Assembly (NCBI GenBank): GCA_002862745.1
Contig: PKDX01000047.1
Span: forward strand, 1-40,370
Reading direction: 5' to 3'
DNA: 40,370 nucleotides
Source: Bacteroidota bacterium
GTDB taxonomy: Bacteria > Bacteroidota > Bacteroidia > Chitinophagales > UBA8649
This document shows, one piece after another, positions 1 to 40,370 of the stretch. A program made the position numbers and the translations under genes. The notes below the pieces were generated by a model. It saw nothing but the letters and a program-made list of their open reading frames with translations, ran no database searches and was not told the DNA's origin. Within the stretch, counting starts at the first letter, position 1. Each line of letters starts with the position of its first letter.

Positions 1-451
1 GCTCTTTGGCACTAATTAGATTGGGAAAAAGCGAATGCATTGAATCCAAATCATCCAGCATTTCTTGATAGGTGTAATATCCTCCCATCGAACCTAATTC
101 AAAATTTGTAGGATCTAGTGGAGCTGAAGTGGAATCGCAATTGACATTTTTTGTCCAAACGATGTCCTGTTGTTGTCGAAGTCGTTTGCTGTAAAAATCT
201 TCAAGGTCATCGATTTCTACATGATAGGGGATATCTGCTTGTTGAATGAGGCCTAACTCAAAATCGCTGACTTCAATAACTACTTCACCAACTTCTAGCT
301 TCCAATGGGCATGATCCAACGCTAAAGGCATTTCTTTGAGTCGTGATAAGTCTTCGGTTTTCGATATATCAAGGTGAACCCTCGAATAGCGCTGTGCTGA
401 CACGCACTGAAAAGAGAGAGCAAAAAATAAGATATAGGTGAATCGCGTCAT
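1..451 (-). CDS. M14 zinc carboxypeptidase, N-terminal part (runs off left edge)
   Basis: A partial gene read on the minus strand; the first 150 codons are present and the rest lies beyond base 1. The product starts MTRFTYILFFALSF with a signal peptide ending near SAQ (residue 20), so it is exported. Residues about 20-100 look like the propeptide-like N-terminal region, and residues about 117-150 contain GSMGGYYTYQEMLDDLD followed by SMHSLFPNLIS, the entry to the peptidase M14 (carboxypeptidase A/T) fold in secreted Bacteroidota enzymes. The zinc ligands and the catalytic Glu, and any C-terminal T9SS sorting domain, are outside the window, so activity cannot be judged. It lies 51 bases downstream of tamB on the same strand and may be co-transcribed with it. 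The family call rests on the N-terminal signature only. Confidence 0.72.
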   Translation of the reverse strand, partial: MTRFTYILFFALSFQCVSAQRYSRVHLDISKTEDLSRLKEMPLALDHAHWKLEVGEVVIEVSDFELGLIQQADIPYHVEIDDLEDFYSKRLRQQQDIVWTKNVNCDSTSAPLDPTNFELGSMGGYYTYQEMLDDLDSMHSLFPNLISAKE

Positions 452-502
452 CCCCGCAAAATACAACAGATAGAGCGAAGGTTAATTTTAATCCGCGTCA
501 GC

Positions 503-3500
503 TTATGGTTTATTTATAATTTCCTCTGGAGAAAGCTCTTGGGACGAGTTACTCTCCTCTTCGACTTCATTGTTATCTTGAATGTCCTTAATGTTACTCT
601 TTCCGTTGCCACCAAACAACTCATTGATATTATTGAAACTTCGATTGAACGAAAGGCCAAGCCCCGCATTGGTTCGATAGCCTTGGTCAAAAATATCGTA
701 GTCCGTATTGGAAAATGCTTTGAATTTTAATCGGCGGTCTTCGGTGATGGCATAGTTAAACTCAAAGTCACCTGTAAAATTCGTACCCGAGTTTACATCA
801 TCAGAAAACTGATCACCGAAGTCTACATTTCCTCCGACGTTGATTGTCATTCGGTCATTCATAAATCGCTTACTTAGGGCGATTTGAAGTTCTCGACGTC
901 TAATTTGGTTGAGGTCATCGCCATTGTTTACCGAAGGGTCATATGCTCGATAGTTTATGTTAAGATCAAGGTCTAGATTGAGCTCGTCGAACCAGCCGCT
1001 TAGGTAACCGCTTAATTGATTGGATAAAAGTTCGGATACGGTATTGTTGATCCCAGTGCTCACAAGCGCGGCACTAGAGGCACCGGCATCACCAAATGTT
1101 GGAATGAATTGATTGACTACAATAAGACCAAAGACTTGTTGATTCATATTGTTTGCGTCATTGCGCAATAGGTTAATCTTTGTTTCGATTGGATTACGCA
1201 AAATAGGGTCATAGTCTACAATGTCGATATCAAAATCAATCGCGGGTTCTGCTAATGTGTTGGAGATGTTTAACAAAAGTTTGACTGGGACACGCTCATT
1301 GGCTTCGGTATACACTGCCGCATCATTAATGTCGATGTATTCCCGGATAAGGTTTAATGGGGTAGTGTTGATGCGATAGCTTGCGGACACATCTAACACG
1401 GCTTCATCAATGGACCCCTCTAACTGTATTGAACCACCGTCTTCAATGTAAAAGCGTTTGTCGATTACCTCACGCAGCTGAAAGGTGTAGTCCCCAGAGG
1501 CGATTTTATAGGTTCCGTATAGATTGGCCTCCTCCTTTTCTTTTAAATATTCTAGTCGAATATCACCATTTCCTCGAGCGGTTAGAACATCTCCGTCTTC
1601 CTCACTTAGGACAATATGAATCACCGCATCTTGGTCAATGGTTAAATCCATGGCCACATCTAATGGGTTTATGCGAACCTTTTCTTTGGGCTTAAATAAA
1701 CGCTTTGCATTATCATTCTTGAAGGAAAAGAAACCGTGTGATTCGGCGTAAGCTGACTCTTCATATGGGAAAAACAATTCAGTGCCTGGAGTACTCTCAG
1801 CACTTACTTCGAGCTTGATGTCGGATTGTGCATCACCATAGAATCGGGCGCTTCCTGTCACAAAGGCTTGCCCATAGTAATCGGGATTCATGGCTGCTGT
1901 AGTGTTTAGCACTTGAATATTCTCTCCAGAAAGGCTAACATCAAGTGACCAATTTTTTAAGTTTTGATGATAAACATTTCCTCCTCCTACGAGGCTTCGT
2001 TTGACGGCCTCATTGCGAACCGTGTCCATGTAAAAGGCCTCGAGGTGCTCAATAGCCAAGCGATCTTCTAAGAAATCAACTCGCTGATTATAAAGATTAT
2101 ACGTGGTGTTGAGGTAGGAAATGGTTGTAGTTACTTTTCCTGTTTCTAGATAACCTAGGAGATTCGGCTTTTTATCCTTTACCACAAGGTCAAGGTTGCC
2201 GTGAACGTTGCCTTTGTTATTCCGGATATACGAGGGCACTAAGTCTTCTACTGCTTGAACTTCTAAACTGTCAACGACAAACGAAATCTTCGTGTCGTAA
2301 GCTTCACTGTGCCCAGGTAGCCCGTGATACCCTCGAATGGCGACATAGTTTTTCGCTTCCCGTATCAGTGAGCCCGCCTTGATGTCTATTCGATTCTTAT
2401 TTGCATTATATTCTGAGACTAAAATCAGTCGTCCAAGGTCTTGGGTGTTAAGCAAAAGATGTCGAGTATCAATTGATCCTTCTAATTCAGGTGTTTGAAA
2501 GGCATTCTTTATCGAAACCTGAAAGTCCATCTCACCATCAAATTTGTAGATCGGATGATTGAGTAGATCGGAAAAGGCTTTGAGTCTAATAGCTTGTACA
2601 CCAAAATTAAAGTACTGCTTTTCTACTGATTCATCCTCTGAGGTGTAAGGGTACCCTTCCAATTGGATTTTGCCTTGGCTAGGTCCTTTTAGCGTAAAAT
2701 CTTTAAGCCGTACCCATTCATTACTAGCCACTTCCCATTGGTTGTCCTGGCTTATTCGATACACATTGGTATCCAGGTGTATGTCAAAGGCCGAAAAGCT
2801 TCCTTTGAAATGGTTGAATTCATCCCTCAGGTAACCTCCTGCAATGTGAAGCAGTGAATCATGGTTTCCATTTTTTGATTGAATGAAGAATTGTCCGTTA
2901 TCCCCATTTTGCCATAAGCTGACCTCAATGTTTTTAAAGAAGGTCGTATCGAAGAGTGTAACTCCAGTTAAGGCACTTTGTATGTGGTATTGATCGCCAC
3001 TCAGCGTTAGGTTTCCATTAAAGCCTTCAACTAGGTAGTCTTCAAAATCAATGTAATCTGTTGACCATGACGTGAACAAACTGCGCTGAATTCCTCCAAT
3101 GCTTCCGTCAAGCCTAAGTTTCCCGGGTACATTGAGTCTTGGATTGATTATCGAGAGCAAATGGTAGTTGTCGCTAAGATTTATCTTCCATGAGGCGGAT
3201 CGGCCATCGAGGTCTGGAACGGTTAGGCTGTCCTTGAGGCTTTTAACTAAAATGGGGATATCGTCTATAGTGTAGTCCGAGGAGACAAATCCAGATAGGA
3301 ATTCGGATTTTATGTCAATGGCGATGCGCTCGTCGGGCAGTTGACTATATACCAGTCGTGTTGGAGGAAGGGCAACAATGCGTTCATCAAAATCTAAGGC
3401 CCAATCAGAAAGGCTTAAATCTATAAGGCCACGTTCCTCATCAATACTATGGCCATCAAGATTGAATCTTCCTGAAATAGCTAGGTCTTTATCATAATTG

Positions 3501-5371
3501 GAGAATCCCTCAACACGCAAGAAATCCAAGTTGCCCGTAGCTAAGACGGTTGGAATCGTTCCACTCTGATCAATGGTGGCTTGTGCATGGAGTTGCACGG
3601 CATCATCAAAAATCTCAATCTGTCCCAGGTATTTTTCATTGGAAAGATGACCGTTCAACTGGATGTTGTCGATCGTCTGATCTTTATAGTCAAAGGAACT
3701 AATGCTGCCGTAAATGTCTAATTCTCGATCAAGGTTTTGAAATCCATAGCCATCTATTTCTAGATTGCATTGAAGGTTTCCGAAATCTTGATTTTGTAAT
3801 AGCGAGCCAAGATTAAAGTTTGCCGTGGCAAGGCTTCCGTTGTAATTCGGTGGATTCTTTGCATCCCAAGCCATGCTCGCCGCTATATCCGCCCGGCCAA
3901 AAACTGTATTTACCGAGGCATTCATGGCAAGGTCCTGAAGGCTTCCCTCCACATGCCCCTTGATTCCTATGGTAGGAATACGGTCGCAGAATTCAGGCAA
4001 GGAAATCGAAGCTCTTTTGGCTAGTCTTAGCCATGGGGAGGTTTTTGCTGTAAGCTTTTTGCAATCTAATGAGACAAAGGTATTGGTAAGAATAGGAAGG
4101 CCATGAATTGAAGCACGACCTTCAATAAGTAAGTTTTGACTGGTAAATGTAATGCGCTTAATATCGAGTTCGGACAAAGATCCCGTGGCATTAAATGTAT
4201 CCAAGCTCAACGTGTCATTACCCAGAAGATCAATCCATGGAGTTTGGTTGAGATTGAGTTTCGCTAAAAGAAAGTCTTTTTCAGTAGTAGTGATGTAGGA
4301 CTGATTAAGTAATACCTTAAATGGTGCTTTAAATCCGTTGGACAGATTGTATTGGTGGTTGGCTAAGGGTAGATGTAGCCATCCATTAAATGCACTTTCT
4401 CCCCACCGCAGATTGTCCATGCCGAAAAAGAAAGAATCCCATGCTGAGGTTATATCGATCTCTTCTGCCTGAATTGCGGGATATTGATCGACGCTTGCGA
4501 CAAGGTTTTTTGCATTTAGTTGTACAGAGTTTTTATTAGCGTTCAGAGAGAATTGTCCACTCAATTCTTTGATGACCGTGATTGAATCTTGATCCTTTAT
4601 CGTTACATATCTCATGTTGTTCATGGATAAGTTATCTATCGAGACACCCATTGCAGTCAACATGGTGAAATCGATTATAGAATCCCTTGGAAGGTTGGGT
4701 GCAGAGGGTCTTGCGGGCAAAAAATGAGTTATCAATGGTGTGCGAAGATCGATTAACGCGACTTGAATGCTAGAATCTCCTAACACGAGATTGCCCAAAT
4801 CGATGGTTGCTAGGGGTAGGTCTACTTCAATCCTCTGATCGCTTTGAGGCATAAGCACCATGAGGTTAATCTTTTCGAGATTGATTTGTTGAAGTACAGT
4901 TTTCCACTGTCCTCCCTTTTTCACTTGAGGCTTATCTATAGAGGGGTCGGTGTTTAGGACGGCCCTCACTCCATGAACATCGATTTCCTTTATGGAGATT
5001 GTAGAGGCAAACAAATCAAAGACATCAAAGTCAAGCTCTACTTTTTCGAGATGAATGGATTTGTCACTTTGTATTAGGGAGAAGTTTTCAATTCGTGCTG
5101 TATGCCAAAACTCAAAATGTATGTAGTCCAATTCAATGGTGGCATCTAGCGAATGTTCCAGTTGATAAACAAGTTTATTTGCTAGCCAAGTTTGAACTGC
5201 AGGAACTTGGAGGAGCAAGCATAAGGATAATGCTAGAGTGACTATACCTAGGGATAGCCAACCTACAACCTTCGCTATACGTCGGAGAAGCTTCTTTGAT
5301 CCTATGTGCTTTACCTCTTTTATATTGTTTATTTGTATAAAAATACCGAAGAACGGATGAAGCAGGTACAT
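503..5371 (-). CDS. tamB: TamB-like translocation/assembly module protein
   Basis: A 1622-residue AsmA/TamB-type protein. One N-terminal membrane anchor (about residues 32-55, after a Lys/Arg-rich stretch) is followed by more than 1000 residues of beta-rich, low-motif sequence, expected to form the long hydrophobic groove that spans the periplasm. The C-terminal DUF490/TamB domain is about residues 1150-1560. In proteobacteria TamB works with the Omp85 protein TamA in outer-membrane protein insertion and lipid transport; no TamA/BamA gene is visible here. The length is usual for Bacteroidota. The only ATG in frame before the anchor is at 5371, which makes the first 15 bases overlap the start of the divergent tsaD; the first 20 residues are poorly hydrophilic and a non-ATG start further in is possible. 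The polypeptide ends in an acidic, Ser/Glu-rich tail. Confidence 0.9.
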   Translation of the reverse strand: MYLLHPFFGIFIQINNIKEVKHIGSKKLLRRIAKVVGWLSLGIVTLALSLCLLLQVPAVQTWLANKLVYQLEHSLDATIELDYIHFEFWHTARIENFSLIQSDKSIHLEKVELDFDVFDLFASTISIKEIDVHGVRAVLNTDPSIDKPQVKKGGQWKTVLQQINLEKINLMVLMPQSDQRIEVDLPLATIDLGNLVLGDSSIQVALIDLRTPLITHFLPARPSAPNLPRDSIIDFTMLTAMGVSIDNLSMNNMRYVTIKDQDSITVIKELSGQFSLNANKNSVQLNAKNLVASVDQYPAIQAEEIDITSAWDSFFFGMDNLRWGESAFNGWLHLPLANHQYNLSNGFKAPFKVLLNQSYITTTEKDFLLAKLNLNQTPWIDLLGNDTLSLDTFNATGSLSELDIKRITFTSQNLLIEGRASIHGLPILTNTFVSLDCKKLTAKTSPWLRLAKRASISLPEFCDRIPTIGIKGHVEGSLQDLAMNASVNTVFGRADIAASMAWDAKNPPNYNGSLATANFNLGSLLQNQDFGNLQCNLEIDGYGFQNLDRELDIYGSISSFDYKDQTIDNIQLNGHLSNEKYLGQIEIFDDAVQLHAQATIDQSGTIPTVLATGNLDFLRVEGFSNYDKDLAISGRFNLDGHSIDEERGLIDLSLSDWALDFDERIVALPPTRLVYSQLPDERIAIDIKSEFLSGFVSSDYTIDDIPILVKSLKDSLTVPDLDGRSASWKINLSDNYHLLSIINPRLNVPGKLRLDGSIGGIQRSLFTSWSTDYIDFEDYLVEGFNGNLTLSGDQYHIQSALTGVTLFDTTFFKNIEVSLWQNGDNGQFFIQSKNGNHDSLLHIAGGYLRDEFNHFKGSFSAFDIHLDTNVYRISQDNQWEVASNEWVRLKDFTLKGPSQGKIQLEGYPYTSEDESVEKQYFNFGVQAIRLKAFSDLLNHPIYKFDGEMDFQVSIKNAFQTPELEGSIDTRHLLLNTQDLGRLILVSEYNANKNRIDIKAGSLIREAKNYVAIRGYHGLPGHSEAYDTKISFVVDSLEVQAVEDLVPSYIRNNKGNVHGNLDLVVKDKKPNLLGYLETGKVTTTISYLNTTYNLYNQRVDFLEDRLAIEHLEAFYMDTVRNEAVKRSLVGGGNVYHQNLKNWSLDVSLSGENIQVLNTTAAMNPDYYGQAFVTGSARFYGDAQSDIKLEVSAESTPGTELFFPYEESAYAESHGFFSFKNDNAKRLFKPKEKVRINPLDVAMDLTIDQDAVIHIVLSEEDGDVLTARGNGDIRLEYLKEKEEANLYGTYKIASGDYTFQLREVIDKRFYIEDGGSIQLEGSIDEAVLDVSASYRINTTPLNLIREYIDINDAAVYTEANERVPVKLLLNISNTLAEPAIDFDIDIVDYDPILRNPIETKINLLRNDANNMNQQVFGLIVVNQFIPTFGDAGASSAALVSTGINNTVSELLSNQLSGYLSGWFDELNLDLDLNINYRAYDPSVNNGDDLNQIRRRELQIALSKRFMNDRMTINVGGNVDFGDQFSDDVNSGTNFTGDFEFNYAITEDRRLKFKAFSNTDYDIFDQGYRTNAGLGLSFNRSFNNINELFGGNGKSNIKDIQDNNEVEEESNSSQELSPEEIINKP

Positions 5372-6385
5372 ACTATCCTTGCTATTGAGTCAAGTTGTGA
5401 TGATACAAGCGTAGCCCTTGTGGATAAAGGACTTCTTAAAGCCAACGCCGTAGCGAATCAAGAAGTCCATACATCGTATGGTGGGGTAGTGCCTGAATTA
5501 GCTTCACGAGCTCATACATCACATATCGTGCCACTTGTTGCGGAGACACTTCGTGTCAATGATTTGAAAATGAATGACTTAGATGCTATTGTCGCTACAC
5601 GTGGACCAGGTCTCCTTGGATCGTTATTCGTAGGTTGGGAATTTGCCAAAGGTTTGTCCATTGCGTTGGACGTTCCTCTACTAGGTGTGCATCATATGAT
5701 GGCCCATGCGCTATCCCCTATGGGCGCGGACAAGCCGGCAACCTTTCCTTATCTCTGTTTAAATGTTTCAGGAGGACATACACAGTTTGTTATGGTTCGC
5801 GATTGGCATGATGTCGAAGTATTAGGAGGTACATTGGATGATGCAGTTGGGGAGGCCTTTGATAAAGCGGCAAAAATGTTGGGATTACCGTATCCAGGAG
5901 GACCTTATATGGATAAGATGGCGCAGCAAGGAAATCCGCTTAAGTATGCGTTTAGTCGTCCAAAAACAGAAGGGCTTGATTTTAGTTTTAGCGGTGTAAA
6001 AACGGCGATCCGATACTTTTTAGAAAAGGAGACTAAACAAAACCCAACGTTTATCGAAGAAAATCTATACGATTTGTGTGCTTCTATTCAGCACACCTTG
6101 GTAGCTATATTATTGGAAAAATATCAATATGCAGTGGAGCTCTATGATGTTCCTTGTATTGCCCTTGCTGGGGGTGTATCTGCGAATTCTGCCTTGCGAA
6201 AAGCGATTCAGGACTTTGCTCAATCCAACAATGTACAGGTAGCCCTTCCTCCGATTACCTTATGTACGGATAATGCCGGTATGGTAGGATTGTTGGGATT
6301 TCATCTCATGACAAAAGGATATCAAACGGAACTCGATAAGACGCCATTAGCGCGATGGGAATTGAGTGAATGGAATAGGGCATAA
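5357..6385 (+). CDS. tsaD: tRNA N6-adenosine threonylcarbamoyltransferase TsaD
   Basis: Transfers the threonylcarbamoyl group to A37 of tRNAs that read ANN codons (t6A), working in the cytoplasm with TsaB/TsaE/TsaC. The 342-residue length fits the family. Visible signatures are the ASKHA nucleotide-binding start (ILAIESSCDDTSVALVD), the metal-binding HxxxH at H113/H117 within GVHHMMAHAL, NVSGGHTQ, the GEAFDKAAKMLGLPYPGGP block and ALAGGVSANSALR near the C-terminus. The open frame extends 17 codons further upstream, but family alignment begins at MKQVHTILAIES, so the ATG at 5357 is chosen. It is divergent from and overlaps the first codons of tamB. Just upstream lies an AT-rich stretch (5321-5340) that may hold the promoter, with no exact TAnnTTTG. 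Confidence 0.96.
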   Translation: MKQVHTILAIESSCDDTSVALVDKGLLKANAVANQEVHTSYGGVVPELASRAHTSHIVPLVAETLRVNDLKMNDLDAIVATRGPGLLGSLFVGWEFAKGLSIALDVPLLGVHHMMAHALSPMGADKPATFPYLCLNVSGGHTQFVMVRDWHDVEVLGGTLDDAVGEAFDKAAKMLGLPYPGGPYMDKMAQQGNPLKYAFSRPKTEGLDFSFSGVKTAIRYFLEKETKQNPTFIEENLYDLCASIQHTLVAILLEKYQYAVELYDVPCIALAGGVSANSALRKAIQDFAQSNNVQVALPPITLCTDNAGMVGLLGFHLMTKGYQTELDKTPLARWELSEWNRA

Positions 6386-6396
6386 ACAGGAATTTC

Positions 6397-6404
6397 TAAT
6401 TTTA
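6397..6404 (+). promoter_or_regulatory. -7-like octamer TAATTTTA, 4 bases before ATG of lipoprotein gene
   Basis: TAATTTTA fits TAnnTTT(G) except for the last base and sits in the 23-base gap between tsaD and the next gene, exactly 4 bases before the ATG at 6409. No TTG -33 element is seen at the usual spacing. The call rests mainly on the same layout recurring at other starts in the window. Confidence 0.4.
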
Positions 6405-6408
6405 CATT

Positions 6409-6954
6409 ATGATAAAAACGCATATCAATACCATGCTTTTCGGGATTGCATGTTGTCTCTTGACTCTTTCGTTGGGCTTCTTGTCATGTCAAGTGGAAGA
6501 GGATTTGGTTATTGATGGTTGGAAGCCAATCTATCAAGGAGAAGCTGATCTTACCGTTTCGTCTTCTCCTGCTCAACCCATTGAAGAAGCTGGAAAAATC
6601 TATAAGTACGGCCCATACATCTTAGTTGGTGAGACAGGGCAGGGCATTCATGTTTTTGATAATAATGATCCATCAAATCCAACGGAAATTGCCTTTGTCA
6701 ACGTCCCATTAAATGAAGATATGGCGATTCGAAATGATGTCATGTTTGTCGACATAGGTAGAGATGTGGTTGCCGTCGATGTGTCAGATTGGGCGAACGT
6801 TCAAGAAATTGGCCGTTTGTCTGGCATCTATAACCGATCTGATGCATTATATCCTGAAGGGCAGTTTGGATATTTTGAATGCGTAGATACATCGCGAGGT
6901 GTTGTCGTTGATTGGGCCTTGGAAGAATTGGTAAATCCTAAATGTCGTCGATAA
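6409..6954 (+). CDS. LVIVD-repeat lipoprotein (first of a tandem pair)
   Basis: A 181-residue predicted lipoprotein. A hydrophobic leader runs up to the lipobox FLSC (Cys27), so the mature protein should be lipid-anchored in the envelope. The rest contains LVIVD-type repeats, short beta-propeller-like strands such as GETGQGIHVFDNNDPSNPTEI and VVAVDVSDWANVQEIG, and ends in NPKCRR after a GYFECVD motif that I recognise from the C-termini of such proteins, so it looks complete. The biochemical role of LVIVD proteins is not established. The stop codon overlaps the ATG of the next gene (TAATG), pointing to coupled translation. An alternative start at Met9 would still leave a workable signal. Confidence 0.8.
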   Translation: MIKTHINTMLFGIACCLLTLSLGFLSCQVEEDLVIDGWKPIYQGEADLTVSSSPAQPIEEAGKIYKYGPYILVGETGQGIHVFDNNDPSNPTEIAFVNVPLNEDMAIRNDVMFVDIGRDVVAVDVSDWANVQEIGRLSGIYNRSDALYPEGQFGYFECVDTSRGVVVDWALEELVNPKCRR

Positions 6955-7712
6955 TGAATTGGTATTACACAGTGTTAGGAATCTTTTTTCTGAGCCTTAT
7001 AGGTTGCTCAGGAAGTGATAGTAATGTTTTGCCAGGTATAGATAGTGGCGGAGTTATTGGGACCGGGGGCTCGCTCGCTCGATTTACGATTGTACAAAAT
7101 AATTTGTATGCCGTAGACAACACGACCTTGACCACGATTGATATCACCAACCCAACACAAATGATTCTAGAGGATCAACAGGATGTAGGATTTGGTATTG
7201 AAACGATTTTCCCTTTCGATAACACCTTGTTTATTGGATCGAACACAGGGGCCTATATCTACGGCATTGATGGGGAAGGAATACCCTCTGAATTGAGTTT
7301 CTTTGAGCATGCCATGGCCTGTGATCCAGTAGTGAGTGATGGGGATTATGCTTACGTAACCATTCGCTCTGGTAGAGCATGTGACTTCCTTGGGGATGCC
7401 AATATCTTGGAGATCTATGATATTGCCTCATTGGAAAACCCTATCCAGATTACACAAGTTGCGATGAATAACCCAAGAGGCCTTTCAGTTGATGGAGACT
7501 TATTGTTTGTGTGTGATGGGAATCAGGGACTGGTAGTATTTGATATTACCGATCGAACAAACCCAGTGGTGTTGACTCGAGAAATGGGCTTTGAAGCCAA
7601 TGATGTCATTGCCCAAAATGATGTTGCCTTGGTGGTAAGCCCTAATGGTATTCGTCAGTTTGATTACACGGATCCGACGAGTTTAACCGAGTTGTCAAAT
7701 CTTGCCTTATGA
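6954..7712 (+). CDS. LVIVD-repeat lipoprotein (second of a tandem pair)
   Basis: About 252 residues from the ATG at 6954, chosen because it forms a TAATG overlap with the preceding stop; another ATG lies 12 bases upstream at 6942. The leader ends in SLIGC (Cys18 from this start), a lipobox. Then come five or six LVIVD-like repeats, for example NNLYAVDNTTLTTIDITNPT, LLFVCDGNQGLVVFDITD and VALVVSPNGIRQFDYTD. It is larger than, but of the same type as, the neighbour, so the pair probably arose by duplication and divergence. The last codons overlap the start of the outer-membrane gene (ATGATG), making a three-gene coupled unit. Function is unknown; an envelope-exposed binding scaffold is an inference from the repeat type. 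Confidence 0.82.
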   Translation: MNWYYTVLGIFFLSLIGCSGSDSNVLPGIDSGGVIGTGGSLARFTIVQNNLYAVDNTTLTTIDITNPTQMILEDQQDVGFGIETIFPFDNTLFIGSNTGAYIYGIDGEGIPSELSFFEHAMACDPVVSDGDYAYVTIRSGRACDFLGDANILEIYDIASLENPIQITQVAMNNPRGLSVDGDLLFVCDGNQGLVVFDITDRTNPVVLTREMGFEANDVIAQNDVALVVSPNGIRQFDYTDPTSLTELSNLAL

Positions 7713-8449
7713 TGTTACGAAACTATAGCCTAAGTCTGCTTGGCGCACTCATGCTGATTGCTTGCCTTCGGGTAGAAGCACAAAACACTTTGAAGGATTC
7801 GGAAGATACCTATGCATTGAGAACAGCGCGTCCAAAATGGACGACCAAGGTGAGCCTTTTGAGTATAATGGATTGGACTGCACCCTCTTTAAATATCGGG
7901 TCCGAAGTGCAGATACACCCTAAACTGGGACTACACATGGAGGCTGGTCTTGTTAGTCATTTGGTAAATCCTCTCTATGCTTATATCAATATGCAAAATG
8001 CCGATAACTACAAAAATTGGGGAGGAAAAGGAAAGCTCTCATTGCGTTATTACTTTAAGCGAAGAAATAGTGGTCCTGATGTTTTCATCGGTCCATCTAT
8101 AGCCCATACACAGCATAGCAATTCTCAAATGGAGTGGATTTGGGGGCCGAACTTCATTTTTCAAGAACGCGTGGAAACTTCCTCAACGCAGCGCCGCACC
8201 CAGTTTCATCTTGAGTTTGGGTTTTTTAGAAAAGCCGATAAAGACCGCTGGACGGTAGTCGAAAGTGTCTTTGGTATGGGGTTTCAGTATTATAATCTCT
8301 CGTCAGATAACCCGGATTACGTAGGGAATTACCCTGGCCTATCTGTCATGCAACTCGATAAAGGTTCCTATGTACTTCCGTCAGGATATATCGGGGTACT
8401 TGTAAGAATTCCTTCAGGGAAAGCGAGTCGAGACCCCTTAAGAGACTAA
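7709..8449 (+). CDS. Probable outer-membrane beta-barrel protein, unknown function
   Basis: A 246-residue exported protein with a signal peptide ending at VEAQ (cleavage near residue 24). The mature part alternates hydrophobic and polar residues and is rich in aromatics at strand ends (LSLRYYFKR, HLEFGFFRK, GMGFQYYNL, GYIGVLVRIP), as in small outer-membrane barrels. I do not recognise a named family. The start overlaps the stop of the LVIVD gene; the tandem ATGATG means 7709 and 7712 are both possible starts. Tight coupling to two lipoproteins suggests that the three act together at the outer membrane, which is inference. It ends 35 bases before the convergent gcvP end, with no obvious terminator hairpin between them. 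Confidence 0.7.
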   Translation: MMLRNYSLSLLGALMLIACLRVEAQNTLKDSEDTYALRTARPKWTTKVSLLSIMDWTAPSLNIGSEVQIHPKLGLHMEAGLVSHLVNPLYAYINMQNADNYKNWGGKGKLSLRYYFKRRNSGPDVFIGPSIAHTQHSNSQMEWIWGPNFIFQERVETSSTQRRTQFHLEFGFFRKADKDRWTVVESVFGMGFQYYNLSSDNPDYVGNYPGLSVMQLDKGSYVLPSGYIGVLVRIPSGKASRDPLRD

Positions 8450-8484
8450 CAACGAGATTCTAAACGAGAAGTAAACAAATCCCT

Positions 8485-11316
8485 CTAGGATTCACTCATA
8501 TAATCCTGCATCGGAGGGCAGGTGCATACTAAGTTTCGATCACCAAAACTATTGTCTACTCTGCCAACGCTTGGCCAAAACTTCCTAGATGAATCTTTCA
8601 TAGGCCATGCTGCTTCTTGTCGAGAGTAGTAATGTTGCCATGTATCACTAGTCAGTTCGGCAATGGTATGCGGCGCATTTTTAAGCATAGACTGCTGAAC
8701 CTCCATGGTGCCTGAAGCAATCTCGTCAATCTCCTTTTTGATAGCAATCAGCGCATCACAAAAGGCGTCAATTTCTTCCTTTGTTTCGCTTTCTGTTGGT
8801 TCAATCATCATGGTGCCCACCACAGGCCATGACATGGTTGGTGCATGAAATCCATAATCTATCAACCGCTTGGCAACATCCTCAACCTCAATACCTAGTA
8901 CCTTAAAAGGCCTAAAATCAATGATGAGTTCGTGAGCAACATGGCCATGGATATCGTCAGTATACAATACCTTATAGTGAGACTCTAATCTGTACTTAAT
9001 ATAGTTTGCATTCAAAATCGCTAGTTCAGTTGATCGCTTAAGTCCATGATGACCAAGCAGTCTGATGTAGGCATAGGATATCAAAAGAATACTAGCGCTT
9101 CCAAATGGTGCAGCTGAAACGGCACTCTCTTGTCCCTCCACATCGAAATGCACATGGCCGGGTAAATGGGGTGCCAAATGCGCTTTCAAACAGATTGGTC
9201 CAACGCCAGGCCCGCCACCGCCATGGGGAATCGCAAAAGTTTTGTGCAGATTAAGGTGGCAAACGTCAGCACCAATTTTTGCTGGGTTTGTAAGGCCAAC
9301 TTGAGCGTTCATATTGGCTCCGTCCATGTAGACCTGTCCTCCATGTTTATGAATGATAGCACATGCTTTTTCTACCCCTCGTTCAAAGACCCCGTGCGTG
9401 GAAGGGTAGGTAATCATTAAAGCGCTCAAGTTTTTCGAATGGAGTACCGCTTGATCTTCAAGATGTTCTAGGTCAATGTCCCCGTTATCAGCACATCGGA
9501 TAACCACGACTTGACATCCTGCCATAACCGCTGATGCAGGGTTTGTGCCATGGGCAGAATCAGGGATAAGCACAATATTTCTATGGGATTCCCCATTGGC
9601 TCTATGGAAGGCTTGAATCGAAAGAAGGCCTGCATACTCGCCTTGGGCACCGGAGTTGGGCTGAAAGCTCGTAGCATCAAAGCCCGTGATTTCATTGAGG
9701 TAGGCGGCTAAATGGTCGATAAGTTGGTTGTATCCATCTACCTGATCACTGGGTACAAAGGGGTGTACCTGATTGAATGCAGGTAAGGAAACAGCTTGTA
9801 ACTCAATAGCAGCATTGAGCTTCATCGTGCAAGATCCCAAGGCAATCATTGAATGCATAAGGGACAGGTCCTTGTTTTCTAATCGCTTTAGATAACGCAT
9901 CATAGCGGTTTCCGATCGATATTGATGAAAAACTTCGTGATCCAGTATATCATCGCTTCGGCCAGGAAGGTCTGGTTGCTTAGGCATTTGTTCTGGAATA
10001 TTGCATTCAAAGATTTTTGCTAAGTGCTGTAACTCTTCTTCCGTCGTGCACTCATCCAAGGATAGCCTAACTTCATTTGCCTTGTAGAAGAGATTGATTT
10101 GATGTGCTGCTGCTCTTGCTTTTAGGGCGCTAAGTTTATCCTTTTCTACCACAATGCTTAAGGTGTCAAAGAATTGTGAGTTGATTATAGAGTACCCTGC
10201 ATTGTTAAGCCCTGCGTGTAATCGCTGTGTTTTTCTATGAATTTCTTGTGCAATACCTTGAAGACCTTCTGGACCGTGATACACCGCGTAGCAGGATGCC
10301 ATAACGGCAAGCAGGGCCTGCGCTGTACATATATTGCTTGTTGCTTTATCCCTGCGAATATGTTGTTCTCTAGTCTGCAATGCCATGCGGAGTGCTGTAT
10401 TATCATGGCGGTCTTTGGACACCCCAATAATTCGACCTGGAATGGATCGTTTAAACCCTTCTGTGCAGGCAAAAAAAGCGGCATGCGGTCCTCCATAGCC
10501 TAGCGGAACGCCAAATCGCTGGCTGTTTCCAATCGCACAGTCAACACCCATGCTACCAGGACTTTTAAGAAGAGTGAGGGCTAAAAGGTCAGTAGCCATG
10601 ACCATAAAATAGTCTTGTGCTTCCTTGCGTGCATTTACCCATTCTGACCAATCAACTACTTCTCCTTGAGCATTAGGGTAGGATAGGAGCATTCCGAAAA
10701 CATCTTCGTCATCGGTAAAGGATTCGACAGCATCAATAATCAGCTCGATTCCTAGAGGATTGGCCCTGGTTTTTAATACGTCAATCGTTTGACTTAAGGT
10801 ATTGGCATCCACGAAGAACTTTGTCTTGTTTTTGGCTTTTCTGGATACTTTATTGAAGCCCATAATCATCGCTTCGGCTGCAGCACTACCTTCATCCAAT
10901 AAACTTGCATTGGCAATGGGTAGTCCTGTAAGGGAGGATACCATAGTTTGAAAATTCAATAACGCTTCCAACCTGCCTTGTGCAATTTCTGCTTGGTAGG
11001 GTGTGTATTGGGTATACCAACCCGGATTTTCAAATACATTTCGCTGAATTACTACAGGTGTGTAAGTCGAATAATATCCTTGACCAATAAAGCTTCTAAA
11101 CGGTTTATTGTTATTCGCTAGCTCTTGAATATGTTTTGCATATTCTTGCTCTGATATGGCCGACGGGATCTTTAAGGGTGCATTTAATCTGATGGATTCA
11201 GGGACGGTTTCATCGATCAATTGTTCTAACGAATCCATGCCTAGACTGTCCAGCATCTTTTGTTCAGTCTCCGAATTGGGGCCTATATGTCGGTTCAAAA
11301 ACAAATCCTTCTGCAT
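8485..11316 (-). CDS. gcvP: Glycine dehydrogenase (decarboxylating), P protein
   Basis: P protein of the glycine cleavage system: PLP-dependent decarboxylation of glycine and transfer of the aminomethyl group to the lipoyl arm of GcvH. At 943 residues it is the single-chain (fused P1-P2) form. It starts with the family's typical RHIGP motif (residues 10-14). The N-terminal half carries SLLDEGSAAAEAM, the C-terminal half SFQPNSGAQGEYAGLLSI, and the PLP lysine is K692 in NLHKTFAIPHGGGGPG. The motifs are intact, so it should be active. gcvT and gcvH are not in the window, as is common in Bacteroidota where the genes are scattered. A -7-like octamer lies 4 bases before the ATG. Confidence 0.97.
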   Translation of the reverse strand: MQKDLFLNRHIGPNSETEQKMLDSLGMDSLEQLIDETVPESIRLNAPLKIPSAISEQEYAKHIQELANNNKPFRSFIGQGYYSTYTPVVIQRNVFENPGWYTQYTPYQAEIAQGRLEALLNFQTMVSSLTGLPIANASLLDEGSAAAEAMIMGFNKVSRKAKNKTKFFVDANTLSQTIDVLKTRANPLGIELIIDAVESFTDDEDVFGMLLSYPNAQGEVVDWSEWVNARKEAQDYFMVMATDLLALTLLKSPGSMGVDCAIGNSQRFGVPLGYGGPHAAFFACTEGFKRSIPGRIIGVSKDRHDNTALRMALQTREQHIRRDKATSNICTAQALLAVMASCYAVYHGPEGLQGIAQEIHRKTQRLHAGLNNAGYSIINSQFFDTLSIVVEKDKLSALKARAAAHQINLFYKANEVRLSLDECTTEEELQHLAKIFECNIPEQMPKQPDLPGRSDDILDHEVFHQYRSETAMMRYLKRLENKDLSLMHSMIALGSCTMKLNAAIELQAVSLPAFNQVHPFVPSDQVDGYNQLIDHLAAYLNEITGFDATSFQPNSGAQGEYAGLLSIQAFHRANGESHRNIVLIPDSAHGTNPASAVMAGCQVVVIRCADNGDIDLEHLEDQAVLHSKNLSALMITYPSTHGVFERGVEKACAIIHKHGGQVYMDGANMNAQVGLTNPAKIGADVCHLNLHKTFAIPHGGGGPGVGPICLKAHLAPHLPGHVHFDVEGQESAVSAAPFGSASILLISYAYIRLLGHHGLKRSTELAILNANYIKYRLESHYKVLYTDDIHGHVAHELIIDFRPFKVLGIEVEDVAKRLIDYGFHAPTMSWPVVGTMMIEPTESETKEEIDAFCDALIAIKKEIDEIASGTMEVQQSMLKNAPHTIAELTSDTWQHYYSRQEAAWPMKDSSRKFWPSVGRVDNSFGDRNLVCTCPPMQDYMSES

Positions 11317-11320
11317 ACTG

Positions 11321-11328
11321 TAAATTTA
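11321..11328 (-). promoter_or_regulatory. -7-like octamer TAAATTTA, 4 bases before gcvP ATG
   Basis: On the minus strand TAAATTTA is followed by cagt and then the gcvP ATG. It matches TAnnTTTG except for the last base. No convincing TTG lies 17-23 bases upstream. It shares the exact spacing seen at panB, rpiB and the EEP gene. No glycine riboswitch fits in the short upstream gap. Confidence 0.4.
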
Positions 11329-11387
11329 GAGAGCATAAAAACCTTTTATTCGAGAAATTGGTCAGGTTTTTGCTAAATGTGCATTAC

Positions 11388-12047
11388 ATGTGTATAGGAA
11401 GAAAATATAGGTTGGTAAGGCAGGGTTTACTCATGTTGGTTTTTGCATGGTTAATCACCCCTTTATCAGCTAATGCTCAAGACAGCACAAAGGTTGTGCA
11501 GTTCTCAGGGTATGTTGTAACGCCCGATAGTTTAGTAGGTATTCCCTTTGTAACTATTAGGGTTCAGGGCAAAAATAGAGGGTCTTATTCCAATGCAGAT
11601 GGTTACTTTTCTTTTGCCGCGGCAGCAGGCGATACGGTTATGTTTTCTTGTTTTGGCTTTGAGGATGATCGGTATATTATTCCAAGTGCGCTAAATTCCA
11701 ATAAATACTCCATTGTTAAGTTGATGACGGAAGACTATGCTTATTTAGACTCCGTAATTATTTATCCATGGCCTACGCGGGAGATGTTTCGTGCTGCATT
11801 TTTAGATTTAGAGCTGGCCGAAAGTGACGTCGATCGATTCTTAAGAAATATGGAACGAGAATATCTCCAGGAAATGGCTAAGGCCCTTCCAATGGATGCT
11901 CAAGAGAATGCTGATCGGTATCTTCGGGCTGAGGCGCAGAAATATTACTGGGCAGGCCAGGCGCCTCCGCAGAATATCTTTAATGTCTTCGCATGGGCGC
12001 AGTTCATCGAGGCATGGAAACGTGGCGATTTTAAGCGTCGGCGATAA
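11388..12047 (+). CDS. Secreted protein with carboxypeptidase-regulatory-like domain
   Basis: A 219-residue exported protein from the ATG at 11388. The open frame extends to a TTG at 11358, but the ATG gives a good signal peptide: basic start (RKYRLVR), hydrophobic core and cleavage near SANAQ. Residues about 35-105 form a carboxypeptidase D regulatory-like (CarboxypepD_reg-like) beta sandwich, seen in FSGYVVTPDSLVGIPFVTI, RGSYSNADGYFSF and MFSCFGFED. The C-terminal part (about 120-219) is charged and helical with no recognised motif, and ends in KRGDFKRRR. This architecture is common in Bacteroidota; its function is unknown. The gene ends one base before the stop codon of the convergent EEP gene. 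Confidence 0.75.
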   Translation: MCIGRKYRLVRQGLLMLVFAWLITPLSANAQDSTKVVQFSGYVVTPDSLVGIPFVTIRVQGKNRGSYSNADGYFSFAAAAGDTVMFSCFGFEDDRYIIPSALNSNKYSIVKLMTEDYAYLDSVIIYPWPTREMFRAAFLDLELAESDVDRFLRNMEREYLQEMAKALPMDAQENADRYLRAEAQKYYWAGQAPPQNIFNVFAWAQFIEAWKRGDFKRRR

Positions 12048-12048
12048 A

Positions 12049-12867
12049 CTACCAAGTGAGATGTACGTGCACGGGCAAGTGATCTGATGGATAGGCTCCA
12101 TCTCGACTGTCCCCGATATTTCTCATTTTAATCACGCTAAATCCATCGCTGACAAAAACATGATCAATCTCCTCACCAGGAGGGTTTTCTACTTCGAAGC
12201 CACTATAGGTAAATGTTTTTCCGTAGGGAACATAGGCTGATAAATCATTAGCTCGTTGGAGATTTGTTTCAAGTTCTTCAATCGGTTCAGAATATGGACT
12301 GCAGTTGAGATCACCCATAAGAATGACTTCCTTCCATGAACGACTTTCAATCAACTCATTGATCTTCTTGGCCGATTCTATTCGGGCTTCTTCGCCTTTA
12401 TGGTCAAAGTGCGTATTAATTACAACAACCATTTTCTCCCGATCCAAGTCATAGAGCTTTACCCACGATGCAATGCGTGTTGTGGCAGCATCCCATCCTT
12501 TTTTTCCAATTTTTCCTGATTCGTTGAGCCATAGCGTGCCTTTACCTTCCAGGTCGAAACGGCTTCTATTCCAAAATATCGGGCAAAACTCTCCGTCTAC
12601 GTCTCCATCCTCCCGACCAAGTCCATAGGAATTATAGCTGATTAGAATTTCTTTGAGTCCATCATATTGATTGGATAACGCTTCCTGCAGGCCGATGATG
12701 TCGGTATGGTAATAATCCAATAAGTCACCTACATGCATTTCCCTATTGGCCCATGAATGTATACCATCATCTGGGTTGTCGTATCGAATATTATAACTCA
12801 TTACAGATAAGGGCACTTGCGCAATGGCAACATGGCCTATCATTAGCAAAAAAAGTAGTCTACGCAT
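12049..12867 (-). CDS. Secreted endonuclease/exonuclease/phosphatase (EEP) family protein
   Basis: 272 residues with a short signal peptide ending near AIAQ (residue 17), so probably periplasmic or secreted. The metal-dependent EEP fold is complete: MSYNIRYDN (Asn ligand), IIGLQEA (metal Glu), VVINTHFDH, ILMGDLNCSP, EEIDHVFVS and the terminal YPSDHLPVHVHL (catalytic Asp-His). The closest type in Bacteroidota is the group annotated as endonuclease/exonuclease/phosphatase, acting on nucleic acid, sugar-phosphate or phospholipid head groups; the substrate cannot be read from the sequence. A -7-like octamer lies 4 bases before the ATG. It is divergent from typA and nearly touches the neighbour tail to tail. 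Confidence 0.88.
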   Translation of the reverse strand: MRRLLFLLMIGHVAIAQVPLSVMSYNIRYDNPDDGIHSWANREMHVGDLLDYYHTDIIGLQEALSNQYDGLKEILISYNSYGLGREDGDVDGEFCPIFWNRSRFDLEGKGTLWLNESGKIGKKGWDAATTRIASWVKLYDLDREKMVVVINTHFDHKGEEARIESAKKINELIESRSWKEVILMGDLNCSPYSEPIEELETNLQRANDLSAYVPYGKTFTYSGFEVENPPGEEIDHVFVSDGFSVIKMRNIGDSRDGAYPSDHLPVHVHLTW

Positions 12868-12871
12868 AGGA

Positions 12872-12879
12872 TAAATTTA
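12872..12879 (-). promoter_or_regulatory. -7-like octamer TAAATTTA, 4 bases before EEP gene ATG
   Basis: Minus-strand TAAATTTA, then tcct, then the ATG at 12867. This is the same octamer and the same 4-base gap as at gcvP. There is no clear -33 element. The gap to the divergent typA (about 100 bases) holds nothing else I can name. Confidence 0.4.
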
Positions 12880-12968
12880 CTATTGTTTACATCTCCATTT
12901 TAGTGGTGTATATCTTTCATGTGGATAAAGGGGGTGATGGTCTATTTTCGTGCCAATTATTATATAAT

Positions 12969-14774
12969 ATGGAATCTATCCGTAACATAGCCATCATCGC
13001 GCACGTCGATCACGGTAAAACAACCTTAGTCGATAAAATGCTAGTCGAAGCGCAAACCTTTTCCGATCGCGAAGAAGTGGGAGAGCTTCTCATGGATAAC
13101 CATGATCTTGAACGAGAACGTGGTATAACCATCCTAGCAAAAAATGCCTCCATTCGCTACAAGGATGTAAAAATCAATATTATCGACACACCGGGTCACG
13201 CTGATTTCGGTGGGGAGGTCGAGCGTGTACTAAAGATGGCCGACGGCGTATTGGTATTAGTCGATGCTTTTGAAGGACCCATGCCACAAACCCGTTTTGT
13301 GCTTTCAAAAGCTTTAGCGCTTGGATTACGCCCAATTGTTGTCATTAATAAGGTGGATAAAGAGAACTGCACTCCTGAGGAGGTACAGGATAAGGTCTTT
13401 GACTTAATGTTCACTCTAGATGCTACCGAAGAGCAACTTGATTTCCAAACGGTCTACGGTTCCGCTAAGCAAGGGTGGATGGGACCTGATTGGAAAAATC
13501 CTACCGAGGATATAACCTATCTATTGGATTTAATTATTGACTTTGTTCCTGAGCCAGAAACGGCAGAAGGCAGTCTTCAAATGCAAATTACAAGCTTGGA
13601 TTACTCTTCCTTTGTCGGTCGAATTGCTATCGGTCGAATATACCGCAACAGTTTGAAGGTTGGACAACCGATAAGCTTGGTAAAGCGGGATGGAAAAATT
13701 GTGAAATCTAGGATTAAAGAACTCATGATTTATGAGGGCATGGCCAAGAAAAAAGTGGAGCATGTTCAAGCAGGGGATGTCTGTGCTGTGGTTGGCTTAG
13801 ACGGCTTTGAAATCGGCGATACGATTACCGATCAAGAGAATCCTGAGGCTTTACCGCCAATTCACATCGATAGTCCTACTATGTCCATGTTGTTCTCGAT
13901 CAACAACTCTCCGTTTTTTGGAAAGGAAGGGAAGTTTGTAACGTCTCGACATATCAGAGAGCGACTGGATAAAGAGTTGGAGAAAAACTTAGCGCTTCGT
14001 GTAGAAGATACGCAGTCAGCAGATACCTTCATGGTGTATGGTCGAGGCGTAATGCACTTAGCGGTTTTGGTCGAAGAAATGCGTCGTGAAGGCTATGAGC
14101 TACAAGTAGGTCAACCCCAGGTGCTTTACAAAGAAATTGATGGCCAACGTTGCGAACCCATTGAGGAATTGACGATTGACTTACCGGAGTCAATGTCTGG
14201 AACGGCTATCGATAAGGTGACCATGCGAAAAGGAGAAATGCAGAGTATGCAGGTCAAAGGGGATCGCGTTTTCCTTGAGTTTACTATTCCTTCTCGGGGC
14301 ATTATAGGACTTCGAAATGAAATGCTAACTGCAACCGCCGGTGAAGCAATTATGGCGCATCGATTTGTAGAATATCAACCCTTTAAAGGAGCGATACCGG
14401 GCAGAATTAACGGATCGTTAATCGCTATGCATGCAGGAACATCTATTCCTTTTGCATTGGATAAGCTTCAAGAACGAGGAAAATTCTTTATTGCTCCAGG
14501 TACGGAGATTTACACCGGAATGGTGATTGGGGAACACTCTCGAGGGAATGATCTTGTGGTCAACGTGACAAAGACCAAAAAACTCACGAACATGAGGTCT
14601 TCAGGTGCTGACGATAAGGTGAAACTTGCACCACCTAGAGTGTTTACACTCGAAGAGGCGATGGAATACATCCAATCGGACGAATACGTTGAGGTTACCC
14701 CTCAATCCATTCGCTTGCGTAAGATTTTCCTCGATGAAAATGATCGTAAACGAGCGGCTCAGAAAGCAGGCTAA
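12969..14774 (+). CDS. typA: Translational GTPase TypA/BipA
   Basis: A ribosome-associated GTPase of the elongation-factor superfamily, involved in 50S assembly and growth at low temperature or under stress. 601 residues from the ATG at 12969, where family similarity begins (MESIRNIAIIAHVDHGKTTL); the open frame reaches a GTG 66 bases upstream, but that extension is not family-like. GTPase motifs: G1 AHVDHGKT, switch I with ERERGITI, G3 DTPGH, G4 NKVD. EF-G-like domains follow, and the BipA-specific C-terminal domain is visible as SRGIIGLRNEMLTATAGEA and ending with RKIFLDENDRKRAAQ. All key motifs are intact. It is convergent with the dnaK side, separated from it by a gene relic. Confidence 0.96.
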   Translation: MESIRNIAIIAHVDHGKTTLVDKMLVEAQTFSDREEVGELLMDNHDLERERGITILAKNASIRYKDVKINIIDTPGHADFGGEVERVLKMADGVLVLVDAFEGPMPQTRFVLSKALALGLRPIVVINKVDKENCTPEEVQDKVFDLMFTLDATEEQLDFQTVYGSAKQGWMGPDWKNPTEDITYLLDLIIDFVPEPETAEGSLQMQITSLDYSSFVGRIAIGRIYRNSLKVGQPISLVKRDGKIVKSRIKELMIYEGMAKKKVEHVQAGDVCAVVGLDGFEIGDTITDQENPEALPPIHIDSPTMSMLFSINNSPFFGKEGKFVTSRHIRERLDKELEKNLALRVEDTQSADTFMVYGRGVMHLAVLVEEMRREGYELQVGQPQVLYKEIDGQRCEPIEELTIDLPESMSGTAIDKVTMRKGEMQSMQVKGDRVFLEFTIPSRGIIGLRNEMLTATAGEAIMAHRFVEYQPFKGAIPGRINGSLIAMHAGTSIPFALDKLQERGKFFIAPGTEIYTGMVIGEHSRGNDLVVNVTKTKKLTNMRSSGADDKVKLAPPRVFTLEEAMEYIQSDEYVEVTPQSIRLRKIFLDENDRKRAAQKAG

Positions 14775-14789
14775 GCAGTTTACTCAGTA

Positions 14790-15010
14790 TTACCGTTTAA
14801 TGGCCTCTTCGTAGGTGGTAATCCACTCTTTGGAACTACATAGCTAAGCACATTGTAATTGATGCATTCTTCAAAGCTCTTGGGTAAATTGTCCTTGCAA
14901 AGTTATCGGAGATTATCGACTGCTTCTTTTCGATTTTCCGGAATGTCATTGAGCCACTGGTCAATGCTATACTTAGTATTCACCCATTGAAGGTAAGTGT
15001 CAATCGGGAT
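14790..15010 (-). pseudogene. Relic of a DUF1801 (YdhG-like) protein gene
   Basis: On the minus strand, reading from 15010, a frame gives SIDQWLNDIPENRKEAVDNL, then a TAA (14903-14905), then continues in frame as DNLPKSFEECINYNVLSYVV, which matches the N-terminal half of DUF1801-domain proteins. After VVPKS the family's middle part is missing and the frame changes: in the +1 frame the DNA reads WITTYEEAIKR followed by TAA at 14790-14792, which is how such proteins end. So the relic has a nonsense codon, an internal deletion with a frameshift near 14822-14830, and no start codon. Its N-terminal end abuts the dnaK terminator. It is not expected to make a product. The DUF1801 identification is from memory of the family and should be checked. 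Confidence 0.75.
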
Positions 15011-15033
15011 AAAAAAAGCCCCTCGAAAGGGGC
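15011..15033 (-). terminator. Rho-independent terminator of dnaK
   Basis: In the dnaK direction, a 6-base-pair GC-rich stem GCCCCT/AGGGGC closes a TTCG loop and is followed directly by seven T residues. It begins 24 bases after the dnaK stop codon. This is the clearest intrinsic terminator in the window. Confidence 0.88.
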
Positions 15034-15057
15034 CTTTACAAATTGAGTAAAAGAGAA

Positions 15058-16977
15058 TTATTCGTCCTCTTGTACTTCTTCGAATTCTACATCAGTGAAG
15101 TCATCACCACCATGAGTAGCTTGTGATCCTGTATCAGCACCTGGCGCTCCCTCTGGTCCAGCACCCTCAGCTTGCTGAGCTGCTGCAATGTCCTGGTACA
15201 TAGAAGATACGAGTGTTTGTAGTGCCTGCATTTCGCGATCTATACCCTCGAGATCTTCATTTTTATGGACCTCCTTGAGTTTAGCCACACCTTCTTCAAT
15301 AGCCTGCTTTTTATCTGCAGGAAGCTTGTCTCCTAAATCAGTAAGCGTTTTTTCCGTTTGGAAGATGAGTGAATCTGCTTGATTGACTTTGTCGATTTTT
15401 TCACGAGCCACTTTATCCGATTCTTCATTGGCCTTAGCTTCTGCCTTCATTCGCTCGATTTCTTCTTGCGAAAGTCCAGTGCTTGCCTCGATTCGAATGC
15501 TTTGCTCAACGCCTGTGTTCTTATCCTTAGCGCTAACATTAAGGATACCATTTGAATCAATATCAAAGGTTACCTCGATTTGAGGAACACCTCTAGGTGC
15601 TGGTGGAATACCATTGAGATGAAAGCGACCGATTGACTTATTATCTTGTGCCATCGAACGTTCTCCTTGAAGTACATGAACCTCAACACCCGGTTGATTA
15701 TCAGCGGCTGTTGTGAAGACTTGTGACTTCTTTGTTGGAATCGTTGTGTTCGACTCAATTAACTTACTGAATACGCCACCAAGTGTTTCAAGCCCTAAAG
15801 AGAGCGGTGTAACGTCTACAAGGACGATATCCTCATCCACATCACCTGAAAGAATACCTCCTTGGATGCTTGCCCCTAGTGCAACAACCTCATCGGGATT
15901 TACTCCCTTCGATGGTTTTTTACCAAAGAATTCCTCAACCGTCTCCTGAATCTTAGGGATACGAGTTGAACCTCCCACGAGGATCACTTCGTCGATATCA
16001 GATTTAGAATATCCTGCATCTTTCATGGCTTGGCGACAAGGCTCAAGCGTGCGCTTGATTAGGTCTGCGCTGAGTTGTTCGAATTTAGCTCTTGACAGTT
16101 TCTTGACCATATGCTTTGGTACCCCGTCAATTGCGGTGATATAGGGAAGATTGATTTCTGTCTCCCCTGAACTAGACAACTCAATTTTAGCCTTTTCTGC
16201 AGAATCTATTAGTCGTTGAAGTGCCATAGGGTCTTTTCGCAAGTCCATGTTCTCTTCAGCATGGAAGGAATCCGCAAGCCATTCTACGATTACATCGTCA
16301 AAGTTGTCTCCTCCAAGTTCAACATCACCATTGGTTGACTTTACTTCGAAAACACCATCACCAAGTTCTAGGATAGATACATCGAATGTTCCGCCTCCTA
16401 AGTCATAGACCACAATGTTCATATCCTTATTGCGCTTGTCTAAGCCATAGGATAAGGCAGCCGCAGTAGGTTCGTTGATAATACGGCGTACCGTAAGACC
16501 TGCAATCTCACCGGCTTCTTTTGTGGCTTGACGCTCTGAGTCATTGAAGTATGCTGGTACAGTGATAACTGCTTCAGTGACTTCAGTTCCCAGATGATCC
16601 TCTGCGGTTTTCTTCATTTTTTGAAGAATCATGGCAGAAATTTCCTGTGGCGTGTAATCTCTATCATCAATGGTAATACGTACTGTGTCTCCTGTGCCTT
16701 GCTTGATTTTATAAGCTACAGCGGTCGCTTCCTTAGAAAGTTCGCTGTGGCGTTTACCCATAAACCGCTTTACACTCGAAACCGTGCGTAACGGGTTGGT
16801 CACTGCTTGGCGTTTTGCGGGATCTCCAATTTTACGCTCACCATTATCTGTAAAGGCGACAACTGATGGCGTTGTTCGATTCCCTTCCTCATTTTGAATA
16901 ACTACTGGATCGTTCCCTTCCATTACGGCTACACAAGAGTTGGTAGTACCCAAGTCGATTCCAATTATTTTCCCCAT
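15058..16977 (-). CDS. dnaK: Molecular chaperone DnaK (Hsp70)
   Basis: ATP-dependent cytoplasmic chaperone working with DnaJ and GrpE, neither of which is in the window. 639 residues from the ATG at 16977 ([20 protein letters not shown]); the open frame extends 26 codons further, but those residues are not family-like. ATPase-domain motifs: IDLGTTNS, the phosphate-2 block [18 protein letters not shown] and the adenosine block [14 protein letters not shown]. The substrate-binding domain has [13 protein letters not shown], and the tail ends in [13 protein letters not shown], the usual acidic C-terminus. Complete and ordinary. A strong terminator follows. The upstream region shared with panB carries TGTCA inverted repeats that may control heat-shock expression. 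Confidence 0.98.
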
Positions 16978-17056
16978 TTGAATGAATTTGGCCCTCTTTA
17001 GGCAAAAATCCGTCCAATCGACTAAGTTGGCCTGTTTTGAGTAAAATTGGCACAAA

Positions 17057-17094
17057 TGACAGATTTAACATCCTGTCAACGTGTCAATATGACA
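17057..17094. promoter_or_regulatory. Cluster of four TGTCA/TGACA sites between dnaK and panB
   Basis: Within 38 bases of the divergent dnaK-panB gap lie TGACAG (17057-17062), CTGTCA (17073-17078), TGTCA (17082-17086) and TGACA (17090-17094). The first two form a 6-base inverted repeat with a 10-base spacer; the last two form a perfect 13-base palindrome, TGTCAATATGACA. The cluster starts 80 bases upstream of the dnaK ATG. The palindrome covers the position where the -33 element of the panB promoter would lie. This looks like an operator or a heat-shock sigma/regulator site; the regulator is not identifiable from the window. Confidence 0.6.
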
Positions 17095-17109
17095 TATTAC
17101 TTCTAAGCG

Positions 17110-17117
17110 TATCTTTG
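17110..17117 (+). promoter_or_regulatory. -7 element TATCTTTG, 4 bases before panB ATG
   Basis: Exact match to the Bacteroidota -7 consensus TAnnTTTG, followed by aacg and the panB ATG. With transcription expected to begin a few bases after this element, the panB message should have essentially no leader. No TTG is found at the -33 position, where the TGTCA palindrome lies instead. Confidence 0.6.
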
Positions 17118-17121
17118 AACG

Positions 17122-17937
17122 ATGTCAGTACATAAAAATGCGAAGCGTATTACTACGCATACATTACAAACGATGAAGGAGCATGGCGAAAAGATAGCTA
17201 TGCTAACCGCCTATGATTATAGTTTGGCAAAAATTGTGGACTCGTCCGGTGTGGATGTTATTCTTGTGGGTGATTCTGCCTCGAATGTTATGGCGGGACA
17301 CGAGACGACACTACCTATCACACTTGATCAAATGATTTACCATGCAGCTTCGGTGGTCCGTGCTGCTGAAAAAGCGTTGGTTGTAGTTGATCTCCCTTTC
17401 GGTTCCTATCAGGGAAATTCTAAAAATGCGCTGGATTCGGCGATAAGAATTATGAAGGAATCCGGCGGACATGCCGTCAAGCTGGAAGGCGGAGCAGAAA
17501 TTAAGGAGTCCATTGAACGCATTCTCACAGCAGGTATTCCGGTTATGGGACACCTTGGACTTACGCCTCAGTCGATTTACAAGTTTGGAACCTACCAGGT
17601 ACGTGCAAAAGAAGAGGCAGAGGCACAGAAACTCATTGAGGATGCCAAGCTATTAGCTAGTATAGGGTGTTTTGCCTTAGTTCTTGAAAAAGTACCTGCA
17701 GCGTTAGCCAAAAGAGTGGCTGAGGAGATTCCTATCCCTGTGATTGGTATTGGTGCAGGTCCTGATGTTGATGGACAAGTGCTGGTGTTGCACGATATGG
17801 TGGGAATAAGCCATGAGTTTAAGCCAAGGTTTTTACGCCAATACATGCAATTGTTCGATGCCATGCAGGAGGCCATTGGTCAATACGTGCAAGACGTCCG
17901 TTCAAAAGACTTCCCTAACTCAAAGGAGCAATATTAA
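17122..17937 (+). CDS. panB: 3-methyl-2-oxobutanoate hydroxymethyltransferase
   Basis: First committed step of pantothenate (coenzyme A) synthesis: adds a hydroxymethyl group from 5,10-methylene-tetrahydrofolate to alpha-ketoisovalerate, giving ketopantoate. 271 residues, full family length. Motifs: [36 protein letters not shown] with the Mg-binding Asp51, [10 protein letters not shown] with the second Asp, AVKLEGG with the metal Glu, [20 protein letters not shown] with the catalytic Glu, and [14 protein letters not shown]. The start is supported by alignment of TTHTLQTMK with the N-terminus of other PanB proteins. panC and panD are not nearby. 92 bases separate it from the downstream dehydrogenase, so co-transcription is uncertain. 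Confidence 0.97.
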
Positions 17938-18029
17938 TCGCCTTGAAAGACACATATAAATAACTTCGAATGCAGAAGGTCGCTGCATAAAGACCATCTG
18001 ATAACGTTTAACTTGAAAACACAGAATAA

Positions 18030-18923
18030 ATGAACATTAAGGAGATCAGCGTAATTGGAGCAGGTACTATGGGTAATGGAATCGCTCATGTTTTTACTCA
18101 ATCGGGGTATCGTGTTACCATGATCGATCGAGAGCAAGGTCCTTTAGACAAAGCGCTTGCACGCATTGCTAAAAATATGGATCGTCAAATCAACAAAGGA
18201 AAGTTAAGTGAAGAGGATAAGGAGAATGCCTTGCAGCGTATTACAACCTCTACGGACATCGCACAAGGTGTTGCTACGGCCGATGTAATCATTGAGGTAG
18301 TCAGCGAAAATATGACGGTCAAAGAAGCTGTGCTAAGTGCGGTAGATGCAGCGGCCAAAGCAGATGCCATCATTGCATCGAATACATCCTCAATTTCTAT
18401 TACAAAGTTGGCAAGCTTTACCAACCGTCCTGAGCGCTTCATTGGAATGCACTTTATGAATCCAGTACCTGTAATGAAGTTGATCGAAGTCATTCGAGGT
18501 TATGCTACTTCTCAAGAGACGATGGACACTATTCTTTCCCTCAGTAAAGCTATAGGGAAAGTACCCGTGGAGGCCAACGATTATCCTGGTTTTGTCGCTA
18601 ACCGAATCCTTATTCCTATGATTAATGAGGCGATATACACGTTACATGAAGGAGTAGCCGGTGTGGAGGAAATCGATACCGTAATGATGTTGGGTATGGC
18701 CCATCCTATGGGCCCTTTACATCTGGCGGACTTTATAGGACTGGATGTTGTCTTAAGTATTGCCAACGTTTTGTATGACGGCTTTGGTCAAGGAAAATAT
18801 GCACCATGTCCTCTCTTAGTCAATATGGTTAATGCAGGAAAGCTTGGGGCGAAGACAGGCGAAGGGTTTTACGTCTACACGCCAGGATCTAAGGATAAAA
18901 CGGTTTCTCCTCAATTCAAGTAG
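18030..18923 (+). CDS. 3-hydroxybutyryl-CoA dehydrogenase family protein
   Basis: NAD(P)-dependent oxidation of 3-hydroxyacyl-CoA to 3-ketoacyl-CoA (or the reverse), in short-chain fatty acid or butyrate-type metabolism. The 297 residues fit the stand-alone Hbd/PaaH type. The N-terminal Rossmann fold has GAGTMG (G10-x-G12-xx-G15). Next come SNTSSISIT and GMHFMNPVPVMKLIEVI, containing the catalytic His and the CoA-side residues, then VNDYPGFVANR-like NDYPGFVANRILIP. The C-terminal helical dimerisation domain has HPMGPLHLADFIGLD and ends near GAKTGEGFYVY. Motifs are intact. The physiological direction and partner enzymes cannot be told, as no other beta-oxidation gene is present. Confidence 0.93.
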   Translation: MNIKEISVIGAGTMGNGIAHVFTQSGYRVTMIDREQGPLDKALARIAKNMDRQINKGKLSEEDKENALQRITTSTDIAQGVATADVIIEVVSENMTVKEAVLSAVDAAAKADAIIASNTSSISITKLASFTNRPERFIGMHFMNPVPVMKLIEVIRGYATSQETMDTILSLSKAIGKVPVEANDYPGFVANRILIPMINEAIYTLHEGVAGVEEIDTVMMLGMAHPMGPLHLADFIGLDVVLSIANVLYDGFGQGKYAPCPLLVNMVNAGKLGAKTGEGFYVYTPGSKDKTVSPQFK

Positions 18924-18957
18924 CCAATCCATTAGCCAACATCAGACAATAACAGTC

Positions 18958-20739
18958 TTACATTCTTTCAGGCATGGTAATGCCTAAGATGCTCATGGCG
19001 TCAGCCAACACCTCCCCGGTAACTCGGCTTAGTGCTACCCTAAAGGCAACGAGGTTTTCATCTTCTTCATTGAGAATTTTGACTTCACTCCATAGCTTGC
19101 TGTAGGCACGAGCTACTTGATAGGCATATTCTGCTACAATCGATACGTCATCCGCATCCGCTGCGCGCTGCAAGGTTGCACAGTAGTCATGAAGTAAGAT
19201 AATTACGTCTCGCTCAGTTTCATGAAGGGTATGTTGGCTTTGCTCGAAACCCTTGCCCTTATATCGACGTAGTACTGAGCGCGTTCGTACGTAAGTGTAT
19301 TGAATAAATGGCCCTGTATGCCCTTGGAAGTCAATCGAATCTTCAGGGTTGAAGATGACACGCTTCTTGGGGTTTACTTTGAGGATAAAGTATTTGAGTG
19401 CCGAAAGTGCTAGGGTGTGGTATAGCGTCTCGGCTTCAGCCGGCGACAAGTCATCCACCTTGCCTAACTCCTCCGTGCGATGGCGGGCGGTCTTGACCAT
19501 TTCGTCCAATAGGTCGTCTGCGTCGACTACCGTACCTTCTCTTGATTTCATGCGACCAGAAGGAAGATCTACCATGCCATAGGAGAGATGAAAAATAGAC
19601 TTTCCGTAAGGTTTACCTAGTTTTTCGAGGACTAGCTTAAGGACCTTGAAATGATAGTCTTGTTCGTTTGCCACTACATATACCGAGCGGTCCATTCCAA
19701 AGTCTTGGTATCGAGCCTCAGCAATACCCATATCCTGGGTAATGTATACCGAGGTTCCGTCGCCGCGTAGGAGAAGTTTCTCATCAAGCCCTTCTTGCGT
19801 TAAATCAACCCAAATTGACCCATCTTTTCTTTGCGTGTAAATTCCTTGCTGAAGGCCTTCTTCTACAAGGCGTTTACCATCCTGATAATAGTCACTTTCT
19901 TTATAATGTTTCTCAAAGTCAACTCCCAGTCTTGAGAACGTTTGTTCAAAGCCCTCGTAGACCCAAGAATTCATCATATTCCAGAGATCTATTACTTCTT
20001 GATCACCCTTTTCCCATTGCCGGAGCATGAATCGAGCCTCAAGGAGCAGGGGGGCATTGTTTTCTGCTTCTTCCTTGGTTTTTCCCTCAGCAATCCGTTC
20101 TTCTACTTGTTTTTTATAGGCTTGATCAAAGGCTACGTAAAATTCTCCAACGAAATGATCGCCTTTAGTTTGGGTACTTTGAGGGGTGTTCCCTTCGCCA
20201 AAGTGTTTCCAGGCGACCATGGATTTGCATATGGCAATGCCACGGTCATTATAGATATTTACTTTATGCACCTGATGTCCCACGCGGCTGAGTAAGTTAG
20301 CACTCGCATAGCCTATGAGCATATTTCGTATATGGCCTAGGTGTAGCGGTTTATTGGTATTCGGACCGCAATATTCGAGCACCACTTTTTTGCCGGTTGA
20401 AGGCATTGAGAAGGACTCTTTATCCCGATGTAATGTGGTAAAGACATCGAGCCATACCTGGTCCTCTATCTCAAGGTTTAAAAACCCTTTTACGGTATTG
20501 TATTGTTGAACTAAGGGACAATTCTTTTGTAATACCTCTCCAATAGCCTTACCTGTTTCTTCTGGGGAAAGCTTACTATATCGAGTAAAGGGAAAAGTAA
20601 CTAAGGTGTATTGCCCATCAAAGTCTTTTCGAGTATGTTGAAGGACGATATCATTTGTACTCACCTCACGGCCAAAAGCCTCTTCAATGGCTTGAACACA
20701 AGCTAGATTGAGTTTATGCGATACATCGTAGGATTTCAT
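18958..20739 (-). CDS. argS: Arginyl-tRNA synthetase
   Basis: Class Ia synthetase charging tRNA-Arg. 593 residues, in the normal range. The N-terminal Add-1 domain (about 1-110) precedes the catalytic core with the HIGH-type motif KPLHLGHIRN. In place of a full KMSKS there is GRMKSREGTVV, usual for ArgS, where the missing lysine is compensated within the active site. The C-terminal anticodon-binding (DALR) domain includes HTGPFIQYTYVRTRSVLRRY and ends in MSILGITMPERM, a typical ArgS end. It lies 49 bases downstream of the DUF2256 gene on the same strand and is probably co-transcribed with it. Confidence 0.97.
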   Translation of the reverse strand: MKSYDVSHKLNLACVQAIEEAFGREVSTNDIVLQHTRKDFDGQYTLVTFPFTRYSKLSPEETGKAIGEVLQKNCPLVQQYNTVKGFLNLEIEDQVWLDVFTTLHRDKESFSMPSTGKKVVLEYCGPNTNKPLHLGHIRNMLIGYASANLLSRVGHQVHKVNIYNDRGIAICKSMVAWKHFGEGNTPQSTQTKGDHFVGEFYVAFDQAYKKQVEERIAEGKTKEEAENNAPLLLEARFMLRQWEKGDQEVIDLWNMMNSWVYEGFEQTFSRLGVDFEKHYKESDYYQDGKRLVEEGLQQGIYTQRKDGSIWVDLTQEGLDEKLLLRGDGTSVYITQDMGIAEARYQDFGMDRSVYVVANEQDYHFKVLKLVLEKLGKPYGKSIFHLSYGMVDLPSGRMKSREGTVVDADDLLDEMVKTARHRTEELGKVDDLSPAEAETLYHTLALSALKYFILKVNPKKRVIFNPEDSIDFQGHTGPFIQYTYVRTRSVLRRYKGKGFEQSQHTLHETERDVIILLHDYCATLQRAADADDVSIVAEYAYQVARAYSKLWSEVKILNEEDENLVAFRVALSRVTGEVLADAMSILGITMPERM

Positions 20740-20788
20740 GGGCTATTTACTCATCAATACGTATGCAAGTATACAACGTCAGGCACTT

Positions 20789-20935
20789 TCATGCATTGGA
20801 TTTTTTGGAATTACGTCGACAGCGTTCACTACAGTATTTGACATTATCCCAATTCTTCTCCCATTTTTTACGCCAAGCAAAGGGGCGATTACATACAGGA
20901 CAGGTTTTTTCGGGGAGAAAAGGCTTTTTGTGCAT
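20789..20935 (-). CDS. DUF2256 small zinc-ribbon protein
   Basis: A 48-residue protein starting [20 protein letters not shown] and ending with [16 protein letters not shown]. The pattern CxxC-x(n)-CxxxC, together with the Trp-rich middle ([12 protein letters not shown]), is characteristic of DUF2256. Two cysteine pairs suggest one bound zinc. Its function is unknown; in other bacteria such genes often sit near cryptochrome/photolyase genes, which are not seen here. The ATG at 20935 is chosen over a longer frame because family similarity begins at MHKK. Confidence 0.85.
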
Positions 20936-21099
20936 TATGTATACAACGAATGGGGGTGTGGGATTGTTTGGGATGGGAGGCACAAGGTATGATGAGATAC
21001 GTCGATCGTGGAATAAGAGATTTGAAAGAATAAATTTGTTATCGTCTTGAACGAAAAAGAATTGACTGTAACTCTTTTCTTATTTGAATGACTCTTAAG

Positions 21100-21107
21100 T
21101 ATCTTTG
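21100..21107 (+). promoter_or_regulatory. -7 element TATCTTTG upstream of T9SS cargo gene
   Basis: Exact TAnnTTTG match, 16 bases before the ATG at 21124. It lies inside the extension given by the earlier ATG at 21088, which supports the later start. The -33 region is only weakly conserved. Confidence 0.55.
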
Positions 21108-21123
21108 TATTACAATAGTAGAA

Positions 21124-24100
21124 ATGATTCAATTAATCCAAACTAAACTTTTACTTGCTCTCGCAATTACAGTTAGTGTGTTAAGCGTAAAATCTCAGAC
21201 TCCATGTCCTGTTTCCAACGCCACCTTTTGTTACACCACAGGATCAGTTGTTTGGCAGAATTTTACGGTGGTCTCAAGCGGTGATTATATCACAGTAGAT
21301 TTCATTAGTGGAAATGTCGAGAATACTTACGATGAACTTGAAGTGTACGACGGACTTAATGGTACTGGCAACTTATTGTATAGTGGCTATGGAAACTTTG
21401 GTGATGTCGCAGGTTTGTCCTTCGTATCAACAACTGGTGTTTTGTCATGGGGAGTGGTCACAGACGGAAGTGTCGATTGCAATAGTTCATCTACTATTGA
21501 ACCCATTGAGTATTCTGTAAGCTGCAGTCCACCACCTACATGTATAGTTCCTGATTCGTTAGCCATTGCTAACCTTACCTCTACATCCTTTGATCTGTTA
21601 TGGTATGATGTAAATAATGCCAATGAATGGGAGGTATCGTATGGCTTGTCAGGTATTACACCTGATTTGGGAAATCGACTGTTTACTGCCGCGCCAAGCT
21701 TGAATTTATCCAATTTATCCCCCTTAACGTCTTACGATATTTTTATTCGAGCTATTTGTGGTCCATCTGACACAAGTGCTTGGACTTCAGCTTTTACTGT
21801 AACAACATACGGTGATTGCAACTCCACGGGTACTTTAACCTATGGCAATAACAGCACGCTTTCGAATTCTGTCATAAATTTCGCCGCAATAAATCCAGGG
21901 GATTACATCACGATCAGTTTTGACGCAGGATCCACAGAATCATGTTGTGATGATTACTATGTTACCGACGGCCCTAATGGTACTGGGAATGTTTTAGCAA
22001 CAGGAAGAGGGGCAATTGGCGGTCCGTATGAATCCACCACGGGAATTATATCATTTTATATTCTATCTGATGGTTCAATAGTTGGAACACCCTTTGAATA
22101 CAGATTATCATGCAGTCCGCCACCTTCATGTTTGCCATTAAGTTCATTTAGCACAAGCGCTGTTTCTTCAACGCAGATCGACGTAAGCTTTACCGACCCT
22201 AACCCGACGACGCTTGGCTATTTTGTAACTTATGGAGATGGTACTACAATAGATACTGTGAGCCCAAATCCGCTTACTTCTCCATTAAGTCTACCTGGCT
22301 TAACACCCAATACAGAATACCTTATTGACGTCCGTGCTATTTGTAGTGTTAATGATACAAGTGCCTCAGTCAATTCAATTAGTACGACTCCGTGTGTTGC
22401 AACAGGTATTCCTTTCACTGAGGACTTCGATGGGGTTACCTCAGGATTACCATCGTGTTGGTCACAGATTAATGGTGGCACGACAGACGCTTGGACATTA
22501 AATACGTCATCTCTCTATTCCCAAAGCGGGTCAAATTCAGCGACGATTTATACAGATTTTAATTCTGGGGATAATGATGACTATCTGATTACGCCTCTTG
22601 TTTCGTTGACAGGAAATGAGGAATTAACCTATTCCTTCCGAGTGAGATCATCCTTTGAGCCTCAGGATTTTGAAATTTTGATATCTACTACGGGTAACAA
22701 CGCCTCAGATTTTACGGACACCCTATTGGCAAATGCGATCTACAGCAATACAGTTTATGAAACAAATACCATCAGTTTAAGTGCATATAGCGGTGATTGC
22801 TTCATAGCATTTCATGTCCCTAATGGGGGCGAGGATGGATACTACTTGTACATCGACGATGTGATTATCGATAACCTTCCTACATGCCAAGATTTAGCTA
22901 ATTTAAGTGTTTCTGCAACGAGCACAACTTCGGTGGAGTTAAGCTTTAATGACCCTAATAATGCTTCGGAATACGTCGTCACCTATTCGGATGGGATAGT
23001 TACTGACACGATAAGTCCAAATCCAACGTCCAATACAATCCCAATTATAGGTTTGACTTCTGCTACGACGTATACCTTTTCGGTCGAAGCGTTATGCTCT
23101 GTCGGTGATACTAGCCGATCGAGTACAGCGTCACTTACAACGCCATGTGTTCCTTTTATAACGCCATTTGTTGAAAATTTTGATGGGGTTAGCTCGGGAT
23201 TGCCCTCGTGCTGGTCAGTGATTAATGGCGGTACGACGGATGCTTGGACATTGAATACATCTTCGCTTTATTCACAAAGCGGCTCAAATTCAGCTACAGT
23301 TTATACCGATTTCAATTCTGGGAATAATGATGACTATCTTATAACACCTAATATTTCTCTAACAGGGAATCAGCAATTGACCTATTCTTATCGAGTGAGA
23401 TCATCGTTTGAGCCTCAGGATTTTGAGGTTTTACTATCTACTACAGGTAATAGTGCTTCCGATTTTACAGATACATTGTTAGTCAATTCGACCTACAGCA
23501 ACACGGTATATGAAATCAACACCATTGACTTATCTATCTATAGCGGGAATGTTTACATTGCATTTCATGTGGCTAGCGGAGGGTTGGATGGTTATTATTT
23601 ATATATCGATGATGTTACGGTGGGGGATATCCCAACCTGTCTTCCCCCTTCCCAAGTTGGGGCTGCCGCTTCAGGACCCAATTCGACCAATGTATTTTTC
23701 ACGGATAATAATGTGAACAGTTTATCATACTTGCTTTTGTACAGCGATGGTGTAACAACTGATACATTGTTGCCAAATCCCACTTCTTCTCCTGCAAATG
23801 TGACAGGATTATTGGAAAACACTACCTATACATTTTTAATGGCAACAGTTTGTGATTCAACAGATACCAGTTCCTTTATTGCAGTCCCTGCCATAACTAC
23901 GCCATGTGATGTTTTTAATAACAGTTCTACTGAAATTGTAAATTCTTGTAATGATTATACCTGGAATGTTACAGGTTTAACCTACTCGTCTTCAGGGATT
24001 TACCAGGATACCATCGTAAAAGCCAATGGATGTGATTCCATCTTAATTCTTGATTTGACCATCAATAATTCGGTTTTTGTTAATGAGTTTGCTAGTGCAT

Positions 24101-24849
24101 GCGATAGTTTTGAATGGAATGGCACTATGTATAATCAGTCGGGTCTATATTCTTACACAACACAATCATCTTCGGGCTGCGATTCAACCGTAGAGTTGGA
24201 TTTAAATATTTCGTATTCATCATCAGTTGATGATTCAGTGACGGCATGCGGAAGTTATCAATGGATAGATGGTGTGGTCTATGAGCAATCGATGGATACG
24301 GTGGTTTACACGTTAACTAGTATTAGTGGATGCGATAGTTTGGTTCGATTGGTCTTAGATGTACAAGTGATAGATTCGGCCATTGTAATGATTGATGATT
24401 TTACCATTGGGGCAAATCAAAATGGTGCGGTTTATCAATGGTACAGTTGTGATAATGGGTTTAGTCCTATACCTAATGCTAATGCACAAACCTATCAACC
24501 TATCAACGACGGCAACTATGCAGTAGAAATTACGATTGATAACTGCGCCGATACGAGTAGGTGTATACCTTTCCAAATCCAAGGAACGGGTTTAATTCAT
24601 TCAACGATGAATTCCACCCCAATCGTTTATCCCAACACGTTTAAAGATGAACTCAACATTGATTTAGGGTTAATCTATAATAAGATAACCGTTGATATTT
24701 ACAGTTTAGACGGCAAAAATGTTTGGAAATCGTCCTATTTCAATAGAAGAAATATAATACTCAACACTGAGTTGACGCATGGATTTTATCAGTTAGTTAT
24801 TTCAGATGCTGAGGGGGGTAAGGCCTACTTCAATTTGATTAATCAATAA
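21124..24849 (+). CDS. Large multi-domain secreted protein with T9SS type A sorting domain
   Basis: A 1241-residue exported protein. The signal peptide ends near SVKSQ (residue 25). Order of modules: CUB-like domain (about 27-136), Fn3 (140-225), second CUB-like domain (232-337), Fn3 (336-423), choice-of-anchor-J/MAM-like domain (433-588), Fn3 (588-676), second anchor-J domain (684-839), Fn3 (839-928), three Cys-rich repeats of the form C...W...GxY...GCDS (about 929-1080), an Ig-like stretch, and a C-terminal T9SS type A sorting domain (about 1166-1241) starting VYPNTFKDELN and ending GKAYFNLINQ. It should cross the outer membrane through the T9SS and be attached to the surface or released. 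No catalytic motif is seen; an adhesin or matrix role is inferred. The ATG at 21124 is chosen because the signal peptide starts there and the -7 element lies just upstream. Confidence 0.88.
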   Translation: MIQLIQTKLLLALAITVSVLSVKSQTPCPVSNATFCYTTGSVVWQNFTVVSSGDYITVDFISGNVENTYDELEVYDGLNGTGNLLYSGYGNFGDVAGLSFVSTTGVLSWGVVTDGSVDCNSSSTIEPIEYSVSCSPPPTCIVPDSLAIANLTSTSFDLLWYDVNNANEWEVSYGLSGITPDLGNRLFTAAPSLNLSNLSPLTSYDIFIRAICGPSDTSAWTSAFTVTTYGDCNSTGTLTYGNNSTLSNSVINFAAINPGDYITISFDAGSTESCCDDYYVTDGPNGTGNVLATGRGAIGGPYESTTGIISFYILSDGSIVGTPFEYRLSCSPPPSCLPLSSFSTSAVSSTQIDVSFTDPNPTTLGYFVTYGDGTTIDTVSPNPLTSPLSLPGLTPNTEYLIDVRAICSVNDTSASVNSISTTPCVATGIPFTEDFDGVTSGLPSCWSQINGGTTDAWTLNTSSLYSQSGSNSATIYTDFNSGDNDDYLITPLVSLTGNEELTYSFRVRSSFEPQDFEILISTTGNNASDFTDTLLANAIYSNTVYETNTISLSAYSGDCFIAFHVPNGGEDGYYLYIDDVIIDNLPTCQDLANLSVSATSTTSVELSFNDPNNASEYVVTYSDGIVTDTISPNPTSNTIPIIGLTSATTYTFSVEALCSVGDTSRSSTASLTTPCVPFITPFVENFDGVSSGLPSCWSVINGGTTDAWTLNTSSLYSQSGSNSATVYTDFNSGNNDDYLITPNISLTGNQQLTYSYRVRSSFEPQDFEVLLSTTGNSASDFTDTLLVNSTYSNTVYEINTIDLSIYSGNVYIAFHVASGGLDGYYLYIDDVTVGDIPTCLPPSQVGAAASGPNSTNVFFTDNNVNSLSYLLLYSDGVTTDTLLPNPTSSPANVTGLLENTTYTFLMATVCDSTDTSSFIAVPAITTPCDVFNNSSTEIVNSCNDYTWNVTGLTYSSSGIYQDTIVKANGCDSILILDLTINNSVFVNEFASACDSFEWNGTMYNQSGLYSYTTQSSSGCDSTVELDLNISYSSSVDDSVTACGSYQWIDGVVYEQSMDTVVYTLTSISGCDSLVRLVLDVQVIDSAIVMIDDFTIGANQNGAVYQWYSCDNGFSPIPNANAQTYQPINDGNYAVEITIDNCADTSRCIPFQIQGTGLIHSTMNSTPIVYPNTFKDELNIDLGLIYNKITVDIYSLDGKNVWKSSYFNRRNIILNTELTHGFYQLVISDAEGGKAYFNLINQ
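22421..22887 (+). repeat. Anchor-J module copy 1 within the T9SS cargo gene
   Basis: Encodes FDGVTSGLPSCWSQINGG to DGYYLYIDDVIIDNLPTC. It is the first of two copies, about 467 bases each, with very similar protein (more than 80% identical by eye) and clearly related DNA; the second copy begins about 750 bases later. The preceding Fn3 module is repeated too, but more divergently. Confidence 0.85.
23173..23640 (+). repeat. Anchor-J module copy 2 within the T9SS cargo gene
   Basis: Second copy of the module, FDGVSSGLPSCWSVINGG to DGYYLYIDDVTVGDIPTC. Stretches such as DAWTLNTSSLYSQSGSNSAT and VRSSFEPQDFE are identical to copy 1, while many codons differ at third positions, so the duplication is not very recent or is under selection. 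Confidence 0.85.
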
Positions 24850-24971
24850 TAATCTCTTGAGCTAGTTTTGGGACATTGGTAGCTTTTTCTTTCCGTCATC
24901 AGGGATTAAATTTCAGTATGTTGCCTGCCTTTACATGTTGAATTAAATCGATTCTTTTTTTCAGTAGAAGC

Positions 24972-25331
24972 TTACGCCTTAGGGACAAAGAGCCATTGAT
25001 GCTGCGCCTTATGCAACACAAGAAAGGTGTAGTGCTGGTCAGCTGATTTATAACGCTCCCGAAAGGCATCGACATGTTCACGAACAATGACTCCCTTATG
25101 CACCATCTCTTCTAAATGACTTATTCGAAATTGCCAATCCATTCCTTCGCGGTCCTCTGCCAATGGCCTTCCCAAGTCCATAGTTTCTCCCTTATGGGCG
25201 ATGAAAATGGGGTAGTTGCTTACACCCGCCATAGTTACCGCGGTAACTATTTCTTCTAAGAGTCCTTTGAGTACGTCAATTTCATCGCGCAGAATCAATA
25301 GGGCTTTTTGGTCAATAGGAGGGGCTGACAT
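24972..25331 (-). CDS. Conserved hypothetical protein coupled to rlmD
   Basis: 119 residues from the ATG at 25331, seven bases after the rlmD stop; a TTG two codons earlier is less likely. I do not recognise a named family. The N-terminal part (PPIDQKALLILRDEIDVLKGLLEEI) looks like an amphipathic helix or short coiled coil. Then come SNYPIFIAHKGE, RPLAEDREGMDWQFRISHLE and the C-terminal FLVLHKAQHQWLFVPKA, which look like ordered, conserved blocks. No signal peptide, membrane segment or metal motif, so it is presumably cytosolic. Tight placement after rlmD suggests a shared operon, not a shared function. Confidence 0.75.
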   Translation of the reverse strand: MSAPPIDQKALLILRDEIDVLKGLLEEIVTAVTMAGVSNYPIFIAHKGETMDLGRPLAEDREGMDWQFRISHLEEMVHKGVIVREHVDAFRERYKSADQHYTFLVLHKAQHQWLFVPKA

Positions 25332-25337
25332 GGTCAA

Positions 25338-26762
25338 TTATTTCTTTAAAGTTAAGGCAACTACACACTCAATATGTGGTGTTTGAGGAAACATATCGAC
25401 GGGCTGTACGGCTTCGATATCATATCTCTCGCAAAGAATGGCTAGATCGCGGGCCTGAGTACTTGGATTACAGCTTACATAAACAATGCGCTCAATCGAG
25501 GAGTCTCGCAAGCGTTCGGCCACTTCTTGATGCATCCCGTTTCTCGGTGGATCTGTTATAATTAGATCGGGCTTGTTTTCCTTAGTGAAGTGATTGGTAT
25601 TAATGAACTCTCCGACATCTCCCGTATGATATTCTGCGTGATGCACATCATTTAACTGTGCGTTATGGGCTGCATCTTCAATGGCTTCTGGGATCAGTTC
25701 AATTCCTGTAATCTTAGCGCATTCATCGCTGAGATAGAGTCCTATGCTTCCTACACCACAATACAAATCAAATACATGTTCTTTTCCTGTCAGATGAGCA
25801 TATTTTTTGACGACATCATAAAGCGCTATGGCTTGCTCGGTATTGGTTTGAAAAAAGGATTGAGGTTTTATCTGAAAGCGCTTGTCTCCTAGGGCAATGA
25901 AAAAGGATTCTGGTCCAAGAAGGTGTGCTGCTTTCAAATCCGTCCATGAATCATTCTTTTTATCACTTTCAATGTGATAGAGACTAATCGCAGTATCAAG
26001 TTGGAGGCCTCCTAAGAATTGCGCTATTTCTTCTAGAAAACCCTCTGGTGGAGGTGAGGTAACTAAGATGACCATGAGCAGCGGCATTCCCTCGGCATCA
26101 TGTCCTACTCGAATGCATAGTTGGCGAAGAAGGCCCGTGTGCTCCAAGGGGTCAAAAAAGGTCCATCCTTCCTGCTTGGCCTTGTTATACAGGCTGTTGC
26201 GCAGTATGTTAATACTATCTTCTACTAAGTGACATTCATCGATTTGTACGACATTTTGGAATCGTCCCCTTGGATGAAAGCCCAAGGCATCGCGATCGAA
26301 TTCAGCGGACGACTGGACTTCCTCATTAGTCAGCCAGCGCCTCGCGCCAAAAGTAAACTCGATTTTGTTTCGATAGTTAAACAACTTTTTCGCGCCTAGA
26401 ATAGGCTCAACAGGTGGGTGTTCAAGGTGTCCTATACGCTTAAAGGCATTTTCTACAATGCTCTGTTTTTCACTCAACTGAAGGGAATAGTCTGCAATCA
26501 TCCAACGACATCCTCCACATACTGATTGATGCTTACATTGGGCAGTGACTCTTCCCGTTCCTATTTGGTCTCGACGAATAAATTGTGCTTGATCAAACCG
26601 TCGTTTTCTTTTAGTGACTTGTACATCACCTTGGTCCCCTGGAACTGCGTCTTCCACGAAAACTACTTTGTCGTTATGGCGTGCAACTCCAAAGCCTTCA
26701 CTTGAGAGCCCGTGTATTGTTATTCCATCGTAGCGTGGTAACTGTCTCCTCCGTCGACCCAT
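25338..26762 (-). CDS. rlmD: 23S rRNA (uracil-C5)-methyltransferase, RlmD/RumA family
   Basis: SAM-dependent C5 methylation of a uracil in 23S rRNA (U1939 in E. coli) or a related RNA position. 474 residues from the ATG at 26762. A TRAM domain (about 10-70, GLSSEGFGVARHNDKVVFVE) is followed by the iron-sulfur cysteines (CKHQSVCGGCRW and a later Cys), the SAM site VFDLYCGVGSIGLYLS, DLIITDPPRNG, and the catalytic Cys in IVYVSCNPSTQARDL. A longer reading from a GTG at 26801 is rejected because a perfect -7 element lies inside it. The exact target (RlmD versus RlmC/TrmA-like) cannot be told from sequence alone. It is divergent from the chaperone operon. Confidence 0.92.
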   Translation of the reverse strand: MGRRRRQLPRYDGITIHGLSSEGFGVARHNDKVVFVEDAVPGDQGDVQVTKRKRRFDQAQFIRRDQIGTGRVTAQCKHQSVCGGCRWMIADYSLQLSEKQSIVENAFKRIGHLEHPPVEPILGAKKLFNYRNKIEFTFGARRWLTNEEVQSSAEFDRDALGFHPRGRFQNVVQIDECHLVEDSINILRNSLYNKAKQEGWTFFDPLEHTGLLRQLCIRVGHDAEGMPLLMVILVTSPPPEGFLEEIAQFLGGLQLDTAISLYHIESDKKNDSWTDLKAAHLLGPESFFIALGDKRFQIKPQSFFQTNTEQAIALYDVVKKYAHLTGKEHVFDLYCGVGSIGLYLSDECAKITGIELIPEAIEDAAHNAQLNDVHHAEYHTGDVGEFINTNHFTKENKPDLIITDPPRNGMHQEVAERLRDSSIERIVYVSCNPSTQARDLAILCERYDIEAVQPVDMFPQTPHIECVVALTLKK

Positions 26763-26777
26763 TGCTAAAAGTTTAGA

Positions 26778-26785
26778 CAAAGGTA
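26778..26785 (-). promoter_or_regulatory. rlmD: -7 element TACCTTTG upstream of rlmD
   Basis: Exact TAnnTTTG on the minus strand, 15 bases before the rlmD ATG at 26762. It decides between two possible starts, since the upstream GTG would place the promoter inside the coding region. No clear -33 partner is seen. Confidence 0.55.
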
Positions 26786-26810
26786 ATCGGTTAAGCAACA
26801 CGGAGTTTAC

Positions 26811-26818
26811 TACATTTA
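26811..26818 (+). promoter_or_regulatory. -7-like octamer TACATTTA upstream of the PPIase operon
   Basis: TACATTTA differs from TAnnTTTG only at the last base and lies 17 bases before the ATG at 26836, in the divergent gap with rlmD. The -33 element is not recognisable. Confidence 0.35.
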
Positions 26819-26835
26819 TGGCATAAGAAAAATCT

Positions 26836-28740
26836 ATGCGTTATATATTCTTATTATGCTTTGCCATGGCCCATGGATTGTTGGCTCAGTGTCCTGATAT
26901 TGCAACTCTTATTGAAATAGGAGAGGAGCGCGTATCTCAAGAGGATTTTGTCCGGCTATATACCAAGAACAATATCGATGGAAGCGCTGACTTCTCCGAG
27001 GAATCCCTGAACGAATACCTTGAGCTCTACATCAACTACAGGCTTAAAGTTCAGGAAGCTTATGCCTTGGAAATGGATACTATCAGCCGCATTCTTAGGG
27101 AGTTTAATGGTTATCGCTTGCAGTTGGCAGAAAGCTATCTCACCGAAGAGCGCATAACGGATCGTTTGGTTGAGGAGGCCTTTGAACGCATGCCCGTGCA
27201 ACGCGATATAGAACATGTGTTGATTCCTTGGGACCGCGAAGTAGATGGTCGTATTGACTCCGCAAAAGCCTTTAATGCATTAAGTAAGGTGCAACGTCAA
27301 TTATCGCGTGGTTACAATCTTCAACGTGCGGCTGCTCGTTCAGGATCAGATTTAACCTATCGCTCCTTAGGTTATCTCGGATTGTTTCAAACGGTATATG
27401 CATTTGAAAATGTCATGTATGAGACACCGATTGGTGAGATTAGCGAACCGGTATATACCCGATTTGGAATTCATTTGGTCAAAGTGAATGGGGAACGCAC
27501 CTTTGACGGTACTTCTTCGTATTTACAAATTGCCTTACCTGAATCTGCTGAAAATCGACAGCTTTTAGAACAAGTGATTCGAGATGTCACGAGTAATTCA
27601 AGCCTCTTTTCAAGTTATGCAGCTCAGTATTCCACTTCACGGAATGGAAAAAGCTCGCGTAATCCAATTAAAATCGGTGCGCAGGCAAATTCTGCATGGC
27701 AAAATGAATATGTGGAGAAGGCGTTGTCAATAGACACGATTGGTGATGTTTCTGAGATCCTTTCCTTAGGCGATACGCTCTACCTCATCCAATGGATTGG
27801 TCTTGATTCTTTTCCTGAATTAGATCAGGTTCGCAATGGACTGGTTCGAAAAATACAACAGGGGCAGCGCTCAAGAATTCAAAGGGACTCTCTTTTGCAT
27901 GAAGCTAGAGGACTCTTTGGCTACAGTCAGCATGCAACGATTGAGGCAATGCTGCAATACTTTACTAAGGATGTGCTCAGTGGAAATGCTGATTTGTCTG
28001 AAGAAAGAGCCGCTATGACTCTGTTCGTTATTGGTAATGATACGCTGACCTATGGTGATTTTGAAGATTATATGGGGCATAATTATGGGGGATCGGAAGA
28101 TGCCTACCGTGTCTATTATCTCGAAGAGAAGTTTAAGGCCTATGAGCAGAAAACGATCTATGAATACTATCGAGATCATCTTCATGAGGTTAATGCAGAG
28201 TTCGCTGCTCAAATGCAGGAGTACCGGGATGGTATGCTTCTTTTTGAGCTTATGAATGAGCGAGTATGGCGTGAAGCGGTAAGGGATACCTCAGGGTTAA
28301 ATGCCTTTTTTGAAGAAAACCGTGCATCCTACGTCTGGCCTGAGCTCATTACAGCCTCACACTTTATTGTTGAGGATTCTACCTTCTTGCGTAAGTTGTC
28401 CAAAGCTTCCAATAATTCGAATAAACTATACAAGTTGTTTGCTAAAGGGTTAAAGCGAGGTATATTGTCGTCTAAGTCTTGGCGTATTTGGCCTGGCGAT
28501 AAGAGGTTAATGGACTTTGAAGAACTCAATGAGCTCAGAATTGGACCTCATGCCCTTGATAATGGAATGTTTCTCCAAATAGAAGAAAAGGAAGAAGATG
28601 CTTGGAAAAGCTTCGATGAAACTCGAGGGTTTGTTATATCAGATTATCAAGATTACCTCGAAAAAGATTGGATTTATTCACTTCGTGAAGCAACATCTAT
28701 TCGCGTAACGAGTTGTTTTATTAATCTTGTAAAGCCTTAA
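26836..28740 (+). CDS. Periplasmic peptidyl-prolyl isomerase, parvulin (PpiC/PpiD-like)
   Basis: 634 residues with a signal peptide ending near LLAQ (residue 18). A SurA/PpiD-like N-terminal helical region (about 20-115, with YLELYINYRLKVQEAYALEM) precedes one recognisable parvulin domain (about 118-220), seen in RDIEHVLIPW, GYLGLFQTVYAFENVMYETPI and SEPVYTRFGIHLVKV. The remaining 400 residues have no clear motif and probably form degenerate parvulin and helical chaperone parts. The likely role is folding of outer-membrane and secreted proteins in the periplasm. It is first in an operon: the SurA-like gene follows after 8 bases. Confidence 0.85.
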   Translation: MRYIFLLCFAMAHGLLAQCPDIATLIEIGEERVSQEDFVRLYTKNNIDGSADFSEESLNEYLELYINYRLKVQEAYALEMDTISRILREFNGYRLQLAESYLTEERITDRLVEEAFERMPVQRDIEHVLIPWDREVDGRIDSAKAFNALSKVQRQLSRGYNLQRAAARSGSDLTYRSLGYLGLFQTVYAFENVMYETPIGEISEPVYTRFGIHLVKVNGERTFDGTSSYLQIALPESAENRQLLEQVIRDVTSNSSLFSSYAAQYSTSRNGKSSRNPIKIGAQANSAWQNEYVEKALSIDTIGDVSEILSLGDTLYLIQWIGLDSFPELDQVRNGLVRKIQQGQRSRIQRDSLLHEARGLFGYSQHATIEAMLQYFTKDVLSGNADLSEERAAMTLFVIGNDTLTYGDFEDYMGHNYGGSEDAYRVYYLEEKFKAYEQKTIYEYYRDHLHEVNAEFAAQMQEYRDGMLLFELMNERVWREAVRDTSGLNAFFEENRASYVWPELITASHFIVEDSTFLRKLSKASNNSNKLYKLFAKGLKRGILSSKSWRIWPGDKRLMDFEELNELRIGPHALDNGMFLQIEEKEEDAWKSFDETRGFVISDYQDYLEKDWIYSLREATSIRVTSCFINLVKP

Positions 28741-28748
28741 GCATTTGT

Positions 28749-30104
28749 ATGAATTCTAGTCGTCTTTTCCTCGCGGTTTTAACCATTTTGCTTGGCCATG
28801 TATCTGTTGTGCGCAGTCAAGTCCTTGGCGATGGTATAGTAGGGCATGTCGAAGGAGAAATTGTTTTGATGAGTGATGTTCAGATTGCATCCTTCCAGCT
28901 GCAAGAGGCCTATCCTGATCAGTCTAAGGCTGATCTTGAGTGTATGGCGCTGGATAACCTCCTGATGCAAAAGATTTTTGTGATTCAGGCAGAGCGCGAT
29001 AGTATCTACGTGTCGGATGAAGAAGTTGACCAAGAACTCGATGGTCGAATTGCGTATTTCGAAGAAATGTTTGGCGGACTGGAAAATCTTGAGTCCTACT
29101 ACGGAAAAACAATCACAGAGCTAAAAGCTGATTTTCGGGAAGATATCTTCGATCAATTGCTCTCTTCGCGCATGGAGGGTAATATCACGGCGGGCATCTC
29201 TGTATCTCCTTCTGAAGTGCGCTCTTTCTATCAAGCAATACCTCAGGATAGTATTCCTTTCTTTAATGCTGAAGTCGAGTTGGCTGAGGTTGTACTGTAT
29301 GAAAAGCCCACCGATGATCAAAATCAAGTGGCGCGCTCAACCGCAGAAGAACTCAGCGCACGTTTACAAGATGGAGAGGACTTTGAATTTTTAGCATTGG
29401 TCTACTCCTGTGATCCAGGGTCAAGTAAAATTGGTGGTGATCTTGGATTTATTCGTCGTGGTCAAATGGTGAGTGCTTTTGAGTCTGCGGCCTTTCGGTT
29501 AAAAAACCCTATGGAAATAAGCCCTGTGGTGGAAACGGAATTTGGCTTTCATATCATTCAACTCTTAGAGCGCCAAGGTGAGCGAATCCACGTCCGCCAT
29601 ATTCTGATTTGCCCTGAAATGACAGATGAGAACCTCAATACAGCTCGAAGAGAAGCGGAACGTATCCGGGATAAAGTTCTTGATGGGGCCATTACGTTTG
29701 AAGAGGCTGTAGAGGAGTACAGCATGGATATGTCCTCAAAAAACCAAGGTGGACTTTTGCAAAATCAAAAAACTGGGAATTCATTCTTTGAAATGGATGA
29801 AGTAGAAGGGGTGATAGCAGTAAGGCTTGATGATGTTGAGGTTGGAGGATACAGCCAAGTCATTCCTACCCAAGGCTATCGAGGGGAACGCGGATATCGA
29901 TTCATACGACTTGTATCGGAAACAGAAGCCCATCAAGCGAATATTGAACAGGACTATTCCAAGTTCAAAGCCGTTTGCCTTGAACAGAAAAAACAAAAAG
30001 CACTCTACGATTGGATGAATACAGTAATTCCATCAATTTACATTGATGTAGTATCCGATTACCAGACGTGTCCTCAAATGAAAAATTGGAAGGTTTATGA
30101 GTAA
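28749..30104 (+). CDS. surA: SurA-like periplasmic chaperone/peptidyl-prolyl isomerase
   Basis: 451 residues, the size and architecture of SurA: signal peptide ending near VRSQ, N-terminal domain (VGHVEGEIVLMSDVQIASFQ, a typical SurA start), two parvulin domains (about 175-280 with FEFLALVYSCDPGSSKIGGD, GFIRRGQMV, ETEFGFHIIQL; and about 283-395 with IHVRHILICPE, TFEEAVEEYSMD, SKNQGGLL) and a C-terminal helix returning to the core. It delivers unfolded barrel proteins to the BAM complex. It lies 8 bases after the preceding PPIase, and its last 8 bases overlap the MoxR gene. The symbol is given by family and architecture. Confidence 0.9.
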   Translation: MNSSRLFLAVLTILLGHVSVVRSQVLGDGIVGHVEGEIVLMSDVQIASFQLQEAYPDQSKADLECMALDNLLMQKIFVIQAERDSIYVSDEEVDQELDGRIAYFEEMFGGLENLESYYGKTITELKADFREDIFDQLLSSRMEGNITAGISVSPSEVRSFYQAIPQDSIPFFNAEVELAEVVLYEKPTDDQNQVARSTAEELSARLQDGEDFEFLALVYSCDPGSSKIGGDLGFIRRGQMVSAFESAAFRLKNPMEISPVVETEFGFHIIQLLERQGERIHVRHILICPEMTDENLNTARREAERIRDKVLDGAITFEEAVEEYSMDMSSKNQGGLLQNQKTGNSFFEMDEVEGVIAVRLDDVEVGGYSQVIPTQGYRGERGYRFIRLVSETEAHQANIEQDYSKFKAVCLEQKKQKALYDWMNTVIPSIYIDVVSDYQTCPQMKNWKVYE

Positions 30105-31077
30105 TGCCAACAACGATATGCAAACTATGGAAGCACGTGCACAGGAGTTTGCACAGAAGGTTGAAACCCTGCGTCAAGAAATCAGCAAGTCTGTAGTTGG
30201 TCAGCAGGAGGCAGTGGATGGTCTATTAATGTCTATTTTCTGTGATAGTCACAGTTTATTAGTTGGTGTTCCCGGCTTGGCAAAGACCTTATTGGTTCAA
30301 ACGCTTTCAAGCGTTCTTGAATTGGACTTCCAGCGCATTCAATTTACTCCTGACTTAATGCCTTCGGATATCACAGGTGCAGAAATCTTAGATGAGTCAA
30401 AATCCTTTCGATTTAACAAGGGTCCAATATTTTCCAATATAGTATTAGCTGACGAGATTAACCGAACGCCCCCGAAAACACAGGCGGCTTTACTTGAGGC
30501 CATGCAGGAACGTTCGGTTACAATAGCTGGAGAGCAACATTTGTTGCCTAAACCTTTCTTTGTTTTAGCTACTCAAAACCCTATTGAGCAAGAGGGTACT
30601 TATCCTTTGCCAGAAGCTCAGTTGGACCGGTTTATGACGCAAATTGAAATGACCTATCCTTCGTTTGAGGAAGAAAAAGAGGTTATCAGGCGAACAACAG
30701 GTCTTTCAAAACCTTCTTTAAATGTGGTTCTAAGGCAGCAGGAGCTTATTGATTACCAGCAATTTATTCGTTCTATGCCAATTACGGATGCAGCGCTGGA
30801 ATATGCGGTGCGTGTGGTTACCTTAAGTCGACCTGATTTGCCTGATAGTATGGACTTTGTCAATCAATATGTGTCATGGGGTGCAGGTCCTCGGGCAGCT
30901 CAATTTATCGTTTTAGCGGCGAAATGCAAGGCAGCGATGCGTGGTGCGTTTACTCCGAATATTGACGATGTTTCAGAGGTCATTCCTAATGTACTTCGTC
31001 ATCGTGTTTTTCTCAATTACAAGGCAGAAGCTGAAGGCATAACTCTAGCGGATGTATTTGATACAATTCGAGGCTAG
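30097..31077 (+). CDS. MoxR-family AAA+ ATPase
   Basis: 326 residues, complete. N-terminal lead helix (QKVETLRQEISKSVVGQQEAVD), Walker A GVPGLAKT, Walker B with VLADEINRTPPKTQAALLEA, sensor region FVLATQNPIEQEGTYPLPEAQLDRF and the C-terminal lid domain. MoxR proteins act as chaperone-like ATPases, often with von Willebrand factor A proteins; none follows here, since the next gene is on the opposite strand only 6 bases away. The ATG overlaps the end of the SurA gene by 8 bases, so the three genes 26836-31077 form one operon and translation is coupled. The link to envelope chaperones suggests a role in protein assembly, which is inference. Confidence 0.94.
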   Translation: MSNANNDMQTMEARAQEFAQKVETLRQEISKSVVGQQEAVDGLLMSIFCDSHSLLVGVPGLAKTLLVQTLSSVLELDFQRIQFTPDLMPSDITGAEILDESKSFRFNKGPIFSNIVLADEINRTPPKTQAALLEAMQERSVTIAGEQHLLPKPFFVLATQNPIEQEGTYPLPEAQLDRFMTQIEMTYPSFEEEKEVIRRTTGLSKPSLNVVLRQQELIDYQQFIRSMPITDAALEYAVRVVTLSRPDLPDSMDFVNQYVSWGAGPRAAQFIVLAAKCKAAMRGAFTPNIDDVSEVIPNVLRHRVFLNYKAEAEGITLADVFDTIRG

Positions 31078-31083
31078 CATTTA

Positions 31084-33306
31084 CTATTTATCTTCAAGAA
31101 GGTCAACAAGTCGTTGAAAGCCCTTTTCATTCTCTTCCCATGTTAGGGCATTCAAAACACGTTTTTTCTCGATTTGGCTTAACCGAAGACTTAGGGGAAC
31201 ATCATATTCGCTGTATTCAGAGCCGTTAGGTAGAACAAACTGAACCCAATCTAGCTTATTCCCAAAGGCCTCTTGAAGCCCTGCAATCATATAGTCTTGC
31301 TTGTAATCCTGTTGTTGTGTGAGGTTACTTACGATGTTTCCAAAGGGTTGTATAATCTGTGTTAAATAACTCGGTAGGAAGGTATCATCAATGGTGTTGT
31401 GCTTTAACGTAGTACGGAATTGGACAAGTACAACTCCCGAAGTGTTTTGATGAATCCATTCCTTATGGGCATAAAGGAAACGCACGATGGGTTCTATTCC
31501 ATGGTTGTCTCGGACACCAGCATCCATTACAAGGGTTTCTGGTTTACTAGGTAAAGCCACTGCGGGAAACAGATTAGGGAAACTTGCATTCATTCGAATG
31601 GCTGAAATAAATCGAATGTTTCGGCCACCCTGATCGGCAAAGAATGATCCAAAATCAATGGCATCCGTTTCGTAATCCAAGGTAGAATCACTTGGTGATC
31701 CACTGCGCATAAGGTATCGAATGGGGTGGGGGTTTAAGTAAAATACACGGCCATCATTGATGATATGTGTGCTGAGAAACATTCTTGGAATGAGGCCTTG
31801 GTACTCAGGTTCGGCATAGTCCGAAAGTGGTTTTTCAAGATAACCTCTTGTATTTTCGTTGAAGCTTTCCTCAAAGGCAATACCTCGATCAATAGCATGC
31901 TTCTGTCCTTGGTACATTGTCGTATTCCATGGTAAAAACAAGTCATTACTTGCAATAGTAGCTGCCCATTTATTGAGCATGTCTTTGCTTAGGTCATCTA
32001 CATATTCCTTCTTTACTCGTTCCCTCGTATTGTTTAGCCGATCCCTTAATAGAAGTTCTCGCCAATAGGACAACCCATACATGCCTCCTGAAGCTCCAGA
32101 CATAAGTAAGGTGTGATCTGAAACGTTGTCATTGGATAGCGAGTCAAGAATCTGAAGTCCTCTAAACGTAAAAACTCCTGACTTAATACCTCCTCCTGCG
32201 GCTGATAGAATCACGATTTTTGGTTTTACCTCTCCATGAGATGATTGATAGGTTTCTAGCCAGTTGTTGAGCATTTCTTCACCCAAGGCAACGTCAGCAA
32301 TCCAATGTTCTTCTGAGGCCATGGAGTCCAAAGCAGAAAGGCTGTACTCGGCCTTGGGGCCATTGTAATCTAAACCTAAAGCATGTGAATTGGTATTGAT
32401 TCCTTCCGTTTTCGAAAACCAGTCAAAGAGCAGGAGTAAGATAATGACGATAGGAAGGGCCCATCGCCTAGTCCAATAGGTAAAGAAACCGATAATGGAC
32501 ACTAAAACAGAAAAGCTAAGCAAAAGGCTAGCACCTGCTGGAATGTCGTAGAAGGCTTTTTCATTAAAGGCTCCAGCAATGATTAAAAAAATAAATACGA
32601 TGAGTTGAATGAAGAATGCACTCCAGTGGTGATTTAAAAAGGTAGCGTGGATTCGTACAAAATTATAATGACTAACATCACGAGTGCGCTGCCATCGACC
32701 CCGTCTTGTGAGGTAGTACTTCACATTGGATCCAAGGCTCCGCCCTCGACGGGCTAGAAGCGAAGTAGACTCATCTAAACTATTGATTTCGAAATCTTTA
32801 TGAAGGTCTCGGTTGGATAGTGTAAAGTAAACAACACTAAGAATAAGTACGGCAAAAATCCCTGTGAGATAGGTGAATACAAGCAATAGAGCAATTTGAT
32901 TTTCAATAAGCTCTGCATTGCTTTGAAAACTGTAAATACAAAGGCAATGGATCCCAATAGCAAAAAGGGGGATGATGGCATTGTTTAGGAAAAACACGGC
33001 AACTGGCCAACGTGTTGCTGCTAAAAATGGATACATATTGGAGTGCAATAGGTAACTCACCATTTGCCAAAGAACAAGAAACAACCCCATGGCAATGCCT
33101 AACATTGCGAAGCTCAAGGGAGATACTGATCCAAAGTACTCAGGACTTAAAATAATGGAGGGTAAACCAAAGTGGTTTCCAAAGTAGGACGTGCTAAGTC
33201 CAATGATTACAATCCACGGGAGGAGGAGTAAGGGGAAGTTTACTGCATGGCTTACAAATAGCTGGAGGGGGAAAACCCGAAATATGTCAAACCGATTACG
33301 CTGCAT
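31084..33306 (-). CDS. Membrane protein with cytosolic or periplasmic patatin-like domain
   Basis: 740 residues from the ATG at 33306 (a TTG further up overlaps the preceding gene). The N-terminal half has about seven hydrophobic segments (for example LLLPWIVIIGLSTSYF, FAMLGIAMGLFLVLWQ, AFFIQLIVFIFLIIAGAF, WALPIVIILLLLFDWF). The C-terminal half (about 350-735) resembles patatin-like lipid acyl hydrolases: glycine-rich oxyanion loop SAAGGGIKSG, nucleophile elbow GASGG with Ser406, and the dyad Asp595 in DAGVRDNHG. These residues are intact, so hydrolysis of lipid esters is plausible; the substrate is unknown. The gene follows the beta-helix lipoprotein by only 5 bases and is probably co-transcribed with it. 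Membrane topology and the side on which the catalytic domain lies are not determined. Confidence 0.8.
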   Translation of the reverse strand: MQRNRFDIFRVFPLQLFVSHAVNFPLLLLPWIVIIGLSTSYFGNHFGLPSIILSPEYFGSVSPLSFAMLGIAMGLFLVLWQMVSYLLHSNMYPFLAATRWPVAVFFLNNAIIPLFAIGIHCLCIYSFQSNAELIENQIALLLVFTYLTGIFAVLILSVVYFTLSNRDLHKDFEINSLDESTSLLARRGRSLGSNVKYYLTRRGRWQRTRDVSHYNFVRIHATFLNHHWSAFFIQLIVFIFLIIAGAFNEKAFYDIPAGASLLLSFSVLVSIIGFFTYWTRRWALPIVIILLLLFDWFSKTEGINTNSHALGLDYNGPKAEYSLSALDSMASEEHWIADVALGEEMLNNWLETYQSSHGEVKPKIVILSAAGGGIKSGVFTFRGLQILDSLSNDNVSDHTLLMSGASGGMYGLSYWRELLLRDRLNNTRERVKKEYVDDLSKDMLNKWAATIASNDLFLPWNTTMYQGQKHAIDRGIAFEESFNENTRGYLEKPLSDYAEPEYQGLIPRMFLSTHIINDGRVFYLNPHPIRYLMRSGSPSDSTLDYETDAIDFGSFFADQGGRNIRFISAIRMNASFPNLFPAVALPSKPETLVMDAGVRDNHGIEPIVRFLYAHKEWIHQNTSGVVLVQFRTTLKHNTIDDTFLPSYLTQIIQPFGNIVSNLTQQQDYKQDYMIAGLQEAFGNKLDWVQFVLPNGSEYSEYDVPLSLRLSQIEKKRVLNALTWEENEKGFQRLVDLLEDK

Positions 33307-33311
33307 GATTC

Positions 33312-34748
33312 CTATTGATATTCCCAACAACCTATATCAGGCATGCCATCCCTGGCTTGGTTCCCTCGGTCTACTAATACACCAAGGCTCATGCCGGCGT
33401 CACGCGCAATGGACGTTTCCGTGAGCTTGAAATTTCTCAACCCTGGGTCAACAAATCCAGGAATTTCATTGAAGATGCATTGGCTAGCGATCGACACATT
33501 AACCAAATTTTGACTTCGTATTAGGCAATGATTTAACTGGATTGTTGAAGAGTCTTCTGCAATAATCTCGACTTCGTCTGGCAAACTGCCATTAATGATG
33601 CAATTGGTAAACTGTACATTTTCTATCCCAGATGGGTGAATGGCTCCCGTACCTTGATTGGAGGCTCGATTGCTAATTCCCAAAAGCGGGGCATCTCGAC
33701 TGCTTCCTGATATACCGCTATTGTACATCGTGCAATGGGAGAACGTATAGTCTCCACCTATGGCAAGACTTACAAGCTGTGCACCTGCACTAAAAAAATC
33801 GCAATTCACCGCATTGATAGTGGAGTTCAGCGCTAATAGAGCGCTTACTTGAGCATTTTTTATGGTTACTCGATCAAGGTCGATGGATGGTCGACCGGCA
33901 TCATCGACAAAGCCTGAGAAGTCATTGGCAAGCGCAAATCTCCCCATAACACCATAGGTTGATTCATTGATTACAGTATGTCCTATATCTGCTGTAGATC
34001 CTCCAAACAAGACGATTCCAAACCATTGCCCAGGTAAGTCGTCGAGTGGGAAGGTAGGCGGGTTTTCAATTCGATTGGATTGTATAATTACAGAATCTTG
34101 ACTTGAGGCATCTCCAATACTGAGGTTTCCATCAACGAATATTCCAGCTCCATTTTGAACATAAATCTCACTACCAGGGGGAATGGTTAACGAAGAGAAG
34201 GAGTCAATCCCAAGTCCTGGGAAGCTATCGTTTCGCAAAATTACGTGGGGCTTGTCGGAAGCCCATGTAATGGTCTGATTTTGGAGTACTTCGCCATAGT
34301 GAAAATAGGCGTCTTGCCCCCAAGCTTGAAGCGTAGCGGATCGGATGGTAGTCCCAATTCGACAATCAATTTGGTCGTAAATAACCAGCGGGTTTGACGT
34401 GTTGTTCGGGTCTACCGTTACTTCTGCAAAAATGTAAATAGAATCTTTTGATGGAATCAAAACATTGCTTGCCTGATTGCCTGGAATACCGTCAATATTT
34501 AATCGAAAAACCCCATTTGCCTGATCGACTAAGCGAATCTCGTCAAGCACCATATCGCGACTCGTTGGGTTATAGATTGTTATCCAACGGGTAACGGATC
34601 CTATGGTGGTAAACACCGTATCAAAGGTGAGTGTATCTGCGCTAAACTGAAGGGCTTGGACATCACTCTCTAATACGCTATCATCGGGTTTGCAGCTCCA
34701 TAACAAACCGAGGGCAAGCAGTAATGTCAACAATAGATAGCTTCTCAT
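33312..34748 (-). CDS. Lipoprotein with right-handed beta-helix (choice-of-anchor-Q-like) repeats
   Basis: 478 residues starting with a lipoprotein signal, lipobox LLWSC (Cys19). Residues about 35-150 look like an Ig-like/abnormal spindle-type sandwich (LTFDTVFTTIGSVTRWITIYN). The rest has the repeating short strands and hydrophobic ladder of a parallel beta-helix (LIVxNGAGIFVDGNLSI-like, HTVINESTYGVMGRF, VTIKNAQVSALLALNSTI, VQFTNCIINGSL). The end, GMPDIGCWEYQ, is the usual end of choice-of-anchor-Q proteins in Bacteroidota. Function unknown; beta-helix proteins often bind or cut polysaccharide, but no catalytic residues are evident. Co-directional with and 5 bases before the patatin-like gene. 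Confidence 0.82.
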   Translation of the reverse strand: MRSYLLLTLLLALGLLWSCKPDDSVLESDVQALQFSADTLTFDTVFTTIGSVTRWITIYNPTSRDMVLDEIRLVDQANGVFRLNIDGIPGNQASNVLIPSKDSIYIFAEVTVDPNNTSNPLVIYDQIDCRIGTTIRSATLQAWGQDAYFHYGEVLQNQTITWASDKPHVILRNDSFPGLGIDSFSSLTIPPGSEIYVQNGAGIFVDGNLSIGDASSQDSVIIQSNRIENPPTFPLDDLPGQWFGIVLFGGSTADIGHTVINESTYGVMGRFALANDFSGFVDDAGRPSIDLDRVTIKNAQVSALLALNSTINAVNCDFFSAGAQLVSLAIGGDYTFSHCTMYNSGISGSSRDAPLLGISNRASNQGTGAIHPSGIENVQFTNCIINGSLPDEVEIIAEDSSTIQLNHCLIRSQNLVNVSIASQCIFNEIPGFVDPGLRNFKLTETSIARDAGMSLGVLVDRGNQARDGMPDIGCWEYQ

Positions 34749-34805
34749 TTTTTTGCATCAATCAACCCATAAAGTACGAATCTTTTTAAAGGAAATTGTG
34801 GTAAT

Positions 34806-35501
34806 CTAGGCGGCAAAGGCAAGGGCGGTAGCATATATATCCTTGGAAAAAACGCTACGCAGTGCTTCGGCGCAATGTACTATGGTTGATGTTGAGGTTA
34901 TTACATCATCAACTAGAATGATTATATCCGGTTTGCCGGGTAACGGATAAGCCTGGAAGGATCCTGTTAATCGTTGATAACGTTGGTTGAAGTCAGCACT
35001 AGTTTGACTTTTGCTGTGTTGAACTCGGCTGAGTACCGAATTGCAAACGAGTGCTCTATCGCCAAGTACCTCTTGAATGCCATAAGCAATGTGCAGTGGA
35101 GGATTGTAGCCACGTCTTCGGGCTCTTCGTTTATGCATTGGGACGGGAATGAGTAGGCATGATTTTACATCGTTGTAAACTCCAAGGTTTTGTAAGATTG
35201 TCCCAAGGTATCGTCCCCAGTACGTAGCCAAATGCTCGCCGTTGTGGTATTTTATTTTATGAATGAGATGCTGCGAAACACCATGTTGCTCAAAGTACAT
35301 TAATGCATATCCTCGACAAACTTGATTTTTGTGCTTTCCCAATCGTTGAGTGAGTTCGTGATCATATCCCTTGACTAAGGCTTGAATTCTGTTTAGGCAA
35401 TGGATGCATAGTCCTGCATCAGGTCTTGCAAGGATGACATGGCACGAAGCACAGGTGTGTGGTATAACGAGGTTAATGCTGTCCTTAATCCATTGGAACA
35501 T
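34806..35501 (-). CDS. comF: ComF-family phosphoribosyltransferase-like protein
   Basis: 231 residues. The N-terminal zinc ribbon CASCHV...CIHC is followed by a PRTase-type fold: CLLIPVPMHKRRARRRGYNPP (typical ComF block), the SKSQTSADFNQRYQRLTGSF stretch and the PRPP-loop IIILVDDVITSTSTI. ComF is needed for DNA uptake during natural transformation in several bacteria; whether this cell is competent is not known, and no other com gene is present. The start lies 56 bases after the radA stop. A -7-like octamer CAACTTTG is 4 bases upstream of the ATG. Confidence 0.93.
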   Translation of the reverse strand: MFQWIKDSINLVIPHTCASCHVILARPDAGLCIHCLNRIQALVKGYDHELTQRLGKHKNQVCRGYALMYFEQHGVSQHLIHKIKYHNGEHLATYWGRYLGTILQNLGVYNDVKSCLLIPVPMHKRRARRRGYNPPLHIAYGIQEVLGDRALVCNSVLSRVQHSKSQTSADFNQRYQRLTGSFQAYPLPGKPDIIILVDDVITSTSTIVHCAEALRSVFSKDIYATALAFAA

Positions 35502-35505
35502 AGAT

Positions 35506-35513
35506 CAAAGTTG
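35506..35513 (-). promoter_or_regulatory. comF: -7-like octamer CAACTTTG, 4 bases before comF ATG
   Basis: On the minus strand CAACTTTG (one mismatch to TAnnTTTG, at the first base) is followed by atct and the comF ATG. It would allow comF expression independent of radA. It shares the 4-base spacing seen elsewhere in the window. Confidence 0.35.
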
Positions 35514-35557
35514 ATCCATGGTTCTTTTATTATTTGATTGGATTATCAATAAACAAG

Positions 35558-36919
35558 CTAGTCGATTAACTCGCGTATATGGCTGATTAATTGTACGCTT
35601 AAAGAGCCCTTGTAATCACTAAGCGCCTTTTTGTGTTGTGCGGAAGTTACAAAGGTTGTCATTCCTCTTTTTTCTGCTTCAACTACCCGCTGGAGTATCC
35701 TTGAAACCGGTCGTATTTCTCCACTCAGTCCAATCTCCCCACAGAAAACGGCCTTTTGTGGCATTGTGAATTGTTCAATGCAAGAGGATAGGAAGGAGGC
35801 GATCACTGCTAAGTCAGCTCCCGGATCGGTTACTTTGATACCCCCTGCAATATTTAGGAATACATCTCTGGCTCCTATGGGAAACTGAACACGTTTTTCA
35901 AAGACGGCGATGAGCATATGTAATCTTCGGTTATCAAAACCAGTACTTGAACGTTGAGGCGTGCCGTAATAGGATGGGCTTACAAGAGTTTGGGTTTCGA
36001 TCAATAGGGGGCGAATCCCCTCAAGGATGCAGCCTGTTGAGACACCTTCTCGTTGACCATCTTGACTGGAAAGCATGATCGAGGTTGGATCGGTTACTGC
36101 ATGCAAACCACTCGATTGCATTTCATAGATGCCTAACTCTGCCGCTGGGCCAAAACGATTTTTTTGACTTCGAAGAATTCGGTGGGCATGGTGTTGATCT
36201 CCTTCAAATTGAAGTACGGTGTCCACAATATGTTCCAAAACTTTAGGTCCTGCCAATTGACCATCCTTGGTGATGTGCCCAATGAGTATTACGGCAATGC
36301 CGTGTCGTTTGGCAAAACGCTGAAATTCACCTGCGCACTCGCGTATCTGACTCATGCTTCCAGGCAAGGCGTCCACCGTAGGAGATTGCATGGTTTGAAT
36401 TGAATCGATAACCAATAGGTCGACCTTCTGCTTTTTGATTTCTTGGAAAATTTTAGAGGTATTGGTTTCGGCCAGTAATAAGCAATTCGTCGCTGAATAC
36501 TTCATTCGATCTGCCCGGCCTTTAATTTGAACAAGGCTCTCTTCACCACTGACATAAAGCACCTTCTGAAGGAAATGTAAGGCGATCTGAAGGAGTAGGG
36601 TAGATTTTCCAATACCAGGTTCTCCGCCGATTAAGGTAATCGAACCAGGCATTATTCCACCGCCAACTACGCGGTTGAATTCTTCGTCATGACTTTTGAG
36701 CCGAGGGACTTCCTTGGCATTTATCTCGTCAATAGGTATCGCGCCATTAGGTCCTTGTTCGGAGAGCTGTGCAAGTCCTTGATTGGTTTCTTTATCTGAT
36801 TTATGGATTTCCGTTTCTTGGAACGTGTTCCATGCTTTGCATGAAGGGCACTTTCCCATCCACTTCGCCGACTCATACGAGCAGGCCTCACAGATATAAA
36901 TCGTTCTAGATTTTGCCAT
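35558..36919 (-). CDS. radA: DNA repair protein RadA (Sms)
   Basis: 453 residues, the normal length. Helicase-like RecA-family protein for branch migration in recombination repair. The N-terminal four-cysteine zinc finger (CEACSYESAKWMGKCPSC), RecA-like domain with Walker A GGEPGIGKST, Walker B LLVIDSIQT, the RadA-specific KNRFG motif in RSQKNRFGPAAELGIYEM, and the C-terminal Lon-protease-like domain (GARDVFLNIAGGIKVTDPGADLA, FCGEIGLSGEIRP) are all present. First gene of a minus-strand run radA-comF-lipoprotein-patatin. An OmpA gene relic lies directly upstream. Confidence 0.97.
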   Translation of the reverse strand: MAKSRTIYICEACSYESAKWMGKCPSCKAWNTFQETEIHKSDKETNQGLAQLSEQGPNGAIPIDEINAKEVPRLKSHDEEFNRVVGGGIMPGSITLIGGEPGIGKSTLLLQIALHFLQKVLYVSGEESLVQIKGRADRMKYSATNCLLLAETNTSKIFQEIKKQKVDLLVIDSIQTMQSPTVDALPGSMSQIRECAGEFQRFAKRHGIAVILIGHITKDGQLAGPKVLEHIVDTVLQFEGDQHHAHRILRSQKNRFGPAAELGIYEMQSSGLHAVTDPTSIMLSSQDGQREGVSTGCILEGIRPLLIETQTLVSPSYYGTPQRSSTGFDNRRLHMLIAVFEKRVQFPIGARDVFLNIAGGIKVTDPGADLAVIASFLSSCIEQFTMPQKAVFCGEIGLSGEIRPVSRILQRVVEAEKRGMTTFVTSAQHKKALSDYKGSLSVQLISHIRELID

Positions 36920-36940
36920 TACCTGCTAAGGTAATTCAAA

Positions 36941-37117
36941 CTATCGTATAGGGTATGCCCAGAATTCAGTTCGGCGATTAAGTTGACGACCTTCTTTATT
37001 ATCCCGGCCATTTGGTAAACGGTTTGGCGCAACGGGGTAACGCTCTCCAAGTCCATTCCAGTGCATGCGATCTTTAGGGAAGCCAAGATCAGTTAGGAGG
37101 TAGTTGTAGACGCTTTG
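36941..37117 (-). pseudogene. Relic of an OmpA-family C-terminal domain
   Basis: On the minus strand an open stretch of 58 codons reads QSVYNYLLTDLGFPKDRMHW, then GLGERYPVAPNRLPN, then EGRQLNRRTEFWAYPIR and TAG (36941-36943). This is the last third of an OmpA peptidoglycan-binding domain (YL...GIP..R....G.GE..PV..N...EGR..NRRTEF). It is preceded in frame by a TAA (37118-37120) and has no start codon, so everything upstream (barrel or lipoprotein part and the first half of the domain) is gone. Its remaining frame is intact, so the loss may be fairly recent. Lies between tatC's promoter and radA. Confidence 0.78.
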
Positions 37118-37150
37118 TTAATATTCAAATATACCAAAATCTATGTTGGG

Positions 37151-37180
37151 TTGTGCTAGTATAGCATAGTTGTATCTTTG
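37151..37180 (+). promoter_or_regulatory. tatC: Promoter of tatC: TTG-N19-TATCTTTG
   Basis: TTG at 37151-37153, a 19-base spacer, and TATCTTTG at 37173-37180: a perfect match to the Bacteroidota primary sigma-factor consensus. The tatC ATG at 37195 begins 15 bases after it, so the leader should be about 5-10 bases. This also rules out the GTG at 37180 as a start, since it lies in the -7 element. Confidence 0.75.
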
Positions 37181-37194
37181 TGTTAGTAACTGCG

Positions 37195-38058
37195 ATGAAA
37201 GAAGATTCTGCAAACCGAGAAGAGGAGGGCCAAAGCCCGTCGAATAAACATCCTCACGAGGAAGAAATGACCTTTTTTGATCATTTGCATGTTTTGCGTC
37301 GACATCTTTTTCGGATGGTCATAGCACTTATATTCTGCTCTGTTGCCGTTTTTGCTGGGGGTACTGTCGTTTTTGACTATGTCGTCCTTGCTCCAACAAA
37401 GTCTAATTTTTTAACCTTTCGTGGGCTGTGTTATGTCATTAACTATTTCCGAGGTGGAGGTGTAGACTGCTTTTCATTTGATTCACTAACCCTTATTGCT
37501 ACGGGAGTTTCCGATCAATTTTTACTTCACTTTAAGGCATCTTTTTACATTGGATTTGCAATAGCTTTCCCTTATTTTATCTATGAAATATGGCGATTTG
37601 TAAGTCCAGGGCTTTATCAAAAAGAGCGTAGGACTGCTGCGCGGGCAATTGGATGGAGTGGTCTTCTTTTTTATGTCGGGGTGGCCTTTGGTTATTTCTT
37701 TTTAGTTCCTTTTGCGATTTACTTTTTTGCCAATTACCAAATCAGTGGTCAAATTGAAAACACATTTACCATTGGAAATATTCTCGGTTTTATGACAACG
37801 ATGACCTTATTGACTGGGTTGCTATTTCAATTGCCTATTCTTGGATACGTATTGGGGAGATTAGGTGTGGTCACCGCAGATTTTGCACGCAGGAATCGCC
37901 GCTATGCAACAGTGATCATTTTTATCCTTGCCGCCCTAATTACCCCTGCTGATCCAGGTACTATGTTTTTAGTTGCTTTTCCGCTTATGCTCTTGTACGA
38001 GTTGACCATTTTAGTGATTGCAACTACAGGTAAGGCGCGCAGTGCTGCATTGTCATAG
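37195..38058 (+). CDS. tatC: Twin-arginine translocase subunit TatC
   Basis: 287 residues from the ATG at 37195. The protein binds twin-arginine signal peptides and recruits TatA to export folded proteins across the inner membrane. After an acidic N-terminal extension of about 25 residues there are six hydrophobic segments; family blocks include EEMTFFDHLHVLRRHLFR, FKASFYIGFAIAFPYFIYEIWRFVSPGLYQKER and the final AALITPADPGTMFLVAFPLMLLYEL. The region between helices 1 and 2 contains a Cys pair (CYVINYFRGGGVDC), as in Bacteroidota homologues. tatA/tatB are not in the window. The longer reading from a GTG 15 bases upstream is rejected because of the promoter position. rpiB follows after 60 bases. 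Confidence 0.95.
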   Translation: MKEDSANREEEGQSPSNKHPHEEEMTFFDHLHVLRRHLFRMVIALIFCSVAVFAGGTVVFDYVVLAPTKSNFLTFRGLCYVINYFRGGGVDCFSFDSLTLIATGVSDQFLLHFKASFYIGFAIAFPYFIYEIWRFVSPGLYQKERRTAARAIGWSGLLFYVGVAFGYFFLVPFAIYFFANYQISGQIENTFTIGNILGFMTTMTLLTGLLFQLPILGYVLGRLGVVTADFARRNRRYATVIIFILAALITPADPGTMFLVAFPLMLLYELTILVIATTGKARSAALS

Positions 38059-38106
38059 GATGAATAAAATGTTAACTATTCGTCGAAACCAATAATTTGT
38101 TGGCGT

Positions 38107-38114
38107 TATCTTTT
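38107..38114 (+). promoter_or_regulatory. rpiB: -7-like octamer TATCTTTT, 4 bases before rpiB ATG
   Basis: TATCTTTT (one mismatch to TAnnTTTG, at the last base) is followed by atct and the rpiB ATG, the same gap as at panB. No -33 element is clear. Confidence 0.4.
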
Positions 38115-38118
38115 ATCT

Positions 38119-38553
38119 ATGAAAGTTTCAATTGCCTCGGATCACGCTGGTTTTGCTCTTAAGCAAGGATGTATTGATTTTTTGGAAGCCGCGGGTTACA
38201 ATGTCAAGGATTTTGGGCCGCATAACGATGAATCGGTAGACTACCCTGATTTCGCCCATCAAGTAGCCTCCCACGTCGCCAAGGATCCATCAGTTGTGGG
38301 TGTGTTGATTTGCGGCAGTGCTAATGGAGTGGCTATGACGGCAAATAAGTATGAGGAGGTTAGAGCTTGTCTCTCATGGAGTCATGAAATTGCTGAATTA
38401 GGGCGATTGCATAACAATGCAAATATCTTGTGTTTGCCTGCTCGATTTATCACTGAAGAAGAGGCTTATCGTTCCCTCAAAGTGTTTTTGAATACTCCAT
38501 TTGAGGGCGGAAGACATGAGCGCCGCGTGTCAAAAATCAATTGTTGTATTTGA
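38119..38553 (+). CDS. rpiB: Ribose-5-phosphate isomerase B
   Basis: Interconverts ribose 5-phosphate and ribulose 5-phosphate in the non-oxidative pentose phosphate pathway; cytoplasmic. 144 residues, standard length. Motifs: SDHAGFALK, VDYPDFAHQVA, the catalytic-loop ICGSANGVAMTANK with the active-site Cys, RACLSW and ARFITEEEA. The loop has Ala where relatives usually have Gly (CGSGNG), a mild change unlikely to abolish activity. Near relatives in the family act on allose/galactose 6-phosphates, but the Cys-type loop and overall pattern favour RpiB. Confidence 0.94.
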   Translation: MKVSIASDHAGFALKQGCIDFLEAAGYNVKDFGPHNDESVDYPDFAHQVASHVAKDPSVVGVLICGSANGVAMTANKYEEVRACLSWSHEIAELGRLHNNANILCLPARFITEEEAYRSLKVFLNTPFEGGRHERRVSKINCCI

Positions 38554-38656
38554 CAAAAGCCGCCTTTCTTAACATTTTTGCGCTGTTTTCGTTACTTTTA
38601 AAGGCTATTCACGTATACGAAGAAATGTGATATGTAAAGTCCCTTTGTTTGAGGCT

Positions 38657-38684
38657 TTAACATGTTCATGGAAATGTTAACATG
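38657..38684. repeat. TTAACATG direct repeat / CATGTT-AACATG inverted repeat before adhesin gene
   Basis: TTAACATG occurs at 38657-38664 and 38677-38684, 20 bases apart start to start. CATGTT (38661-38666) and AACATG (38679-38684) also form an inverted repeat. It directly precedes the ATG at 38688, so it could be an operator; the two-turn spacing fits one face of the helix. No promoter consensus is visible in the 134-base gap 38554-38687, and I see nothing else in it. Confidence 0.35.
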
Positions 38685-38687
38685 CCT

Positions 38688-40370
38688 ATGAATTTTCGAA
38701 GTAACTCTTTTGGGATTGTTTTATGGCTGTTCGGTTTAATGATGTCGATAACCGCACAGGGTCAGAACTGTGTTATTGATAACTACGCCATTGATACAAA
38801 TCGAATAGATTGCGATGGTAATATTCAGGTATCAGGTCAGGCTTTTTCAGAGGTAATCTTTGGATGTGATTTCGAGGCTAACGGATTTGGAGGATGTGTT
38901 GGATGGCAAGCTACTCCTAACGGGGCCCAGTTTGATAATCCTTGTGATCCCCCTCCACCACTCCCGACAGGTACTCCCAATTCAACCTATTTGTGGATGG
39001 GGCCTGGCGTTACACAGCCACGCTTTGTTTCTACTATACCTTACAACCTTCCTAATGGAGGGCAAGTTTGTTTTTATCTAGACTTTGCTGAGCAAATTGA
39101 TAACGCTCCGTGTGAAGGTCCTGATTTACCTGACGAAGGAGTTTATCTACAATGGTCAAATAATAGTGGGGTTACCTGGAATAATATCTTTTACTTCAAT
39201 CCGGATATCAATGGCGCTGGTGGTAATGTTCCTTCTCCTTACATTGATTGGGGTTACTACTGTTTCGATATTCCCCAGGCAGCATGGGGTCCAAACGTTG
39301 AGATCCGATGGTTCCAACAGACGGGTTCAACAGATAACTTTGATCATTGGGGGATTGATGAAGTCGTGATTAATACCACGAGTCCAGTGTATAATCTTAC
39401 ATCAAATCTCGGAAATCCAGTGCTGAATGGTAGTGATTTCTCTTTCAATATATCCCCAACCCAGGACACCTTTGTTACGGTCCTCTACACGGATGGGGTA
39501 GATAGTTGTAGTGACACACTTGATGTATTTATAAACCCTCTCGATGCTGGCAGTCAAGTTTTTGCTTGTGACTCTAATGGAACAATCCTAAATGTCACGG
39601 GAGCATCTAATGTTGTTTGGGGACCACCAGGAAACTTTCTCACTCCCAATGACATACTCAGTCCAAGAGTCGATCCAATTGACGATCAATGGTATTATGT
39701 CTCTTCAGCTTGTGATACTGACAGTGTATTTGTTGATGTTGTGCCAAAGTTCGAAGTCGATATTACTCCACCGGATACAATCTGCCGAAATGGAAGTACC
39801 ACAGTAGATGTTTCTACTTCACCTTCAAGTGTTGGTATTGTCTCTTATGCTTGGAGTCCATCTGCTGAGGCAATGCCTGCTAATGGGCAAACTTCTGTTT
39901 TAAGTCCTCAAGAAACCACAATGTTCTATGTGGACGTAACTTCTGATTCAGGCTGCGTGGTAAGGGATTCAACTCTTGTCTTTGTTATTGGTGGAGCCCC
40001 TTTGGTCAGTATCGATCCATCGGATACCGATGTCTGTCCTGGACAGCAAGTCTCATTGGATGCACTCATTTGCACGGAAGACTCAGTTTTTGATGATTTC
40101 GATGGGACTGCACCTAATCCCGCTTTGTGGGAAACAATAAGTAATGGTTTCCAGCTGACTGCCTGTACACCACCAAGTGGTAATGGTCTTTGGTTTAACG
40201 GAAATGGTATTCGTCAAGCAATAACGAATCCGCTCAATGTCACTGGTGGAGGATTCATCGAGTTTTGGATTCGTATAGGAAATGAGGATCCTTCTATCCC
40301 TAACGGTCCCAACACAAGTTGTGATATGTTTGAGAACGGGGATACAGTATTGTTCCAATATTCAATAAAT
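38688..40370 (+). CDS. Large secreted protein with Reelin-like repeats, N-terminal part (runs off right edge)
   Basis: 561 codons open to the end of the window without a stop. ATG at 38682 is an alternative start two codons earlier. A signal peptide (MNFRSNSFGIVLWLFGLMMS, cleavage near TAQGQ) sends it to the periplasm. Residues about 60-228 form a Reelin-like/choice-of-anchor module (CDFEANGFGGCVGWQ, GVYLQWSNNSGVTWNNIFYF, DNFDHWGIDEVVI). Next come SPTQDTFVTVLYTDGVDSC and Ig-like repeats of about 80 residues with single Cys pairs (DTICRNGSTTVDVS, DVCPGQQVSLDA). A second Reelin-like module begins at about residue 467 (DDFDGTAPNPALWETISNG). Such proteins in Bacteroidota usually end in a T9SS or gliding-motility sorting domain, which is outside the window. 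A surface adhesin is the likely role. Confidence 0.82.
   Translation, partial: MNFRSNSFGIVLWLFGLMMSITAQGQNCVIDNYAIDTNRIDCDGNIQVSGQAFSEVIFGCDFEANGFGGCVGWQATPNGAQFDNPCDPPPPLPTGTPNSTYLWMGPGVTQPRFVSTIPYNLPNGGQVCFYLDFAEQIDNAPCEGPDLPDEGVYLQWSNNSGVTWNNIFYFNPDINGAGGNVPSPYIDWGYYCFDIPQAAWGPNVEIRWFQQTGSTDNFDHWGIDEVVINTTSPVYNLTSNLGNPVLNGSDFSFNISPTQDTFVTVLYTDGVDSCSDTLDVFINPLDAGSQVFACDSNGTILNVTGASNVVWGPPGNFLTPNDILSPRVDPIDDQWYYVSSACDTDSVFVDVVPKFEVDITPPDTICRNGSTTVDVSTSPSSVGIVSYAWSPSAEAMPANGQTSVLSPQETTMFYVDVTSDSGCVVRDSTLVFVIGGAPLVSIDPSDTDVCPGQQVSLDALICTEDSVFDDFDGTAPNPALWETISNGFQLTACTPPSGNGLWFNGNGIRQAITNPLNVTGGGFIEFWIRIGNEDPSIPNGPNTSCDMFENGDTVLFQYSIN

Follow-up and report, generated by a model that had tools for sequence, protein, structure and literature searches.

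The window, a stretch of 40,370 nucleotides, contains two divergent genes that flank a short intergenic region. On the minus strand lies dnaK (15058 to 16977), which starts at the ATG at 16977 although a longer listed frame begins upstream at a TTG, and on the plus strand lies panB (ketopantoate hydroxymethyltransferase, 17122 to 17937). Between them, a cluster of TGTCA half-sites extends from 17057 to 17094, about 80 bp from dnaK as the first-pass annotation had placed it. Here TGACAG (17057 to 17062) is followed after ten bases by CTGTCA (17073 to 17078), and a second inverted repeat, TGTCAATATGACA, occupies 17082 to 17094. Both layouts were found again when the letters were re-read, as were the four half-site copies within 38 bases, all of the form TGWCA. 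The second repeat had been called a perfect palindrome; its two 5-bp arms are indeed perfect, but they flank ATA and it is for this reason not strictly self-complementary across its centre. Read on the dnaK strand, the cluster is TGTCA-tat-TGACA-cgt-TGACA-ggatgttaaatc-TGTCA. It thus contains a three-fold TGWCA-N3-TGWCA-N3-TGWCA array with the fourth half-site 12 bp further on, an array that the annotation had missed.

The probable promoter of dnaK belongs to the sigma-54 type. The element TTGGACGGATTTTTGC (GG-N10-GC) lies on the minus strand at 17002 to 17017, ahead of the ATG by 40 bp, and matches the consensus at 9 of 12 positions. Its GG and GC are found ten bases apart within TTGGCACG-N4-TTGC, the arrangement of a -24/-12 promoter, and such a match arises by chance in about 2% of shuffled regions. 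The genome of the window (G000) encodes rpoN (PF04552 at G000:C8:53116-53589), which is also present in all 61 genomes compared. Counted from the predicted sigma-54 start, the half-sites on the minus strand lie at about -68 (TGTCA, 17057 to 17061), -85 (TGACA, 17074 to 17078), -93 (TGACA, 17082 to 17086) and -101 (TGTCA, 17090 to 17094). The third is separated by 3 bp from both the second and the fourth, and pairs with the fourth as the inverted repeat over the -33 zone of panB. All four are located 44 to 77 bp upstream of the -24 element and not over it. The cluster therefore sits, relative to the predicted promoter, in the zone of the enhancer sites (UAS) of sigma-54 activators (bEBPs), which consist of repeated half-sites some 60 to 150 bp upstream of the promoter.

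The repeated motif beside dnaK is not a product of chance. The window holds a single group of four TGWCA copies within 38 bp, and such a group arose in 1 of 200 dinucleotide shuffles of its full sequence; the triple array was recovered in 1 of 300 shuffles, while TGTCA as such is not over-represented (68 observed vs 92 expected). As both patterns were chosen post hoc, the conservation tests weigh more than these shuffles. In the sister species G002, 12 of the 144 intergenic bases differ, with no change in any half-site or in the sigma-54 element. Within the genome of 2.06 Mb, TGTCANNNTGACA is found at two places and TGWCANNNTGWCA at three: the dnaK-panB region, the miaB promoter (C5:13177-13189) and an open frame of 1329 codons. 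The last copy (G000:C15:6457) was taken as chance because it lies within this long frame. The only other intergenic TGWCA-N3-TGWCA of the genome is the one directly before miaB.

The same arrangement recurs upstream of dnaK in relatives. In 69 upstream regions from the organism's order, a sigma-54 motif (consensus approximately TTGGCAYA-N3-ATTGA) precedes the start codon by a median of 61 bp and scores at least 9/12 in 51 regions, compared to about 1.5 in shuffles and to none of 27 control panB upstreams. TGWCA occurs 188 times (35 +/- 5 in shuffles), an about five-fold over-representation, and TGACA-N3-TGTCA is matched at 8/10 or better in 61 of the 69 (about 8 in shuffles). The half-site spacing differs among genomes, N3 pairs being a minority, which speaks against the reading proposed below. 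It should also be kept in mind that the shuffles leave shared ancestry in place, although the families compared are distant from one another. One member of the same genus, G001 (78% complete), encodes an activator (described below) that is 95% identical to that of the window's genome, while its dnaK is only 71% identical and panB is missing; it is likely a mixed or incomplete bin.

Other chaperone genes of the relatives follow the same pattern. For groES, a sigma-54 score of at least 8/12 was observed in 27 of 31 regions (shuffles 2.9) and a UAS score of at least 8 in 22 (shuffles 3.9). For grpE, 17 of 27 regions reach 9/12 for sigma-54 (shuffles 1.1) and 21 carry the UAS (shuffles 2.7). A composite pattern of UAS and sigma-54 element with the correct internal spacing of N6 yielded 12 matches in the collected loci, and none when the N6 was replaced by N4, N5, N7 or N8. 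In the window's own genome, the chaperone promoters covered were those of dnaK, groES and grpE. There, the groES site is degenerate and grpE (G000:C23) has no clear sigma-54 motif (score 7), both of which count against the reading proposed below. In the grpE region of most relatives, unlike in the own one, the sigma-54 motif directly follows TGACA-N3-TGTC. The first-pass annotation had considered its idea lost if close relatives lacked the half-sites upstream of dnaK and no further copies lay near other heat-shock genes. The dnaK half-sites are conserved, and since copies are found at groES, at grpE and at the operon that runs from miaB to groEL, this outcome did not occur.

The operon in question consists of miaB, an activator gene, lptE, a TPR gene, secG, groES and groEL. 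The activator (407 aa, G000:C5:14708-15928) is one of exactly two bEBPs in the genome. It contains an AAA+ domain (PF00158, residues 14 to 180) with the GAFTGA loop and a Fis-type HTH (PF02954, 366 to 405) whose core is nearly invariant across the order, and it has no N-terminal sensor. This is the architecture of PspF, yet the protein scores 273 bits against the PspF equivalog TIGR02974 (cut-off 443.55). Its orthologue is single-copy in 60 of 61 relatives, the exception being a genome that is 72% complete, and is detected with E < 1e-170 in all sampled members of the class. The orthologue was also found in 80 named loci, which are mostly labelled Bacteroidota. Outside the class the matches are weaker and several paralogues appear, which makes orthology there less sure. 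In the activator protein, the families of the window organism's order group with Chitinophaga, and the organism is thus apparently not a member of the Flavobacteriales. Between the AAA+ lid and the HTH, at residues of approximately 287 to 305, a conserved segment (consensus ILYKxLFDMKKDxNDLK) is present that could serve as contact for an inhibitor.

The operator also recurs at the miaB promoters of named Bacteroidota. Among the 80 named loci, 27 miaB promoters were recognised by a strict protein pattern; TGACA-N3-TGTCA is matched there at 9/10 or better in 25 and at 8/10 or better in 26, with the consensus CTGMCA-TTT-TGTCA. An exact TGHCA-N3-TGTCA followed by TAnnTTTG occurs in at least 25 of 74 loci, a lower bound because the scan demanded the exact operator, and in 24 of them the gap, measured with a scan-specific offset of about 8 bases at the TAnnTTTG element, is 16 to 20 bp; none were expected at random. 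In the window's genome, the miaB site ends 16 bp before TACCTTTG. With this spacing the operator covers the -33 element, which is the geometry of autorepression.

Taken together, we consider it likely, with a probability of roughly 0.78, that the cluster is an enhancer of the dnaK sigma-54 promoter and is bound by the bEBP of the groESL operon, which would activate dnaK and repress its own operon. The assignment to this activator is supported by its being one of only two bEBPs, with the sole other intergenic TGWCA-N3-TGWCA at the promoter of its operon. The sequence itself shows the motif, its spacing and conservation, its copy number in the genome and the gene linkage; from these, the contact between protein and DNA, the activation, the induction by heat, the autorepression and the effect on panB are inferred. 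In the proposed mechanism, the sensor-less PspF-like protein would contact TGWCA-N3-TGWCA, loop to the sigma-54 polymerase at 17002 to 17017 and open the dnaK promoter by ATP hydrolysis, presumably upon heat shock. By covering the -33 element it would very likely repress the miaB operon. The activator itself may be controlled in trans, as is PspF, though this is a guess. The first-pass annotation had offered a heat-shock operator different from CIRCE or a dedicated sigma-factor site. The former stands insofar as the motif is conserved and unrelated to CIRCE, but the proposed mechanism is a different one, that of an activator enhancer. As for the latter, sigma-54 does appear to be involved, but its site is the one at 17002 to 17017, which the annotation had missed, and the TGTCA copies are most likely the enhancer of the activator.

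The cluster might also be an enhancer of sigma-54-dependent dnaK transcription that is served by the second bEBP, a receiver-domain protein of the NtrC/AtoC type (G000:C6:33376-34743). This is the only other candidate in the genome, but its own upstream region contains no TGWCA. Moreover, in the relatives none of 28 genes for activators with an N-terminal domain carries the operator at 9/10 or better in its promoter (2 of 28 at 8 or better), while the groESL-linked operon does, and we regard this assignment as unlikely. Hardly more credit can be given, indeed slightly less, to a classical repressor (TetR, MarR or HrcA-like) that silences dnaK and panB until its release by heat. The inverted-repeat form with its 3-bp spacer and the overlap with the -33 zones of panB and miaB would suit such a protein. 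A repressor is at odds, however, with the position of the sites upstream of the dnaK -24 element and not over it, with the requirement of sigma-54 promoters for an activator, and with the motif tracking the bEBP operon. The CIRCE element itself, TTAGCACTC-N9-GAGTGCTAA, was set aside, since its best match, at the own dnaK, reaches 10 of 18 positions.

Two further readings were set aside as well. That the site is a panB operator, with dnaK as a mere neighbour, is suggested by the inverted repeat on the panB -33 zone. It is nevertheless very improbable: dnaK carries the motif with or without an adjacent panB, and 5 of 27 panB upstreams reach a UAS score of 8 (shuffles 2.2) in a set that includes divergent dnaK-panB pairs. 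The least probable of all is an enhancer of the NorR type, which responds to nitric oxide. NorR sites have the form GTCA-N3-TGAC, and the resemblance of TGTCAATATGACA to this form is one of site likeness only. Neither bEBP of the genome resembles NorR, for which a GAF domain and a score above the curated cut-off would be expected; the groESL-linked one, which lacks an N-terminal domain, scores 308 bits (cut-off 476), and the other starts with a receiver as read by eye. The form conserved elsewhere, furthermore, is TGMCA-N3-TGTCA at chaperone genes.

Under the enhancer reading, panB may still be affected. Its housekeeping promoter has a predicted -7 element, TATCTTTG, at 17110 to 17117 on the plus strand, 15 bp after the inverted repeat, so the repeat covers the -33 zone, in agreement with the position given to it earlier. 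As this geometry resembles that at miaB, the outer repeat may damp panB; we put the chance that the bound activator lowers panB expression, in the window organism's family, at about one in three. The proposed tie of a metabolic gene to stress control is thus possible but local: among the panB loci of 30 relatives, a close divergent dnaK-panB pair is confined to this family and one or two others, and the motif does not exceed chance in panB upstreams elsewhere. TATCTTTG ends 4 bases before the ATG, and the panB mRNA may consequently be leaderless or nearly so.

Beyond the order, nine other families of the class contributed 15 dnaK regions, every one of which has a UAS score of at least 8, with sigma-54 scores of 7 to 10. 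In genomes outside the class, an hsp20-like gene often comes before dnaK, and the sigma-54 motif and TGWCA half-sites are then found before hsp20 and not before dnaK. A reading in which the module is limited to the class was rejected on this ground. Before the hsp20-dnaK operon, sigma-54 scores of at least 9 were observed in 13 of 15 cases, 12 of these with TGWCA within 130 bp, a result that is suggestive only because up to 1.5 kb was scanned without a shuffle control. The module probably goes back to the ancestor of the phylum. With odds slightly short of even, one sensor-less, autorepressed sigma-54 activator with the single operator TGWCA-N3-TGWCA may be the master regulator of heat shock that the whole phylum Bacteroidota, taken broadly, inherited from its ancestor; without a sensor, it would be restrained in trans, possibly by a chaperone. 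If so, a phylum-wide activator, also in classes outside the Bacteroidia with the module before hsp20-dnaK, would fill the role that falls to HrcA or RpoH in other bacteria. The control of heat shock in Bacteroidota, which inhabit gut, soil and sea, is little worked out, and the proposal puts forward one defined protein together with a short operator sequence.

PspF, which controls the phage-shock proteins of E. coli, is autoregulated, and the proposed system resembles it in several aspects: a protein of AAA+ and HTH only, an enhancer upstream of a sigma-54 stress promoter, and a site at its own promoter. The activator described here, however, is not an orthologue of PspF, would target the core chaperone set and is encoded in an operon context of the Bacteroidota. 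Having no sensor domain, such a stress activator would need to be restrained by other means, and no PspA-like inhibitor was identified for the Bacteroidota protein. CIRCE/HrcA likewise acts through an inverted repeat that precedes dnaK and groE genes, but with the half-site TTAGCACTC and a repressor in place of the activator proposed here. For the one-component bEBPs of Desulfovibrio operators have been predicted, such as yGTCA-N6-TGACr for DVU2894 (PMC4641369). GTCA/TGAC half-sites were predicted for a bEBP there as well, on the basis of sites that precede the gene encoding it, but the spacer is six bases and the regulation flagellar.

The closest precedents come from the Bacteroidota themselves. 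In F. psychrophilum, sigma-54 (SM4) promoters were mapped for dnaK, groESL, grpE-dnaJ, htpG, lon and clpB (PMC9723704), and the mapped sigma-54 transcript start of dnaK supports the enhancer reading. In the promoter table of the same 2021 study, a sigma-54 regulator adjacent to lptE is given a different kind of promoter, SM5 (PMC9723704). Chaperones are also enriched among the predicted sigma-54 genes of Bacteroidota (PMC12316311). In the main texts of the openly accessible literature covered, no earlier assignment of activator and operator was found. Sigma-54 control of Bacteroidota chaperones is already published, with dnaK, groESL and grpE under promoters of the same kind as that predicted for dnaK in the window. 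Both studies left the activator open and named no enhancer site in their main texts (PMC9723704; PMC12316311); the proposed assignment of activator and operator, the putative autoregulatory site and its conservation appear to be new.
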